From NCBI RefSeq assembly GCF_000217935.1, contig NZ_AFHI01000006.1:62001-126000 (forward strand): 64,000 nt of DNA, read 5' to 3'. Of the stretch, positions 1-64,000 are shown piece by piece; the first letter of the stretch is position 1, and each line of letters begins with the position of its first letter. Origin of the DNA: Rheinheimera sp. A13L. GTDB taxonomy: Bacteria > Pseudomonadota > Gammaproteobacteria > Enterobacterales > Alteromonadaceae. Below the pieces are notes generated by a model that did not search any database, was not told where the DNA came from, and was given only the letters and a program-made list of their open reading frames with translations. Both the position numbers and the translations under genes were made by a program.

Positions 1-92
1 TCAAATTCGTCTGGACACAGCTCCAGCTCACTAATTTAAGCATTAGACAAAGCCTCAGGGTTTTGTTGTATTCAATTCACACAGGAGATTTT

Positions 93-2051
93 ATGTCGCA
101 TTTTTTACTTCGCCATGCTGTAAGCCTTGCTTTGGCCAGTATGGCAACAAGCAGTTTTGCACTGAGCGCAGAACAACCCCGCCCTTTGCAGGACCCGCCT
201 TTATTAGAAATAAAAAGAGCAATCCTGCCGCTGTTGACCAAAGCTCAACAACAAGCCGGAGCACCTCAACCAGACGAGGCAAGCCTGGACTGGAACGTTA
301 TGCTCACCCGCAGTCAGTTGTGGAACCCTAATACCAGCAGTTGGGATCAAGTAAATTTACGCAGCTATCAAGGCAGTAAGGTTGATCCCAAAGCACCTTT
401 TGTGGCTCCTACTCTGCGGGTTTTTCCGGGAGAAACCATCAGGGCCACTTTACATAACAAACTGGATCCAGATCCCAGTTGCATCAGCCACAGTCAGGGC
501 GTGAATGACCCCCACTGCTTTAATGGCACCAATATGCATACCCATGGCTTGTGGATTAATCCGGCGGGTAACAGCGACAATGTGCTGATTTCAATTAACC
601 CTACAGTATCGTTTCAGTACGAATACAATATTCCGGCGGACCACCCGGCTGGCACCTTCTGGTATCACCCGCACCGTCATGGATCTACAGCTATTCAGGT
701 GGCAAGTGGTATGGCTGGCGCTTTAATTATTCAGGGCACTCGTCAGCCCACCAAAAACCGTACTGGCGACATCGATCTGCTGTTAACCAGTTCCGCCAAC
801 CAAAGCTTTAAAGAACGCACTATGGTGTTCCAGCAAATCCAGTATGGCTGTTACATCAAAAAACCTGGGCAAGAACCTGTGCTGAAAATGGATGCCAATG
901 GTGCTTATATTTGTGATCCGGGTGATATAGGTGAAATACTGAATTACGATGGATTTGGCCCGGGCGGCTGGAGTAAATCAGGCCGTTACACCAGTATTAA
1001 TGGTGCAGTTCAGCCCTTTTTTGCGGATGCTAAAGCAGGCCAGATTGAACGCTGGCGTATGGTGCATGCAGGTGTACGCGACAGCATCAATTTAAAAGTA
1101 GTGAAATTAACAGGCTCACCATTACAAGGCCAGATCTCTGCTGCAGATGAGCAAAAATTACTGCAAAAATCCTGTACCGGTGCCCTGGTCCCCCAACATC
1201 AAATCGCTGCAGATGGTTTAACACTGGCCGAAATTGACTCCACTGAAGTGACTGTACTTCAACCTGGTTATCGCTGGGACACTTTGATGATGTTTCCTGA
1301 AGGCGGTCAATACTGCGTGATTGACGATGCCGCAGCAGCTTCAGCCAATGTGGATCAAACACCTTCTGAACCTCAACTGTTGGGTATAGTGCAGGTAGCA
1401 GCAGTTTCAGGACCTGTCACTTCAACTATTGGTCAGCAACTCATTCAAAGCGCTAAAATCAATATCAACCCGGATATGCAAAATGCAGTGATCTCCGACT
1501 TACAGGCTGGCCTGAAACTGAGCAACTTTGTGCCACATCAGGATCTGCCTGCAACAGAAAACAAGCAACTTCTGGAGTTTAATATCGATACCGAGGCAAA
1601 ACCCACCCGCTTCGAAATCAATGGCGAGCCTTATCAGCCTGGTCGTATTGACCGGGAGTTGATTTTAGGCAACGTCGACGAGTGGATCTTAACGTCAAAA
1701 CTGGCCAGCCATCCATTTCATATTCACGTCAATCCGTTTCAGGTGGTCGCAGTGCTGGATCCGAATGGTAAAGATGTCAGTGCAGAGGATGCAGTGGATG
1801 ACTTTGACACCAGCAAAAAATTCCCCGATCCACAATACAGAGGCATGAAAGGCAAATGGAAAGACACACTCTGGGTTAAAAATGCTCTGGGGAAATCTTA
1901 CAAAGTGATAGTGCGAACTAAATATCAGCGTTACATAGGCGACTTTGTTTTGCATTGCCATATTTTGGATCATGAAGATCAGGGCATGATGCAAAATGTG
2001 CGGATCAGTTTACCGGACGGCAGTGGTGGTGCCAGCAAGGCCCACCATTAA
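93..2051 (+). CDS. multicopper oxidase family protein, periplasmic
   Basis: This is a probable copper-dependent oxidase of the laccase/CueO/CopA superfamily, oxidising a metal ion or phenolic substrate with reduction of oxygen to water. All four copper-binding motifs are visible: HTHG near residue 149, WYHPHRHG near 190, HPFHIH near 540, and the C-terminal HCHILDHEDQGM near 625, which carries the type 1 copper cysteine. The N-terminus is a Sec-type signal peptide, so the protein should act in the periplasm. An upstream in-frame start at 63 exists, but AGGAG at 83-87 and the signal peptide favour 93. The length of 652 residues is somewhat above a typical CueO. It is a single-gene unit followed by a strong terminator. 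The substrate cannot be read from sequence. Confidence 0.9.
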   Translation: MSHFLLRHAVSLALASMATSSFALSAEQPRPLQDPPLLEIKRAILPLLTKAQQQAGAPQPDEASLDWNVMLTRSQLWNPNTSSWDQVNLRSYQGSKVDPKAPFVAPTLRVFPGETIRATLHNKLDPDPSCISHSQGVNDPHCFNGTNMHTHGLWINPAGNSDNVLISINPTVSFQYEYNIPADHPAGTFWYHPHRHGSTAIQVASGMAGALIIQGTRQPTKNRTGDIDLLLTSSANQSFKERTMVFQQIQYGCYIKKPGQEPVLKMDANGAYICDPGDIGEILNYDGFGPGGWSKSGRYTSINGAVQPFFADAKAGQIERWRMVHAGVRDSINLKVVKLTGSPLQGQISAADEQKLLQKSCTGALVPQHQIAADGLTLAEIDSTEVTVLQPGYRWDTLMMFPEGGQYCVIDDAAAASANVDQTPSEPQLLGIVQVAAVSGPVTSTIGQQLIQSAKININPDMQNAVISDLQAGLKLSNFVPHQDLPATENKQLLEFNIDTEAKPTRFEINGEPYQPGRIDRELILGNVDEWILTSKLASHPFHIHVNPFQVVAVLDPNGKDVSAEDAVDDFDTSKKFPDPQYRGMKGKWKDTLWVKNALGKSYKVIVRTKYQRYIGDFVLHCHILDHEDQGMMQNVRISLPDGSGGASKAHH

Positions 2052-2058
2052 AAACCGG

Positions 2059-2090
2059 AACGCGGTGTAATCAGCTTACACCGCGTTTTT
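2059..2090 (+). terminator. rho-independent terminator after the multicopper oxidase
   Basis: A perfect 12-bp stem (AACGCGGTGTAA with TTACACCGCGTT) and a 5-nt loop is followed by a run of T. It starts 8 bases after the stop codon. Confidence 0.85.
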
Positions 2091-2223
2091 CCTGCGTTCA
2101 GTCGCTTTTATCTATAAAGTTAAATACTGCCCTTCATTTCATTAACAAAAAGTAATCTTACTGAAACAAACAACAGCTCTAATGTCGCGGCAGATTTCTA
2201 ATTCAACCGACATCGGAGTCAAA

Positions 2224-4227
2224 ATGCAGAACAAAAACTTCCAGATAGATAATTCGGGTATAGATCCACAAACTAACTTTTCAGATAACCCTGATTTTCA
2301 GTCCGTACTGGCCTCGCGCCGCAGCTTCTTAAAAGGCTCTTTAGGCGCAGCCATAGCTACCATTATGGGCACAGCTTTAGTCGGCTGCAGCAGTGATACA
2401 GCTGAACCAGTCACAGGCCCTGTTGGAATAAAACCAGAACCCGCGCCTGTGTTATTAGGTTTTGCCGCTATTGCAGCTAACCGCCTGGATGATATTACAG
2501 TGCCAACTGGTTACACAGCCCGTGCTTTTTTACCTATGGGCACACCAGTCTCGGGTAGTTACCCTGCTTATCTGGCTGACGGCAGTAATACTGGTGCCGA
2601 CATGGAACAGCAAGTGGGCGCTCACCACGATGGTATGCATTTTTTCCCTTTAGATGCGCGCAGTAGCAACCAAAACAGCGACGAAGGTGTACTGGTATTT
2701 AACCATGAATATCTGGACGCCAATGTATTACACCCTATGGGTCCAACAGGTTTACCCCGCCCTGCAGACGAAGTTCGTAAAGAAGTAGCGGCCCATGGCG
2801 TCACTGTGGCTCATATCAAAAAAGATGCACAAGGCCAGTTCCAACTGGTGCAAGGCAGCCCGCTAAACCGCCGTATCACAGGTGCAACTCCTATGGATAT
2901 CACAGGTCCTGTGCGTGGTGATGCCAAAGTGGTGACTAAATACAGTCAGGACGGCACCCGCACCCGCGGTACTTTAAATAACTGTGGTAATGGATTTACC
3001 CCTTGGGGTACTTATTTAACCTGCGAAGAAAACTGGGCTGGTTATTTTATGAATGCCGATGCGACCCAGCCACGCGAGCATAAACGTTATGGCGTAGGCA
3101 GCAGAAATGGCCGTTATTATTGGGAAACCGCAGACTCAGGTGCAGAGCAATATCAGCGCTTTAATGCAACCAGTATAGGAGCTGATGCCACTGAAGATTA
3201 CCGTAACGAGCCCAATACTTTTGGCTGGATAGTAGAAATTGACCCATTTAATCCAGACAGCGTGCCACAAAAACGCACAGCTTTAGGCCGTTTTGGCCAC
3301 GAAGGCGTCATTTTTGGCCCTGTAGTGGAAGGTCAACCGATCACTGTTTATTCAGGTGATGACTCCACTTTCGAATACATTTACAAGTACGTGTCCAATG
3401 CAGCCTATTTTAAAGCGACGGCGGGCGGTCATTTATTGAATGATGGAACTTTGTATGCCGCTAAGTTTAACGCTGACGGTTCAGGAGAATGGTTGCCTCT
3501 GGATTTCAATAACGAAACCCTGATGACCAAAGCCGCTGCTGCTGGTATCAACTTCGACAGCCAGGCCGACATTTTATTAAATACCCGTTTGGCCGCTGAT
3601 ATTGCAGGCGCTACAAAAATGGACAGACCTGAATGGGGTGCAGTGCATCCAACGACGGGTGAAGTGTATTTTACGCTGACCAATAATACCCGTCGTACCA
3701 TAGAACAGATTGACGCCTCTAACCCACGCGCTAATAACGCCACTGGCCATATCATTCGCTGGAAAGAACATGCCGCAACTTCGGGTTTAAGTTTTAGTTG
3801 GGATATTTTCCTGTTGGCTGGTGATGTTGGCACCACAACACCTGGTAGCAACCTGACTTTAACAGCAGACAATCATTTAGCAAGCCCTGACGGTTTAATG
3901 TTCAGTGCAAACGGTTTACTCTGGATCCAAACCGATATGAGTGGTTCTCAGCAAGGCGAAGGCCCTTATGGCAATAACCAGATGCTGGTGGCTGACCCTG
4001 CAAAAGGCGTTATAAAACGCTTTTTTGTCGGCCCGGTAGATGCAGAAGTCACAGGCTTGGCTTTTACCCCAGATCTAAAAACTATGTTTGTTAACGTCCA
4101 GCATCCGGGTGACCGCTCTACCCCAACCCAGTTTACCAGTAACTGGCCAGCGAACGACGGCAGCAGCAGACCACGTTCAGCGACCGTGATTGTCACCAAA
4201 GATGATGGTGGCGTAATAGGTTCTTAA
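2224..4227 (+). CDS. PhoX family phosphatase (DUF839), Tat-exported
   Basis: The protein resembles PhoX-type alkaline phosphatases (DUF839), which are calcium/iron-dependent phosphomonoesterases. The N-terminus has a twin-arginine signal with SRRSFLKG around residue 32-39 of the chosen start, then a hydrophobic stretch and the lipobox-like LVGCSS, so it may be a Tat-exported lipoprotein or periplasmic enzyme. The body has the family's repeated beta-propeller-like segments, including LTCEENWAGYF and FGHEGVIFGP. The longer in-frame start at 2182 lacks a ribosome site; ATG 2224 follows CGGAG. The gene is monocistronic with its own terminator. PhoX genes are often Pho-regulated, but no convincing Pho box was found upstream. 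Confidence 0.85.
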   Translation: MQNKNFQIDNSGIDPQTNFSDNPDFQSVLASRRSFLKGSLGAAIATIMGTALVGCSSDTAEPVTGPVGIKPEPAPVLLGFAAIAANRLDDITVPTGYTARAFLPMGTPVSGSYPAYLADGSNTGADMEQQVGAHHDGMHFFPLDARSSNQNSDEGVLVFNHEYLDANVLHPMGPTGLPRPADEVRKEVAAHGVTVAHIKKDAQGQFQLVQGSPLNRRITGATPMDITGPVRGDAKVVTKYSQDGTRTRGTLNNCGNGFTPWGTYLTCEENWAGYFMNADATQPREHKRYGVGSRNGRYYWETADSGAEQYQRFNATSIGADATEDYRNEPNTFGWIVEIDPFNPDSVPQKRTALGRFGHEGVIFGPVVEGQPITVYSGDDSTFEYIYKYVSNAAYFKATAGGHLLNDGTLYAAKFNADGSGEWLPLDFNNETLMTKAAAAGINFDSQADILLNTRLAADIAGATKMDRPEWGAVHPTTGEVYFTLTNNTRRTIEQIDASNPRANNATGHIIRWKEHAATSGLSFSWDIFLLAGDVGTTTPGSNLTLTADNHLASPDGLMFSANGLLWIQTDMSGSQQGEGPYGNNQMLVADPAKGVIKRFFVGPVDAEVTGLAFTPDLKTMFVNVQHPGDRSTPTQFTSNWPANDGSSRPRSATVIVTKDDGGVIGS

Positions 4228-4243
4228 GACACTTTCAAAGCAT

Positions 4244-4270
4244 AAAGCCGGTGTAATAACCGGCTTTTTT
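4244..4270 (+). terminator. rho-independent terminator after phoX-like gene
   Basis: A 9-bp stem (AAAGCCGGT with ACCGGCTTT), a 6-nt loop and a T run follow the stop codon of the PhoX-like gene by 16 bases. It may also serve the converging small gene at 4296. Confidence 0.8.
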
Positions 4271-4295
4271 ATGCGCTTCAGGAGGGCTTGCAGAC

Positions 4296-4547
4296 TTAAG
4301 GCGTTTCCACAATAAAACTGGTTAGTTTTCGCACCAGCGGTAAAACCAGCAACAACACCGGATAAGCCACTACCCAGGATAAAGCCCAGGCCGCCAACCA
4401 GATATTCAGCTCAAAACCGCCAAAACCGGTACTTTTTAAGGTGCTGATCAAAGACACAATACAGCTCATAATAATGGATAAAATCAGCGGCATTATATAA
4501 GCCATAAAGCGGGCAGGCAGTTTTTTAAATACAGGTTTTGACATCAT
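4296..4547 (-). CDS. DUF2798-like small membrane protein
   Basis: A small inner-membrane protein with two predicted transmembrane helices. The pattern KLPARFMAYIMPLILS, then a second helix ending PVLLLVLPLVRKL, matches my memory of the DUF2798 family, whose function is unknown. The open frame extends to a TTG at 4604, but the family-like sequence begins about the tandem ATGs at 4547/4544 (MMSKPVFKKLPARF). No clear ribosome site distinguishes these starts. It stands alone, facing the PhoX-like gene. Confidence 0.65.
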   Translation of the reverse strand: MMSKPVFKKLPARFMAYIMPLILSIIMSCIVSLISTLKSTGFGGFELNIWLAAWALSWVVAYPVLLLVLPLVRKLTSFIVETP

Positions 4548-4845
4548 CAGGGCCAGACAACTTAAGAGGCCGTTATGATAAAGACTCACTTTATCTTTCC
4601 CCAACCCTAAACTATGGATTTGCGACTAAAACATAAAAACACAAGGCAGTTTCAGTCGTTTTAATTTTATCGCAGCTCTGCTTCGCAATGAGTCTCAGCG
4701 CATTTAGCAAAACACGCTGCATAAAACTGTTATGACGACTGCAATTCTGCCTGCTAAAGTTTTTCTGTGTCTGCGAACTTTGTCATACTGATACTGTTCA
4801 CGCCTCAAATAGACCAACCAAGCCAACTGCAACAGGAGTAGCTTT

Positions 4846-5958
4846 ATGTTTAAAGCTGTATTGAACATCTTCGCTCTGGTGCTGCTATCAGGTTGTGGCG
4901 GTGGATCATCAGGCAATACAAGTCCCACTATCCCTCCTCCCGCAGGTAACAGAGTCGTATGGGAAGTAACAGCAGGCAATGGCTGGCAAAGCAGTACAGC
5001 CGAAGCAGAACACTTTAACAGAACCACTTTGAACCAGGCGTTTCAGGATGGGCAAAACTTACCCTCTCTGTATGCCATGGTTGTAGTACGTAATGGTTTA
5101 TTAGTCGGAGAAGCCTATTACCATGGCAAAACTGCCTCTGATTTATTACAAACCCGTTCTGTCACCAAAACTGTGATGATGTTATTGATTGGTAAAGCCA
5201 TCTCACAAGGCCATATTCAAAGTGTCGAACAACCTATCACAGATTTTCTGAGTGACGACTATGCGACTTTATTGACTGACAAAGCGGATATCCGGATCCG
5301 GCATTTATTAACTATGACTTCAGGCATTAGCTGGGATGAAAGCACCACTGCTGGATATAACAACTGGGTATTGTCGGCAGATCCGACTCGTTATGTACTG
5401 CAACGAATGATGAGTAGCGCGGCTGGCACCAGTTTTAACTACAACTCAGCAGCAGTGCACTTATTGTCGGTGATCTTGCAAAAAGCGACAGCGATGTCGA
5501 CTTCTGATTATGCGCAACAGGAATTATTCGACCCCTTGGGGATCTCCAACGCGGGCTGGGAATTACTTGAGGACGGATACATAAACGGCGGAGCAGGTTT
5601 AACCATCAGCGCGCGGGATCTGGCTAAAATCGGTTTATTGTTGCAGCAACAAGGACGCTGGCAACAGCAGCAGCTTATTCCTGCCAACTGGTTACAACTG
5701 GCAGCCAGCCCACACAGCACAGGACGCAACCAACTCAGCAACCTGAACCTGACAAACTACGGTTATTTATGGTGGTTGGGCACCCTATCAGGACAACAGG
5801 CGCAACTGGCCTGGGGTTTTGGTGGGCAGTTTATTTTGACTCTGCCAGAGAAAAACCTGACGCTGGTGCTATTACAAAACCATAGTTCAGGCACCAGCAC
5901 TCAACAGCAGCAACAAGGTATGCAACTGCTGCAACAAGTTCTGACATCCGCCTTATAG
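4846..5958 (+). CDS. serine hydrolase, beta-lactamase/class C family lipoprotein
   Basis: A putative penicillin-binding-protein-like serine hydrolase. The N-terminus is a lipoprotein signal with lipobox LLSGC and acylated cysteine at residue 17, followed by a Gly/Ser/Pro-rich linker. The catalytic SxxK motif is SVTK at residues 105-108. The second motif position is YNS (in SFNYNSAA) and a C-terminal GFGGQF lies where HxG/KTG motifs occur. ATG 4846 is preceded by CAGGAG. Family members hydrolyse amides or esters (esterase, peptidase, beta-lactamase); the substrate cannot be inferred. A second, unrelated-looking member lies at 61054-62184. The C-terminus is rich in glutamine repeats. Confidence 0.85.
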   Translation: MFKAVLNIFALVLLSGCGGGSSGNTSPTIPPPAGNRVVWEVTAGNGWQSSTAEAEHFNRTTLNQAFQDGQNLPSLYAMVVVRNGLLVGEAYYHGKTASDLLQTRSVTKTVMMLLIGKAISQGHIQSVEQPITDFLSDDYATLLTDKADIRIRHLLTMTSGISWDESTTAGYNNWVLSADPTRYVLQRMMSSAAGTSFNYNSAAVHLLSVILQKATAMSTSDYAQQELFDPLGISNAGWELLEDGYINGGAGLTISARDLAKIGLLLQQQGRWQQQQLIPANWLQLAASPHSTGRNQLSNLNLTNYGYLWWLGTLSGQQAQLAWGFGGQFILTLPEKNLTLVLLQNHSSGTSTQQQQQGMQLLQQVLTSAL

Positions 5959-5961
5959 AGC

Positions 5962-6312
5962 TTAACCTAATTGTGGCGCGTCAAAATTTTCCGGCTCATC
6001 GCTGTAAATGCACACATTCCAGTCCTGAGCTAAGCCTGTTTCAGCGAGACACCAGGTCTGGAAAAAGTCTTTAATTTCATTACGCTGGCAATGGGCTTCA
6101 AAGCTTTGGATATCAGTCCAGATTTCATTAAAGACAATAGGAAAACTTTTACCTTCAGCAAAAGGGCTTGAAATATGACGGGTCACTCTGTATTGCAGAC
6201 AACCATCTTCGCGTAAGGTATTGGCCTCTAAACCTTGCAGCACTTTAAAGAGTTCAGCTTCTTTGCCTGGCTTAGGTAAAAACTGAGCGATGCAATACAC
6301 TTTTTTAGACAT
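5962..6312 (-). CDS. antibiotic biosynthesis monooxygenase (ABM) domain protein
   Basis: A 116-residue protein with the ferredoxin-like dimeric alpha-beta barrel signature of the ABM/YgiN group, seen in YCIAQFLPKPGKEAELFKVL at the N-terminus and FNEIWTDIQSFEAHCQ in the second half. Members are cofactor-free quinol oxygenases or small haem-binding proteins; the specific activity here is unknown. Its start codon overlaps the stop codon of the upstream pseudouridine synthase by one base (TAATG), so the two genes should be co-transcribed and translationally coupled. Nothing else links the two functions. Confidence 0.8.
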   Translation of the reverse strand: MSKKVYCIAQFLPKPGKEAELFKVLQGLEANTLREDGCLQYRVTRHISSPFAEGKSFPIVFNEIWTDIQSFEAHCQRNEIKDFFQTWCLAETGLAQDWNVCIYSDEPENFDAPQLG

Positions 6313-7235
6313 TAGTTTTCCTTCGATTCGGTTATAACAGGCCAGCTTTGCAACTGGCGGGGTGATTCAAACTGATGATCCAGACCTGTCACTGGGTCAA
6401 CAAAACTTAATCGTTTTGCCAATAATTGCAGAGGTTCGGCAAAATTCAGCTGCTGCTTCGGCAACAACACCGGGTAATATTTATCAAATAAAATAGGGCA
6501 ACCCACAGACAGCATATGTAACCTCAACTGGTGGGTTTTTCCTGTATGGGGGCAAAGTTCAAATAATCCAAGTTCAGCGCGTTTTTCCACCAGCGTCAGG
6601 CTGGAAAAGGCATTCACTTCCCCATCCACTGATTGCATTAAAAAAGCCGGAGTTGATTTTTCCAGCCGGTTTTTAACCTGCCAGCGATTTGGCAATTCGA
6701 GTTGCTGAAGTTCTTCAGATAACCTGGCCACCGCCTGATAACTTTTACGGATATGCCCTTGCGCAAAGAGTTGATAATACAAAGGCCTGCTTTGGCTGTT
6801 GACAGAAAACAGCACCAAACCTGCTGTTTCTTTATCCAGTCTGTGCACTGCTACCACATCGTGCAACCCCGTATCACGCTTCACTCTTTCCAGCAGACAT
6901 TCGTTAACAAATTCACCGCCTGGCGTCACGGGTAAAAAATGCGGTTTGCAGGCGACAATAATATGCTCATCCTGATACAAAATCTGATGGGTAAAAGGAA
7001 TCACAGGCTCAACTGGCACTTCACGGTGATAACAGACGCGGCGACTGGGTAAAAACGCGGTGTTTGCGTCAATCAATTCGCCACCAAACCAATAGACTTT
7101 GCCATCAGCAACTCGTTGTTGCCAGGTGGCAGCATCAATACGATGAAATTTTTCAATCAGAAAACTCAGCACTGTCCCCCACCCCAAATCTTTGGGTGGC
7201 AAGGTAATTTCAGATGGTTTTGTTGCTTTGCTCAT
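6312..7235 (-). CDS. RluA-family pseudouridine synthase
   Basis: A 307-residue enzyme converting uridine to pseudouridine in RNA. The catalytic motif HRLDKETAGLVLF, with the nucleophilic aspartate, is present near the middle, followed by RKSYQA and the C-terminal HTGKTHQLRLH motif typical of the RluA/RluC/RluD clade. The N-terminal part is short and not a clear S4 domain. The closest group is probably the TruC/YqcB-like or uncharacterised RluA paralogs, so no symbol is given. ATG 7235 has GTGAGG upstream. It is the first gene of a two-gene operon with the ABM protein. Confidence 0.88.
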   Translation of the reverse strand: MSKATKPSEITLPPKDLGWGTVLSFLIEKFHRIDAATWQQRVADGKVYWFGGELIDANTAFLPSRRVCYHREVPVEPVIPFTHQILYQDEHIIVACKPHFLPVTPGGEFVNECLLERVKRDTGLHDVVAVHRLDKETAGLVLFSVNSQSRPLYYQLFAQGHIRKSYQAVARLSEELQQLELPNRWQVKNRLEKSTPAFLMQSVDGEVNAFSSLTLVEKRAELGLFELCPHTGKTHQLRLHMLSVGCPILFDKYYPVLLPKQQLNFAEPLQLLAKRLSFVDPVTGLDHQFESPRQLQSWPVITESKEN

Positions 7236-7293
7236 ACAGCCTCACGTCAGAGGGCCTGAGTTAAGACAATTCAAAGCTTTGAGTCAACCTGTT

Positions 7294-7848
7294 TTAACTT
7301 TTTGTACTGAATAAAGCGGGCAACATACGCTTTAATGTGTTGTCTTTAGCAATATAGTGATGTGCCAAGGCCCCCAAAACATGTAAAGCAATAAAAACGT
7401 AGCCTGTTTTACCCACAAGCTCGTGCACTTCTTTAATAAAGGCCGCTACATCAGGATCCGGCTTTATCAATGCAGGCAACTGAACACCCCAAAAAGGGAT
7501 GATGCTGTCTGCAGCACTTAATAGCAGATAACCTAATACAGGCATCAGCAGTAAAAATACATAAAGCGCAGCATGCATCAAAGCTGCGATTTTTAAAACA
7601 GCTGCTTTAGGTGCCGGCTCGATCAGAGGAATAAGACTAAAACGCCTGACCAACAAGCGAAGCCACGTAATACACCATAAACTTAAGCCCAGCACAAAAT
7701 GTACTTCTTTGATCAAGTCACGCTCCAAAGAACCTTTTACAAAGATCACCCTGAACTCAATGCTGGCATAAATAGCAATGATCAACAGGACCGTCAGCCA
7801 ATGCAAACGCAACATCCAGGCACTGTAACTTTGTTGTGAAACCGACAT
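7294..7848 (-). CDS. cytochrome b561 family protein
   Basis: A small di-haem b-type cytochrome of the inner membrane with four predicted helices. The N-terminal pattern SAWMLRLHWLTVLLII holds the first haem-ligand histidine; another lies in HFVLGLSLWCITWLRLLVR, and the last helix pair holds HELVGKTGYVFIALHVLGALAHH. Family members pass electrons between quinone and redox partners, for example in superoxide removal by CybB. The start at 7848 rather than 7854 is chosen because GAGGTGG sits just upstream of ATG 7848. The gene appears monocistronic. Confidence 0.85.
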   Translation of the reverse strand: MSVSQQSYSAWMLRLHWLTVLLIIAIYASIEFRVIFVKGSLERDLIKEVHFVLGLSLWCITWLRLLVRRFSLIPLIEPAPKAAVLKIAALMHAALYVFLLLMPVLGYLLLSAADSIIPFWGVQLPALIKPDPDVAAFIKEVHELVGKTGYVFIALHVLGALAHHYIAKDNTLKRMLPALFSTKS

Positions 7849-7939
7849 AACCACCTCTGTGTTTACTTGCTTGCTGAATTTTGCCTGTTCAAACTTAACA
7901 GAAACTTAGTTTCTGCGTAGTTAGCTTCATGCAGACCAC

Positions 7940-9217
7940 TCAAGAAAAACGAAACAACAGCAATCCCGCCAGACTCAGCACCAGCATGGCTGCAGAGATT
8001 CGCAGTGCAAGGTTTTGAGTTCCAGCCACCCATACCATGGTTGTTTTCACCAAAGAATTACTTAAGATAGCGATGCCAATAGCAGTAGCCGCCAGCTGAA
8101 CAGACTGACCACGACTGGCATAATCGGCAAGAGATAAACTAATAGCATCCACATCAGTTAAACCCGCCAGAGCAGCCAGCCAATACAAACCCTGACCTGG
8201 TGCATAATGCTCAGCCAGTTTAACCAGCAGCAGTACCAACGCAAACAACAAAGCAAACTGGATAGCCGACCATAAACTAAAAGGATTATTCACAGGCACA
8301 GCAGTAGCAACAGAGGCGGATTGCAGTCTGTGACTGGCCAGAAAAAAAGCAATTGCCAGTACTGCGGTGACTAAAGCCAATCCCACTAAAGGCCATAACA
8401 GTTGCTGCATTAAAGGCACAGATATAGCAGTCACAATAAGAATCACGCGGCCAAACATCACCAGCCAGGACATTAAAATGCCAGCTGCCAGCCGGTTAGC
8501 GGCTCCACTATCATTTTCGATTTGACTGCTGCGGGCAAAACTTAAGGTCATAGCTGTGGATGATACCAGCCCACCAGTCAGAGCAGTGATCATGGTGCCT
8601 TTAACTGAACCTAAAGAACGTACAGCTATATAACCCACTAAAGACAAAGCAGAAATTAATATCACCAGTAACCAGAGTTTATAAGGGTTGAGTGCCTGCC
8701 AGGGGTCTATTGCTTCATTCGGCAACAAGGGCAATACAATAAAGCTGGCAATCAGCAATTTCAGGCCTGCATACAGATCATCAGCACCAATTTTGCTGAT
8801 CAAGCCATGCAAAGGCTCCCGAAACGCCAGAATAGCCGAAGTGAAAATAGCCAAAGAGACGGCGATTTCTGAAAAACCAAAAATGACAGCGCCGCCTAAT
8901 AAACACACGGTAATAGCAGACAACTCGCTGGTTAATCCCAAAGCCACAGCTTTGACTTTGTTTTCCAGATAATAAGCACAGAGTACTGTCACAGAAACAG
9001 CCGACAAAGCCGCAATAAACAACCATGGCGTTTGCAAATGCACAGACAACCAGGCACTGACAGCCCCCAATTGAGCAAACAAAATGTAAGTACGGACTCC
9101 GGCAAAAGAGCCGGGGTGATCATTGTGTTTGTGTTTTTCCCGCTCAATGCCAACCAAGGCACCAATAAGCAGCGCAATCAAAAAGTTTTGCGCCAGTGTG
9201 AGGTCAAATCCGGCCAT
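7940..9217 (-). CDS. MgtC/SapB-like membrane protein, DUF4010 family
   Basis: A 425-residue polytopic membrane protein with about 11-12 hydrophobic segments. The N-terminal third carries the MgtC-like motif LLIGALVGIEREKHKH and the remainder is the DUF4010 region (GLTDVDAISLSLADYASRG). The transported or sensed ligand of this family is not established. A shorter true MgtC-type protein lies at 31613-32140. The ATG at 9217 lacks a strong ribosome site. It is transcribed alone and diverges from the luciferase-like gene at 9444. Confidence 0.82.
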   Translation of the reverse strand: MAGFDLTLAQNFLIALLIGALVGIEREKHKHNDHPGSFAGVRTYILFAQLGAVSAWLSVHLQTPWLFIAALSAVSVTVLCAYYLENKVKAVALGLTSELSAITVCLLGGAVIFGFSEIAVSLAIFTSAILAFREPLHGLISKIGADDLYAGLKLLIASFIVLPLLPNEAIDPWQALNPYKLWLLVILISALSLVGYIAVRSLGSVKGTMITALTGGLVSSTAMTLSFARSSQIENDSGAANRLAAGILMSWLVMFGRVILIVTAISVPLMQQLLWPLVGLALVTAVLAIAFFLASHRLQSASVATAVPVNNPFSLWSAIQFALLFALVLLLVKLAEHYAPGQGLYWLAALAGLTDVDAISLSLADYASRGQSVQLAATAIGIAILSNSLVKTTMVWVAGTQNLALRISAAMLVLSLAGLLLFRFS

Positions 9218-9403
9218 AATTCATATTCTTAGGTATTTGATCCCAGCATAGCTGAATTTTTGTGTTGTTCGTTGATCTGTCACAACCCTAAGCCTGTTTG
9301 CAGCACTTCACCGCAAAAAATAAAGCATCGGGCGGCAAAATCCGACTAAATAGATCACAAGACTTGAATCCACAAGGTACTGCACCCATTGCTGCATTAG
9401 TTT

Positions 9404-9419
9404 CATACCAATCGGTATG
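9404..9419. promoter_or_regulatory. inverted repeat upstream of the luciferase-like oxidoreductase
   Basis: CATACC-N4-GGTATG forms a perfect 6-bp inverted repeat 25-40 bases before the start codon at 9444. The layout resembles operators of TetR-family regulators. No TetR gene is adjacent, so the regulator would be encoded elsewhere. Confidence 0.4.
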
Positions 9420-9443
9420 TAATCACAGCATAGCGGAGCACCG

Positions 9444-10430
9444 ATGATCCCTTTTTCTATTTTAGATTTAGCCCCTGTCTCTTCTGGCAGTTCTGTTGCC
9501 GACAGTTTTGCCAACAGCAAAGCCCTAGCGCAACTGGCAGAGACTTTGGGTTACAAGCGGTACTGGCTGGCTGAACATCACAATATGCCGGGCATCGCCA
9601 GTGCGGCGACCTCTTTGTTGATTAGCCACTTAGCTGCTGCTACTTCGCGTATTCGTTTAGGGGCTGGTGGCATTATGCTACCCAACCATTCACCTTTGGT
9701 TATTGCAGAACAGTTTGGAACTTTGGCTACTTTGTATCCGGACCGCATCGATTTAGGCGTAGGCCGGGCTCCAGGCAGCGATCAGCAAACCGCCCGGGCA
9801 TTGCGGCGCAATAGAATGGAAACTGAAGATCAATTCCCAACAGATATCCTCGAACTGCAACAGTATTTTGGTCCTGTCAAAGCCGATCAACTGGTGCAAG
9901 CGGTACCGGGGCAAAACCTGAATGTACCTTTATGGATTTTAGGTTCAAGCTTATATGGAGCTCAACTGGCCGCTCATTTGGGTTTACCTTTTGCTTTTGC
10001 GTCCCATTTTGCCCCCGCCATGATGTTTCAGGCTGCAACTTTATACCGCAAAGAATTTAAAGCCTCGGCTCAACTGGAAAAACCCTATCTGATGTTGGCG
10101 CTGAATGTATTTGCCGCAGAAACTACAGCAGAAGCCCGGCATCTGTTTACCTCACCTCAACAGCAGTTTGTCAATTTAGTCAGGGGTGTACCGGGTTTAT
10201 TACCAGCACCAGTCGACGATATGAACCACATCTGGCAAGCGCATGAAAAAGCTTATGTTGAAAAAGCTCTGGCTTGTTCAGTGATAGGCAATCCGGCTGA
10301 AGTGAAAAAAGGTTTGCTGGATTTTATTGAACAAACCCATCCGGACGAACTGATGCTCACCAGCATGATGCACGACCCAAAAGCACGGCAAACCAGTTTT
10401 CGGATTGCATCTGAGCTTATCGGTAACTAA
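9444..10430 (+). CDS. LLM-class flavin-dependent oxidoreductase (luciferase-like)
   Basis: A 328-residue monooxygenase-like protein of the bacterial luciferase superfamily, the MsnO8/YhbW-like group. Diagnostic segments are [18 protein letters not shown] near residue 40, [16 protein letters not shown], and [15 protein letters not shown]. Such enzymes use reduced FMN and oxygen; natural substrates of this subgroup are mostly unknown. ATG 9444 follows CGGAG. The gene diverges from the DUF4010 gene, and an inverted repeat of operator type sits in the promoter region. Confidence 0.88.
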
Positions 10431-10441
10431 CAGCCATGGAG

Positions 10442-10463
10442 AGGCAGAGCTAAAACTCTGCCT
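10442..10463. terminator. possible weak bidirectional hairpin between convergent genes
   Basis: AGGCAGAG, a 6-nt loop and CTCTGCCT form an 8-bp stem between the convergent luciferase-like and DUF481 genes. There is no clear T tract on either side, so terminator activity is uncertain. Confidence 0.35.
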
Positions 10464-10476
10464 TAGGTGGACTCAC

Positions 10477-11463
10477 TCAGAATTTGGCTCCTATGCTGAG
10501 TTTTTGATGTAAATCGCGACTGTCGACAGGAATCACCTGATCCTGTGGTAACACCAAATCAATTTTTGACCAGTCAAAATCCACAGAAAATGACAAACGA
10601 ATACGTTCCGTCAGGTAATAACTCAGGCCCGTACTCAAATTCACATCCTGCTTAAATTTGAGAAAACTCACGGGTTGATTCACTGGCTTTAAATAACTGC
10701 CTTCGTTAAAAAGCTCAAAACTGCTGCCGGGCCATACATAACGCAAATCCCACTCCAGCTGAATATGGCGAAAATCCAGACTTTGCCTGTCCCCCAGCAC
10801 CAGTTCCAACCCGGCCGTATCTTTGAAGTAAGTCCGTTTGATACCGGCCAGAGCTATCAGCTCTACTCTAAGCTCAGCCGTGTCATAAAAGCTGTAACCC
10901 AGGCCTGAACTTAAATCGACATTTTTGTATTCTGAGGCAATAAAATCCTGAGCGTAATCCAGTTTATTACGCCAAAACAGCTGAGGTTGAAAAAAATAGT
11001 CGGCACCGGGATTCAACAGGTATTTGTGGGTTTTCTTCAGCGAATTACTGGTTTCGTAATCGTACTTTCCATCAAAGGTCAATCGCAAATTATCATCACG
11101 TTGCTCAAATGCAGTTTTAAAGCCCAGATTATCCGTGCTGTTGCTACTGCGCTTTTTGCCCGCTGTTAAATCTACACTGGACTGTCTGACTGGCTGGTTT
11201 TTTACCACCGCAGCTTCTGAAGGGACAGCAGCAGGCTTCACTTCAATAGCCGCTATTTTTGGCTGCTCAATACGATCAATCTGAGTTCTGGGTAATTGTA
11301 CTTGTCCTGAATAAGGCAAGTTCAGAAATACAATTTTTTTGTCCTGCTGGGTGATAGTGCCAGTTAATCTGTCACCATTTTTCATCCACACTACAGCAGC
11401 CTGCCCTGTAGACGCTTCACAGCATATACACCATAACAAAGCCACAAAAAGCAGCGTTTTCAT
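10477..11463 (-). CDS. DUF481 family outer-membrane protein
   Basis: A secreted protein with an N-terminal signal peptide (MKTLLFVALLWCICC...), a short domain with WMKNGDRLTGTITQ, and a C-terminal region of about 230 residues with alternating hydrophobic strands ending in a terminal phenylalanine (LSIGAKF), as in outer-membrane barrels. This matches DUF481/YdiY-like salt-stress-induced proteins of unknown function. Starts at 11490 and 11472 are in frame; AAGGAAG at about 11473-11479 could serve 11472 or 11463, and 11463 gives a standard signal peptide. The gene is monocistronic. Confidence 0.78.
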   Translation of the reverse strand: MKTLLFVALLWCICCEASTGQAAVVWMKNGDRLTGTITQQDKKIVFLNLPYSGQVQLPRTQIDRIEQPKIAAIEVKPAAVPSEAAVVKNQPVRQSSVDLTAGKKRSSNSTDNLGFKTAFEQRDDNLRLTFDGKYDYETSNSLKKTHKYLLNPGADYFFQPQLFWRNKLDYAQDFIASEYKNVDLSSGLGYSFYDTAELRVELIALAGIKRTYFKDTAGLELVLGDRQSLDFRHIQLEWDLRYVWPGSSFELFNEGSYLKPVNQPVSFLKFKQDVNLSTGLSYYLTERIRLSFSVDFDWSKIDLVLPQDQVIPVDSRDLHQKLSIGAKF

Positions 11464-11568
11464 CACAGCCATCTTCCTTGTGAAGACCAAACCAAACTTG
11501 AATAGACCGTGAGTTTAACAGCAGTGGATTTGTCAATGCAGCTGCCTCCAGCAAAAAGATATAAAAGA

Positions 11569-11591
11569 AAAAGGAGCACAAGGCTCCTTTT
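11569..11591 (-). terminator. rho-independent terminator after the fasciclin gene
   Basis: A 9-bp stem (AAAAGGAGC with GCTCCTTTT) with a 5-nt loop runs into a T-rich tract when read on the minus strand. It lies about 20 bases after the stop codon of the fasciclin gene. Confidence 0.75.
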
Positions 11592-11611
11592 CAGTCAGTT
11601 TGCGAAACGGG

Positions 11612-12094
11612 TTATTTTGGCAAGACAACAGCATCAATCACATGAATAACACCATTACTGGTTTCAATGTCAGTGCTGATCACCTTAGCGCCGTTTACAT
11701 AAACCACACCTTCTTCGACTGCAATTTTCAAATCCTGACCTTGTACTGTGGTTGCTGAGGTTAATTTCACCACATCTGCAGCCATCACTTTACCTGCCAC
11801 CACATGATAGGTCAGCACATTAGCCAATGCGGCTTTGTCTTTGAGCAAGGCCTCTAAATCTGCTGCCGGCACCTTGGCAAAAGCTGCGTCGTTTGGCGCG
11901 AACACGGTAAAAGGGCCAGTACCTTTTAAGGTATCGACCAAATCAGCCGCTTTTACTGCAGTCACCAGTGTGTTGAAACTGCCTGCCGCTACTGCAGTAT
12001 CAACAATATCAGCCTTGGCAGAAGCGTAAGATGCAGCAGAGACAACTAAAGCTGCAGAGAGAACGGTTAAATTCAATAATGAGCGAAATTTCAT
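11612..12094 (-). CDS. secreted fasciclin-domain protein
   Basis: A 160-residue protein with a signal peptide cleaved near SYASA and one fasciclin (FAS1) domain. The two conserved FAS1 segments are present: [17 protein letters not shown] and a C-terminal [14 protein letters not shown], with YHVVAGKV between. Bacterial proteins of this type are periplasmic or extracellular adhesion-like proteins of poorly defined role. The frame runs on to 12226, but AAAGGAA lies 6-7 bases before ATG 12094 and the signal peptide starts there. It is a single gene with its own terminator. Confidence 0.9.
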
Positions 12095-12255
12095 TCTGAT
12101 TTCCTTTTTTGTTGAACATAAAACCCGCAATAACAAACGGGACAGATGTTCAAAAGGATCAGAAGTATATTTCTTTATTTTCCATAAACTTAAGCTAAAT
12201 TTAACCGTAATACGCTGTAAAACCAAAATGGTTTATTTAAGCCAGTTTTGAAAAT

Positions 12256-12729
12256 TCAGCTTTTGTCTTTTTGTGTTTGCGTAAGTTGCCAGCAGCGTGA
12301 CTCATGCCGTGTTACAGCCCCGAAGTCAATTGAAAATCCATTCGCTTCCAGCGCAGCTAAAGCTTCATCCTCATGATCTGTTGGATGAAAAACTTCAGAG
12401 GTGTTTTCGGCATTTAAGCTTTTTAAGGTTTGCTCAATTTGCCAGCGGCCTATGACATCAGAAGGCCAAAGTACATATTCCAGAGTCAAACCTCGTTTTA
12501 AATCCTGTTGCAGCAAATGCACCATCAACTGCTGACTCTGGGCTGCAGTAACAGACCAATGGCGTAAATCCACAATACGAGCCCATGGCTTGCCTTGCAT
12601 AGTTTGGCAAAACTGCTCCAAAGCTTCGGCATAGCGGGCCGTCAGATAGTCTTCGTGAATACCTTTAAAACACACATAAAGCGCATTTTTGCTGCACCTG
12701 AGTTCCAGTGATGACAAAAAACCATTCAT
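12256..12729 (-). CDS. hypothetical protein, possibly STAS-like
   Basis: I do not recognise this 157-residue soluble protein with confidence. It has no signal peptide or membrane segment. The middle segment GKPWARIVDLRHW followed by a helix, and the acidic/aromatic C-terminal part, recall small SpoIIAA/STAS-like or DUF proteins that measure a self-versus-neighbour value, but this is only an impression. The ribosome site before ATG 12729 is weak. The gene diverges from the ArsR regulator, with a possible dispersed repeat between them. Confidence 0.6.
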   Translation of the reverse strand: MNGFLSSLELRCSKNALYVCFKGIHEDYLTARYAEALEQFCQTMQGKPWARIVDLRHWSVTAAQSQQLMVHLLQQDLKRGLTLEYVLWPSDVIGRWQIEQTLKSLNAENTSEVFHPTDHEDEALAALEANGFSIDFGAVTRHESRCWQLTQTQKDKS

Positions 12730-12814
12730 AACAAGTCTTGATTAATCAGCTCTATCTGAGCATAGCAGCAGATATATACATCATCCTTGAACCTGCAGCT
12801 TTGTTGACTTCACT

Positions 12815-12885
12815 CCTCGCCCCAGTCACATAGGACGACTATGCTCCTGGGGTCTCGTTTACTCGTCGCCTCCCTGCATATTCAA
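12815..12885. repeat. candidate dispersed palindromic repeat
   Basis: Nested inverted repeats lie in the intergenic region: outer CCCCAG (12819-12824) with CTGGGG (12846-12851), inner CATAG (12828-12832) with CTATG (12838-12842). From memory, marine Gammaproteobacteria such as Shewanella and Pseudoalteromonas have dispersed elements of this style (TCACATAG...CTATG CTCC...GGGG followed by CTCGTCGCC). No second copy was noticed in this window. Confidence 0.4.
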
Positions 12886-12930
12886 TGATTTCGCCTACAA
12901 ATGTACCGACCGGAACAAAATAAAGATTGC

Positions 12931-12973
12931 ATATCGAAAACTCGCGATATATAGTTCGTTACATCGCGATATA
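12931..12973. promoter_or_regulatory. candidate ArsR operator region
   Basis: The 20 to 60 bases before the ArsR start hold two direct copies of TCGCGATATA (12942-12951 and 12964-12973). ATATCG (12931-12936) also pairs with CGATAT (12945-12950) as an inverted repeat. ArsR-type repressors commonly bind such AT-rich inverted repeats over their own promoter, so autoregulation of the ArsR-oxidoreductase operon is likely. Confidence 0.5.
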
Positions 12974-12990
12974 AGTATATGGATTAAACG

Positions 12991-13296
12991 ATGAGCTCTG
13001 CAGAACTCGACGAGATGATCAAAGCCCTGTCCCACCCTGTGCGGCGGGACATTTTAAACTGGCTGAAACAACCTGAAGTCTATTTTGCTGATCAAGAGCA
13101 CCCTCTGAGTTTTGGGGTGTGCGCCGGTAAAATTGACCAGAAAACAGGCTTGTCTCAGTCCACAGTCTCAGCCCATCTGGCCACTTTGCAACGAGCTGGA
13201 TTTATCAGCAGCAAAAAAATAGGCCAGTGGAGTTTTTTCTCGCGTAATGAAGAGGTTATTCAACAATTTCTGGCGCGGTTAACTGATCAACTTTAA
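12991..13296 (+). CDS. ArsR-family transcriptional regulator
   Basis: A 101-residue winged-helix regulator. The N-terminal helix IKALSHPVRRDILNWL and recognition helix region TGLSQSTVSAHLATLQRAGFI are typical of ArsR-type repressors. No metal-site ELCVC-type motif is present; the only cysteine is in FGVCAGKI, so it may be redox or electrophile sensing, or ligand-free. It starts 11 bases before the old yellow enzyme gene's start is reached (stop 13296, next ATG 13307), so the pair is an operon. It is likely an autorepressor controlling the flavoenzyme. Confidence 0.88.
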   Translation: MSSAELDEMIKALSHPVRRDILNWLKQPEVYFADQEHPLSFGVCAGKIDQKTGLSQSTVSAHLATLQRAGFISSKKIGQWSFFSRNEEVIQQFLARLTDQL

Positions 13297-13306
13297 GGAA
13301 TTACAG

Positions 13307-14359
13307 ATGCCAACTTTATTTGATACCCTCACCCTGGGTGATTTAACTCTGAAAAACCGTATTGTGATGGCGCCTTTAACCCGCTGTCGCGCCGACGAAG
13401 GCCGTGTGCCCAATGCCATGATGGCTGAGTATTATGCCCAGCGCAGCAGCGCAGGTTTAATTTTATCCGAAGCCACATCAGTCACAGCTATGGGTGTGGG
13501 TTACCCTGACACACCGGGTATTTGGTCTGACGCCCAAGTGCAAGGCTGGAAGCTGATCACTGACGCAGTGCACGAAGCGGGCAGCCGTATTTTCCTGCAG
13601 CTGTGGCATGTAGGTCGTATTTCCGATCCATCTTACTTAAATGGCGCACAACCTGTAGCACCAAGCGCAGTGCGTCCGGCCGGTCATATCAGCCTGGTAC
13701 GTCCGCTGAAAGATTATGACGAACCACGGGCTTTAACTCTGGCTGAAATTAAAGAGGTAGTACAAGCCTATCGTCAGGGCGCTATCAACGCCAAAGCTGC
13801 TGGTTTTGATGGTGTGCATATACATGGTGCCAATGGTTATTTACTCGACCAGTTTTTACAGGACAGCACTAATTTACGTGACGACGAATACGGTGGTTCC
13901 TTAGAAAACCGTGCCCGTCTGATGCTGGAAGTGACAGACGCCTGTATTGACGTCTGGGGCAAAGACAGAGTCGCCATGCATTTAGCGCCCCGGATGGATG
14001 CTCACGATATGGGTGATTCCAATCGCACAGCCACTTTTGGTTATGTCGCCACAGAGCTGGGTAAAAGAGGTATAGCTTTTATCTCTACCCGTGAACATGC
14101 AGCTGACGACAGCATCACGCCGCTGATCAAACAGCTGTTTGGTGGACCAGTGATTGCGAATGAAAAATTCAGCAAAGCAGAAGCGAATCAGTGGCTGGCC
14201 GAAGGTAAAGCCGACGCAGTAGCCTTTGGTATTCCTTTTATTGCCAACCCGGATTTACCAAAACGCTTAGAGCTGGATGCCCCACTCAACGAGCCACGCA
14301 AAGAACTGTTTTACGGTAAAGGCCCGTTAGGTTATACCGATTATCCAACCTTAGCCTAG
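13307..14359 (+). CDS. nemA: alkene reductase / N-ethylmaleimide reductase (old yellow enzyme)
   Basis: A 350-residue FMN-dependent NAD(P)H oxidoreductase reducing activated C=C bonds and nitro compounds. Old yellow enzyme signatures are clear: LKNRIVMAPLTRCRA at the N-terminus, LQLWHVGRIS, the substrate-binding HIHGANGYLLDQFLQ with the His/Asn pair, and the following DEYGGSLENRARL. AAGGA precedes ATG 13307. It lies directly behind the ArsR regulator, an arrangement that suggests induction by electrophiles. A terminator follows. Confidence 0.93.
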   Translation: MPTLFDTLTLGDLTLKNRIVMAPLTRCRADEGRVPNAMMAEYYAQRSSAGLILSEATSVTAMGVGYPDTPGIWSDAQVQGWKLITDAVHEAGSRIFLQLWHVGRISDPSYLNGAQPVAPSAVRPAGHISLVRPLKDYDEPRALTLAEIKEVVQAYRQGAINAKAAGFDGVHIHGANGYLLDQFLQDSTNLRDDEYGGSLENRARLMLEVTDACIDVWGKDRVAMHLAPRMDAHDMGDSNRTATFGYVATELGKRGIAFISTREHAADDSITPLIKQLFGGPVIANEKFSKAEANQWLAEGKADAVAFGIPFIANPDLPKRLELDAPLNEPRKELFYGKGPLGYTDYPTLA

Positions 14360-14375
14360 TTTTCTTCACAGAAAC

Positions 14376-14406
14376 AAAGGCCAGCTTCCATGCTGGCCTT
14401 TTCGTT
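14376..14406. terminator. bidirectional terminator between nemA and the PepSY gene
   Basis: AAAGGCCAGC, a 6-nt loop and GCTGGCCTTT make a 10-bp perfect stem, with T-rich sequence to the right and A-rich to the left. It can stop transcription from both convergent genes. Confidence 0.8.
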
Positions 14407-15864
14407 TTAGTGCAGCCAGGACCTATTCTGCCAGAACCTCAGCAGAACAAAAGCAAACAACGACAATACCAGTAGCGGAAACAGCATCACCAACAGCAGC
14501 AAACTCAGCTTTAAGCCCCAGGGTAAATTATCTGAGCTTTGCAAAGCTGGTAACCAGCGTCCTGGTTTTCTGCGTCGCCACCATAGGGTTAAACCTGCAA
14601 TTAAAGCCGTCAGTACCAGCAAACAAAACAGCAAATTCAGCCACTGATTCCAGACCCCGTATTGCCGCCCTAAATGGGTCATAGTGCCCCACTCCACCAC
14701 TTTGGCTAAGGCCGAATAACGTTGCCAGCCAATATCATCCAGCAATTCTCCATTAGCAGGATCTATATAGAGTGTCTGCTGGCCTTCGGCTTTGTCCGGT
14801 ATATAGTTGATTTTAAATACATCTTTTTCTGTTGCCGGATAAAAAATCCGTACACCCGGACCATAAGTTTCCAGCGCCAGTCGGGTCAGATAAGGTTCCG
14901 CCTTGCTGATATCCGGCTGTTGTGGTTCAGATGTTAATCCGTGCAACTCCGAATGTTGAAGATGGGCTGGTTGCGGCGCCGGATACTGCTGTGTCACCCA
15001 GGATCCATTGCCTCCGGTAACATGCACTTGTGCTGAGTCTGTTGCAGACTGCGCCAGATGTTCATGATGAGGATCCACAGCTCTGCTTTTCACAGTGTCG
15101 GGCAAATGAAAGTTTGGCGATGGAGTGACCCAGTGCCACTCTGGACTAAAGTCTCGACCTAACTTTGCAAACTGCTGACCCCAAAAGGTCGACCATGGCA
15201 TACCGCTGAGTACCAAAAATGCCAAAGCGAATGAGCTGACAAGCGCCAGAACTGCGTGCCAGTCACGCCAGTGCACCCGACCATCACCGCGTTTTCTTGG
15301 CACTAAAACCCCGGCAAGCCGCCAGTGTTTCGGCCACCAGAGCCAGCCACCTGTCAGCAGTAAGAATAAAGTCCAGCATGACATCCACTCGACAATATAA
15401 GCCCCTGTTGTGCCAGCTATCAGTACAGCATGCAGACGCCGCATTATGGCCATTGGTTGAGTTGTGGGGTCAATATCAGCCTGCACTGCTAAACGGTATG
15501 GGTCCAGATAAATCAGATGTACCGCATCAGGCGCGGTAAGTTGCCAGCGCACGGCCTGAGTTGGAGCCTGAGCTAACATCACTCTGTTGATGCTCCAATC
15601 CGGATACTGCTGACGCAGGTAGTCTTGCTGCTGCGCTAATGTGGCGGCAGTACCTTGTGGTTTTACCTGATAGGCATCCTGCTGCCACCACTGATCAAAT
15701 TCACGGTCAAATAAGTAAGCACAGCCGGTGACCACCAAAACCAACAATACGGGCGCTATCATCAGCGCAGACCAGCCATGCCAGAAAAAAACCGCTCTTT
15801 GAGCAGCGGCGGCACGCTGTTCTCTCTGCTGCTGTTGTGGGGCAGGAGTAGTGAGTTCAGCCAT
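14407..15864 (-). CDS. PepSY-domain inner-membrane protein (PiuB-like)
   Basis: A 485-residue membrane protein of the PepSY/PiuB family, often annotated as iron-regulated membrane protein or ferric-siderophore reductase. It has an N-terminal helix (HGWSALMIAPVLLVLVVTG), a long periplasmic region with PepSY-like segments (LIYLDPYRLAVQADIDPTT and TLYIDPANGELLDDIG), then three further helices with RLHAVLIAG and MTHLGRQYGVWNQW, which could hold haem-ligand histidines. The frame extends to 15873; ATG 15864 begins MAELTTPAP. No TonB receptor is adjacent, so an iron role is only inferred from the family. Confidence 0.82.
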   Translation of the reverse strand: MAELTTPAPQQQQREQRAAAAQRAVFFWHGWSALMIAPVLLVLVVTGCAYLFDREFDQWWQQDAYQVKPQGTAATLAQQQDYLRQQYPDWSINRVMLAQAPTQAVRWQLTAPDAVHLIYLDPYRLAVQADIDPTTQPMAIMRRLHAVLIAGTTGAYIVEWMSCWTLFLLLTGGWLWWPKHWRLAGVLVPRKRGDGRVHWRDWHAVLALVSSFALAFLVLSGMPWSTFWGQQFAKLGRDFSPEWHWVTPSPNFHLPDTVKSRAVDPHHEHLAQSATDSAQVHVTGGNGSWVTQQYPAPQPAHLQHSELHGLTSEPQQPDISKAEPYLTRLALETYGPGVRIFYPATEKDVFKINYIPDKAEGQQTLYIDPANGELLDDIGWQRYSALAKVVEWGTMTHLGRQYGVWNQWLNLLFCLLVLTALIAGLTLWWRRRKPGRWLPALQSSDNLPWGLKLSLLLLVMLFPLLVLSLFAFVLLRFWQNRSWLH

Positions 15865-15880
15865 AATGATCATCAGCCAT
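15861..15880. promoter_or_regulatory. weak Fur-box-like sequence at the PepSY gene start
   Basis: CATAATGATCATCAGCCAT overlaps the PepSY start and matches about 12 of 19 positions of the Fur consensus. PiuB-type genes are often iron-repressed, which makes the match notable, but its quality is low and its position over the start codon is unusual. Confidence 0.25.
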
Positions 15881-16240
15881 AGCTGAAAAAGAAAATGCAG
15901 AACAAAGCAGACTTAGCAGAATGCGACGGGGAAATGGCATAAAAAATAACGCCTTAGCATGAAAAGGTTAACTGGGCGTTAGTTTTACACAAGGGGCAGT
16001 GTCAACCCATGCGACATATTGTCGCAGTTAAAGGGAGTAGATAAATTGTTTCACTGACCAGTGTAGTACTACAGCGCCTTGCCCATTGCGGCATAGATCA
16101 GTATGCTACCGCGATTTTTTAACAGTGCAGTTTTACTGCTTAGCTGGCAAAAACTGAAAACCGCAAGGCTAATGCCGCCGTATACTAAGTCGTGAACTAA
16201 AGCTTGTCCTGAGGCAGCTTAAATAGTAGTGGAGTGATAA
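15881..16240. other. intergenic stretch with one palindrome
   Basis: No gene was found between the PepSY gene and the small ORF at 16241. The main structure is a 17-base inverted repeat at 16010-16026, listed separately. Confidence 0.5.
16010..16026. promoter_or_regulatory. palindrome TGCGACA-TAT-TGTCGCA
   Basis: Perfect 7-bp arms with a 3-base centre, the size of a dimeric regulator operator. Eleven bases of it (ATATTGTCGCA) recur at 16770-16780 in the region before fusA. The cognate regulator is not identifiable here. Confidence 0.4.
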
Positions 16241-16426
16241 GTGCTGACCGATATGTTGTTATTTACAGCCCGACTGGGTTTGTTACTGCTGTTGTTGATC
16301 AATCTGATTTACGTGTTTTTCCCTGGTGCAGAGATCACAAAAGAGAAAAGAACAGAGCAATTGATCGAACATTGCATTTTGGCAATGACTGGCCTCGTTG
16401 GCTTAGCCGTGCTTCAATTCGTCTGA
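16241..16426 (+). CDS. possible small membrane protein (GTG start)
   Basis: A 61-codon frame begins with GTG 16241, six bases after GGAG. It encodes two hydrophobic helices (LFTARLGLLLLLLINLIYVFF and LAMTGLVGLAVLQFV in part) separated by a charged loop. Hydrophobic pattern and ribosome site support a small inner-membrane protein, but I do not recognise a family and an overlapping frame is also open. Moderate to low confidence. Confidence 0.4.
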   Translation: MLTDMLLFTARLGLLLLLLINLIYVFFPGAEITKEKRTEQLIEHCILAMTGLVGLAVLQFV

Positions 16427-16812
16427 TTTTTTGGCGCAGCATCCCCCCTGATTCGAATGCCTGCTGTGCAGGCGTTCACTCTTGTGCTCTTTATCAGCCT
16501 GCAGATTGACTCATTTTTATCACATCAGTTACCCATCTGGCAGGCTACACTGCTGAAATACCAGATTTCTGCACGCCACTCAGCTTTGTTTTCAGAAAAA
16601 TATCACCGCAGAAACACTGCTGTAACCTGCGTCATTTAAGCTTCTGAGCCTTGGAGTGACAGCATGCGACACTGGGGCGAATTCAAGTTCAGCCAGCCCT
16701 GCTAAACGCGGACATAAAATTCATAGATACAGGTGATTTTTTTTCGGGCAAATCGGAATAATTTCCTGTATATTGTCGCACTATTTTCAAACCCTAGTTT
16801 ATAGAGATTACT
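16427..16812. other. intergenic region upstream of fusA
   Basis: No convincing gene is present; short frames lack ribosome sites. The fusA promoter probably lies near the end, with a TATATT -10-like hexamer at 16769-16774 overlapping the sequence ATATTGTCGCA that is also found in the palindrome at 16010-16026. Confidence 0.4.
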
Positions 16813-18912
16813 ATGTCAGCAGATTTATCCTTATACAGAAACATTGGTATCTTCGCCCACGTTGATGCCGGCAAAACCACTACTACCGAGCGTATCCTGA
16901 AACTGACCGGTAAAATCCACAAGCTGGGCGAAGTTCACGAAGGTGAATCAACCACTGACTTCATGGAACAGGAAGCTGAGCGTGGTATTACTATCCAGTC
17001 AGCGGCAGTAAGCTGCTACTGGAAAGGCTACCGTTTCAACGTTATCGATACACCAGGCCACGTTGACTTCACAGTTGAAGTGTACCGTTCTCTGAAAGTA
17101 TTAGATGGTGGTATCGGTGTATTCTGTGGTTCTGGTGGTGTTGAACCTCAGTCAGAAACTAACTGGCGTTATGCGAACGACGCAAAAGTATCTCGTCTGA
17201 TTTTCGTAAACAAGCTGGACCGTATCGGTGCTGATTTCCTGCGTGTTACAGAACAGGTGAAAAAAGTTCTGGGCGCTCAGCCGCTGATCATGGTTCTGCC
17301 AATCGGTCGTGAAGATACTTTTGTTGGTGTTGTTGATCTGCTGACTGAAAAAGCGTACGTGTGGGATGACTCTGGCCAGCCAGAAAACTACACTGTGACT
17401 GATATCCCTGCTGATATGCTGGACGACGTTGAAATGTACCGTCAGCAACTGATTGAAACTGCAGTAGAACAAGACGATGACCTGTTAATGGCTTATATGG
17501 AAGGTGAACAACCTACTATTGAACAGATCAAAGCTTGTATCCGTAAAGGTACCCGTGATCTGGCCTTCTTCCCAACTTTCTGTGGTTCAGCCTTTAAAAA
17601 CAAAGGTATGCAGTTAGTGCTGGATGCTGTTGTTGATTACTTACCATCACCAACTGAAGTAAACCCACAGCCACTGACTGACGAAGAAGGTGCTCCAACT
17701 GGCGAATACGCTATCGTTTCTGCTGATGAGCCGTTCCGCGCTTTAGCATTCAAAATCATGGATGACCGTTTCGGCGCCCTGACCTTTATCCGTATTTACT
17801 CTGGTGTACTGAACAAGGGTGATACCCTGCTGAACTCGTTCACAGGTAAAACAGAACGTATCGGCCGTATGGTTGAGATGCACGCGAATGACCGTACTGA
17901 CCTGACCACTGCTCAGGCTGGTGACATCATTGCGCTGGTAGGTCTGAAAAACAACACCCAGACTGGCCACACCCTGTGTGATCCAAAACACGAATGTACT
18001 TTAGAACCAATGATCTTCCCAGAGCCGGTAATTTCTATCTCTGTAACTCCAAAAGACAAAGGTTCTGTTGAGAAAATGAGTATCGCGATCGGTAAGATGG
18101 TTTCAGAAGATCCAACTTTCCGTGTTGAAACTGATCCGGATTCAGGCGAAACCATCCTCAAAGGTATGGGTGAACTGCACTTAGATATCAAAGTAGACAT
18201 CTTAAAACGTACTTACGGTGTTGAATTAGTAGTAGGTCAACCACAGGTTGCTTACCGCGAAACTATCACTCGTGAAGTTGAAGACAGCTACACGCACAAG
18301 AAGCAATCTGGTGGTTCAGGTCAATACGGTAAAATCGACTACCGCATTCGTCCGGGCGAGCAAAACTCTGGCTTCAAGTTCATCTCTTCTACTGTTGGTG
18401 GTAGCGTTCCAAAAGAATTCATGCCAGCCATCGAGAAAGGTTTTGCTTCAATGATGAGCACTGGTACTTTAGCTGGCTTCCCGGTATTAGACGTTGAAGT
18501 TGAAGTATTCGACGGTGGTTTCCACGCAGTTGACTCTTCAGCCATCGCGTTCGAAATCGCTGCTAAAGGCGCTTTCCGTCAGTCAATTCCAAAAGCTGGC
18601 GCACAACTGCTTGAGCCAATCATGAAAGTTGACGTCTTCACTCCTGAAGATCATGTAGGTGATGTAATCGGTGACTTAAACCGTCGTCGTGGCATGATCT
18701 CTGGTCAGGAAGCTGGCGTAACTGGCGTACGTATCAAAGGCGACGTACCACTGTCTGAGATGTTCGGTTACATCTCTACACTGCGTACTATGACTTCTGG
18801 TCGTGGTCAGTTCTCTATGGAATTCTCTCACTACTCACCATGTCCACAAAACGTGGCTGATACTGTGATTGCAAAAGAGAAAGAAAAGAAAGCTGCCGCT
18901 GCTAAGAACTAA
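16813..18912 (+). CDS. fusA: elongation factor G, second (EF-G2) type
   Basis: A 699-residue translational GTPase. G motifs are visible: [15 protein letters not shown] at residues 15-29, the switch I threonine in [18 protein letters not shown], and NKLDR. Domains II to V follow, including [16 protein letters not shown] and [25 protein letters not shown] in place of [15 protein letters not shown], and the standalone setting away from rpsL/rpsG/tuf point to the second EF-G found in many Gammaproteobacteria, which may act in ribosome recycling or translocation under stress. Codon use is strongly biased, suggesting high expression. A strong terminator follows. Confidence 0.93.
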
Positions 18913-18928
18913 TTAGCCGCTAAAGCAT

Positions 18929-18964
18929 AAAAAAGCCCCGCTGGTGAAAACCGCGGGGCTTTTT
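18929..18964. terminator. bidirectional terminator after fusA
   Basis: Six A bases, GCCCCGC, an 11-nt loop, GCGGGGC and five T bases form a classic intrinsic terminator usable from both directions. It is shared with the convergent YdeI-like gene. Confidence 0.85.
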
Positions 18965-18970
18965 ATTAAC

Positions 18971-19543
18971 CTATATTCCGCTATTGCATTTTTTTCCGGC
19001 TTCGCTGGCTTCCATTAATTTAGCCAGTCGGGATAAACGGGTTTCGGCTTTTTTAGCGCTACAGATCCAGTGCAGCAGCACCTTTTGATAACCAGGTGGA
19101 GTGCTTGCGAAAAACGACCAGGCTGCAGCATTGCTCTGAAAAATCTGCAGTTCTTCTGCTGACAAGCTGGCAACAGTAGCTTGCTCATGTGAATACACTG
19201 CAGATTTTTGCTCTGTCCTGTAAGAGAAGGCTAACTCCCCTGCAGCTGTCATCCGCCCTTGCGCGCGAAGATCTGCAATCTTATCTATATTGATTTGACT
19301 CCAGATAGAGCTCTTTTTACGGGGCGTAAAACGTATGCTGTAGCTTTGCTCATCAATACGCTTGCGCTTGCCATCGATCCAGCCAAAACATAAAGCTTCA
19401 TCCACAGACTCAGACCAGCTCATACAAGGCTTATCCGTCGTTACCTTATAAAAACCTACCAATAACTCTGTCGCAGTAGCAGCGTATAACTCCAGCCACA
19501 ATCGAAAGGCCTGTGAGCTGTCAAAAAATAACGGAGTTGTCAT
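18971..19543 (-). CDS. YdeI/OmpD-associated family protein
   Basis: A 190-residue cytosolic protein. The segment SWSESVDEALCFGWIDGKRKRID followed by SIRFTPRKKSSIWSQIN is the hallmark of the YdeI/OmpD-associated family, and the C-terminal part contains the family's WICSAKKAETRLSRLAKL stretch. Enterobacterial relatives were linked to peptide resistance and OmpD, but the biochemical role is unknown. The frame begins at 19555; ATG 19543 is chosen because GAGGAG lies five bases upstream. It converges on fusA. Confidence 0.88.
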   Translation of the reverse strand: MTTPLFFDSSQAFRLWLELYAATATELLVGFYKVTTDKPCMSWSESVDEALCFGWIDGKRKRIDEQSYSIRFTPRKKSSIWSQINIDKIADLRAQGRMTAAGELAFSYRTEQKSAVYSHEQATVASLSAEELQIFQSNAAAWSFFASTPPGYQKVLLHWICSAKKAETRLSRLAKLMEASEAGKKCNSGI

Positions 19544-19663
19544 CTTGCTCCTCATCCATTCTGGAAAAGCGCACTCTAACTGACTTAACTTTCAAAGAAC
19601 AGCCTGAACCTTTGCGTTGAGTGAAAACCCAATTTCGGATAATAGTCATGGATAAAAAGAGGT

Positions 19664-20038
19664 TTAATTCAGTACAGAAAAACTGATTGGGCAGTCAATA
19701 TGTTTCAGCATCTGGTTCACTATCACTGGCAGAGTAAAACTTGTGGTGTTGGTTAATGTTGCATTGATTAAAATGTCGCACTGGCTGAGATTTATCCCCT
19801 GGCGTACATAAAACATAGTAATGGCTTCGATGTTTTCCGGTGTCAGTATGACCAAAGCACTATAGTTGCGTGGCTTTGTATTTTTCTCATTGACTGTAAT
19901 TTCCGTACCGGCTTCATCTGCTGAGTGTTCAGTGTAAGAGGCTGAATCCAGTTCGCGGCACAAGGTCAGAGCCTGCATTTTGTTTAACTGACGAAATCGA
20001 AAACTGATGTCCATCATTGAATTATTCATCTTACTCAT
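19664..20038 (-). CDS. hypothetical protein next to a diguanylate cyclase
   Basis: I do not recognise this 124-residue protein. It has no signal peptide or membrane segment, and contains a conserved-looking core SALVILTPENIEAITMFYVRQGINLSQCDILINATLT. It begins 40 bases after the stop of the GGDEF gene on the same strand, so the two probably share a transcript. The ribosome site is weak. Confidence 0.55.
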   Translation of the reverse strand: MSKMNNSMMDISFRFRQLNKMQALTLCRELDSASYTEHSADEAGTEITVNEKNTKPRNYSALVILTPENIEAITMFYVRQGINLSQCDILINATLTNTTSFTLPVIVNQMLKHIDCPISFSVLN

Positions 20039-20077
20039 CTTTATCTTTTTGGATCCAAAGCTGCTTTTCAGAGCTCA

Positions 20078-20968
20078 TTAGTCCGGTTCTGTATCACTGT
20101 GATGCCGGAACAACACCACTTGCCGATCAGACCCTTTGGCCTGATACATGGCTGTATCTGCGTGTTTAATCAGCAACTGAGCTGTATCACCGTCAGCCGG
20201 AAAGAGCGCAATACCTATACTGATTTTTACGTGCAACGTCATACAGTTAAAAGTAACAGCTTCAGCCACCCGCACAGCTAACTTTTTAGCCAGAGTCAGC
20301 ACATCATTTTTGTCTTTTACTTCAAGCAGCAAACAAACAAATTCGTCACCGCCCCAGCGACTAACCATATCCCCTTCGCGAACAAAAGATTGTAACCGGT
20401 TCGCCACCATCAACAATACTTTGTCGCCCATCTCATGACCGTGACTGTCGTTAATGTGTTTAAACTTATCCACGTCAATAAACATCACGGCCAGTCCCCA
20501 ACCCTGCCGCTTTGCCTGAGCCAGCCCCTGGTTCAGAGCCAGCTCATAGGATGCGCGGTTCGCTAAGCCGGTCAGAGCATCGGTTAATGCCAGTTGTTGT
20601 GCCTGTCGTTCTGTCACCTGAGACTGTAATAAATCATCCCGCACTGTGGCTAAGTCTGCTTTCATACTATCAAGTTCAGATTCAATACCTATACGCACAG
20701 CTATTTCATTGGCAAGTTTAACATTCACCCTTTTTAAATCCTCTGCCGCTTTTGCCACTCTGATTTCAGCATCTGCATTTTGAGTAAGGGCTATCCTCAT
20801 GGTTTGAATTGAAGCATTCCGTTGCTTTAAAACATCATTCACCGACGCCAGTTCACCGGCAGCCCTGCCAACATCTATTTTAATTTCTTCATTTTTTTTC
20901 AGTACACCATGCAGCGTCGCCCTTTTGACGGTCACCTTTTTCACGGGCACTTGCGGTTTTGCTGACAT
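20078..20968 (-). CDS. GGDEF-domain diguanylate cyclase, cytosolic
   Basis: A 296-residue protein with an N-terminal coiled-coil-like region (about 1-125) and a C-terminal GGDEF domain. The active-site motif is GGDEF in SRWGGDEFVCLL, with the substrate and metal site in MFIDVDKFKHINDSHGHEMGD in shortened family form. It should make cyclic di-GMP from GTP. There is no RxxD inhibitory site four residues before the motif in obvious form. No membrane segment or sensory domain was seen, so input may come through the coiled coil or the small co-transcribed protein. AGAGGT precedes ATG 20968. Confidence 0.9.
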   Translation of the reverse strand: MSAKPQVPVKKVTVKRATLHGVLKKNEEIKIDVGRAAGELASVNDVLKQRNASIQTMRIALTQNADAEIRVAKAAEDLKRVNVKLANEIAVRIGIESELDSMKADLATVRDDLLQSQVTERQAQQLALTDALTGLANRASYELALNQGLAQAKRQGWGLAVMFIDVDKFKHINDSHGHEMGDKVLLMVANRLQSFVREGDMVSRWGGDEFVCLLLEVKDKNDVLTLAKKLAVRVAEAVTFNCMTLHVKISIGIALFPADGDTAQLLIKHADTAMYQAKGSDRQVVLFRHHSDTEPD

Positions 20969-21006
20969 GGTTACCTCTTTATAAAAACAACAGCTTCAGA
21001 ACCAGC

Positions 21007-21783
21007 TTAAACCGTTGGCAGTTTGACCACAGGAATAGCGGCTACATTAGTGATCACTTGTCGTTGTGGCAGATAAGGCAGTAATAATTCAGTTTCCTTT
21101 TTAACTACGCCGTAGCATTCACAACTCAAGGTTTCCAGTTTGTCTCTGTCCAGCACCTTAATCAGGCCACGCGAATAAGAAATGACGCCCAGCTGTTGCA
21201 GCTTTAATGCTGCCTGAGTAACGCCTTCACGGCGAACACCCAGCATATTGCCAATAAATTCCTGCGTCATAGTCAACTGATTGTGCGATAAGCGGTCCAT
21301 AGACAATAACAGCCAGCGGCAAAGTTGCTGATCGATGGAGTGGTGCCTGTTGCATACTGCTGTCTGAGCCACCTGGGTGATCAGGGCCTGGGTGTATCGC
21401 AACATCAACAGCAATAACTGGCCGTGCCGGTTAAATTCTTCTTTCACCATAGGCCGGGGTAAACGATAGGCGTGGCCGGCACTTTGCACTATAGAGCGGC
21501 TTGGTGTGCCCTGTCCTCCCATAAACAAGGAGATGCCTAATAACCCCTCATTCCCCACCACCAGAATGGCTGTAGAAGCACCATTTTCCATAATGTACTG
21601 TAGCGATACTATGGCGTCCGTTGGAAAATAAACATGGCGCATAGTACGGCCTGATTCGTACATCAAAGAGCGCAGTGGCAGCGGCACCAATTCCAGATGC
21701 GGAAACAAACGGGCCTGAACATCAGGTGCTAAAGCCGCCAGCAGATGATTTTGCTGCGGATGCGGTTTGGGTTTTGTTGACAT
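21007..21783 (-). CDS. Crp/Fnr-family regulator, paralog 1
   Basis: A 258-residue regulator with a cNMP-like sensor half (about 20-140, including MRHVYFPTDAIVSLQYIM and GNEGLLGISLFMGG) and a C-terminal winged helix. The helix-turn-helix is TMTQEFIGNMLGVRREGVTQAALKL. There is no FNR-type cysteine cluster at the N-terminus. It is very similar along its whole length to the regulator at 46401-47126, about four in five residues identical by eye, with an extra C-terminal tail of about 17 residues. Both genes carry a similar palindrome about 85 bases before the start, suggesting autoregulation or cross-regulation. The signal sensed is unknown. Confidence 0.9.
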   Translation of the reverse strand: MSTKPKPHPQQNHLLAALAPDVQARLFPHLELVPLPLRSLMYESGRTMRHVYFPTDAIVSLQYIMENGASTAILVVGNEGLLGISLFMGGQGTPSRSIVQSAGHAYRLPRPMVKEEFNRHGQLLLLMLRYTQALITQVAQTAVCNRHHSIDQQLCRWLLLSMDRLSHNQLTMTQEFIGNMLGVRREGVTQAALKLQQLGVISYSRGLIKVLDRDKLETLSCECYGVVKKETELLLPYLPQRQVITNVAAIPVVKLPTV

Positions 21784-22136
21784 GCAATTCCTCTGATTGG
21801 AATGGTGATCAGGATCCGGTTAAACCGGCTGAAGATACTGCTTAGCTCAAAACAACTTCTGTGCGATATCGCACCCAAGCTCAAAACTTCACTTAACAAA
21901 ACACCAGGTCAAAAACCACTGGTAAGTGCATTGCAGTTAAAGGAAAAAAGCAGATGTTTTAAGCCAGGATGCAACTGAAAAACCTTGTGGTCTTTTCACT
22001 TACAAAAATCATATAAGAACTGTACGGATCGCCCTTGCAGGATAGAGGCGAAGAAATGACTAACGGCGCTTAACATAGCACAGTAATGAGACAGAGTTAC
22101 GGATATATCGCGGACAGCTGAAGCAGGATCAAGCCG
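21784..22136. other. intergenic region upstream of Crp/Fnr paralog 1
   Basis: No gene seen. It holds the regulator's leader with the palindrome at 21861-21874 and, further right, sequence without recognisable structure. Confidence 0.5.
21861..21874. promoter_or_regulatory. palindrome GTGCGATATCGCAC before Crp/Fnr paralog 1
   Basis: A perfect 14-base palindrome centred about 84 bases before the start codon. It matches 11 of 14 positions of the site at 46307-46320 before the second paralog, at nearly the same distance. It is a candidate operator of these regulators. Confidence 0.5.
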
Positions 22137-22553
22137 TCAGACTGAAGAGGTCCGAATCATAGTAAGCCTTGCAGCAAACAGAGGCCAAAGCAGTAGCGCA
22201 ATACTTTGACCATACAATTTATACAGTGACCAGATTTGCGGACTGACAACTATGCTAAATATCCATCCAAACAATGCAAGAGCGATAAAGAGCACTATCA
22301 GCATCAGGTTAAAGCTGCACCATGCCGCAGCGTGAAGCTTGAGCCTGCGTCCCCATACCAGATAAGTTAAGCCTTTGCTTTGCATCAGTGAAGCCAGAAT
22401 AAATAACAGGCCAAACATACCCCAGAAAGCGGTTGGCCATAAGGTTGTCGTATTAACCAGCTTGCCAACCAAACCAAATGAGTCATTTAACAACGCCATG
22501 CCGGGCAATAGCAGCATTATTAAAAACAGATATCGCCAATACAATGCCCACAT
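22137..22553 (-). CDS. hypothetical four-helix membrane protein
   Basis: A 138-residue protein with four hydrophobic segments, at about 7-25, 40-60, 75-100 and 110-130, and short charged loops. I do not recognise the family. The start ATG 22553 is preceded by AGAGA. It lies 31 bases after the next upstream gene on the same strand, also a small membrane protein, and may be co-transcribed with it. Confidence 0.6.
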   Translation of the reverse strand: MWALYWRYLFLIMLLLPGMALLNDSFGLVGKLVNTTTLWPTAFWGMFGLLFILASLMQSKGLTYLVWGRRLKLHAAAWCSFNLMLIVLFIALALFGWIFSIVVSPQIWSLYKLYGQSIALLLWPLFAARLTMIRTSSV

Positions 22554-22583
22554 TTATTTATCTCTCTGACGCCCTCGGAACAC

Positions 22584-22874
22584 TTAAACCAAAGCCGCAT
22601 ACACACTATTTAAACCAGCTGCAGCACCACAAAACACAGCTGAAAGCAAAGCGACAACACGAACCCGCTGATGATACTTTTGCTGCTCAATAGCCAGAGG
22701 CTGCACTCGTTGTCTGCCTGTCATAAAAAGCACAACAGACAAGAGCAATAAACCAGGCATCAGAAAAGGGGCTTGACTAAACACAACAGCTATCGCTGCT
22801 GCAGCAACCAGCAGTGACAAGCCAAACCAAAGGCTGGCAAGCACTATATTGTGAGGTGGTTTTTCTGTATACAA
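22584..22874 (-). CDS. hypothetical small membrane protein (TTG start)
   Basis: A 96-residue frame with three hydrophobic segments (LASLWFGLSLLVAAAAIAVV, FLMPGLLLLSVVLFM and VVALLSAVFCGAAAGLN). The start codon appears to be TTG 22874 with GGAG eight bases upstream; nearby ATGs are in another frame. No family recognised. Probably in one transcript with the gene at 22137. Confidence 0.55.
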   Translation of the reverse strand: MYTEKPPHNIVLASLWFGLSLLVAAAAIAVVFSQAPFLMPGLLLLSVVLFMTGRQRVQPLAIEQQKYHQRVRVVALLSAVFCGAAAGLNSVYAALV

Positions 22875-22907
22875 AGGCTCATCTCCATTTTAGAGCAGCT
22901 TCAAAAC

Positions 22908-22941
22908 CACAGAAAACAGCGGTCTTCGGCTGCTTTCTGTG
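22908..22941 (-). terminator. hairpin terminator after the NTF2-like gene
   Basis: Thirteen-base arms with one mismatch (CACAGAAA... with ...TTTCTGTG) enclose an 8-nt loop, followed on the minus strand by GGTTTTG. It lies 39 bases after the stop of the gene at 22980. Confidence 0.5.
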
Positions 22942-22979
22942 ATGAATTAGTTATGCTTGCAAAGTGACTGCAGCACATC

Positions 22980-23441
22980 CTATTTACTGTAGCGGCGTAT
23001 CACTGATACCTTGCCAGCTTCAAGCTCCAACACATCCAGTGCAGTTTTAGCGTAACTAAATTCTGAGCCATCGGCACGTTTTCCGCTGGCTGAAAACTTA
23101 TGTTTAATCACCACAGCATTGTAGCCAACTTCATAACTCATCAGTTCAGCCTTGTATTCAGTATGGCCGCCTAAATAATGTGTCATGCCCTTACGCATCA
23201 GTGCTTTGCCGTCAGGCTCACGCGAATCATCAGGCGCATTTGGAAAATGCTGATTGCCCACATCTTCAGTCAAAAAAGACAGGTAATGTTCTAAATCTTC
23301 TTTGGTCGCATCAGGCTGCTGAGTCGCCACCTGAGCCTGATAATAAGCTTTTACAAAAGCGTCATAGTCAAAATCATCCGCAGCAACATGTGCATGATAA
23401 AAAGCAACCAACCCAAACAGCGCTACCAGTACCTTTTTCAT
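22980..23441 (-). CDS. secreted NTF2/SnoaL-like protein
   Basis: A 153-residue protein with a signal peptide (MKKVLVALFGLVAFYHAHVAA) and one NTF2-like fold domain: helical start with YDAFVKAYYQAQVA, LEHYLSFLTEDVGNQHFPNAP, and a terminal strand pattern ALDVLELEAGKVSVIRRY. SnoaL-like proteins are varied in function; the secreted form here may bind or hydrolyse a small molecule, but nothing specific is visible. AAAGGA precedes ATG 23441. Confidence 0.75.
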   Translation of the reverse strand: MKKVLVALFGLVAFYHAHVAADDFDYDAFVKAYYQAQVATQQPDATKEDLEHYLSFLTEDVGNQHFPNAPDDSREPDGKALMRKGMTHYLGGHTEYKAELMSYEVGYNAVVIKHKFSASGKRADGSEFSYAKTALDVLELEAGKVSVIRRYSK

Positions 23442-23529
23442 CTAAGTTCCTTTTATTAATCTGTATCAACATAACAATAGAGCGCAGCCGACAGAGAATT
23501 AAACTCTGATTTGCAGAATGCGCAAAATA

Positions 23530-24171
23530 TTATTTAATTTCAATACCATGCTGAGCGTATTTTTCTTCAAAATCGTTCACTGTAACTGCTGTATATTTTT
23601 CTACAAAAGCAGCCAGATGACCAATGTTGTTAAAGCTGTTGGCAAAGGCTTCTTCCTTGTCGTGGTTTGCTCTTGATATTTGTACAGAGTAGCCTCCAGA
23701 CTCTTTCGATAGGGTCACTGTTGTTTTGTCCGTACCGTTCAGCTTTTCGACAACCAAAACAGGCTCAGCGGTAAGCAATGTCTCAAGCAAAGCTGCTTTT
23801 AAATAATCTTTGTTTTTCAACCAGACAGCACTATCGGCCTTGCTGTATTGATACAAAGCATAGATGACTGGCAGACTCAATACAGTCGCTACTATGACCT
23901 CCAGTGATTGTTTCTCGTCGGCCCAAAAAGCCGCGACCAGCTGTATTAAGGTTGCAATAGAAACCAAATAAAAGAACCGACGCCAGACGGCCGCATTCCA
24001 AATCCTTTTTTCCAGTGCATAACCAAAAAATCCCAGCAAATAGATCACCGAAAGCAAGGTGCTGATCATATTGGCTACTGAAAACTGCCCTACTAAAATG
24101 CTGCCATAAACACTGAAGGCAATAAGCACCAGGTAAACAATGCCATAGCTTACTAACAAACTTTTCTTCAT
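23530..24171 (-). CDS. hypothetical membrane protein
   Basis: A 213-residue protein with four N-terminal hydrophobic segments (about 1-120), then a soluble C-terminal half with AVTVNDFEEKYAQHGIEIK at the end. No family recognised. A GTG at 24183 is in frame, but GGTGGAG lies directly upstream of ATG 24171. It is transcribed from the same strand as its neighbours, separated by about 60-90 bases. Confidence 0.6.
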   Translation of the reverse strand: MKKSLLVSYGIVYLVLIAFSVYGSILVGQFSVANMISTLLSVIYLLGFFGYALEKRIWNAAVWRRFFYLVSIATLIQLVAAFWADEKQSLEVIVATVLSLPVIYALYQYSKADSAVWLKNKDYLKAALLETLLTAEPVLVVEKLNGTDKTTVTLSKESGGYSVQISRANHDKEEAFANSFNNIGHLAAFVEKYTAVTVNDFEEKYAQHGIEIK

Positions 24172-24235
24172 CCAAAACTCCACCTATATGGCATCTTTCA
24201 CTACAGCCTTTGTCGTTCAATAAACTGACCAGTGA

Positions 24236-25045
24236 TTAATCTGACTCTGATTTCTCCAGCAATAACTGCAGTTCACTGAGCACCAATTCCGGCTCATCAA
24301 ACTGCACGTAGTGACCGCTTTTTTTGGTTAATACAGCCCTGCCTTGCGGAAATGCTGTTGCCCATTGCTGCCACATCTCGCCCCACATCTGGCGGGCTTG
24401 CTCGGTGAAAAACAGGTTGCCTGGCTTTTCATGAGTTTTAACCGAAGCAATAACTGTGACTGGCATATCTTTGATTTGCGGGTAATCCGGCAGCGGTCTT
24501 TTACTCCAGAAATCCAGATACTGGTTCGACATACCATTGGCCATATCATCCAGCTTGATTTGCGCTATTTCGCGATTCGCTCGCTGCAAATCGATGGCAC
24601 GCATAATATCGACATCATGCTCAGAGGAAGGGTCTAGCATCAAGAGTGCTTTCACCTGTGCTGGGTAAGTTGCGGCGAAATCCCGGGCTATACTGCCACC
24701 ATAGGAATGCGACACCAGTATAACTGGCGCTGTTATATTCAGTTTGAGCAGAAGCTCGCTGGCATAATCGGCGTAATCACGTGATGTAAAATGGCGTTTT
24801 ATAGCGGTGGAGTTGCCGTTGCCAGCCCTGGAGTAACGGATCACAGTGGCCTGCTTTGCCATACGCTGAAATACCGGTTCCCAGTCTGACATTGCAGCAC
24901 CACCACCAGCTTCCAGCAAAATAACGGTTTTACCTCTCCCCGCCATTTCATATTCAAGTTCAGCATCTTTCACTTGTACTAATTTGCTGCCTGCGGCAGA
25001 AAGGAAAAAAGACAACAGTGCACAAATCACCAGAATAAACTTCAA
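24236..25045 (-). CDS. secreted alpha/beta hydrolase
   Basis: A 269-residue alpha/beta-hydrolase with an N-terminal signal peptide (FILVICALLSFFLSAAGS). The oxyanion region VILLEAGGGAAMSDWEPVFQ, nucleophile elbow SHSYGG, acid-bearing MLDPSSEHD and the histidine in SGHYVQFDEPELV give a complete catalytic set. The substrate is unknown; it may be an esterase or lipase-like enzyme of the periplasm. The start is TTG 25045, six bases after AAGGAG. Confidence 0.85.
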   Translation of the reverse strand: MKFILVICALLSFFLSAAGSKLVQVKDAELEYEMAGRGKTVILLEAGGGAAMSDWEPVFQRMAKQATVIRYSRAGNGNSTAIKRHFTSRDYADYASELLLKLNITAPVILVSHSYGGSIARDFAATYPAQVKALLMLDPSSEHDVDIMRAIDLQRANREIAQIKLDDMANGMSNQYLDFWSKRPLPDYPQIKDMPVTVIASVKTHEKPGNLFFTEQARQMWGEMWQQWATAFPQGRAVLTKKSGHYVQFDEPELVLSELQLLLEKSESD

Positions 25046-25132
25046 ACTAACTCCTTACTCAAACTCAATGATAAAGAACCGACCAGAACACTGCGCTCTC
25101 ACTACTGACGAATCAAACGCAGAATTTCTTTT

Positions 25133-25471
25133 TTACTTTTCAGCATTTTCAGTGATCAGTAAAGTAGTACAGTCTGGGCTTTTAAGCTGAACTGGCACAA
25201 AAGAATTGATATCTGCTGAATAGATATCGCCAGACCAGAGATTAGGCTGTGCGACGTCAGGAAGCAGATTTTTCACCACAGTTAATCCCTCAGCCCCGGC
25301 GTTCAACGAATGCTGTTTCACTTTAATTGTTTGCAGGCTGGTATCAAGCACCAGAGAAACATCTTTTTCCGCGTGTTTCCAAATGCCGGCAATATCACAG
25401 GACTGGCTAAATACTGGAAATGACACAAGAGCAATAATGAAACTCAGTGATATAAATGCGGTGTAAAACAT
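25133..25471 (-). CDS. hypothetical secreted protein
   Basis: A 112-residue protein with a signal peptide ending near VFSQS. The mature part starts CDIAGIWKHAEKDVSLVLD, reminiscent of small lipocalin-like or DUF-type secreted proteins in which the conserved GxW is near the N-terminus, but no family is assigned. AAGGA precedes ATG 25471. Confidence 0.6.
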   Translation of the reverse strand: MFYTAFISLSFIIALVSFPVFSQSCDIAGIWKHAEKDVSLVLDTSLQTIKVKQHSLNAGAEGLTVVKNLLPDVAQPNLWSGDIYSADINSFVPVQLKSPDCTTLLITENAEK

Positions 25472-25529
25472 ACTCTTCCTTGTTTAAACCACTTTCGAAG
25501 ACCGCAACATTCTATAGTTGAAAAGCGGT

Positions 25530-26081
25530 TCAGGTGAGCGTTTTTTTCTGCTGTTTAGCCAGATAATGTTCAATTTCGAGTGCCGACTGCTGAATAGTTA
25601 ATCCGGTGCTGTTGAGATGGAAAGTTTCAACTTCAGCTATATTCACAGAAAAATCGAATCGGTTCAGATAATCCTCAAGATAAAGTTTCGACTGAATTTT
25701 ATTGGTGTTTTTCCGTTGTTCAGACGTCACCCGACTAATGTGTTCTTCCAGATCACAGGATAATCTGACAAAGTCGGCCTTGATCTGATGCTCATTGAGC
25801 AGCTCAAAAAGGCCTTCGATAAAGTAATTACTGGCCGGATAAACGTAACAGAAGGTAAAAACGATTCCTGCGACTTTCTTGTCAATCAGCGTTCTGAATG
25901 CGTCTAAGCAAATCTTGCGTTGGTACTTTTCAAACCCCGTATTACCAAAGCCCACAACAGCACAAGCAATGTCAAAAGCCAGATGCTGAGGAAATAGATG
26001 CCACTCGTTTCGTTTTGCCAGCTCACGTCCGACGCTTTCTTTGCCGACGCCTGAGGCACCATAAATCATCACAAATTTCAT
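25530..26081 (-). CDS. P-loop nucleotide kinase-like protein
   Basis: A 183-residue protein with a Walker A motif GASGVGKES at residues 9-17 and the general layout of small-molecule kinases of the shikimate/gluconate kinase group: a central IVFTFCYVYP strand and a later lid-like region SRVTSEQRKNTNKIQSK. The substrate is unknown. AAGGAAG is upstream of ATG 26081. Single gene among other small minus-strand genes. Confidence 0.72.
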   Translation of the reverse strand: MKFVMIYGASGVGKESVGRELAKRNEWHLFPQHLAFDIACAVVGFGNTGFEKYQRKICLDAFRTLIDKKVAGIVFTFCYVYPASNYFIEGLFELLNEHQIKADFVRLSCDLEEHISRVTSEQRKNTNKIQSKLYLEDYLNRFDFSVNIAEVETFHLNSTGLTIQQSALEIEHYLAKQQKKTLT

Positions 26082-26126
26082 GCTTATCTTCCTTGAATAA
26101 TAAAACGCCGCATAAAGAACTGAAAC

Positions 26127-26537
26127 TCACTCTTTACCGCTACGGCCTTTTGGCCGAACAACAAACCAGCTAGCCAAAACCAATAAGCCAAAAGCGCTGT
26201 ACAGCAGAATAAATACCCATTCCGGCGCTGTGTAAAACAGCAACTGATGTAACCAGTGCTGAATAAAAGAGCCTGAGTAAGTCACAGCTCCGGCTTCTTT
26301 TCGAAGTGCCATTTCCCAAATGGTTAAAGGGCAAATCACACCCAACCAGGATTGCAGGACCACTATGCCAATAGCAAACAAATGCAGCAACCTGAAGGCC
26401 AGGTTTCTGACCCACAGCCAGTTCAGGAAATACCCCAGATAAATAGCCAAAAGCCCAAAGACGACAAAACAGACAAAAAGCACATGTACCAGCAAAATCG
26501 CATCAGCCACTACAAGCAGCAGCAGTTCTCTGGACAT
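26127..26537 (-). CDS. DUF2784 family membrane protein
   Basis: A 136-residue membrane protein with four hydrophobic segments. The pattern ADAILLVHVLFVCFVVFG, then RLLHLFAIGIVVLQSWLGVICPLTIWE and a last LYSAFGLLVLASWFVVRPK, matches DUF2784, whose function is unknown. TTG 26552 is in frame but GAGAGGA lies before ATG 26537. Confidence 0.78.
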   Translation of the reverse strand: MSRELLLLVVADAILLVHVLFVCFVVFGLLAIYLGYFLNWLWVRNLAFRLLHLFAIGIVVLQSWLGVICPLTIWEMALRKEAGAVTYSGSFIQHWLHQLLFYTAPEWVFILLYSAFGLLVLASWFVVRPKGRSGKE

Positions 26538-26600
26538 GGCATTTCCTCTCAATGTCTATTTATTGGCAGTGACCAGACAAGTTTAACGTTACACGCGCTG

Positions 26601-27101
26601 TTAGTACTGCTCTGCACGACGACCTGAGCGCATGAGTCTGAACGGCAACATAATCAGCATATTTAATAACAAAGCCAACACCACACCAAACAACAAGCCA
26701 CTTGCATTGAGCGGTATTCCCACTTTGAAATTCTGTAGCACTTCTTTCACCACATGAACTCTGTCGGGATGCAGCATAAAGATCATCTTCTCTAACAAAT
26801 TGCCATGGGCAAAGATATCCATGCCGCTGGTTAACTCCTGCAATAACTCAACAGTTTGCCGTTTTTGTTCTGCATCCGTTCTGACACTGGGTTCAGCGTT
26901 TTTCAGGTGGTTATCAATCATAGAGTTCACGTCAGCAAACTGATGGGCTTTTGCAGTGGCTTCGTAGCCATCCACTTGCCATTTGGTGGCACTGTAGAGG
27001 CCTGACAAATACTGATGATAATGATCGACCAGCAAAGGCATTTGCAGCGCTAAAATTAACGCTGCACCAAAAACCAACTTATCGAGCAGTCTTCCAATCA
27101 A
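26601..27101 (-). CDS. DUF2937-like membrane protein
   Basis: A 166-residue protein with one helix at each end (VFGAALILALQMPLLVDHY and LLFGVVLALLLNMLIMLPF) and a helical, probably periplasmic middle. The arrangement and the LALQMPLLVDHYHQYLSGL start resemble DUF2937, a family of unknown function. The start appears to be TTG 27101 with no strong ribosome site, so the N-terminus is uncertain. Confidence 0.65.
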   Translation of the reverse strand: MIGRLLDKLVFGAALILALQMPLLVDHYHQYLSGLYSATKWQVDGYEATAKAHQFADVNSMIDNHLKNAEPSVRTDAEQKRQTVELLQELTSGMDIFAHGNLLEKMIFMLHPDRVHVVKEVLQNFKVGIPLNASGLLFGVVLALLLNMLIMLPFRLMRSGRRAEQY

Positions 27102-27157
27102 AATGAAGCGTCCTGTATCCGGTTATCGAATTAAAAATAGTTATGCGGTGAAAATAG

Positions 27158-27466
27158 TTATGCTGTGAAGGCAAACACCAGGGCCAGCATTAAAACAGCC
27201 AGTCCCCAGGGAAATGGCGACGCCCACCAACTGAATGAATTTTCCCGCGCCGCAATGGAATCCTGTCGCAGTTGTGCTGTTTTTTCGTGAGTGGGTTCAA
27301 ACTTTGCTTTTAGTTGCGGCCCGGGAAATAATCCAAAGGTAACCCCCAGTACTATCACATACCAGCCAGCGTTAGAGTGAGCCGGAAAATACCAAAGCAT
27401 AAAGAGGCCAATACTCAGCAACACGCAAAAGCTTATCAGTTCAATTTTTGTAGGTAGTTTCATCAT
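27158..27466 (-). CDS. hypothetical small membrane protein
   Basis: A 102-residue protein with three hydrophobic segments (about 9-25, 32-47 and 82-101) and a charged loop KFEPTHEKTAQLRQDS. No family recognised. ATG 27466 has only a weak ribosome site. It lies between the terminator of the P-type ATPase gene and the DUF2937-like gene. Confidence 0.55.
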   Translation of the reverse strand: MMKLPTKIELISFCVLLSIGLFMLWYFPAHSNAGWYVIVLGVTFGLFPGPQLKAKFEPTHEKTAQLRQDSIAARENSFSWWASPFPWGLAVLMLALVFAFTA

Positions 27467-27497
27467 TTTAACCCGTCTGGACCAACAGATTAAAAGG

Positions 27498-27532
27498 CAG
27501 CATTTTGCACTGAACTCCAGTGCAAAATGCTG
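27498..27532 (-). terminator. terminator after the P-type ATPase gene
   Basis: A perfect 15-bp stem (CAGCATTTTGCACTG with CAGTGCAAAATGCTG) with a 5-nt loop is followed on the minus strand by CCTTTTAA. It starts 13 bases after the ATPase stop. Confidence 0.75.
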
Positions 27533-27544
27533 ATAGCTAAGCTG

Positions 27545-30265
27545 TCAGTGACTATTTAACTTAGAACGAATAGCAAAACGGATTTGCTTTTCAGTTTCAA
27601 CAATGGCAAACAAGGCTACACCTATGGCAAATACCAATACGCCGTCCCAAAAGGGAACCGACTCTGTAGCAAACACAGTTTGCAGTGCTGGCAGATAGGT
27701 AATGGCAAACTGCGCTGCTGTCACAGCAATCACCACCATCCATACCACTTTTGTGCCACGTATTGCCTTCCAGGTCAACGAAGTGCTGTAGATATTTCTG
27801 ATAAAAAACAGATGAAAAATCTCCATGGCAACCAGGGTGTTAAGCGCTAAAGTTCCAGCCAGTTCCACAGAATAACCTCTTTCTATGGCGAAATAATAAA
27901 TACCGTAAACGCCAGCTAAAAAAAGCAATGAGACAAAAATGATATGCCATATCAGTTCACCGCTTAACAAGGGCTCACTGCGCGGACGGGGCGGCCGGCG
28001 CATGGTATGGTCTTCAGTGGGCTCGAAAGCTAATGCAATGCCCAAAGTAATGGCGGTAATAAGATTGATCCACAGGATCTGTACCGGAGTGATGGGCAAG
28101 GCAATACCTAAAAGCAAAGCCACAATAATCACCATGGCTTCACCTGCATTGGTCGGCAGTGTCCAGCTAATCACTTTTTTAAGATTGGCATACACAGTAC
28201 GTCCTTCACGGACAGCAGCAACAATGGAGGTAAAATTGTCATCGGCAAGCACCAGCTCTGCCGCTTCTTTGGCCGCTTCAGAGCCTTTAAGCCCCATGGC
28301 AATACCAGCGTCAGCGCGTTTTAATGCAGGTGCATCATTCACGCCATCTCCTGTCATGGCCACCGTCATATCCTGAGCTTGCAAGGCGGTCACCAGCCGT
28401 AGTTTATGCTCAGGACTGGTACGGGCGAAAATATCACAGTCAAGAACAACGGCGCTGAGCGCCTGATCGTCCATCGCATCCAAATCAGCACCTGTCAGCA
28501 CTTTGTCCGGATTTTGCAGGCCAATTTGACGACCAATGGCTGCTGCTGTTTTCGCATGGTCGCCGGTAATCATTTTTACCCGGATCCCGGCTTCATAGCA
28601 CTCTGCTATAGCGGCGATAGCTTCAGGTCTCGGCGGGTCGCTCATTCCTACCATGCCCAGCAAAGTAAGGGCTCCCTCCACATCCTGATGCTGCAACACT
28701 TTATGGTCTGCTGGCATTGCCTTCAGTGCAAAAGCGAGGACCCGTTGCCCCTTCGCTGCTATAGCTTCAGCTTGTTGCTGCCAATAGCCGCTATCAAGAG
28801 CTTGCTCTGTGCCATCGCTACCCATTTGCTGCTGACACATACTCAGAATACGTTCAGGCGCACCTTTGACAAATACAAAGGCATTTTGGTCAGGATCATG
28901 ATTTAAAGTCGCCATAAAACGATGTCGGGCATCAAAGGGAATGGCATCAGTACGAGTCCAGTCCTTTTGTCCTTTGCGAACTTCCATGCCCATTTTCCCG
29001 GCGAAAGCAAGCAAAGCCCCTTCCATTGGGTCGCCTTCTGCCTGCCATTGACCCTCTTTTTCATGCAATGCAGCATCATTACAAAGTGCGGCGGCCCTGG
29101 CCAGTTTGTCCAATACCCCATAGTCAGACGGGGACACATAAGTGTCGTCCAGCGACAATAGACCTTCAGGTGCATAACCTTCACCTTCCAGGCTAAACAA
29201 GTGTTCTGAAGTCAGGACCGAAGTCACCACCATTTCATTGCGGGTTAAAGTGCCTGTTTTATCTGAACAAATGACCGAAACCGCCCCCAGTGTTTCGATG
29301 GCAGGCAGTCGTCGTACTATCACCTGTCGTCTGGCCATAGCTTGCACGCCAACGGCCAGAGTAATAGTAAGTATGGCGGGTAAACCTTCTGGAATAGCAG
29401 CAACGGACAAGCCGACCACTGCCATAAACAAATCCGCGAAGGCAGTGTTGGCAACAAAATAACCATAAAGCAGCAAAAGCGCCGCAATACAGAGGATCAG
29501 CGCAGTCAGCCACTTTGCAAAGACACTCATTTGTTTAACCAAAGGAGTGCTGAGCGTTTCTACTTCTGATAAAAGGTGACTGATCCGTCCTATTTCTGTA
29601 TTTCCCGCTGTGGCCACCACAACACCCTTGCCCTGGCCAGCAACCACCAGAGTCCCGGAAAATGCCATACAGAGACGATCACCAAGAGCTGCATCTGCTG
29701 CCACTGCTTTTGTCTGCTTTTGAACAGGCACAGACTCACCTGTCAGAATAGCTTCCTGTACTGACAGGCCATGGACACTGAGCAAACGTAAATCGGCAGG
29801 TACCTTATCGCCAGCCTCCAGCAGCACTATGTCACCTGGCACCAGCTTTTCTCCCTCAATACTGGCACGTTCACCACCCCGAATGACATTGGCACGAGGC
29901 GCAAGCATCTGACGAATAGCATCCATTGCCTTTTCTGCTTTACCTTCCTGAATAAAGCCCATAATGGCGTTAGCAACCACAACCGCCAGAATAACCCCGG
30001 TATCGATCCAATGCCCCAGTATTGCGGTAATAAAGGCAGAACCAAGCAAAACATAAATGAGAATATTGTGGAAATGCAGCAGGAAACTTATCACTACACT
30101 GCGTTTTTCCGCTTCGGGTAAACGATTAGGCCCATTTTTTTCAAGACGCGCTTGTGCTTCTTGCAGCTCCAAACCTGAAGTGGAGCTGTTCAATTCATCA
30201 AGCGACGACTCTGCTGGCTCGCTGTGCCAACTGGTTTTCTGCTTATCCAATTCTGATGTTTGCAT
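27545..30265 (-). CDS. P2-type cation-transporting ATPase
   Basis: A 906-residue P-type ATPase of the inner membrane. The order is an N-terminal cation-ATPase domain, the A domain with the LTGES motif ([10 protein letters not shown]), M4 with PEGLP ([18 protein letters not shown]), the phosphorylation site [13 protein letters not shown], the hinge [21 protein letters not shown], and M5-M10. This places it in the P2 (Ca2+/Na+/Mg2+-like) group. The ion is not certain: the M6 segment [16 protein letters not shown] differs from the classical Ca2+ NxxTD pattern. The frame extends to 30304, but AGGGA precedes ATG 30265. A strong terminator follows, and the gene begins the ion/oxidative-stress block. 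Confidence 0.9.
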
Positions 30266-30345
30266 TTTTTTCCCTGCCTTGTGTTGCACTCTGAACTGTT
30301 GCAACTGGTAGTGAGTGATAACTCTTTAAGTTTGCCAGCTTCATA

Positions 30346-31563
30346 TCAGCCATACCCCAGCCGGGCAAAGGAGAATAACTCTGTTAATGGATGTGATCGG
30401 CGCTCTATTTGTGCGCGTAATAAGCCTGCCCCCAGCATGCTGTAGGTAATGCCATTGCCGCCATAAGCCAGAGCAAAGACTACACGAGGCCCGTACTGGG
30501 AATGCTGACCAAAAAGCGGTAATCCGTCTTTGGTTTCAGCAAATTTACCAGCCCAGGCGAAAGCCGGCTTTGCCTGAAGTTGCGGAAATAACAGTGCGAC
30601 TTTACGCTGTAAAGTTGCAGCTTTGCGGTCAACCAACTTGTCTCTGCGCGCCGGAATATCGCAGTCATCATCTTCGCCGCCTACCAGAAGGCGTCCATCC
30701 CCAGTGCTGCGTAAATAAATATAGGGCCGTGATGACTCCCAGACTAAAGTAGTGGCCAACCAGCCGAGTTGAGCTGGATCAACAGGGTCAGTGATATAGG
30801 CAAAACTGCTGCGATTTTGTGCCACTTTTTGCTTTAACCAGCACTGAGCTTCATAGCCACTGGCGATCACCAGATGCTTCGCCTTAATCAGCATGCCCTG
30901 ATCTGTGGTGAGCTGAACCGAACTCTTTGTTGCTGTGATAGTTTTCACTTCGGTGCGATCAAATACAGCTGTGCCCTGCTGGCGCATTCTGTGCAGTAGT
31001 TTTGACGCAAGCCGGTAAGGATCAACCCGGGCAGCCACAGTGCTTAAAATAGCCGCTGGAGCTGTCAGTTGGTACTCTTCTTTCAGAGCCTGTCTGCTCA
31101 GCCAATGCACAGGAAAACCATGGTTTTTACGCCAGGAAAATTCGTCGGCAAGGCTCGGTGTATCTTTAGTTTTACTGGCGTAATACAGGCTTTCACAGTG
31201 CGCAAAATCAACATCACCTATCTGTTGGGCTAACACCGCAACCCGGGCTATAGCCTTCAGGCTGGATTGATAAGCTAAAAGCGCTGAAGCCTCACCGTAG
31301 CTTTTGGCTAATTCTGTGGCATGAGTGTCAATTTCATACTGCAGTAAGGCGGTACTGGCTGAGGTGCTGCCCCAGCAGACATCCCGCTGATCAATCACGA
31401 CCACATCATGCCCATGTGAAGCCAATTCATCGGCAATAAGCGCCCCGGTGATACCAGCGCCCATCACCACCACATCGCAGCTAAGGTTGCTGTCAAGTTG
31501 CGGGAACGCATGCATCAGACCATTTTTGATGGCCCAATACGGATAACCGCTTTTTAAATCCAC
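30346..31563 (-). CDS. FAD-dependent oxidoreductase, DAO family
   Basis: A 405-residue flavoenzyme of the D-amino-acid oxidase/glycine oxidase type. The dinucleotide-binding motif GAGITGALIADELASHGHDV lies near residue 36, with an acidic/ribose-binding VVVIDQRDVCWGSTSAS after it. The C-terminal FAD contact region WAGKFAETKDGLPLFG and ALAYGGNGITYSMLG is present. The substrate is unknown. The start is GTG 31563, with AAGGAG seven bases upstream. It shares strand and tight spacing with the MgtC-like gene upstream (50 bases), so they may form an operon. Confidence 0.86.
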   Translation of the reverse strand: MDLKSGYPYWAIKNGLMHAFPQLDSNLSCDVVVMGAGITGALIADELASHGHDVVVIDQRDVCWGSTSASTALLQYEIDTHATELAKSYGEASALLAYQSSLKAIARVAVLAQQIGDVDFAHCESLYYASKTKDTPSLADEFSWRKNHGFPVHWLSRQALKEEYQLTAPAAILSTVAARVDPYRLASKLLHRMRQQGTAVFDRTEVKTITATKSSVQLTTDQGMLIKAKHLVIASGYEAQCWLKQKVAQNRSSFAYITDPVDPAQLGWLATTLVWESSRPYIYLRSTGDGRLLVGGEDDDCDIPARRDKLVDRKAATLQRKVALLFPQLQAKPAFAWAGKFAETKDGLPLFGQHSQYGPRVVFALAYGGNGITYSMLGAGLLRAQIERRSHPLTELFSFARLGYG

Positions 31564-31612
31564 AGCTCGCTCCTTATGCTGAACGGAAAACAGCTTGAAG
31601 CCTGCTCAGGCC

Positions 31613-32140
31613 TCAGCTCAGATCTTTTTGTTGGGTTTTGTCTTGCTGGCTTTCGTTGCTCTGGCCCTCGTTTTGTGGTTTTTCATTGCCTGAAGCTCCA
31701 AGCAAAGCTTTAGCCGGGCTCATAAACCTCAGAGTAAAAAACGTCAGGGCACTGAGCACCAGTGCAATTTCGAGCCTGCCTGTCGCCACTGAAATGCCTA
31801 TGGCACCGGTTAACCATAAACTTGCCGCTGTTGCAGTGCCGGACACTGAGCCTTCTCCTTTCACTGCATTTTTAAGAATGGCGCCACCGCCAATAAAACC
31901 TATACCAGCGATGATGCCTTGCATCACCCGGGCTTCAGCATCTGTTGAACTCAGCACCTCAATACCCACCAGCATATAGCCACAAGAAGCCACAGCCACC
32001 AGCGGAAAAGTACGCAAGCCAGCAGTGCGCTCTTTTTTTTCCCTGTCCCAGCCAATAGGCAAAGCCAGGATAAAAGCAAACAACAAGTCGCGGATATGTA
32101 AAGCAACCACAGTCAATTCAAGGTCGGGGATCAGGTTCAT
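31613..32140 (-). CDS. MgtC/SapB family membrane protein
   Basis: A 175-residue inner-membrane protein with four to five helices. The MgtC signature FILALPIGWDREKKERTAGLRTFPLVAVASCGYM is present in the N-terminal half, together with GIGFIGGGAILK and SGTATAASLWLTGAIG. The C-terminal tail after residue 145 is hydrophilic and rich in Gln, Asn, Glu and Lys. Family members affect magnesium homeostasis or F-ATPase regulation in pathogens; no role is proven here. The frame extends to 32218; ATG 32140 follows TGAGG and begins at the family's usual place. Confidence 0.86.
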   Translation of the reverse strand: MNLIPDLELTVVALHIRDLLFAFILALPIGWDREKKERTAGLRTFPLVAVASCGYMLVGIEVLSSTDAEARVMQGIIAGIGFIGGGAILKNAVKGEGSVSGTATAASLWLTGAIGISVATGRLEIALVLSALTFFTLRFMSPAKALLGASGNEKPQNEGQSNESQQDKTQQKDLS

Positions 32141-32447
32141 AGGCCTCAGCAACAGCAGGTGAAAGTGGATAAAAAAAATCATCATCAATAGCTGTTTATC
32201 CGACTTCAGATACAACACAACAGTTGATTGATAACCAGCCTGAGCGATGCAGGCCAGAGCGTCGGTGCGCTGTCACACTCAGGATGAAATCGGAACAGTC
32301 AAGCCAGATCAGGGGTACAGCGAAGGTGCTGAAAGAGAGTTCGTTATCGAACAGACACCACCTGCCAGCGGCGTAAGAATCGATGCAGGTTAGCGGTTCC
32401 AGCGGCAGTTCTTTTGCCTGCCGTCCACATCTCACCGGAGAACAATT
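32141..32447. other. divergent promoter region between mgtC-like gene and katE
   Basis: No gene is seen in these 307 bases. The katE ribosome site (CCGGAG) lies at the right end. No riboswitch fold or OxyR-like site was recognised. Confidence 0.4.
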
Positions 32448-34874
32448 ATGACGAAGAATAAAAAGCCAGATAAGTCGTCGCAGCTGAAAAACAAAGATGC
32501 ACCATCAGTCGTCACAGCACCTGACCAAGGGGCTGTACTCAAAACAAACGACATAGTGGCAGAGCAAGCCAGTGCTATAGACGCTTTGGTTGGCGCAGTG
32601 CCCTACAATAGCAACAAAGCGCTCGAATATGGTCACGACAACGCTTTAATGCCGCAGCCTGGAGCTACTGCAGTGCCACGATCCATTGCTTTGACGGCAA
32701 GCACTGCGACGGAAGATACAGGCACAGCTAAAAGCGGCAGCGCAGTGCGCCCTGGCACTAACCCAACAGTAGCTTCGCTGAACAGAGTCAGGGTAGATGC
32801 AAGTGACCGGCCTTTAACTACTAATCAGGGTGTTCGTATCAGTGACAACCAGAACAGCCTGAAAGCCGGTTTGCGTGGGCCAAGCTTGCTTGAAGACTTT
32901 ATACTGCGGGAAAAAATCACCCATTTTGACCACGAGCGGATCCCCGAGCGCATAGTTCATGCCCGTGGTTCAGGTGCACATGGTTACTTCAAAGCCTATG
33001 ACGCACTTGGCAAATACACCAAAGCAGCGCCTTTCGCCGAAGAAGGCAAAATCACCCCTGTTTTTGTACGTTTTTCGACGGTCGCAGGAGAACGGGGCTC
33101 TAAAGATACTGCGCGTGATGTGCGTGGTTTTGCGGTGAAATTTTATAGCGACGAAGGCAATTGGGACCTGGTGGGTAACAATATGCCTGTGTTTTTTATT
33201 CAGGATGCGATGAAGTTTCCTGATCTGGTTCATGCCGTCAAACCTGAACCCCATCACGGTATGCCTCAGGCCGCATCGGCCCATGATACCTTCTGGGATT
33301 TTGTCTCTTTGATGCCTGAATCTACCCATATGCTGATGTGGCTGATGTCAGACCGCGCTCTGCCGCGCAGTTATCGCATGATGCAAGGGTTTGGCGTTCA
33401 TACCTTCCGCTTGGTGAACGAAGAGGGCCAATCCATATTCTGCAAGTTTCACTGGAAACCACTACAAGGCACTCATGCGTTGCTTTGGGATGAAGCAGTG
33501 AAAATATCAGGCGCCGATCCCGACTTTCACCGCCGTGATTTATGGGAAGCCATAGAGTCGGGAGAGTTTCCGGAATGGGAGCTGGGTCTGCAGTTATTCA
33601 CAGAAGAACAAGCCGCTGGCTTTAGTTTTGATGTGCTTGATGCCACCAAGCTGATCCCGGAAGAACTGGTGCCAGTTCTGCCGGTCGGATTGATGGTGCT
33701 GAATCGTAACCCTGACAACTTCTTCGCTGAAACCGAACAGGTTGCGTTCTGCACAGCACATATTATACCGGGCATAGATTTTTCTAATGACCCGCTGCTT
33801 GCAGGCCGGATCCATTCCTATGTGGATACCCAAATCACCCGTCTTGGCGGCGCTAACTTTCACGAAATTCCAATCAACTCGCCACTTGCCTCAGTACAAA
33901 ATAACCAACGAGATGGCATGCACAGGCAAGCGCTGAATCGTGGCCGTGTTGCTTATGAGCCGAATTCATTGGCGGGTGGTTGCCCTTTTCAGGCCGGAGC
34001 CAGTCAGTCAGCCGTCAGTCAGGCCGGTAACGGCGGTTTTATGTCCTTTCCTGACAGGATCAGCGAAGACAAAGTGCGGGGCAAACCAGAAAAATTTGCT
34101 GAACATTACCTGCAAGCTATGTTGTTTTTTAATAGCCAGACTGCGGTTGAAAAAGCCCATATTACCGATGCGTTTCGCTTTGAACTGAGCAAAGTGGCGG
34201 TGCCTGCCATTCGCAGCCGCATGCTGTCCTCTCTGGTCAATGTATGCCCTGACTTGGCCGCTGAAGTGGCAGCTGGTTTGGGCATGGATCTGCCAGACGC
34301 CATGCCTAAAGCCATTCTTGAACCTCAACTGCCTGAAGTCACAGTCTCAGCCGCCTTATCTATGATGGCGTTGCCGGGCGACTGTGGTATTCGCACCCGT
34401 CAGGTAGCCATTTTGATTGAGGATGGAGTTAGGTATAGCTCGCTGCTTTGCCTTTATGACGCGCTGACAGAAGCTGGCGCCGTGGTTCATTTTGTTGGGC
34501 CACGCATAGGCATATTTACCTGCGCTTCAGGCGAAAAAATTGAAGCAGACCGCTCATTGGAGAACTCTCCGGCCGTATTGTTTGATGCCGCTGTATTGCC
34601 CGATGGCAACGAAGCAATCCGGGCACTCGCAGCCAATAAGCATAGTCTCGGATTTATCCGCGACTTGTACCAGCACTGCAAAACCATCCTTGCTTTGGGG
34701 GATGGCCGGGAACTGCTTGATATAGCAGGCGTTGGGCCTGGTGTGGATGAAAACGAGGGCATTTTGATGGCAGACAGCAGCAGTTTCGCCGCCATAGTGC
34801 CGGAATTTATCCATGCTGTGGCAGCGCATCGCCATCCATCCCGGGATCCAGCTACTAAAGCTGTAGCCAGTTAA
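32448..34874 (+). CDS. katE: large-subunit catalase HPII
   Basis: An 808-residue monofunctional haem catalase breaking down hydrogen peroxide. The catalytic histidine is H171 in [12 protein letters not shown]; the asparagine region is [11 protein letters not shown]; the proximal haem tyrosine is Y458 in HSYVDTQ. After the catalase core a C-terminal flavodoxin/GATase-like domain (about 640-808) marks the large-subunit HPII type. The N-terminal extension of about 140 residues before the conserved core is hydrophilic and lengthens the protein beyond E. coli HPII (753). CCGGAG precedes ATG 32448. It heads a stress-type operon with the ferritin-like and membrane genes downstream. Confidence 0.93.
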
Positions 34875-34946
34875 TCACTCCATCTGTGTGCGAGGTCTGC
34901 GCACAGCCTGCCACGGCTTCAAGTGGTGTTACCAAAGGATAAAACG

Positions 34947-35567
34947 ATGAAAAAAACACCTTACATCAAAAAGCAACTGCACGAGCTGTTGTATCAGGCG
35001 CTAGAGACAGAACGCGGCGGCATAAAAATCTACGAAACAGCACTGCTGTGTGCACAAAACAAGGATTTAAAAACTGAATGGCAAGAGTATCTGGAACAAA
35101 CACTCAGCCACGAAAAAGCACTGGTGGATGTGTTTGGTGAGCTTGGACTGGACCCCGACACTATAACGCCAGGCCGTGAAGTCGTCGCTCACATTGGCGA
35201 TTCGCTGGTGAAAGCCATGCTGATGGCCAAAGCACGAGGCAGTGCTGCTGCAGCACAATTGGTCGCTGGCGAGTGTGTGGTTTTGGCTGAAACTAAAGAT
35301 CACCAAAATTGGGAGCTGATTGGGCATCTGGCAAAACACGGCCAGGGTGAAGAAACAACTGCGCTTTTGGCTGCATTTGAGCTGGTAGAGCAGGATGAGC
35401 ACCATCATTTGTATCACACCAAAGGTTTTCTGCGTGAATTGTGGATTGAATCCCTGGGTTTACCTGCCGTTCTGCCGCCTCCGGAAGAAGTAAAAAAAGT
35501 AGAAACGGCTATAGGCGCAGCCCGGGCAGAACAGGATCGCGACAGCATGCTGAAGTCGAAACACTGA
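34947..35567 (+). CDS. ferritin-like domain protein
   Basis: A 206-residue all-helical protein with four-helix-bundle features: ETERGGIKIYETALLCA with a glutamate metal ligand, EYLEQTLSHEKALVDVFGEL with E and H, and the later ECVVLAETKDHQNWELIG and LVEQDEHHHLYHTKGFLREL. This is consistent with a di-iron ferritin-like or DUF892/YciE-like stress protein. The frame extends to GTG 34923, but AAAGGA precedes ATG 34947. It lies 72 bases after katE and may help handle iron or peroxide. Confidence 0.78.
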   Translation: MKKTPYIKKQLHELLYQALETERGGIKIYETALLCAQNKDLKTEWQEYLEQTLSHEKALVDVFGELGLDPDTITPGREVVAHIGDSLVKAMLMAKARGSAAAAQLVAGECVVLAETKDHQNWELIGHLAKHGQGEETTALLAAFELVEQDEHHHLYHTKGFLRELWIESLGLPAVLPPPEEVKKVETAIGAARAEQDRDSMLKSKH

Positions 35568-35723
35568 TGAATACCACAGCAGGGTTGCACCCAAAACAAT
35601 TCAGCCAGCCACAAAGAACCTGCGCTGTTAAACCGCTGTTTTCCAATGACGCTAACTATGCAAACACCAACAGCCTCACTCACTTTACGATTTTATTGAT
35701 CAATAACAGAAATGGAGAATCTT

Positions 35724-36842
35724 ATGTCATACGTTAACCAGGGTTTGGACCCGATAGCAGAACGCCGTGTTCCTTCCCACATTGTTGATGCATCCGGAGG
35801 CAACCAGAGCGCTGTTTCATGGGCAGCGATTTTTGCCGGAGCTGCCGGAGCTGCCGCCTTATCATTGCTACTGATGATACTGGGCACTGGGCTTGGATTC
35901 TCTGCTGTGTCGCCATGGAGTATGGAAGGTATCAGCGCGACCAGCTTTGGGGTGGCAGCTATCATCTGGCTGAGTTTCACCCAGTTGGCTGCATCCGGCA
36001 TGGGTGGCTATTTAGCTGGTCGTTTGCGTACCAAATGGACAGACTTACACACAGACGAAGTGTACTTCCGCGATACAGCCCACGGTTTTCTTACCTGGGC
36101 CGTCGCATCACTGCTGACAGCGGTCATCATGACATCAGTCGTCAGTGCAGTGGGCAGTGGTATGCGTGCCAGCGCTGAAATGGTTGGTGGGGCAGCAGGT
36201 GTTGTAGCCGGAACAGCTGCAGGTTCAGCGGCAACTATGGCAGCCAATGAAAACGGCTCTGGCGACAACAAAGATGCTCTGGGCTATTTTGTGGATTCAT
36301 TATTCCGTACTGATGCACAAAGTTCCACCGAAAATACAACCTCAAGAGCAATCCAACCTTCGCCTGATGTTTTGGCTGGACGAGTCGCCTCATCAACAAA
36401 TGCACTGACTCCTGAAGCCCAGGCACAAGGAGCTATAGCACCAGCAAATGAAACTGCCTCACAAGTTCAGACGGAAAGAACAGCATCACGCAGCAATGGA
36501 TCGGATCAGGACATTCGTGACATTCCTGCTGGTGAAGTGACACGGATATTTGCCCGAGCCTTATACGCAGGTGAATTACCACAAGAAGATCAAAGCTATA
36601 TAGCTCAATTGATTGCACAGCAGACGGATCTGAGTCAGCAGGACGCTGAGCAACGTGTATCTGAGGGCTTTGATAAAGTAAAAACCATGCTGGAAAACGC
36701 CGAAACTACGGCTCGTGAAGCTGCAGATGATGCCCGCAAAGCATCAGCTTATGCCGCACTCTGGATGGCTGTAGCCCTGCTGTTTGGTGCCTTCGTCGCA
36801 AGCCTGATGGCGGTTTATGGCGGTCGTCAACGTGATGCGTAA
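35724..36842 (+). CDS. hypothetical membrane protein with glycine/alanine-rich helices
   Basis: A 372-residue protein with three N-terminal hydrophobic segments (about 33-60, 75-100 and 123-175), a long polar, glutamine- and threonine-rich middle (175-300), an amphipathic region with AEQRVSEGFDKVKTMLE, and a final C-terminal helix (ALWMAVALLFGAFVASLMAVYGG). Proteins of this layout are sometimes called PhnA-like in other genomes, without support. Function unknown. TGGAGA precedes ATG 35724. It is followed by a 23-codon gene. Confidence 0.7.
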   Translation: MSYVNQGLDPIAERRVPSHIVDASGGNQSAVSWAAIFAGAAGAAALSLLLMILGTGLGFSAVSPWSMEGISATSFGVAAIIWLSFTQLAASGMGGYLAGRLRTKWTDLHTDEVYFRDTAHGFLTWAVASLLTAVIMTSVVSAVGSGMRASAEMVGGAAGVVAGTAAGSAATMAANENGSGDNKDALGYFVDSLFRTDAQSSTENTTSRAIQPSPDVLAGRVASSTNALTPEAQAQGAIAPANETASQVQTERTASRSNGSDQDIRDIPAGEVTRIFARALYAGELPQEDQSYIAQLIAQQTDLSQQDAEQRVSEGFDKVKTMLENAETTAREAADDARKASAYAALWMAVALLFGAFVASLMAVYGGRQRDA

Positions 36843-36873
36843 ATCACACTCACTCGATTAAAAGGAGATCGTT

Positions 36874-36945
36874 ATGCGTTCAGTATTACTCTGGTTTCTT
36901 GGGATCCCAATTCCCATCATCATCTTAATCGCCATACTCTTTTAG
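36874..36945 (+). CDS. 23-residue membrane peptide
   Basis: This very short gene has AAAGGAG six bases before ATG 36874 and encodes a single hydrophobic helix, starting MRSVLLWFLG and continuing IPIPIIILIALLF. Short IPIP-type peptides of this kind occur, in my memory, near stress genes of several Proteobacteria. It lies 31 bases behind the membrane protein gene and ends just before a strong terminator, so it closes the katE operon. A single-helix role, perhaps modifying the neighbouring membrane protein, is inferred. Confidence 0.7.
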   Translation: MRSVLLWFLGIPIPIIILIAILF

Positions 36946-36959
36946 AGCATGCGATTCCC

Positions 36960-36998
36960 TTTACCAGTGTGCGTGGTGCTATCTGGTAAAGGTTTTTT
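36960..36998 (+). terminator. terminator closing the katE stress block
   Basis: TTTACCAG pairs with CTGGTAAA around a 15-nt loop, followed by GGTTTTTT. It follows the stop of the 23-codon gene by 14 bases. Confidence 0.8.
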
Positions 36999-37064
36999 AT
37001 CAACCACACAAGAATAAACGGCAGAGGATTCTCCCCTGCCCTTTACTCATACTGAACAACAATT

Positions 37065-38345
37065 TTAATGGATAACTTTGCCTTGATGGATCACCGCAGA
37101 AATCTTTTGGCTATTGCGAATATCTTCAATGGGTGAGCTATCCAGAATCACCAGACTGGCCTCTGCACCAGCTTGTAAGCCTGCTGGTTTGCCCAAAAAA
37201 AGCCTTGCATCACTGGTCGCACTGGCCAGCGCTTGCCAGGTGGTTAGTCCTGAGGCAACAAACTTTTCCATTTCCCGATGCACAGTAAAACCTTGTAAAG
37301 TGCCATAGTTGCCTGCGTCAGTGCCGCTCAATAACAACACATCAGCCGCCACCAGATGTTTCATCGACAAGTAGTATTTTTCAGTTCTTTGTTTCGCTTG
37401 TTGCTTTTGTTCGGGCGTCATATCACTGGCTGCTTTTTGATAACCTTGAATAATACGGGGGTCTGCTAATTGTTTGGCAAGAGCAGATTGCAGCACATCG
37501 GAGAACATAAACTCATATTCATCGGTATCACAGGCAAGAGTTGGAATAACAACCACTTTATGGGCTGCCAGCCTCTGCGCTAATTCAGCTGTGATCGCTG
37601 CATCATCCGGCAAGTGGGTGATGGCATCAGCACCTGCTGCTATGGCACTGTCGATATCAGCCAAAGTATGAATATGCACTATGGTTTTTATACCCCGCTT
37701 TTTCGCTTCATCCACTGAGGTTTTAAGTAAAGCAGGAGAAAGCGATGGCAAGCTGCCGCCTATAGTACTGACCAGCTTAATCACATCGGCTTGTTTAGCT
37801 GCTAACTCAGCAATCTGCTGCCGGGCTTCATCTTCGCTTTTGATGGTCCGGGTTTTACCAAATTGCGAGCAGTGCCCGCCGGGCGCGGTTAAACAAGACA
37901 AGCTGGTATAGATATCAGCACCAGCTATTAAGCCCTGTTGTTGCAGCCGTCTGTGTTCAAACAGCTGATCTTCATTGCCAAATAAATCAACAAACCCCGT
38001 TACTCCTGCATGCAACACCACTTGAGCTGTGGTGCCTGGCCCCATAATTTCACTTTGAGCATTTGGGCCACGATTACCAAAAGCATGGGTGTGCATATCA
38101 ATCAACCCGGGGATCACAAACTTGCCATTAATATCCAGCTGTTGCCCGGTAAAATTTGCCGGAATACTGTCCAGTCTGGCAATAATGCCGGTTTCATCCA
38201 GCAGCAGATGTTGTTTGGTGATGCTCTGATCGCTGGGGTCCAATAAAGTACCATGGGTCAGAAGTAGCTGCCCGGCAACGACGGGTAATGCTGAAACACA
38301 ATAAATACAGAGGAAAAGTGTGAGTTTTATCAGGCTGTTCTTCAT
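37065..38345 (-). CDS. secreted amidohydrolase family protein
   Basis: A 426-residue metal-dependent hydrolase with a signal peptide (N-terminal MKNSLIKLTLFLCIY, cleavage near VVAG). The metal-binding HTH is in GLIDMHTHAFG; further metal and catalytic positions are HIHTLAD, a later histidine in ITHLPDD and the aspartate in LLSGTDAGNYGTLQG. It belongs to the imidazolonepropionase/prolidase-like branch; the substrate is unknown. Its ATG overlaps the stop of the preceding 25-codon ORF as ATGA, with GGAGGT just upstream, so it should be translated in coupling with the tandem array at 38342-38789. Confidence 0.88.
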   Translation of the reverse strand: MKNSLIKLTLFLCIYCVSALPVVAGQLLLTHGTLLDPSDQSITKQHLLLDETGIIARLDSIPANFTGQQLDINGKFVIPGLIDMHTHAFGNRGPNAQSEIMGPGTTAQVVLHAGVTGFVDLFGNEDQLFEHRRLQQQGLIAGADIYTSLSCLTAPGGHCSQFGKTRTIKSEDEARQQIAELAAKQADVIKLVSTIGGSLPSLSPALLKTSVDEAKKRGIKTIVHIHTLADIDSAIAAGADAITHLPDDAAITAELAQRLAAHKVVVIPTLACDTDEYEFMFSDVLQSALAKQLADPRIIQGYQKAASDMTPEQKQQAKQRTEKYYLSMKHLVAADVLLLSGTDAGNYGTLQGFTVHREMEKFVASGLTTWQALASATSDARLFLGKPAGLQAGAEASLVILDSSPIEDIRNSQKISAVIHQGKVIH

Positions 38346-38419
38346 ACGGCACCTCCATGTGCCGTACCAAGACCGGCAGCCTGCGGCTGTGAAAATTGTC
38401 TATCCTGCCAATTTTTCAT
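38342..38419 (-). CDS. mini-ORF 6 of tandem array, coupled to the amidohydrolase
   Basis: Starts MKNWQDRQFSQPQAAG and ends LGTAHGGAV, with silent changes (GAC to GAT, CTG to CTT) relative to other copies. Its TGA overlaps the amidohydrolase ATG, so it is the last step of the relay. Confidence 0.55.
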   Translation of the reverse strand: MKNWQDRQFSQPQAAGLGTAHGGAV

Positions 38420-38493
38420 ACGGCACCTCCATGTGCCGTACCCTGAAGAGCAGCCTGCGGCTGTGAAAATTGTCTGTCCTGCCAATTTTTCAT
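38416..38493 (-). CDS. mini-ORF 5 of tandem array
   Basis: Identical to mini-ORF 4. Coupled by ATGA overlaps on both sides. Confidence 0.5.
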   Translation of the reverse strand: MKNWQDRQFSQPQAALQGTAHGGAV

Positions 38494-38567
38494 ACGGCAC
38501 CTCCATGTGCCGTACCCTGAAGAGCAGCCTGCGGCTGTGAAAATTGTCTGTCCTGCCAATTTTTCAT
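38490..38567 (-). CDS. mini-ORF 4 of tandem array
   Basis: Starts MKNWQDRQFSQPQAAL and ends QGTAHGGAV. Identical in sequence to mini-ORF 5, indicating recent copy-number change. Coupled by ATGA overlaps on both sides. Confidence 0.5.
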   Translation of the reverse strand: MKNWQDRQFSQPQAALQGTAHGGAV

Positions 38568-38641
38568 ACGGCACCTCCATGTGCCGTACCCAGACCGGCA
38601 GCCTGCGGCTGTGAAAATTGTCTGTCCTGCCAATTTTTCAT
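38564..38641 (-). CDS. mini-ORF 3 of tandem array
   Basis: Starts MKNWQDRQFSQPQAAG and ends LGTAHGGAV; serine replaces proline at residue 10 relative to copies 1 and 2. Coupled by ATGA overlaps on both sides. Confidence 0.5.
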   Translation of the reverse strand: MKNWQDRQFSQPQAAGLGTAHGGAV

Positions 38642-38715
38642 ACCGCACCTCCATGTGCCGTACCCTTTAGAGCAGCCTGCGGCTGTGGAAATTGTCTGTC
38701 CTGCCAATTTTTCAT
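38638..38715 (-). CDS. mini-ORF 2 of tandem array
   Basis: Same length and phase as mini-ORF 1; starts MKNWQDRQFPQPQAAL and ends KGTAHGGAV. One silent GCC to GCG change breaks a stem pair in the hairpin at its end. Coupled by ATGA to mini-ORFs 1 and 3. Confidence 0.5.
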   Translation of the reverse strand: MKNWQDRQFPQPQAALKGTAHGGAV

Positions 38716-38789
38716 ACGGCACCTCCATGTGCCGTACCCAGACCGGCAGCCTGCGGCTGTGGAAATTGTCTGTCCTGCCAATTTTTCAT
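38712..38789 (-). CDS. mini-ORF 1 of tandem array (first, 25 residues)
   Basis: First member, with its own ribosome site AAAGGA seven bases before ATG 38789. The peptide starts MKNWQDRQFPQPQAAG and ends LGTAHGGAV. Its TGA overlaps the start of mini-ORF 2 by two bases. Whether the peptide itself has a role is unknown. Confidence 0.55.
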   Translation of the reverse strand: MKNWQDRQFPQPQAAGLGTAHGGAV

Positions 38790-39011
38790 TCTTAATCCTT
38801 TAGTTCAAACGGCTTATTGTGGAAAAAAATATTGCTCAGAGGCCCACACAAATGAGCCACCAAACTTTGTTTACACCACTTAGTCGTAGCAAAAAGGGAA
38901 AAGGTTTGAATGTGTTTCAACTACTTATAAAAAATTGTCTGCCAAAGGTGTCTCTGTTTTTATCCTTAACACTTGGGCCCCAAGGTTAGTTTGGCTGTAT
39001 TTGTCAGTGGG

Positions 39012-39449
39012 CTACAACTGAATCACAGCTAACATATCCTCGCCCTCTTCATCCATACCCACCTCAACAAAACCAAAGCTGGCATAAAAATCCCTGGCTA
39101 CCGGGTTTTCGGGGTTGTAACAAATTTCAATTTGCTGCAGACCTGGACTTTGTTTTATCTGCTCCACTGCAAGATTTAAAGCAATTCGGCCTATACCTTG
39201 TTGTTGATGGTGTTGGTCCACCATAAAACGCCAAATTGACACTTTTTCGCTGGACTCTTTTACCCACATTAAAAAGCCAACGGGCCTCTCATACAGACAA
39301 ATAGCTCTGGTTTCATAACCCTCGTTAAACATAGCTTCCACCAGTGACCACATAGAGCTGGCCACATAGTCCTGTTGATCCTCTGTCACATCCAGATCAC
39401 ATACTGCTTCGTAATTTTCTTTAGTGACTTGCTCTAGCGATACCTGCAC
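39012..39449 (-). CDS. GNAT family N-acetyltransferase
   Basis: A 145-residue acetyltransferase-like protein. The acetyl-CoA binding motif is HHQQQGIGRIALNLAVEQI, followed by IEICYNPENPVARDFYASFGFVEVG, both characteristic of GNAT motifs A and B. The acceptor is unknown. GTG 39449 is preceded by AAGGAC. It is one of three GNAT genes between 39 and 44 kb. Confidence 0.85.
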   Translation of the reverse strand: MQVSLEQVTKENYEAVCDLDVTEDQQDYVASSMWSLVEAMFNEGYETRAICLYERPVGFLMWVKESSEKVSIWRFMVDQHHQQQGIGRIALNLAVEQIKQSPGLQQIEICYNPENPVARDFYASFGFVEVGMDEEGEDMLAVIQL

Positions 39450-39541
39450 GGTTTGTCCTTAAACTTGGTTCGGCGCATCAGGCCAGACTCTTTACTGGCG
39501 ATAAAATGGCTTGGAGTAAACACTGAGCTATACACACGGAG

Positions 39542-40000
39542 TTATGCACAAGATCGGATATAAGCAGCCAGCTTTTCGAGTTCGCTGTCATTTGCTCTTT
39601 CACAATCATGGGTTGATAAAAAGCCTTCATAGCGGCGAAGGAAAGGCCCTTTGGTCCCGTCAATAGCCTGAAAATTTGAATCATTGCCAGTGCCATGCAT
39701 AGGTATCAATTTGCTATGTAAATGATCGACTTCATATCCCTCATAGGCCATCCCGGTCCGGGCCACCCCATCAAGAGCTTTATCCAACAGCAGAGCAACT
39801 TTTTTACTGGCAAGGGTCAGCTTAGAGACAACTTCATCTTTCTGAGCAAAGATATAACTCGGGTAGTGTTTTTTTGGAATAACAACTGTAAAACCTGCAG
39901 TGTTTGGGTAAATAGACAAAAAAGCCAGGTGCTCATCATCTTCCCATACTTTATGGCAAGGAGACCTACCGGCAACTATGTCACAAAAAATACAACTCAT
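39542..40000 (-). CDS. HIT family protein
   Basis: A 152-residue nucleotide-binding hydrolase-like protein. The N-terminal CIFCDIVAGRSPCHKVWEDDEHLAFL and TVVIPKKHYPSYIF are HIT-family segments. The histidine triad region is VDHLHSKLIPMHG: two of the expected histidines are clear, and the last is in MHG. Members hydrolyse nucleoside phosphoramidates or Ap4A-type nucleotides. AAGGAT precedes ATG 40000. Single gene. Confidence 0.85.
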   Translation of the reverse strand: MSCIFCDIVAGRSPCHKVWEDDEHLAFLSIYPNTAGFTVVIPKKHYPSYIFAQKDEVVSKLTLASKKVALLLDKALDGVARTGMAYEGYEVDHLHSKLIPMHGTGNDSNFQAIDGTKGPFLRRYEGFLSTHDCERANDSELEKLAAYIRSCA

Positions 40001-40214
40001 ATCTATCCTTGCAATAAATCATCCAGATGGATCAGCCTGCCAGGTGTTGTTATCCAAAAAACTAAGACGGCTTTTATTTTTTGTAAGAGAACCCGGCTCC
40101 TGTTCAGCTTAACTTTGCATATACAGACGTTGACCGACCAGCCATCGAAAGCGGACTATTTCCCCACTACAGTTGGCTGGTGGCGCTCATTTAACAAGCA
40201 ACAGAATAGAGTAT

Positions 40215-40709
40215 TCAGCTATTTTGTATAACAAACTCATGAAACTCGTCATTTTCCGGAGGGCTTAATTCTTCCACTGATTTAATTGGGAGTTTTGCAA
40301 ACAAATGTAGCCAAAAATCATAAGCGGTGCGATCTTCGTTATAGACAGCCACATGCCACTCATTACCAGAATTTAATAACAACTTATCAATCACAAAAGT
40401 AGCGATCCCGAGGTTGCGATATTTTGGTAACACAAAAATATCTGAAAGCTCAGGCATTTCTCGGCCAGCTATTTCTGTAGATTCAAGGGTAACAAAGCCC
40501 GCAACAGCATTATCAACGCAAATTAACCAGGCTTCGCAGTCTTCGATACCTTGAACAACATCGGCCAGATAGTCATCGTCAATATCAAATAGTCCCTTTT
40601 CACTGACACTATCTCCATTAAACGTACTTTGATGATATGCATAAAATTGCCACAGACTGGACAACAACCCGACTTCATTTTCTTTGAATTTTCTTACTTC
40701 AATTTTCAT
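40215..40709 (-). CDS. GNAT family N-acetyltransferase
   Basis: A 164-residue protein with GNAT features: DIFVLPKYRNLGIATFVIDKLL for the acetyl-CoA loop and EWHVAVYNEDRTAYDFWLHLF for motif B, though the usual RGxG turn is reduced to RNLGIA. The acceptor is unknown. AGGAT precedes ATG 40709. Confidence 0.8.
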   Translation of the reverse strand: MKIEVRKFKENEVGLLSSLWQFYAYHQSTFNGDSVSEKGLFDIDDDYLADVVQGIEDCEAWLICVDNAVAGFVTLESTEIAGREMPELSDIFVLPKYRNLGIATFVIDKLLLNSGNEWHVAVYNEDRTAYDFWLHLFAKLPIKSVEELSPPENDEFHEFVIQNS

Positions 40710-40870
40710 ACAAACATCCTATCTGATGAAATATCTGAGATGGCGATAACCAGCACGCCCTTGTGATTCTCTTGATTGGACGTGAAAAATAATTTATTTA
40801 TCAAAGACTTTCAATAGCGAATACCAGAATTTTTGGAATTCGTTTCAGAACCATTCTCCGCATCATGCTA

Positions 40871-41263
40871 CTAAGCTGAACTCTTACCTTTTACCGCTAT
40901 TAAAAACACCAGAGTACAAGCTACAACCATCAGATCCATGCCGATAGCCGGGGCTGCTTTTTGCAAAAAGCTCTGGCCGTATATAAAGAGCAGCACCACA
41001 AAAATCAGTTTGCTGATGGCAGCTACTGTTGCAGCGAAAACTCTGTGTTTTTCATTGAATGCACCATAAATCAACATCAGACCTATAAGGCCAACCAAAG
41101 CAGACCAGCTACGGATAATCAATGATTCAAGTTCGCCATCAAATGAGCTGCCGAACATGGACTGCAGCGCAGCCTGAGGTGCAAAAAGGCCATAGAGCAT
41201 AGTGGAGGTCAGCACACCGGACAGCAGCATCAGCCATTTAAAATTCCGTAGTATAAAATCCAT
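40871..41263 (-). CDS. hypothetical four-helix membrane protein
   Basis: A 130-residue protein with four hydrophobic segments and few charges: LMLLSGVLTSTMLYGLF, SALVGLIGLMLIYGAF, FAATVAAISKLIFVVLLF and IGMDLMVVACTLVFLIAV. No family assigned with confidence. AAAAGGA precedes ATG 41263. It stands between the GNAT and DUF2254 genes, all on the minus strand. Confidence 0.65.
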   Translation of the reverse strand: MDFILRNFKWLMLLSGVLTSTMLYGLFAPQAALQSMFGSSFDGELESLIIRSWSALVGLIGLMLIYGAFNEKHRVFAATVAAISKLIFVVLLFIYGQSFLQKAAPAIGMDLMVVACTLVFLIAVKGKSSA

Positions 41264-41399
41264 AATATCCTTTTATGCTTTTCGTTAGGGTTGCGTTTTC
41301 AATTGACTGTATCGCCTGTACTGCCTGAATGGCAAATATGGTATTTCAGAGTAAAGATTGATGTTGAATGAGCAGTGAGCGCTTTCAATCATCATCCAC

Positions 41400-42701
41400 T
41401 CACCTTTCCTTTTTATGTACTGGTGAAGCAGATAACTCTGCGCTCTTAGCTGAAAAATCAGCAGCATCTTCAACCACTTTAAGATCTTCTGCGATATTCA
41501 GCGCAAGATGAGCCCGCTTCAGGGCCAGACGGCTGTGGTACTCTGCAGCTTGCCGTATATCGGCATCCTGACTTGATGCCAGAGACTCAAGCGCTTTTTG
41601 TAATCTTACAGCCACCTCAATGACTCCAGCGCCGTCGCGGGCTATTGCGGTGAAGGCGTCATCAAACATATCCCGCACGGACAACTCAGGCACTGCTACA
41701 CGGTCATACTTCGACTCCAGTTTCCCTTCAGCAGGTTGGGGTTCACCCCACAGGGTAAAAAGCCGGACAAGTACTCCAATAATACAAATGGCTGTACCAG
41801 GATCATTGACGGCGGGAGACAAAGCACGACCAGAGATTTCCGACAGTACCACCAAACCAAACCGCGGATCATCATCGAAAAGGCGTGAACTCCCCATTTG
41901 AAATGCCCCGGCAACAGCGGTGTTATCAACGTCAGTTGGCGCCCCCTGATCGGCAATGATATAAGCCAATGCTTTGTTTGGTGTAGCAAAAGTGCCGGGC
42001 AAAGCAGCTACAACTAACAGCGCTTTGTTTTGTTCTGCCCAGCTTTGGAGCGCCGCTATATCTATGTATTGGACATAACCCACATTCGCTGCATACACCA
42101 CATGATCGCTCTTTTGTGAACTCACAGCTACCCCACAAAGATGTGGAGCACTCCACCGCCGTTTCAAAGCTGCGGCAGTGGCATTTTCAACTTTATCAAT
42201 GGTTGTTCCCATACGTCCAAGGCGCGCAATACGGTCGACCCAGCGCACAAAAGTAACCACCACCATACCGAATATAAAGGCTGTCAGAACAAAAAGAATA
42301 AACAATCCTGCCCTCTCAAAATAGTCGTTCTTGACCGCGGTCAGCGCTACTATGCTGAAAATAAATGCGCCAACAAAAGTAGAAAGTGCATTTTGCGATG
42401 CGTCGTCAGAGACAACCAAAGTGAATGACCGCGGCGTTGCGGTGTTGGCTGCGGAAGCATAGGCAGAGACCATAGACGAGACGGAGAAAGTGGCAATAAC
42501 CAGCATGCTGGACGCCATAATAGAAAGCAGAGCCTCTATCGAGTCCAATGAAACTTCTGGTGTAAATTTTGCCAAGCCAGTGCCATCTGCAAATTTTGCG
42601 ACGAAGGCTACCGCAACAGAGAGTAAACAAACAGCCAAGGGTTTTACCCAAAGCCGGTCACGAAACTTGTTAAAAACAAGCCTAAAACGTTCTGTTAACA
42701 C
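41400..42701 (-). CDS. DUF2254 family membrane protein
   Basis: A 433-residue protein with four N-terminal helices and a soluble C-terminal half. The segments SMLVIATFSVSSMVSAYASAANTATPRSF, then FIFSIVALTAV, and later GLVVLSEISGRALSPAVNDPGTA are characteristic of DUF2254, whose function is unknown. The frame extends to 42731, but AAAGGAG lies eight bases before GTG 42701 inside that extension, so 42701 is chosen. Confidence 0.82.
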   Translation of the reverse strand: MLTERFRLVFNKFRDRLWVKPLAVCLLSVAVAFVAKFADGTGLAKFTPEVSLDSIEALLSIMASSMLVIATFSVSSMVSAYASAANTATPRSFTLVVSDDASQNALSTFVGAFIFSIVALTAVKNDYFERAGLFILFVLTAFIFGMVVVTFVRWVDRIARLGRMGTTIDKVENATAAALKRRWSAPHLCGVAVSSQKSDHVVYAANVGYVQYIDIAALQSWAEQNKALLVVAALPGTFATPNKALAYIIADQGAPTDVDNTAVAGAFQMGSSRLFDDDPRFGLVVLSEISGRALSPAVNDPGTAICIIGVLVRLFTLWGEPQPAEGKLESKYDRVAVPELSVRDMFDDAFTAIARDGAGVIEVAVRLQKALESLASSQDADIRQAAEYHSRLALKRAHLALNIAEDLKVVEDAADFSAKSAELSASPVHKKER

Positions 42702-42830
42702 AACAAAGCTCCTTTGGTTTTTGTCTGGCACTGGTTTTCAGCTATCGCCAAAGGGTTCAGTACAGCTCTGCACTCATTATGCTGACTATCTGCTGAGACC
42801 ATTCAATTTTCCAGCATGTTGTTTTATCCC

Positions 42831-43367
42831 TTACGACAGATTTTTGTTTTTACACAGCCACTCTTGTCTTTCAAGTTTGTAGTATTTGACCCCAGGTTCA
42901 GAAACAACATCATCCCTTACATACTGAAAGCCACTTTTGGTGATCACTCTGCCAGAGGCCGGGTTCCCGGCAAGGTGCCTTGCATCAATACGAGACAAAG
43001 CGTAGTGGTTAAAACCAAACTCAAGGATCCGCATAGAAGCTTCTGTGCAATAACCTTGTCCCCAATAAGGCAGTCCGATCCAATACCCCAGGTTCCCGCT
43101 CTGCCCTGAAATTTGCGTAATACTGACAGCACCTATAAGTTCGCCGCTTTCACGGATCACAATAGCAAACACGACCGCCTTTCTGTTTTTACACCAGGCA
43201 TCATGCAACCCAATCCATTCCTCTGCCATACCATCCAGATAAGGATGAGGTATGTTTTCTGTCATATCGGCAATTATTTTTTCACCGGCAAGCGACTGAA
43301 CTTTTGGCGCATCTTCAGCGTTAAAAGGTCGGAGAATTAATCTCTCTGTCTCTAATGTCGGTATCAT
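42831..43367 (-). CDS. RimJ/RimL-type GNAT acetyltransferase
   Basis: A 178-residue GNAT protein with the N-terminal signature LETERLILRPFNAEDAPKVQSL of RimJ/RimL-like enzymes, the acetyl-CoA loop YWGQGYCTEASMRILEFGF, and the terminal KSGFQYVRDDV. Such proteins acetylate protein N-termini, spermidine or antibiotics; the target is unknown. AGGAC precedes ATG 43367. Confidence 0.85.
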   Translation of the reverse strand: MIPTLETERLILRPFNAEDAPKVQSLAGEKIIADMTENIPHPYLDGMAEEWIGLHDAWCKNRKAVVFAIVIRESGELIGAVSITQISGQSGNLGYWIGLPYWGQGYCTEASMRILEFGFNHYALSRIDARHLAGNPASGRVITKSGFQYVRDDVVSEPGVKYYKLERQEWLCKNKNLS

Positions 43368-43442
43368 TGTTGTCCTCAGCTATGTCCATCCACAGGTTCA
43401 TCTGACGCGGCTACCCGCTGGTCATAATATTTGTTTGCCAGC

Positions 43443-44282
43443 TTAGCACTCAACAGGCAAAGCACTGTTACTTCCCCAATCCGACCAGGAGCCATCGTAC
43501 AAAATCAGATGACTGTAGCCCACGACAACCGCAGCCAGCAAGGTAATGCATGCGGTGATACCAGAACCACATGAAAATACGAGCCTTGTGTTATTGCTTC
43601 CGGTCAGGTTTAAGAAGATCTCAGATAACTGTTCAGGGCTTTTAAAACAATGCCCATTCAATACCTCTGGAAACGGCAAGTTTAAAGCACCGGGAATATG
43701 ACCACTGCGGACACCTGCCCTTGGTTCCGGAACTAATCCCTGGAATCGCTCCTTCGAGCGCGCATCAATGAGAGTCAGCTGTCCATTTACTATTTTGTCC
43801 ATGATGTAATTTGAATCGCATACAAAACCTGACTGAAGCTTTCCATTCATGTGACCTGGTACTGCTTCATCAACAGATAAACCCGACACCACCGATCTTT
43901 TTTCGGACAACCATTGAGGTAAACCGCCATCCAGCACAAAGCTATTTTTGCAGCCCATTGCCTGAAAAATCCACCAGGCCCGTGGCGCTGAATAAATGCC
44001 CTGATTGTCATAAAAAACAACGATACTTTCAGCATTTATACCAAGCCGCTGAACCTCCCGCGTGAATTGCTCTTCCACAGGAAAGGCGTGAACTTGTGTT
44101 GACGTTAAATCACACAATGATGTTTCTAAATCAAGATGCTGGCTATTTGGTATAAAAAGTGGTCGGCCATATTCAATGGCTTTTTTACCCACCACTTTAC
44201 TCATACTTACATCAATAAGCACAAGCTGCGGATTGTTTAAATTGGCCTCGAGCCAAGAGGTTGTGACGAGAGGGAATTCCAT
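43443..44282 (-). CDS. sseA: sulfurtransferase, 3-mercaptopyruvate/thiosulfate type
   Basis: A 279-residue two-domain rhodanese. The N-terminal inactive domain starts TTSWLEANLNNPQLVLIDVS; the C-terminal domain ends with the active-site loop FSCGSGITACITLL, whose CGSGxTA matches 3-mercaptopyruvate sulfurtransferases rather than CRxGxR rhodaneses. The linker motif RSGHIPGALNLPF is present. The frame extends to 44327; AGGAG precedes ATG 44282. It is cytosolic, moving sulfur from mercaptopyruvate to an acceptor. Confidence 0.87.
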   Translation of the reverse strand: MEFPLVTTSWLEANLNNPQLVLIDVSMSKVVGKKAIEYGRPLFIPNSQHLDLETSLCDLTSTQVHAFPVEEQFTREVQRLGINAESIVVFYDNQGIYSAPRAWWIFQAMGCKNSFVLDGGLPQWLSEKRSVVSGLSVDEAVPGHMNGKLQSGFVCDSNYIMDKIVNGQLTLIDARSKERFQGLVPEPRAGVRSGHIPGALNLPFPEVLNGHCFKSPEQLSEIFLNLTGSNNTRLVFSCGSGITACITLLAAVVVGYSHLILYDGSWSDWGSNSALPVEC

Positions 44283-44485
44283 TTTTTCTCCTGGGTAAAA
44301 TGGCACACAACGCAGCAGATGAGGCATAACCAGCCCGTCCTGTATGAATTGGCAGTAAAACTACTGAGAAAAACCAGAAAGTACAACAGTTTAGTGGCTC
44401 AGGCATGCAAAGCTCAGAAATAATACAGCAACTTTTCCTGACAATGCAGCTGTCTGCTTTTTGCAGAAAACCAGTTTGCAGACAC

Positions 44486-44513
44486 AAAAAAGCCCCGGCT
44501 TCGGGGCTTTTTT
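44486..44513. terminator. intrinsic terminator between sulfurtransferase and pepD
   Basis: A 12-bp stem (AAAAAAGCCCCG with CGGGGCTTTTTT) with a 4-nt loop. Palindromic with A and T tracts, it can act for pepD on the minus strand. Confidence 0.85.
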
Positions 44514-44546
44514 ACTGATGGCTTACTGAACGACTTACTGCATTAG

Positions 44547-46007
44547 TTAAGCTCGTTCAGGAATACGCTCCAGCACGGCGAGCAATAATTCCCAGTACTG
44601 ACCTACAGTAGTGATGTTGACCATTTCATCCGGACCATGCGGGAAGCGGATAGTCGGGCCTATCGACACCATATCCATATCCGGATAAGGCTCTTTAAAT
44701 AAACCACACTCTAAACCAGCGTGGATCACCATAATGACCGGCTCTTTGTTATAAATATCCTGATAGGTGTCGCGCACTATGGCCATCACTGGTGAATCCG
44801 GGTTCGGTTTCCAGCCAGGGTAAGCCCCACTGAACTTCACTTCTGCGCCCGCTAACAACGCCAGTGAACTTAACATGCTTTCAACCTGTTCACGGCCACT
44901 GTCTATTAAAGAGCGGATTAAACAGAGCACCTGAATGCTGTTTGTTTTAGTACTGATCACGCCCATATTTAATGAGGTTTCAGTCACGCCTTCTACTTCA
45001 TCACTCATCCTCATCACGCCATTAGGGCTGACATTTAATAAGTGGATCAGTGTAGTTTGAGTCGCAGCAGTCAGTACCTGAGCCGGAGTAACCACCTCGG
45101 CCAGACTGAGTTTTAATGCAGGTTCAACCGCAGCTAATTCAAACTGCAACAAGGCTTCAAATTGTGCTACCGCTTGTTGCAACCGGGTCAGTTTTTCCGA
45201 AGGAACAGTGAGCGTGACTGTCGCTTCACGTGGTATCGCATTACGCAACGAACCACCGCTAAAGCTGGCGATGGCCAATTCGAGTTCTGTTGCATTGTCA
45301 GCTAAAAATCGCGCCAACAGTTTATTGGCATTGCCACGGCCCAGATGAATATTCACACCTGAGTGACCACCTTTTAAGCCTGTTACACTTAAATCAAAAG
45401 TGGTTACAGCATCAGACGCGGCTTGCCACACGACTGGCACTGTAAATTCAGCGTCCACGCCACCGGCGCAGCCCATGTAAATTTCGCCTTCTTGTTCAGA
45501 GTCGGTATTGATCAGAATTTCTGCATCCAGCATGCCAGGTTCCACACCAAAGGCACCTGTCATCCCTGCTTCTTCGTCTATGGTCAGCAGCACTTCCAAA
45601 GGACCGTGTTTAATCTCATCACTGCCTAAAATAGCTAAAGCTGAGGCCATGCCTATACCGTTGTCGGCCCCTAGTGTTGTGCCTCTGGCTTTTACCCAGT
45701 CACCGTCGATATAAGCCTCGATAGGATCGCTGGTGAAATCATGGTTTTTATCAGCGTTTTTTTGCGGCACCATATCCAGGTGAGCCTGGATCACCACCAC
45801 TTTACGATTTTCAAAACCTGGTGTTGCAGGCTTTTTAATGATCAGGTTGCCCACTTTGTCTTCAACAACAGTTAAGCCTTTGTCACGCGCCCAGTGTTGA
45901 ATATGCAAGCTTAACGCCTGCTCATGTTTCGACGGGTGCGGAATAGCACAAATTTGACTAAACCATTGCCATAACGGCTGTGGGTATAAGGATGATAATG
46001 CTGACAC
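44547..46007 (-). CDS. pepD: aminoacyl-histidine dipeptidase (beta-Ala-His type)
   Basis: A 486-residue M20-family metallopeptidase cleaving Xaa-His dipeptides such as carnosine. Visible are the zinc-site HLDMVPQ, the bridging aspartate in GADNGIGMA, EEAGMTGAFGVE with the catalytic and ligand glutamates, and HAGLECGLF near the C-terminus. The length and the start SSLYPQPLWQWFSQICAIPHPSK match PepD. The start is GTG 46007 following AGGAG. Strong terminator downstream. A housekeeping enzyme of dipeptide use. Confidence 0.92.
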   Translation of the reverse strand: MSALSSLYPQPLWQWFSQICAIPHPSKHEQALSLHIQHWARDKGLTVVEDKVGNLIIKKPATPGFENRKVVVIQAHLDMVPQKNADKNHDFTSDPIEAYIDGDWVKARGTTLGADNGIGMASALAILGSDEIKHGPLEVLLTIDEEAGMTGAFGVEPGMLDAEILINTDSEQEGEIYMGCAGGVDAEFTVPVVWQAASDAVTTFDLSVTGLKGGHSGVNIHLGRGNANKLLARFLADNATELELAIASFSGGSLRNAIPREATVTLTVPSEKLTRLQQAVAQFEALLQFELAAVEPALKLSLAEVVTPAQVLTAATQTTLIHLLNVSPNGVMRMSDEVEGVTETSLNMGVISTKTNSIQVLCLIRSLIDSGREQVESMLSSLALLAGAEVKFSGAYPGWKPNPDSPVMAIVRDTYQDIYNKEPVIMVIHAGLECGLFKEPYPDMDMVSIGPTIRFPHGPDEMVNITTVGQYWELLLAVLERIPERA

Positions 46008-46400
46008 AACAACTCCTGATTAAGACGCTCAGCTAAAAACGCGGGCATTTTAACATAAAGCACAGCTGGTGCAGCGCTAAAAACTTTGAGTCACTATTCT
46101 GCAAAAGGGTTGTAGTGTAAAGGTGGCTTCAGTCTGCCATTTCTAAGCCCGACTCTCACACGGGACTCCTCAATAGACTTTGGTTGATTTCAGTAAGCCA
46201 AAAAACCTGAAATGTTTTTAATCCCTCTCCAATTTAACTTTTAGACATAGTGAGGTACAGCCTCACTATTCTTAGCTGCTGTTTTTTTGTGCGGCAATTC
46301 TCTTGTGTGTGCTACCGCACTGAAATCATATGAACTACAGCAGCATGATCTGGCCGTTTTTTTCCTCGTTACGCTCATTACACCTTATCTGAGGGCTTGA
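46008..46400. other. divergent intergenic region between pepD and Crp/Fnr paralog 2
   Basis: No gene is seen. The right part contains the operator-like palindrome at 46307-46320; the rest is AT-rich. Confidence 0.5.
46307..46320. promoter_or_regulatory. imperfect palindrome GTGTGCTACCGCAC before Crp/Fnr paralog 2
   Basis: It matches 11 of 14 positions of GTGCGATATCGCAC at 21861-21874 and is centred about 87 bases before its gene, against 84 in the other case. A second GTGCGG half-site occurs at 46289-46294. Confidence 0.45.
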
Positions 46401-47126
46401 ATGTCTACAAAAACTATACCTCAACCGCAGCATAATCATTTACTGGCAGCGCTGCCGCCTGAAGTTCAGGCTCGTTTATTTCCGCACCTTGAATTGGTAT
46501 CTCTGCAACTGAATTCAGTCATGTATGAGTCTGGTAGCCCTATGCGTCATGTCTACTTTCCAACAGACGCTATTGTCTCACTGCAATACATTATGAAAAA
46601 CGGTGCCTCGACGGCAATTATGTTGGTGGGGAACGAAGGCTTGTTAGGTATTTCGTTATTTATGGGCGGAGCGAGCACGCCAAACCGTTCGCTGGTGCAA
46701 AATGCCGGCTATGCATATCGCCTGCCACGCTTTCATGTGAAAGATGAACTCAACCGAAACGGCCAATTATTGCAATTAATGCTGCGTTATACTCAGGCCT
46801 TGATCACCCAGGTGGCTCAGACCGCGGTCTGTAACAGACATCATTCCATTGACCAGCAACTTTGCCGCTGGCTACTGCTGTCGATGGATCGTTTAACCCA
46901 CAACAACCTGGCTATGACGCAGGAGTTTATGGGCAACATGCTTGGTGTTCGCAGAGAAGGCGTGACTAGAGCCGCATTAAAGCTGCAAAAACAAGGAGCT
47001 ATTACTTATTCGCGTGGCAATATCAAAGTGCTGGACAGAATTCAACTCGAAGCGCTGAGCTGTGAATGTTACGAAGTAGTAAAAAAAGAAACAAAACTCT
47101 TGTTGCCTTATCTGCCGCAGCGGTAA
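46401..47126 (+). CDS. Crp/Fnr-family regulator, paralog 2
   Basis: A 241-residue regulator nearly collinear with that at 21007-21783: a sensor half (VMYESGSPMRHVYFPTDAIV, GNEGLLGISLFMGG) and a helix-turn-helix AMTQEFMGNMLGVRREGVTRAALKL. The proteins agree at about four in five positions by eye while silent sites differ widely, so the duplication is not recent. It lacks the C-terminal tail of paralog 1. It lies 400 bases before the cyanide-insensitive oxidase operon on the same strand, but control of that operon is not shown. Confidence 0.9.
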   Translation: MSTKTIPQPQHNHLLAALPPEVQARLFPHLELVSLQLNSVMYESGSPMRHVYFPTDAIVSLQYIMKNGASTAIMLVGNEGLLGISLFMGGASTPNRSLVQNAGYAYRLPRFHVKDELNRNGQLLQLMLRYTQALITQVAQTAVCNRHHSIDQQLCRWLLLSMDRLTHNNLAMTQEFMGNMLGVRREGVTRAALKLQKQGAITYSRGNIKVLDRIQLEALSCECYEVVKKETKLLLPYLPQR

Positions 47127-47528
47127 GTACATCACAAATGTAGCTGCTATTTCTCAAGTGGTTTTGCCAACCACAAAAGCATGAAGCAGCAAACAGTGGC
47201 TATAACACGAACATGATCTGGCAGTCCTTCCTTTTTAAACCTTGTTAAGCATAAAAATTAAGCAGACTTCCATGGTGGTTTGCTTCAATAGAGTTCTTTT
47301 TCAGGCACCTCAGCTATTCACTTATCTAAGTGTTCAGTGTGCCCCGCTCAGATTTTTTCAATAAGTAAAGTTGCGTCCCCCACCGAACAGAGACAGCTGA
47401 AGCAGCTGGTTAAACTCAACCTATGGTGTTTGTCATCTTTTAACATCTTAGCTCCCAAAAAATGGCGTTATTTTTTAACTGACATCGACTTTATCTAAGC
47501 TGCAACAGCGCAAACCAGAGGTGTTTAA
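47127..47528. other. intergenic region before cioA
   Basis: No gene seen in about 400 bases. It contains a 14-base inverted repeat CACTTA-TC-TAAGTG at 47319-47332, about 200 bases before cioA, and AT-rich promoter-like sequence. No FNR-type TTGAT-N4-ATCAA site was found. Confidence 0.45.
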
Positions 47529-48971
47529 ATGCTTGGATTTACTGCATTAGAGCTCGCCAGAATACAGTTTGGTTTCACTATTTCATTTCATATTATATTT
47601 CCCGCCATCACTATAGGTTTGGCCAGTTACCTCACTGTGCTGGAGATACTTTGGCTTTCAACAAAGCGTGAAGTTTATCGGGATCTTTATCATTTTTGGG
47701 TAAAAATATTTGCAGTAAGTTTTGGTATGGGCGTGGTTTCTGGTCTGGTTATGGCGTATCAGTTCGGCACCAACTGGAGTTATTTTTCAGATTTCGCCGG
47801 CAGTATTACCGGGCCTCTGCTGGCCTATGAAGTACTGACTGCATTTTTTCTGGAAGCAGGATTTTTAGGGGTGATGTTATTTGGCTGGCACCGTGTTGGC
47901 CCCAGAATGCATTTAATGTCTACCGCTATGGTTGCTGTCGGCACACTCATTTCTGCGTCCTGGATCATTGCCTCCAATAGCTGGATGCAAACGCCCCAGG
48001 GCTTTGAAATTATTGATGGACGCGCAGTACCTACCGACTGGATTGCCGTTATTTTTAATCCATCATTTCCTTATCGCCTTATTCACATGAGCATTGCAGC
48101 TTATCTGGCAACCGCCCTACTTGTGGTGGGTTCAGCAGCCTGGCATCTGCTTCGTGGCAATAACAATACATCCATCAAAAAAATGTTTTCGATGGGGTTA
48201 TGGATGTTGGTTCTGGTCGCCCCCTTACAAGCAGTGGTAGGTGACTTGCACGGATTAAATACACTGGAATATCAACCTGTAAAGCTCGCGGCAATAGAAG
48301 GGCATTGGGAGAATAAAACCAATGGTGAAGGTGTGCCATTGATCCTGATTGGCTGGCCGGATATGGAGCGGGAAGAGACCAGATACAAAATAGAAATCCC
48401 CCATTTGGGTAGCCTGCTCCTCACTGGTACATGGGACGGCCCCATACCTGCGTTAAAAGACTTCCCACCTGAAGACCGACCTAATTCGACCATAGTTTTT
48501 TGGTCCTTCCGTATTATGGTCGGATTGGGACTGTGCATGATCCTGATGGGCATATGGGGTGCTGTGCTACGTTGGCGGGGAAAACTCTGGAGCAACAGAG
48601 CATTTCAGAAATTTGCAGTGCTTATGTGGCCCACAGGGCTTATCGCCATACTGGCGGGTTGGTATACCACCGAAATTGGCCGCCAACCCTGGACTGTGTA
48701 TGGCATTTTCCGCACTGCCGATTCGGTATCCAATCATAGCGCGGGCCAACTCGGCTTTACCTTATTACTCTTTATTGTGGTGTACATCGCCATATTTGGC
48801 ACTGGTACCGCTTATCTGTTTCGCCTGGTCCAAAAAGGACCTGTGCCCTTTGAAGGACGACAAACCGAAGAAGGCGGAGTTGGTCAGGAACAGACCCCTA
48901 TGCGGCCGATATCCGCTGCGAAAAAAAGCGACCGTGATGATGCACCAGATCCTGATGAGCGAGATAAATAA
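47529..48971 (+). CDS. cioA: cytochrome bd-type (cyanide-insensitive) ubiquinol oxidase subunit I
   Basis: A 480-residue subunit with about nine helices that oxidises ubiquinol and reduces oxygen. Conserved features are the haem histidine at residue 21 in FTISFHIIFPAITIG, GRQPWTVYG at the C-terminal quinol/haem region, and SGLVMAYQFGTNWSYFSDFAG. The short quinol loop and total length place it with CioA-type oxidases rather than long-loop CydA. The C-terminus is hydrophilic. Its stop overlaps the start of subunit II by one base (TAATG). Confidence 0.92.
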   Translation: MLGFTALELARIQFGFTISFHIIFPAITIGLASYLTVLEILWLSTKREVYRDLYHFWVKIFAVSFGMGVVSGLVMAYQFGTNWSYFSDFAGSITGPLLAYEVLTAFFLEAGFLGVMLFGWHRVGPRMHLMSTAMVAVGTLISASWIIASNSWMQTPQGFEIIDGRAVPTDWIAVIFNPSFPYRLIHMSIAAYLATALLVVGSAAWHLLRGNNNTSIKKMFSMGLWMLVLVAPLQAVVGDLHGLNTLEYQPVKLAAIEGHWENKTNGEGVPLILIGWPDMEREETRYKIEIPHLGSLLLTGTWDGPIPALKDFPPEDRPNSTIVFWSFRIMVGLGLCMILMGIWGAVLRWRGKLWSNRAFQKFAVLMWPTGLIAILAGWYTTEIGRQPWTVYGIFRTADSVSNHSAGQLGFTLLLFIVVYIAIFGTGTAYLFRLVQKGPVPFEGRQTEEGGVGQEQTPMRPISAAKKSDRDDAPDPDERDK

Positions 48972-49978
48972 TGGGTATTGAACTTTCGGTGATTTGGGCT
49001 CTTATTATTTTGTTCTCCATCATGATGTATATCGTCATGGATGGCTTCGATCTGGGTCTTGGCATTCTTTATCCCTTTTTTAAGGAAAAAGAACAACGTG
49101 ACATCATCATGAATACTGTCGCTCCGGTATGGGACGGTAATGAAACCTGGCTGGTGATGGGCGGAGCAGGGCTAATGGCCGCTTTCCCATTAGCCTATTC
49201 TGTGATCCTCAGTGCACTGTATTTACCTGTGATCCTGATGCTGCTCGGCCTGGTATTTCGTGGGGTTGCATTTGAATTCAGATTCAAAGCACTCGACCAT
49301 GAAAGGCACTTTTGGGATAAAGCCTTTATAGGAGGTTCAGTCGCAGCCACTTTTTTTCAGGGCGTGACTCTCGGCGCCTATGTTCAGGGTATTCCGGTGG
49401 TCGATCGTGCTTATGCAGGCAATGCCTTTGATTGGCTATCGCCATTTTCGATTTTTACCGGAATAGGCCTGGTGGCTGCATTTGCTCTGCTGGGAAGCAC
49501 CTGGTTAATAATTAAAACGGTGGGAGAAATTCAAAACCGTGCTTATAAAATCACTTCCCACCTCAGTTGGATACTGTTGGGTTTTATTGTTGTAGTCAGC
49601 ATTTGGACACCGCTGCGTGATGCCAGTATTGCAGAGCGTTGGTTTTCTTTGCCCACTATTCTTTGGTTTTCTCCCGTTCCCGTATTGGTACTAGCATGTA
49701 CCTATTTGTTGAGACGCGCTGTGGCTCAACGAAAACAGATCCAGCCGTTTATTTTCACGTTAATGTTGGTGTTCCTCGGTTATAGCGGACTGGGTATCAG
49801 CTTGTGGCCCCATATTATTCCCCCCTCAATCACTATTTGGGATGCAGCTTCCCCGCCACAAAGCCAGGGATTTGCCTTAGTCGGTGCCTTGTTTATTATT
49901 CCCTTTATTTTGGTTTATACCGCATGGGCCTACTACGTTTTCAGAGGAAAAGTCACTTCCGGGGAAGGTTACCATTGA
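48971..49978 (+). CDS. cioB: cytochrome bd-type ubiquinol oxidase subunit II
   Basis: A 335-residue subunit with about eight helices. Signatures are MDGFDLGLGILYPFFK and WDGNETWLVMGGAGLMAAFPLAYS near the N-terminus, with GVAFEFRFKALDHERHFWDKAF next. It starts within the stop of cioA and is followed, with an overlap, by a DUF2474 gene. Together the three should form the respiratory oxidase, giving growth at low oxygen or with inhibitors such as cyanide. Confidence 0.92.
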   Translation: MGIELSVIWALIILFSIMMYIVMDGFDLGLGILYPFFKEKEQRDIIMNTVAPVWDGNETWLVMGGAGLMAAFPLAYSVILSALYLPVILMLLGLVFRGVAFEFRFKALDHERHFWDKAFIGGSVAATFFQGVTLGAYVQGIPVVDRAYAGNAFDWLSPFSIFTGIGLVAAFALLGSTWLIIKTVGEIQNRAYKITSHLSWILLGFIVVVSIWTPLRDASIAERWFSLPTILWFSPVPVLVLACTYLLRRAVAQRKQIQPFIFTLMLVFLGYSGLGISLWPHIIPPSITIWDAASPPQSQGFALVGALFIIPFILVYTAWAYYVFRGKVTSGEGYH

Positions 49979-50121
49979 ATAAAGCATTCAATTTCACTGC
50001 GCCACTGTGGCTTAAACAAATAGGCTGGCTGGTGCTGATTTGGCTGGCCAGCGTCGCGGCACTAGCCATAGTCGCATCTTTATTGCGGTTTTTTATGTCT
50101 GCAGTAGGAATGACGGCCTGA
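49975..50121 (+). CDS. DUF2474 small oxidase-associated membrane protein (TTG start)
   Basis: A 48-codon gene beginning at TTG 49975, which overlaps the cioB stop as TTGA; GGGGAAGG lies just upstream. It encodes one helix, LKQIGWLVLIWLASVAALAIV, with the tail LRFFMSAVGMTA, matching DUF2474 proteins found behind cioAB. It is the likely counterpart of CydX/CydY-type small subunits and may stabilise the complex. Confidence 0.82.
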   Translation: MNKAFNFTAPLWLKQIGWLVLIWLASVAALAIVASLLRFFMSAVGMTA

Positions 50122-50305
50122 TCGGCCACCATCATCCATTCAGCGTAGCTCTACCGACCTCTCTAAAAGCATGCCCGCGCCTTGTACGACAACGAACAGA
50201 CTCCCCTGCTGATGCAGCGCACTATATAGCCTCGGGGCAGTGCTCGGATCGCCAACATTCACTGCCCTCGCGACTAAGATAGGATATAGATCAAAGGACA
50301 TGGAT

Positions 50306-51781
50306 ATGATGTATTCAGTACCACATAACATTCAGCCGACAACACCCGCCCTGCTTGCACCACTTCAAGTGGATAGCAGGCAGCTTTATTTTGCCATGTT
50401 AGACGAGGGCTCTGGCATAGTAGGCCAGATTGACGAATTATCAGGCTCCACCTCGCGTAGCTTCCTGCAGGAACAACTTAGCATAGCCGCTGCAACCCAC
50501 TCCGACTTTCCTGCCACTATGCTGTCATTGCCGGCTGTGCTGTGCAGTGCTCAGGATCAAGTGGCACAGGAGTACCGGCACTACCTTGATGAGCGGAGTG
50601 CCGGGTCGCCGCGGCGTTACTTTGGCTGCCGCTCGCATGCGATGTATTTTCTTCGCGCTGTTGCCCCAACCAAACTTGTGGACGGTGCCTGGCTTTATGG
50701 CTTGCTGCAAAGCTGGCAGGATCCGCGGCTGACACCTCTTATCCGCACTTATCTGGAAGAGCTGGGTTGCGGCAATCTGCAACAAAACCATGTGCTGATC
50801 TACAAACGATTACTCGCCCGCTATGGTTGTGAGAAATGGCAGGACGGCCCGACAGCACACTTCACACAAGGAGCTGTGCAGCTCGCTCTGGCCCATCACG
50901 CCGATGAGTTTTTGCCGGAATTAATAGGTTTTAATCTGGGCTACGAACAGCTGCCTCTGCACTTGCTGATCACAGCCTACGAACTGAACGAACTCAACAT
51001 CGACCCCTACTACTTTACCTTGCATGTGTCTATCGATAATGCCTCTACCGGCCACGCGCGTTTAGCCTTACAAAGCCTGCAGGATTGCACACCGAGGCTT
51101 GGCGATGCCAAAGAGTTTTATCGTCGTGTCGGCAATGGCTACCGCTTAAACCAGGTTGGCATGGGCACGCAGCAAGTGATTGCATCTTTTGATCTTGAGC
51201 AAGAACTACTGCGGGTTATCTCTGACAAGGCCCAGACCGGAGCAAAACTGCATTCTGACTATTGCCTGGTCGGAGGCCGGCTGCTGAGTGAATGGTTGTC
51301 TTCATCGGCTGAAATGGCAGATCTGCTGAAGACTTTGCAATCCACTGGCTGGATCCGCCGCGGGGAGAGCCTGGAGCAAAGTCGTTTCTGGCACCTGTTA
51401 ACCGATGAGCAAGCCCCTATGTTCGGCGTCTTCGATGGTTACGAGCTACAACTTCTGAAAGATTGGATCCTGAACGATGCAAACAAGACGCCCACTATAA
51501 ACAGATTTCGTATTCGCGCCACTGGCAGCACTATTGAAAGCTCAGCTGCGCCGCAAAGCGATGCCAGCATCAAACAAATCATCGCTCATCACGCCAACAA
51601 GGCCCCCCGCACCGGCAACTGTGCGGAGGTTGATATTCTGTTCAGCCAGTTAACCGGGGTTGACACTAAGGCTGGGGCCTTTGCCGTTTTAACGGGCCTG
51701 CTCTCGCCAGCAAATCACCCTACGCCCGCAGGTCTGGCAGCAACCAGGCTCTATGCCGATCTTTTTCTGAACCTGAGCTAA
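50306..51781 (+). CDS. iron-containing redox enzyme, haem-oxygenase-like fold
   Basis: A 491-residue protein of the haem-oxygenase-like iron enzyme family (PF14518-like). The helical core has the pattern ELIGFNLGYEQLPLHLLITAYE, then DPYYFTLHVSIDNASTGHA, whose D and H positions match metal ligands of this fold; further candidate ligands lie in NLQQNHVLIYKRLLARYG. Related enzymes use non-haem iron and oxygen on amino acids or fatty acids (UndA, SznF, BesC). The substrate here is unknown. The frame extends to 50240; AAAGGA lies seven bases before ATG 50306. It is the first gene of the cyanophycin-type operon, three bases before the methyltransferase. Confidence 0.82.
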   Translation: MMYSVPHNIQPTTPALLAPLQVDSRQLYFAMLDEGSGIVGQIDELSGSTSRSFLQEQLSIAAATHSDFPATMLSLPAVLCSAQDQVAQEYRHYLDERSAGSPRRYFGCRSHAMYFLRAVAPTKLVDGAWLYGLLQSWQDPRLTPLIRTYLEELGCGNLQQNHVLIYKRLLARYGCEKWQDGPTAHFTQGAVQLALAHHADEFLPELIGFNLGYEQLPLHLLITAYELNELNIDPYYFTLHVSIDNASTGHARLALQSLQDCTPRLGDAKEFYRRVGNGYRLNQVGMGTQQVIASFDLEQELLRVISDKAQTGAKLHSDYCLVGGRLLSEWLSSSAEMADLLKTLQSTGWIRRGESLEQSRFWHLLTDEQAPMFGVFDGYELQLLKDWILNDANKTPTINRFRIRATGSTIESSAAPQSDASIKQIIAHHANKAPRTGNCAEVDILFSQLTGVDTKAGAFAVLTGLLSPANHPTPAGLAATRLYADLFLNLS

Positions 51782-51783
51782 GT

Positions 51784-52713
51784 ATGAATAACGACTCTCT
51801 GCTACGTCTGGCTATGGAGCTAAAAGCCACAGGCTACTTTTTTACCACTGTCACTCCGGCCACCCACGCACGGGTTAATTCAAGGTTGCAGGGCAACTGG
51901 GCAACGAATCTGACGGATGTCTTTGGCTGGAGCCGCCCTTTCCGGCAAGAGCTTATAGCGCCTCAGCTTTTTGAGGCGATGCGCCATGCCAATGTACTGA
52001 GTTTGCAGGGTGATGGCTGGATCTCGCGGGTACGAGCTTCAACCCTGCACGGCCAGCTTTTTCTGCACTCGGCTTATCCGACAACAGCCTCAGACGCCAT
52101 CTTCTTCGGTCCCGACACCTACCGCTTTACCAACGTAATAGCCCAACATCTTGCCGGTGATGCACAAGTTCGGCGTGCCGTTGATATAGGCTGCGGTGCT
52201 GGCCCTGGTGCCGTGCTTATTGCACTGGAACGGCCACTGGCACAAGTCTTTGCTGTGGATATCAACGACATGGCCTTGAGGTACAGCGCTGTTAACGCTT
52301 GCCTTGCTGGTGCGGCCCGGGTAGTGACCCAAAGCTCCGATCTGCTGGACAATGTTGAGGGTGATTTTGATTTAATAGTCGCCAATCCGCCTTATCTGCT
52401 CGATGTGCAGCAACGCATTTACCGGCACGGTGGTGGCAGCTTCGGCGAAGGACTGTCGCTGGCTATTGTCAGTCAGGCTAAAACGAGGCTGGCCCTTGGC
52501 GGCACTTTGTTGCTCTATACAGGCACAGCCATCATCAAGGGCCATGACCGCTTTCGCACTGCGGTTGCCTCACTTCTCGGGGGTTCCAACCTCGAATGGG
52601 ACTATCAGGAGCTCGACCCTGATGTATTCGGCGAAGAACTGGACGAACCGGCTTATGCCGGAGTCGACCGTATTGCTGCAGTGTTACTCAGAGCCCGCAG
52701 GACAAGGTTGTGA
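51784..52713 (+). CDS. class I SAM-dependent methyltransferase with NPPY motif
   Basis: A 309-residue methyltransferase. SAM-binding motif I is VDIGCGAGPGAVLIALE at residues 133-149; NPPY at 201-204 marks enzymes that methylate amide, amine or exocyclic nitrogen groups, such as PrmC or DNA/RNA N-methyltransferases. The N-terminal 100 residues are not a PrmC domain I recognise. Its stop TGA overlaps the GTG start of the next ligase gene (GTGA). In this operon it may methylate a product of the ligases, which is an inference from context. Confidence 0.83.
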   Translation: MNNDSLLRLAMELKATGYFFTTVTPATHARVNSRLQGNWATNLTDVFGWSRPFRQELIAPQLFEAMRHANVLSLQGDGWISRVRASTLHGQLFLHSAYPTTASDAIFFGPDTYRFTNVIAQHLAGDAQVRRAVDIGCGAGPGAVLIALERPLAQVFAVDINDMALRYSAVNACLAGAARVVTQSSDLLDNVEGDFDLIVANPPYLLDVQQRIYRHGGGSFGEGLSLAIVSQAKTRLALGGTLLLYTGTAIIKGHDRFRTAVASLLGGSNLEWDYQELDPDVFGEELDEPAYAGVDRIAAVLLRARRTRL

Positions 52714-54395
52714 AAATTCTCAACAGCCGCTTTCTGCGCGGACCAAACATTTATGCCATGGAACCCTGCTTTGTCACGCTAATTGACCTTAAAAGCCACA
52801 GTACAGTCGGGGTCGAAGTTTTGCAGGAGGCCACAGCTCTTATACACAAACTGATGCCAGGCAGCTTCGCTCCGATCGCTATTGACCAGTGCGAAGTGCC
52901 ATGGCTGCTGGTGCGACTGACCTGTGCGGCTCAGGCCTGGCTGGGCAGTACTGCGACATTCTGCAACGCGCTGGCTTTTTCTCCTTCAACACCCAACTTG
53001 TATCGCTTGATATCTGGCTATCAGCACGAAGCCGTAGCCGAAGCAGCGCTTCGGCTTGCAGTCGGGTTTATCACAGCGATACTGCACCAGCAGCAGTTTG
53101 ACCTCGAAGGACAACTCGATGAGTTGAAAAAAATAGCCGACACCAGTGCCCATAGTCCCGCAACCTTCTTTTCGCTAAATACCAAGGACCACATTCCTGT
53201 GGTGGCCGTCACAGGGACCAACGGTAAAACAACCACCACACTGCTGATTTCACATGTGCTTCGCGCCAGCGGCTTGCGTACGGGCACAACAACAACACAG
53301 GGCATTTATATCGACGGACAGTGCGTGAAAACCGGCGACTGCTCAGGCTACTGGTCGGCACGCAGGGTGCTTAGTGATAGCTCTGTGCAAGTGGCAACAC
53401 TTGAAACAGCACGAGGCGGGATCCTAAAGCGTGGTCTTGGATTTGATCGCTGTGATGTGGCCGTCGTGTTAAATGTCAGCAGCGACCACCTGGGGCTTGA
53501 TGGTATCGAGACACTGGAGGATCTGGCGCAGGTTAAAGGTTTGGTGGCGCGTTGTGCACGTGACTCTGTGGTACTGAATGCAGACGATGCACTCTGTGTC
53601 GCAATGCGCGACAGCCTTGCCCCCCGGTGCAAAGCGGTATTTTTTGCCATGGACCCGCGTAATCCGGTACTTCTGGAACATCTGCGCTCTGGCGGCGCAG
53701 CCGCCTGCCTTAACGACGATGGCTGGCTTCTCTGGTGTCACGGCAGTGAGTCTTTACAGCTGATACAAGCGGTGGATCTGCCTTTTACCATGCAGGGCCA
53801 CGCCAGGTACAACATAGCCAATGCGCTCGCCGCATTCGCAGCGCTCTGTTGCCTTGGTCTGGAGCCAACTGCTATTGCCCGTTCTTTGGCCTGTTTCGTC
53901 TCCAATGCACAAAGCAATCCGTTGCGGGGCAACCTGTTTGAAATCGATGGAGTTCTGCTCATAGTGGACTATGCGCACAATGCCGTTGCCTATAGTGCGC
54001 TCTGTGAAATGGCACAGTCGATGCGCCAGGGCAACGCCAGACTGCTTGGCGTTATTACGGCTCCGGGAGATCGTCGCAGCGAAGATCTGTACAACACCGG
54101 GCTGGTATGCGGGCAGAATTTCGACGAACTGGTGGTTTACGAACATGATCCGCGTGGCCGCAGCTCTGGCGGCATTGCCAGTGAAATACTGCGGGGCGCG
54201 CGAAGTATAGCCCCCAACAAATTAATGCACGGCGAACCCGGCATTCGGCAAGCACTGTGGCTGGGCCTGAGCGCAGCGCGACCCGGTGATGTGCTGGTAT
54301 TCACCTGTGCCGGAACCTTAGACGATCTTGTAGAAGGCATTCGCCTCAAAAACCCGGCCGAGGCAAATCGGATAGCGCTCGGGATCTCAGCCTGA
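52710..54395 (+). CDS. cyanophycin-synthetase-like ligase lacking the ATP-grasp domain
   Basis: A 561-residue protein with the CphA N-terminal domain (starts like CphA: FLRGPNIYAMEPC, and GYQHEAVAEAALRLAVGF) joined directly to the Mur-ligase domain. The ATP site is VTGTNGKTTTT at 167-177, followed by TGDCSGYWSARRVL, LETARGGILKRGLGFDRCDV and DHLGLDGIETLEDL, which closely match the neighbouring CphA. The approximately 270-residue ATP-grasp domain that adds aspartate in CphA is absent, and the HIVEHLAIELQ region of the N-domain is replaced. It could therefore do one amide ligation on a side-chain acid but not extend the backbone. GTG start overlapping the methyltransferase stop. Confidence 0.85.
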   Translation: MKILNSRFLRGPNIYAMEPCFVTLIDLKSHSTVGVEVLQEATALIHKLMPGSFAPIAIDQCEVPWLLVRLTCAAQAWLGSTATFCNALAFSPSTPNLYRLISGYQHEAVAEAALRLAVGFITAILHQQQFDLEGQLDELKKIADTSAHSPATFFSLNTKDHIPVVAVTGTNGKTTTTLLISHVLRASGLRTGTTTTQGIYIDGQCVKTGDCSGYWSARRVLSDSSVQVATLETARGGILKRGLGFDRCDVAVVLNVSSDHLGLDGIETLEDLAQVKGLVARCARDSVVLNADDALCVAMRDSLAPRCKAVFFAMDPRNPVLLEHLRSGGAAACLNDDGWLLWCHGSESLQLIQAVDLPFTMQGHARYNIANALAAFAALCCLGLEPTAIARSLACFVSNAQSNPLRGNLFEIDGVLLIVDYAHNAVAYSALCEMAQSMRQGNARLLGVITAPGDRRSEDLYNTGLVCGQNFDELVVYEHDPRGRSSGGIASEILRGARSIAPNKLMHGEPGIRQALWLGLSAARPGDVLVFTCAGTLDDLVEGIRLKNPAEANRIALGISA

Positions 54396-54438
54396 CAAGG
54401 TGAATTCCCCATGTAAGGGAAATGATGATTAAGGACAA

Positions 54439-55389
54439 ATGATGAAAAAAGACTGCAGTACTACTGTAGAAGGCCCGCGCACTGGTCACCTGGTGATCAT
54501 CGGCGGCAAAGAGAACCGTAAAAGTGACATGGTTATTCTTGAGCGTTTTGTTGCTTTGGCCGGAGGCCCTGATGCCAATATCTTTGTGCTTACGGCAGCA
54601 AGTGATAAACACGATGAGATGTGGAGCCTCTACGAAAACGCCTTTACCAGCCTGGGGGTGCGTCAGGTGACCACATCGAACATAAAAAACCGCGAGGATG
54701 CCTGCGGGGAAGCCATAGCAGCCAGAATTTCTGAAGCGGATGGTATCTTTATGACAGGTGGAGATCAGAAGCGGCTAATGGCACTGATTGGCGGCACCCG
54801 GATTGATCATGCTATGCACAGTGCATTACGTCAGCGCGGAGCCTGCATAGGTGGCACCAGCGCCGGGGCATCAGCCATGTCGGAGCATATGCTGTTCAAT
54901 GGTAGCAACGACCTGCTGCCGCAAAAAGGTTCGGTTCATCTGGGTGCAGGGCTTGGATTAGTGCGTAGGGTGATTATCGATCAACACTTTTCAGAGCGGC
55001 AAAGGCTCGGCAGGTTGTTGTCGGCAGTTGCTCAGAACCCCTACTTGCTTGGTGCCGGTATAGACGAAAATACCGCCTTAATAGTCCGGCCTGGCCAGAG
55101 CATCGAGGTGATAGGCGATGGTGCCGTCACGCTGATTGACGGCCGGGAAATGTTGTCAAATTTCACCGAAGTAAAAAACAGCGAAACACTCGAGCTTGCC
55201 GATGTACGCCTGCACTTGCTCCCTGCGGGCGTGAGCTATGATCTTGCCTCTTTTACACAAGAACCCGACAAGGATGAAACCACAGTGCCACTTTCCCCGG
55301 GCTTGGGTGACGCTATAGCCGCAGTCACCTCCTGGTGTGGTTTGTATCGTGAGTCAACAGAGCAGAAAACAGCCGGAGAATCCTTATGA
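54439..55389 (+). CDS. cphB: cyanophycinase, intracellular
   Basis: A 316-residue serine peptidase of family S51. The nucleophile is S141 in GGTSAGASAMSE; GGDQ at 107-110 and the histidine in VRRVIIDQHFSERQRLGRL match the active site region. The N-terminus LVIIGGKENRK is typical. There is no signal peptide, so it is the intracellular type that cuts cyanophycin to beta-Asp-Arg dipeptides. The start ATG 54439 lies after AAGGAC; a second ATG follows at once. It overlaps the cphA start region by 4 bases (stop 55389, next start 55386). Confidence 0.9.
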   Translation: MMKKDCSTTVEGPRTGHLVIIGGKENRKSDMVILERFVALAGGPDANIFVLTAASDKHDEMWSLYENAFTSLGVRQVTTSNIKNREDACGEAIAARISEADGIFMTGGDQKRLMALIGGTRIDHAMHSALRQRGACIGGTSAGASAMSEHMLFNGSNDLLPQKGSVHLGAGLGLVRRVIIDQHFSERQRLGRLLSAVAQNPYLLGAGIDENTALIVRPGQSIEVIGDGAVTLIDGREMLSNFTEVKNSETLELADVRLHLLPAGVSYDLASFTQEPDKDETTVPLSPGLGDAIAAVTSWCGLYRESTEQKTAGESL

Positions 55390-58136
55390 AGGTGATCGAA
55401 CGCCGCGCACTGCGGGGGCCGAACATCTATTCGGCGCGACCTGTCTACCTCGCCATTATCGACCTGGAAGCGCTGAACGATGTTGCTTCCACGGCAATCC
55501 CCGGCTTTACAGAATCGCTGCTGGCGGCAGTCCCCACTTTGCATGAACACCGCTGCTCACCAGGTTACGTTGGTGGTTTTGTCGAGCGTCTGCAGGACGG
55601 CACTTATATGGCCCACATTGTCGAGCATCTGGCGATCGAATTGCAATGCCTTGCCGGTTTGTCGGTAGGTTTCGGTAAAGCGCGTATGGTAGCGGGTAAA
55701 CCAGGTCTTTACCGCGTGATCTTTGCTTACAAGGTTGAGTCAGTGGCCGAGGCCGCTTTAAACCTTGCTATCGAACTGGTTAGCGCTCTTACCCAAGGGC
55801 AGCCCGCGGTGCTGGAACCCGGACTGACTCAACTTTGCAAGCTGGCGCAGGCCGAAACTCTGGGCCCCAGCACCAGTGCCATTATTGAAGCGGCCAGACA
55901 GCGCGGTATTCCAACGCTGCGGTTGAGCGAACACTCCAGCCTGTTTCAGCTTGGGTGGGGAGTCAAACAGCAACGTATTCAGGCCACCATGACCAGCAAT
56001 ACAAACCACATCGCCGTCGGCATTGCCAGTGACAAGGACTTGACCAAATGCCTGCTAAGTGATGCTGGCCTTCCTGTGCCTCAAGGTCAGGTGGTATCAA
56101 CCCCCGAACAGGCCCATAGGGCACAGCGCGAGTATGGCTCTGTAGCGGTTAAACCACTGTGTGGCAATCAGGGCAAAGGCGTGACGACCGCTGTGTCGGA
56201 TGCAAAAGCAGTCGGGGCCGCATTCAGCTACGCACAGCAGTTTGGCTCTAAAGTGATAGTCGAGCAGCATATCGAAGGGAATGACTATCGCGTGCTGGTG
56301 ATTGGTGACAAGGTTGTTGCGGCATCCCGCCGTTTGCCACCAGAAGTGATCGGCGACGGCACTTCAACTATTCGCCAGTTGGTAGCAGCAGTGAATGCCG
56401 ACCCACACCGCGGCAAGGGTCACGAGAAGGTGCTCACCAAAATCCGTCTCGATCAAACGGCTGTGACTGAATTAACCCGGCAAGGGCTCGAAGCTAACTC
56501 TGTGCCTTGTGCCGGGCGTGTTGTCAGTGTGCGGGGCAACGCAAACCTGTCGACCGGCGGCAGTGCAGAGGATGTGACCCAAAAAATCCATGCTGATACC
56601 GCCCTTGCCTGCATGCGGGCAGCCCGGAAAATTGGTCTGGACGTGGCAGGCATCGATCTGGTGTGCCGTGACATAGCACAGCCCTTGCAGGCTCAGGGAG
56701 GAGCCATCATTGAAGTGAATGCAGCTCCGGGTATTCGTATGCATGAACATCCGAGTTGCGGCGAACGCAATTATGTAGGCCGGGCTATAGTCGACTCTCT
56801 GTTCGCACCGGGCAACGACGGCCGCGTGCCTATCATCGCGATCACTGGCAGCAACGGCAAGACCACAACAACACTGTCAGTAGCACACGTGCTGCAACAA
56901 CTGGGTTATGTCACAGGTGTTGCAACCACAGAAGGCATCAGCATTGCCGGGCAGAGCATCAGTACCGGCGACTGCTCAGGTTATTGGTCGGCGCGCACAG
57001 TGCTGACGTCGCCGGAGGTGGAATTTGCGGTGCTGGAGACGGCCCGTGGTGGCATCCTGAAGCGCGGCCTTGGTTTCGATCAATGTGATGTTGGCATAGT
57101 GCTGAATATTCACAATGACCACCTTGGTCAGGACGGTATAGAAACACTGCAAGATCTGGCTCGGGTTAAAGCCATTGTGGTGGCGACTGCTCGCAAGGCC
57201 GTGGTACTGAACGCTGACGACGCTCTGTGTGTCGAGATGGCGCGCACGGCGCCAGCAGGCACTGAAGTGATCTTTTTTGGCTTCGATGTCACCCATCCCG
57301 TTTTGGCGGAGCACCTTGCGCAGAACGGACGCGCAGTCTATCTGGATAATGACATCTTGATCTGGGCTGACGGCGATAACCATCTGCCGTTGACCAGCCT
57401 CGATCAACTGCCAAATACGCTCAATGGTCACGCCCGTCACAATATTGCCAATGCTATGGCGTCCTTTGCCGCTTTGCTGGCGCTGGCTGTGCCAGCACAA
57501 CATATTGCATCAGCGCTCTCAAGCTTTAGCCCGGGTGAACGCCAAACCCCACTGCGACTGAATCTGTATCAGGCTGGTAATGTCACGCTGATGATGGACT
57601 ATGCACACAATGCGACTGCTTATGAGGCCATTATCGCTACAGGACGGCAACTCACTCAGGGGCGGCTCATTGGTGTCGTTTCAGTGCCTTGCGACCGGCG
57701 TGAGACCGACCTTATCGCTATTGGTCAGCTCTGCGGCGCTGGTTTTGATGAACTGGTGGTCTATGAAATGGATGACCTGCGCGACACTATGCCTGGAGCA
57801 ACAGCTGAGTTAATAGCTCGCGGCGCACTTGCTGCTCAGCAAACCAAGGCTTATGCGGCCAACGGTCAGCAATGGGTGCACACCCATCTCGATATTCGTG
57901 CAGCGATACGCAGCGCATACAGCAAAGCGGAGCCAGGCGATCTGATCATTATTGGCTGCGCCAGCTATGTCTCAGAGTTGTGGGATGCTTTGGGCAATGT
58001 TGGCTTGACGAGGATAGATGCCTCAACTCTGGCGTATTCGGCGGGTGAAAGCTCAGACTGGAACTTCAGCCCTTACCACCAGTCGGGCAGTATGGATTAT
58101 GCACAACCACAGATAGCAGCGTCTGAAGGAAAATAA
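55386..58136 (+). CDS. cphA: cyanophycin synthetase
   Basis: A 916-residue enzyme making the multi-L-arginyl-poly-L-aspartate polymer. The N-domain spans about 1-160 (RGPNIYSARP, YMAHIVEHLAIELQCLAG); the ATP-grasp domain about 210-475 (VAVKPLCGNQGKGVT, then IIEVNAAPGIRMHEHP with the metal-binding Glu/Asn); the Mur-ligase domain from about 480 (ITGSNGKTTTT at 486-496, DYAHN and CDRRETDL further on). All three expected parts are present, so it should be active. The start ATG 55386 overlaps the cyanophycinase stop (ATGA). No isoaspartyl dipeptidase gene is nearby. Confidence 0.92.
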   Translation: MKVIERRALRGPNIYSARPVYLAIIDLEALNDVASTAIPGFTESLLAAVPTLHEHRCSPGYVGGFVERLQDGTYMAHIVEHLAIELQCLAGLSVGFGKARMVAGKPGLYRVIFAYKVESVAEAALNLAIELVSALTQGQPAVLEPGLTQLCKLAQAETLGPSTSAIIEAARQRGIPTLRLSEHSSLFQLGWGVKQQRIQATMTSNTNHIAVGIASDKDLTKCLLSDAGLPVPQGQVVSTPEQAHRAQREYGSVAVKPLCGNQGKGVTTAVSDAKAVGAAFSYAQQFGSKVIVEQHIEGNDYRVLVIGDKVVAASRRLPPEVIGDGTSTIRQLVAAVNADPHRGKGHEKVLTKIRLDQTAVTELTRQGLEANSVPCAGRVVSVRGNANLSTGGSAEDVTQKIHADTALACMRAARKIGLDVAGIDLVCRDIAQPLQAQGGAIIEVNAAPGIRMHEHPSCGERNYVGRAIVDSLFAPGNDGRVPIIAITGSNGKTTTTLSVAHVLQQLGYVTGVATTEGISIAGQSISTGDCSGYWSARTVLTSPEVEFAVLETARGGILKRGLGFDQCDVGIVLNIHNDHLGQDGIETLQDLARVKAIVVATARKAVVLNADDALCVEMARTAPAGTEVIFFGFDVTHPVLAEHLAQNGRAVYLDNDILIWADGDNHLPLTSLDQLPNTLNGHARHNIANAMASFAALLALAVPAQHIASALSSFSPGERQTPLRLNLYQAGNVTLMMDYAHNATAYEAIIATGRQLTQGRLIGVVSVPCDRRETDLIAIGQLCGAGFDELVVYEMDDLRDTMPGATAELIARGALAAQQTKAYAANGQQWVHTHLDIRAAIRSAYSKAEPGDLIIIGCASYVSELWDALGNVGLTRIDASTLAYSAGESSDWNFSPYHQSGSMDYAQPQIAASEGK

Positions 58137-58137
58137 G

Positions 58138-58218
58138 ATGAACTATGCCGAAGCAGATACTACTTTCACAGCTTCAGATCCGCCCTTGCAGGAAGTGCCG
58201 ACACAGGCCGCATCCTGA
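58138..58218 (+). CDS. possible 26-residue acidic peptide behind cphA
   Basis: A short frame starts two bases after the cphA stop, with AAGGA eight bases before ATG 58138. The peptide starts MNYAEADTTFTASDPP and ends LQEVPTQAAS; it has four acidic residues, several Thr/Ser, and no Lys or Arg. It could be a real peptide, for instance a carrier or precursor in the operon, or chance. Similarity in other genomes was not tested. Confidence 0.4.
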   Translation: MNYAEADTTFTASDPPLQEVPTQAAS

Positions 58219-58388
58219 AGATTAAACTCAAGTGAACAAGAGGACATGCCCCGCGTTTTCAGCAACTCTAGGCAGGCGCTGAAAGCAGGGGCTGCTCCGG
58301 AAACTTCGGCAGTCCTTAGAGTGGGCTTGCGCTGCAGCCAATGAACAGAGTCAGCACCATTGCATCTCCAGATTGACCAGCTACCCCA

Positions 58389-58694
58389 TCAGCGGTTAAT
58401 AAAACCTGCAATAAAGAATTCAACTTTTCCACAGGATTTACAGGCATACATATCTAAGTTTTCTTTATTGACAAAGAATTCGCCCAGCTCGCCTAAAACG
58501 CCCCAACGTGTGCCTTCGTGAAAACCTTTAGTGCCTAAAAAAGTTAAAGCTGACTTGCACCGGACACAATCGGGACTGATATCACGCAAAGATTGAGCAG
58601 GCGCAGTCTGACCTTTTTCACAATTACAGTTCCAACAAACTTCAAATTCATCATCATCAATAGTGGTATTACAATGTTGGCATTGCCAGGACAT
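58389..58694 (-). CDS. zinc-ribbon protein
   Basis: A 101-residue protein with three or four CxxC pairs: CQHC and CWNC in the N-terminal 25 residues, CVRC in the middle and CKSC near the C-terminus (YACKSCGKVEFF). This fits a pair of small zinc ribbons. The middle holds hydrophobic TFLGTKGFHEGTRWGVLGELGEFF. No function known. The RBS is AAGGAAA before ATG 58694. Confidence 0.72.
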   Translation of the reverse strand: MSWQCQHCNTTIDDDEFEVCWNCNCEKGQTAPAQSLRDISPDCVRCKSALTFLGTKGFHEGTRWGVLGELGEFFVNKENLDMYACKSCGKVEFFIAGFINR

Positions 58695-58794
58695 AGGTTT
58701 TTTCCTTAAATTTTGATCGACCTACGACTCCACCTTGTCAGCAGAGCCGTAAAGCCAGGCACTAAAGTTGAGAGTTAGCCAGCCGCACTCTGCG

Positions 58795-59238
58795 TCAGCT
58801 ATTTTTTCTGCTCAACTCAGGCCAGCGTTGGTAAGTGCCTACCGCATAAAAAGTACCCATAATTAAACAGATAGCTGAACTGACCAACCAAAATGTCAGG
58901 CTGTTTTCCGGGAACATTGGCATTAAAGCCACAAAAGAAAAACCTCGGATCAGGAAGATGCCGCTAATAACACACAAGGCCAGTCGTAACAATGGCAATA
59001 CTTTGATGAGCCCTGCACCAGAAAGCCCATAAAGCGACCATAACCCCAGGACAACAACAAGGACTGAAGTGACAGCAGTTGGATACCAATGCCCGGCTTC
59101 AGCCATTCGCGCCATTTGTTCTCCGGCACCAAAAAACCTGTACCAGTCTGCGCCAAAAACAATACAGCCCAAATGAGCTAAGGCTGCAATAGCGCTAAAT
59201 ACTGCGGCAGCGCCAAGAAACTTATTATAAGTACGCAC
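58795..59238 (-). CDS. hypothetical four-helix membrane protein
   Basis: A 147-residue protein with four hydrophobic segments, including FLGAAAVFSAIAALAHLGCI and LLRLALCVISGIFLIRGFSF, and a conserved-looking FFGAGEQMARMAEAGHWYPT loop. No family assigned. GTG 59238 follows AAGGAG. It is on the same strand as its small neighbours but separated by about 100 bases or more. Confidence 0.65.
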   Translation of the reverse strand: MRTYNKFLGAAAVFSAIAALAHLGCIVFGADWYRFFGAGEQMARMAEAGHWYPTAVTSVLVVVLGLWSLYGLSGAGLIKVLPLLRLALCVISGIFLIRGFSFVALMPMFPENSLTFWLVSSAICLIMGTFYAVGTYQRWPELSRKNS

Positions 59239-59376
59239 TTTTTCTCCTTAAATGCATAACACCAAGGGCTGGTGCCACAGCAGCTATACCCATAACATGA
59301 CAGCAATAAAACGAAAAATACAACCATAGATCTCATAGATGTACTCTGAACAATGAATGTAAAACTAAGCAGGCTG

Positions 59377-59733
59377 TCAGCCGACAACTGCACTACACAG
59401 TGTTAATGCACTGATGATAAAAAAAACCAACCAAGACAAATGTTTACCTTTTGTATAGACGCCAGACAAAATCCCACTCAGAGCAAAAACAAGGCTGACG
59501 GTCAATAAAACAGCAGTCGAGTCAGGCTGTACTATAAGCAGTGCGGCAAAACCCAACCAGGCCAGAGTTGTGAGATGCCAGGCAAATCGAAGTGTTCCTT
59601 TGGTAAATTGATCACTGCCAAAAAGATGTGGCAGGTTATCCCGCTTAAACAAGCGGCTCAGAATATAGCGCTCTCCAAGAATGGAATGCACCAATCCACA
59701 CAACACGAGTAATAACGACGCAATTATCAGCAC
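59377..59733 (-). CDS. hypothetical small membrane protein
   Basis: A 118-residue protein with about four short hydrophobic segments and the N-terminal LLVLCGLVHSILGERYILSRLF, a pattern seen in some uncharacterised integral membrane proteins. GTG 59733 is preceded by AAGGAAA. Function unknown. Confidence 0.6.
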   Translation of the reverse strand: MLIIASLLLVLCGLVHSILGERYILSRLFKRDNLPHLFGSDQFTKGTLRFAWHLTTLAWLGFAALLIVQPDSTAVLLTVSLVFALSGILSGVYTKGKHLSWLVFFIISALTLCSAVVG

Positions 59734-59792
59734 TATATTTCCTTAAAGGCTTAAGTCTGAATTGAATGCGACAACAGGCAGGCGCTGCCTGA

Positions 59793-60053
59793 CTAAAGCC
59801 CAGCTTCAACCATAGATTTAATTTTATTAGCTTTCTCAAAATGATTGAGCTTGTGGGTTTTTATCCACCAGGTTGCGGCTTCCATAAGAAGATCAGGGTC
59901 ATCATTTTTGTTGGCAAAAAACGCATAAAACGAGACGCCAACAGCCTCCCCCTTGCTCAGTATTTTACTGGCGCACACCCTGGCAATTTTATCTCTCAGC
60001 TCATGTCTCATTTGTTTGCTCCATTGCCTCTGAACCTTTGGCAGATCTGACAT
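59793..60053 (-). CDS. DUF6500-like small protein
   Basis: An 86-residue soluble protein. The sequence VSFYAFFANKNDDPDLLMEAATWWI, flanked by basic helices (LRDKIARVCASKI, FEKANKIKSMVEAG), resembles what I remember as DUF6500, of unknown function. The ribosome site before ATG 60053 is poor. Confidence 0.6.
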   Translation of the reverse strand: MSDLPKVQRQWSKQMRHELRDKIARVCASKILSKGEAVGVSFYAFFANKNDDPDLLMEAATWWIKTHKLNHFEKANKIKSMVEAGL

Positions 60054-60057
60054 TTGT

Positions 60058-60269
60058 TTAAAATAAAAAGGGTTGTTTAGTCTTCGTCCCCCCTGATTTT
60101 TTCACAATTTCTTTTGTCTTTTTGCCAATAGCCTTGACGGTATCCCTTGAAGCATGTCCTACTTTTTGGTTACATCCCTCCTGGTATGGCCAATTGTTTT
60201 GCCCGTTTCTTTGATACCGACACAGGATGCCAGCAAAGATACAGTCACAAAGCATAGGATAATGTTCAT
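60058..60269 (-). pseudogene. small lipoprotein gene with a frame break (entericidin-like)
   Basis: ATG 60269 opens a lipoprotein signal with lipobox LLASC, then GIKETGKTIGHTRRDVTKK and a stop TAG. In the -1 frame the sequence continues directly as VGHASRDTVKAIGKKTKEI and ends at 60058, which repeats the GHxxRDxxK pattern and looks like the missing half. The break lies in AAAAAG at about 60161-60166. It may be a decayed gene, a sequencing error in the A run, or a programmed -1 frameshift, because AGGAGG lies nine bases before AAAAAG as in dnaX. The role of such small cationic lipoproteins is unknown. Confidence 0.6.
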
Positions 60270-60505
60270 TAGCTTATGCAATTTATAACTTCTGCTCCCA
60301 AATGCGATAAATCTGGTCACTCCCAGAAAACAGCTAAAGGAATCAACAAAAGTCGCCAATCCTTCACTCAGCTGCGCCCTGAAATACTAAGGTCTTAAAC
60401 AAACGCACTTAATTTGCATCTGACAAAAAAGCTACAGTGTAGTGGCAATTATCAATTTTATTCAATCGTACTCTTCTTTGATGATTCAATGCACAGAGTT
60501 CAATT

Positions 60506-61006
60506 TCAGCTATTGATTATATATCCACTTTCAATCTTTCTTTTTCCAATAACATATTTAATATGCCATTCCAATTGTAAGTCAGCTGCATTTTCGGATT
60601 TAAAGATCAAAACCAACGTGCTATTGTCTGCCGCCTCACAACCTACCTCTAAATTGATGCTAAGTGATTTCGCTCCCGCAACACTGTCACGGATGTTTAC
60701 ATTGGTGAGAGATATTTCCTTGAGTTCATTTGTTCGCAAGTATGCCCGATACAAGGTAAGGTAATTATCAAAGCCAATATTAATTCTTTGGGTTTCTTTT
60801 ATATTAGGCAATGGAATAATAGGAGGCAGAGGAATTAGCGGCGACACCATAAATCCATCTGCGATTTCACCACAATAAGAAGAAGGTAAAAAAGAAAATT
60901 CATTCTCATGCAAAGCTGTAAATTGAAGGTACTGCTGCCTGCTCATCACTGAGGCTGCACACCCTTGAATTAATAAGCAAACGGACATTATCAAAAATAT
61001 CTTCAT
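60506..61006 (-). CDS. hypothetical lipoprotein
   Basis: A 166-residue protein with a lipoprotein signal and lipobox LIQGC (cysteine 16). The mature part has a proline-rich stretch PLIPLPPIIPLPN at about 57-69 and an immunoglobulin-like run of strands in the second half. Cysteines at about 45 and 122 may pair. No family recognised. GAGGAA precedes ATG 61006. Confidence 0.65.
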   Translation of the reverse strand: MKIFLIMSVCLLIQGCAASVMSRQQYLQFTALHENEFSFLPSSYCGEIADGFMVSPLIPLPPIIPLPNIKETQRINIGFDNYLTLYRAYLRTNELKEISLTNVNIRDSVAGAKSLSINLEVGCEAADNSTLVLIFKSENAADLQLEWHIKYVIGKRKIESGYIINS

Positions 61007-61053
61007 ACATTCCTCATGACACTTATTATTATTTTAACCACAACGACCAGCAT

Positions 61054-62184
61054 TCATTGGTCAGATAACTTATCTGTCTGATTTTCACTTTGCAAAATGG
61101 GTAAAATATGATTCCGGCTGAGGCGGTGATGTGTTGCATTTGCATACTTAGTGTTATGCGCGTTGAGCAACAACACGACCAATACATCACGGCCCGGTAT
61201 AAATTGAATTAATGCAGTGTAACCAAAATCTGTACTGCCGCCCATTTGAATGACTGATTCACCCTGGATATCAAGTTGGGAAAAGCTACCCAATAACCAT
61301 TTTTCATTGGCTTGAGTAAAAGTCAGATTAGGTGCGGAGTCAGGAAACAGAGTTCCATCTTTTAGCGCTGCAAACCAGGAGGCTAAATCATCCACTGACG
61401 TAACCATACCCCCAGCGCCTATAAGCGCCCAGGTTAGCCCTTTCTGATAAGTTGTTTTTCCCTGATCATCACCGCCATATCCACGAGCCAGCTTACTGAC
61501 CGGAATAATTGAGTCCTGATAAAAGCCAGTGTCAGCCAGTTTTAACGGACTCAGCAGATGCTGCTGAACATACTCCTGAAAGCTTTGGCCTGTTGTTTTC
61601 TCAACTATGGCAGCCAAAAGCGTATAGGCTGCATTTGAATACGCAATCTTTTCGCCCGGCGCAGCAATCAATGGCATGGACAAAATTCTGCGTTCTGCCT
61701 CTGTTTTATCCATCAGTTCAAAGTCTGAATCGTTATGAAAGTTATCCAGACCACCAGAGTGCCCCAATAACTGCTCAATGGTGACAGGTTTTAGAGCATC
61801 GGCAGCTTCCGGATATAAATCTCCGACCCTGGTGGACAGCTGCAATCTTTGATTGGCAACAAGCTGAAGTACTGCAGCGGCAGTAAATGTTTTAGCAATA
61901 GATCCCATATCCGAGACAGTAGTAACACTGTTGCTTACCCTGTGTTGCCTGTCTGCACAGCCGTAAGCGGCCTTAAATACCGCGCTGTTGTTCTGAGCAA
62001 GAAGTACCTGCCCGGCAAAAGTACCAGCCTTGTGCTCACGCTGAAGTTCATCAGCTAAGGCAGTAACCACTTCATTATTTGTCTGAATGACTGGTGCAGT
62101 GTCCGTCGTGCAATCAGGTGTTCCACTGCAGCCAGAAACTGCCAATAACAACAAAAAAACTGTCCATCGATATGTAAGATACAT
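61054..62184 (-). CDS. serine hydrolase, beta-lactamase family lipoprotein
   Basis: A 376-residue penicillin-binding-protein-like hydrolase. Lipobox AVSGC with cysteine 19; the catalytic SxxK is SIAK at 95-98; the second motif YSN lies in KIAYSNAAYT; and a GGSTDFGY region stands where the third motif is expected. The substrate is unknown. It differs in detail from the one at 4846, where YNS replaces YSN. AGGGA precedes ATG 62184. It diverges from the M16 peptidase gene. Confidence 0.87.
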   Translation of the reverse strand: MYLTYRWTVFLLLLAVSGCSGTPDCTTDTAPVIQTNNEVVTALADELQREHKAGTFAGQVLLAQNNSAVFKAAYGCADRQHRVSNSVTTVSDMGSIAKTFTAAAVLQLVANQRLQLSTRVGDLYPEAADALKPVTIEQLLGHSGGLDNFHNDSDFELMDKTEAERRILSMPLIAAPGEKIAYSNAAYTLLAAIVEKTTGQSFQEYVQQHLLSPLKLADTGFYQDSIIPVSKLARGYGGDDQGKTTYQKGLTWALIGAGGMVTSVDDLASWFAALKDGTLFPDSAPNLTFTQANEKWLLGSFSQLDIQGESVIQMGGSTDFGYTALIQFIPGRDVLVVLLLNAHNTKYANATHHRLSRNHILPILQSENQTDKLSDQ

Positions 62185-62446
62185 AAGTTCCCTGATGTTT
62201 AAAGCTGTTGCAACGCCTGACTTTCAGGCGAATAAACTATTGCACAAAACAATGAACAATCACAGCTTAAAAGAAATTAAATAAACTAAATCAATTAGTT
62301 AATATTGGTTATAACTTTGGTTATAACTAATTTTCGCCATAATTCACAACAAATTCGCAGCCTGGTTATCGCTAGTTTTTTGCTCCGTGGTTAGTTTGCA
62401 GCAACACCCATTTGCAAACTAACAACACAGTAGACGGAGTCGAATT
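62185..62446. other. divergent promoter region with tandem palindromes
   Basis: AT-rich region between the serine hydrolase and M16 peptidase genes. It contains two adjacent copies of TTGGTTATAACT at 62305-62316 and 62317-62328, each with the palindrome GTTATAAC. Confidence 0.6.
62305..62328. promoter_or_regulatory. tandem 12-bp repeat with palindrome GTTATAAC
   Basis: Two perfect, adjacent 12-bp copies put two 8-bp palindromes about one helical turn apart on one DNA face. This is a typical layout for cooperative binding by a dimeric regulator. No adjacent regulator gene is present. Confidence 0.5.
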
Positions 62447-64000
62447 ATGAGTACTAAATATTTCACCTTAACACCACTAAGCATTGCCATTGTCGCTGGC
62501 TCATTGATGCTATCTGTCAACGGTTGCTCTAACAATGCTGCTTCACTTACTCAGGCAACACTATCTGCTCCGGCAAGTCAGCAGTTAAAAGTCAGCCCCA
62601 ACGATCAGCGCCAGTACCAGGCGATCACCTTAGCTAACCAGCTACAAGTGGTATTGGTATCAGATCCTGCCGCAGAAAAGTCATCCGCAGCGTTGAATGT
62701 GGATGTCGGCTGGCTCAATGATCCAAAACAACAACAAGGATTAGCACACTTATTAGAGCATATGCTGTTTATGGGCACAAAACCTTACCCTGAGCCAGAT
62801 GACTTTATGAAGTTTATGGATCAAAACGGTGGCAGTCGTAATGCCTTCACCAACCAACTCACCAACTATATGTTTGAAATTAACAACAGCCATTACGAAG
62901 CTGCCCTGGACCGCTTTTCTGAGTTCTTTAAATCGCCACTGTTATTACCCGACTATGTCGATAAAGAGCGCAACGCGGTCCACTCAGAATGGTCATTAAA
63001 CCGCAATCAGGATTTCTGGGCACAACGTCATTTAGCTGCGGACCTACTAGGGCAGCATCCGGCGAATCAATTCTGGATTGGTAACCTCGACAGTCTGAAA
63101 GACAAAACCGACAGTCAGCTGCACAGTGAACTGGTGGCATTTTATCAGCGCTATTACTCTGCAAACCGGATGAAGCTGGTGCTCATCAGCCCGGAACCAC
63201 TGGCGAAAATGCAGTTATTAGCACAGCGCTATTTTGCTGATATTGAAAATAAAAAGGTTGAGAGCCCAAGACCAACGGCAAAAATTGATTTTAATCACTT
63301 TGGCCCTAAGCGGGTGCACTACGTGCCCAATATAGAGGCACAAATGCTACAACTGGAATTTACCATCGACAATAACCTGGGAGATTTTGCAGTAAAACCC
63401 AATGAATTTGTCGCCCATTTACTGCGTTCTGACATGCCAGGCACACCAGCACAACAGCTGAAAGCAATGGGATTGCTGGACGCACTCTATGTTCATTTTG
63501 ATCCCAAATTTTATGGGAACTACGGCACCCTGCAAATTGAGATGGCATTAACTGAAGCCGGAATGCAGCAACGACCGGCCATCACCGCTATCATGATGCA
63601 GTATCTGGAGTTAATACGGCAAAAAGGTGTTGATCCCAGGTACTTTGAAGAAATTCGCACTTCGCTGCAAAACCAGTTTAACTTTCTGGAAAAAACGGAC
63701 GGTTTTAGTTATGCCGCTAAGCTAAGCACAGCCATGCAATACTACCCTGTTGCCTCAGTAGTCAGCGCACCTTACCACTATGAAAAATTTGACCCAAAGG
63801 CGATCAGTACCTTGCTCGAACAACTGGTACCTGAGCGGTTAACGGTTTGGCATATTGGCAAACAGGAACCAGCAGAACATGCATTGCAAGATTTTAATGC
63901 TCGCTATTCTGTTGCTGAAATCAGTCAGGAAGAAAGGCAAAGCTGGCAACAGTCTAAACTGCCACTCAGTTTGCCAGAGTTAAACCGCTTTCAGCCGGAA
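62447..64000 (+). CDS. M16 (insulinase/pitrilysin) family zinc peptidase, partial
   Basis: The gene runs off the right end of the window; 518 codons are present. The N-terminus is a lipoprotein-like signal with cysteine 27 in SVNGCS. The inverted zinc motif is HLLEH at residues 101-105 (LAHLLEHMLFMG), with the more distant ligand glutamate in ERNAVHSEW. Downstream sequence up to the end shows the second domain. The layout is like protease III/pitrilysin, which has about 900-960 residues. GGAG lies seven bases before ATG 62447. It probably degrades peptides in the periplasm. Confidence 0.88.
   Translation, partial: MSTKYFTLTPLSIAIVAGSLMLSVNGCSNNAASLTQATLSAPASQQLKVSPNDQRQYQAITLANQLQVVLVSDPAAEKSSAALNVDVGWLNDPKQQQGLAHLLEHMLFMGTKPYPEPDDFMKFMDQNGGSRNAFTNQLTNYMFEINNSHYEAALDRFSEFFKSPLLLPDYVDKERNAVHSEWSLNRNQDFWAQRHLAADLLGQHPANQFWIGNLDSLKDKTDSQLHSELVAFYQRYYSANRMKLVLISPEPLAKMQLLAQRYFADIENKKVESPRPTAKIDFNHFGPKRVHYVPNIEAQMLQLEFTIDNNLGDFAVKPNEFVAHLLRSDMPGTPAQQLKAMGLLDALYVHFDPKFYGNYGTLQIEMALTEAGMQQRPAITAIMMQYLELIRQKGVDPRYFEEIRTSLQNQFNFLEKTDGFSYAAKLSTAMQYYPVASVVSAPYHYEKFDPKAISTLLEQLVPERLTVWHIGKQEPAEHALQDFNARYSVAEISQEERQSWQQSKLPLSLPELNRFQPE

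Follow-up and report, generated by a model that had tools for sequence, protein, structure and literature searches.

A dispersed repeat with a short open reading frame and three hairpins lies exactly on the start codons of unrelated genes in Rheinheimera and Sedimenticola

The minus strand of the window, the 64,000-nucleotide stretch of Rheinheimera sp. A13L DNA analyzed here, carries six head-to-tail 74-bp units at 38346-38789, each with a 25-codon open reading frame (ORF), directly before the gene for a 426-aa amidohydrolase (37065-38345, minus strand; Pfam Amidohydro_1 match). The question raised by this locus is what such an array is, and what it may do to the gene on whose start codon it ends. 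TRF described the array with a period of 74, 6.1 copies, 93% matches, 0% indels and a score of 765. Because 74 bp is 25 codons less one base, the TGA of each unit overlaps the ATG of the next, and the units translate as MKNWQDRQF[S/P]QPQAA..GTAHGGAV. The minus-strand ORFs lie at 38712-38789 (unit 1, MKNWQDRQFPQPQAAGLGTAHGGAV, its TGA overlapping the next ATG), 38638-38715 (unit 2, ..AALKGTAHGGAV), 38564-38641 (unit 3), 38490-38567 (unit 4), 38416-38493 (unit 5) and 38342-38419 (unit 6, whose TGA overlaps the amidohydrolase ATG). GGAGGT occurs in 6/6 units, a Shine-Dalgarno-like AAAGGA was recognized from the sequence before unit 1 (38796-38801, minus strand), and unit 4 (38567-38494) and unit 5 (38493-38420) are the same without a difference. 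An earlier note had described the six ORFs joined by ATGA overlaps, the sixth stopping on the amidohydrolase ATG, the GGAGGT sites with the separate AAAGGA, and the identity of copies 4 and 5, and all of these were confirmed. Scans around the array gave one promoter-like site, on the other strand (2.7 in shuffles), and two terminator-like sites (2.4 in shuffles), nothing usable in either case. The window array matched no Rfam family at the gathering score and had no match in the plasmid, phage and E. coli collections; a 25-base pattern had none in viral contigs.

One account of such an array is that replication slippage produced an ordinary tandem repeat in front of a single gene, and the varying copy number and the two identical copies are in line with it. 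In a DNA search of 60 genomes, 11 gave matches, namely the genome of the window and 10 of the other 21 in the genus. With the array as probe, the window genome showed two further places with the unit, and these close copies on two other start codons (E 3e-55 and 6e-19) place the array beyond chance. At one (L002), two units precede gspM (Pfam T2SSM), whose upstream neighbor looks like gspL; at the other (L003, genome G000), one unit is fused in frame to a YnbE-like lipoprotein. Across Rheinheimera, units were found on the start codons of five genes, those for the amidohydrolase, GspM, the YnbE-like protein, RlmM (NCBIfam RlmM) and a DUF6691 protein. The idea that the array is a property of one gene was thus replaced by membership in a dispersed family. 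A pattern scan of one genome per species (84,980 species) returned 26 stretches, from Rheinheimera, Sedimenticola and two Gammaproteobacteria MAGs. As a separate observation, a Rheinheimera subfamily opening with AGCAAGAAAGTGCAGGA (L115-L118) is placed after a repeated stretch, CTTTCTTTTG...AAGTATCCAA. Single copies on many other start codons, together with the clean empty sites described next, refute slippage as a full account, and its probability is close to nil; slippage can explain the growth of an array, not the family.

Comparison of orthologous genes provided sites with and without the unit. The start of rlmM is filled in 6/22 genus genomes (1 to 4 units) and empty in the other 16, with the sequence reading AAATAAC-ATGAAGC when empty and AAATAAC, two units, ATGAAGC when filled (AAATAAC followed by ATGAAGCAAC in G000, and the same two flanks around two units in G001). 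For gspM, 16 loci were read among the 22 genus genomes, and 8 were filled and 8 empty. The filled gspM sites keep the ATGA overlap, as in G016, where one unit stands between the GTGAAAGC and ATGAGCC that are adjacent in the empty site of G015; insertion at this stop/start overlap turned one old overlap into two. At both rlmM and gspM, therefore, the unit enters at ATGA without loss of sequence. ATGA is present at both ends of the insert and once in the empty sites, which fits either a 4-bp duplication or units that themselves end in ATGA. A close ortholog of the amidohydrolase (94-100% identity) occurs in 3/22 genus genomes, with 6, 2 and 1 units, and no empty site was seen among these three. 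The single unit (L022, genome G012) has been fused to the amidohydrolase by a deletion, so that the enzyme now begins at the ATG of the unit, and the native start codon has apparently been lost in both in-frame fusions, L003 and L022. The earlier proposal of a changing copy number was borne out, with 0-4 units at rlmM, 0-3 at gspM and the three counts at the amidohydrolase; the number of units may, as the note suggested, also tune the enzyme downstream.

The placement on start codons is also seen in a second genus. A covariance model (R1), with E-values from a short calibration, gave 64 matches in three Sedimenticola genomes, forming 47 clusters. Of the 34 clusters with at least 60 bits, 30 end on an ATGA or GTGA that opens an ORF of at least 88 codons, a cut set after the ORFs had been seen because it is the length of the shortest of the 30; the same is true of 1/13 clusters below 60 bits, and the background in these loci is 531/1,891 ATGA/GTGA (0.28). 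Orthologues present in two or three genomes are counted once per genome among the 30 genes. The exceptions are two clusters before ORFs of 19 codons (G060 C17 and G062 C122), a truncated copy (G060 C4:44003) and a longer-tailed copy (G061 C36). The genes with a unit on the start include prfA and ksgA, both above the NCBIfam cut-offs, and a cca-like gene below its cut-off (best E 6e-101), the last assignment coming from a database search of the L058 gene only. The start of the cca-like gene bears an element in L041/L058, L158, L167 and L176, in lengths of 62 and 74 bp, and this is probably an old insertion common to several genomes.

At E 0.001, R1 matched 20/22 genomes of the window's genus (its own included), and, in surveys with stricter filters, 45/195 genomes of the order of Sedimenticola and 91/369 genomes of the class (own included). 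Relatives with different stems and identical loops occur across Gammaproteobacteria. Start-codon copies made up 2/20 of the class-level loci given to the frame test described below (L214 and L216), and the other class-level loci read include copies in tRNA T-arms. In these the element lies between GTTCGA and ATCC (L207, L213, L219, L220, L222, L223, L225, L226, L229 and L127), and 8 of the 10 T-arm loci were scanned with ARAGORN, which identified a single tRNA-Ser or tRNA-Arg gene in every one of them. The T-arm is a second preferred site of the element's relatives besides start codons. A further relative (L210:1501-1576) appears to be inserted within a coding sequence, presumably that of a ribosomal protein L11 methyltransferase, and weaker ORF-less relatives form tandem arrays that are apparently intergenic in L028 (226-bp repeats), L122 and L125. 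In 10 family loci scanned with Rfam, no family reached the gathering score on the elements; the matches over threshold in L127 and L128 (tRNA, 5S rRNA and isrC) lie away from them.

The differences between units had been called mostly silent, but the S/P and GLG/LQG/LKG changes alter amino acids. For a set of 44 distinct units of 78 nt, taken from Rheinheimera, Sedimenticola and their relatives, pN/pS in frame was 0.949, compared with 0.969 and 0.981 in the other frames, and no purifying selection on the unit peptide was found. The reading frame itself is kept. An early in-frame stop occurs in 1/44 of these units and in 41 and 24 of them in the other frames, counts that share common ancestry and are not independent. 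The frame test used 43 rows with one start codon at the beginning of the unit and a second at its end, the latter opening 60 codons or more. The ATG-to-ATG distance was 2 mod 3 in 41/43 rows, and the stop overlapped the second start in 39/43, with lengths of 62 (2 rows), 71 (4), 74 (32) and 77 (1); because the related copies share ancestry, this amounts to only a few independent length classes, perhaps four. Three of the non-overlapping rows are misreads by the filter, at inner ATGs in L078 (65) and L160 (73) and inside what appears to be a coding sequence in L210 (72), and the overlap is 39/40 when these are set aside. In the fourth, L079, the frame closes after 20 codons, 11 bases early. The earlier view that the units persist as reading frames is thus supported; their persistence as peptides is not.

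These results bear on whether the unit encodes a conserved signalling or regulatory leader peptide, acting as an attenuator or as a functional small protein. Two distant genera share the peptide MKNWQDRQF, as might be expected of such a leader, but conservation of the DNA and RNA suffices to explain this. A pN/pS value close to that of the other frames, and the ORF-less relatives with the same hairpins, make a conserved leader peptide very improbable, and the suggested leader-peptide array, in the attenuator sense, was left without support. The companion suggestion, a translational relay, fits well with the exact insertion at start codons, the ATGA overlaps and the in-frame fusions.

Each unit consists of three covarying hairpins, repeated every 74 bp on the minus strand. 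Hairpin 1 of unit 1 (38762-38785; arms AAAATTG and CAATTTT, GGA in the loop) has changes on both sides in 3/8 pairs, two of them only in the single divergent sequence of L050, and its outermost pair does not form in unit 1. Hairpin 2 (38747-38759; CAGCC-GCA-GGCTG) has such changes in 2/5 pairs, and hairpin 3 (38715-38736; TACGGCAC-AUGGAG-GTGCCGTA), with an ANGGAN hexaloop, in 4/8. Hairpin 3 of unit 1 includes the Shine-Dalgarno sequence of unit 2, GGAGGT (38721-38726), of which GGAG is looped out and GT is paired; throughout the window's units, the loop GGA forms part of the Shine-Dalgarno sequence that follows. Together, 9/21 proposed pairs change on both sides in the structure alignment A1, which holds 35 hand-picked, well-formed units (34 of 48 distinct units, L028 being outside these 48, and one from L050). 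The covariation was 0.137, compared with 0.071 in shuffled alignments (0/500 reach it) and at most 0.046 in slid controls, a comparison that favours the structure over its slid versions because the structure was drawn from the hand-picked units themselves.

The loops are more constant than the stems. In alignment A2 (120 matches in 94 of the loci, 116 distinct elements; the class of at least 61 bits is the first 69 rows), the ANGGAN hexaloop of hairpin 3 is present in 102/116 distinct elements, 58/68 of those with at least 61 bits and 44/48 of the weaker ones, and these 102 carry 46 different 5' arms. GGA occurs in the loop region of hairpin 1 in 66/68 and 45/48 elements of the same two classes. 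In the weaker elements the loop columns A, G, G and A hold 2.0, 1.85, 1.66 and 1.71 bits, and seven of the eight 5' arm columns hold 0.03-1.12 bits, with the closing pair conserved. These weaker relatives show that the hairpins can exist without an ORF. Over distinct helices, G-U exceeds A-C by 42 to 17 (p 0.0015, in an alignment fitted to the model), and such an excess points to the sense RNA. It is 22 to 4 in the weaker elements (p 0.0005) and not significant in those with at least 61 bits (20 to 13, p 0.30).

One alternative is that the unit is a selfish element only, without a regulatory role, which persists at start codons by rebuilding the Shine-Dalgarno sequence and the ATG and thus causing no harm, with hairpins that serve the movement of the DNA. 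Its dispersal in unrelated genes, the relatives in T-arms, the unconserved peptide and the lack of a significant G-U excess among the stronger elements would all agree with this. The excess of G-U over A-C in the weaker relatives, which points to sense RNA, argues against it, as do the fixed ANGGAN loops beside variable stems, which match a known RNA-binding site, and the orthologous positions common to several species. We consider a purely selfish element unlikely, although it is the strongest of the rival explanations. A further candidate, a REP element mobilized by RAYT, is not supported, as no clear copy lies beside the Y1-transposase loci examined. Y1_Tnp gave 31 matches in 4/4 genomes; the 20 of these that were examined contained a lone, weak match to R1 (21 bits, E 0.0017), and no mobilizing enzyme was found in this way.

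The loops resemble the binding sites of CsrA/RsmA-type proteins, and these as well as the three hairpins had been missed in the earlier note, whose interpretation is partly supported overall. The published SELEX consensus for CsrA is RUACARGGAUGU, the RsmE site is an ANGGAN hexaloop, and most SELEX hairpins have four or fewer contiguous pairs (PMC7652899). The Sedimenticola stretch ACAGGGAUGU matches the SELEX core, and ACAUGGAGGU of the window matches ANGGAN with AC and GU flanks. For hairpin 3 of the Sedimenticola form, a loop of only four bases is predicted. With eight or nine contiguous pairs and a predicted energy of -10.7 to -18.2 kcal/mol, hairpin 3 is longer than most SELEX ligands, and both points count against the CsrA reading. 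csrA was found in 8/8 genomes tried, among them genus genomes with few R1 matches (G003 and G015), so its presence discriminates little.

If CsrA does bind, the array could mainly titrate it, with the ORFs incidental. RsmZ is a CsrA-titrating RNA of the CsrB type, with repeated GGA loops. Each unit offers two GGA loops, up to 12 in six units, and Rfam gave two weak RsmV matches to the window array (19.7 and 14.6 bits, compared with a gathering score of 100). A sponge would not need the exact placement on start codons or the keeping of a frame, and many copies are single units, so that we find titration as the main role improbable. The unit also differs from CsrB and RsmZ in being readable as an ORF and in belonging to the mRNAs of ordinary genes, where it occupies start codons; it shares with CsrB the repeated GGA motifs in hairpin loops (PMC7652899).

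We favor, with somewhat better than even confidence, the interpretation that the dispersed element is a translational-coupling leader, probably under CsrA, similar to idlP-iraD but portable and chainable. An element of about 75 bp inserts precisely at an ATGA, either that of a start codon or that of a stop/start overlap; the native Shine-Dalgarno sequence of the gene would then drive the 21-26-codon ORF within the inserted element, and the last hairpin of the element would give the gene a new Shine-Dalgarno sequence and ATGA junction. Expression would thereby survive the insertion and become coupled to the small ORF. With the new Shine-Dalgarno sequence inside hairpin 3, the gene or the next unit would be translated mainly by ribosomes finishing the preceding unit, which would open hairpin 3, stop at the TGA and restart at the overlapping ATG. 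Published coupling was strict in 13 of the 14 overlapping gene pairs tested (PMC6728339); for intact units, translation and the strength of coupling are inferred. Since the ANGGAN and AGGA loops are of the CsrA/RsmA type, CsrA would be expected to hold them and block each restart, so that units and gene alike would be repressed in the manner of idlP-iraD, and tandem copies may add both coupling steps and CsrA sites. Points against this interpretation are the early stop in L079, the G-U excess that falls short of significance in the stronger elements, the failure to find a mobilizing enzyme at the Y1-transposase loci examined, and the weaker relatives whose hairpins exist without the ORF.

The closest known system is E. 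coli idlP-iraD, a proven example that combines CsrA control with a short ORF, a gene start overlapping it and a Shine-Dalgarno sequence that is masked (PMC5574718). In both, the stop of the short ORF overlaps the start of the gene and RNA structure masks the Shine-Dalgarno sequence (PMC5574718), and GGA sites lie in the initiation region of the ORF, with regulation by coupling, which is proposed in the case of the unit (PMC5574718, PMC7652899). However, idlP-iraD is a single native leader, and the unit is a dispersed repeat that occurs at numerous genes, with as many as six copies at one of them; the unit also has a GGA-loop hairpin at its end, unlike idlP-iraD as far as the available text describes it, and CsrA binding, demonstrated for idlP-iraD, is presumed for the unit. 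The engineered bicistronic design likewise places a second ribosome site in a first cistron, and the opening of structure for that second cistron is attributed to the ribosome translating the first (PMC6302717); the unit differs from it in being natural, dispersed and chained. The repeats of the MITE, ERIC and RPE type are small, non-autonomous and structured, and some have ORFs fused in frame; TA ends, together with terminal inverted repeats, mark most of those listed, which lie between or inside genes, and none is tied to start codons in the available part of PMC2229807. REP/BIME sequences with RAYT transposases (PMC2817692) are also dispersed palindromic bacterial repeats, and the unit differs from them in that no clear copy was found beside the Y1-transposase loci examined.

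Among the papers listed by searches of an open-access library, none described an element of this kind, and a peptide fragment and two core DNA strings returned no papers there. It is possible, though we hold this only tentatively, that the unit is a previously undescribed mobile element whose targets are start codons, where it puts in place a portable, chainable module of post-transcriptional control, with copy number as an evolvable dial. If so, the module would bring together a small ORF, a masked Shine-Dalgarno sequence, CsrA-type hairpins and an ATGA junction, and unrelated genes would become subject to CsrA and to translational coupling. Accounts of small mobile repeats usually place them between or inside genes, whereas this unit sits on start codons and rebuilds the start, as a natural counterpart of the engineered bicistronic design. 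The clean pairs of empty and filled orthologs make the effect of the element directly testable, and the family illustrates a way in which a single sequence could connect unrelated genes to shared RNA-level regulation without promoters.
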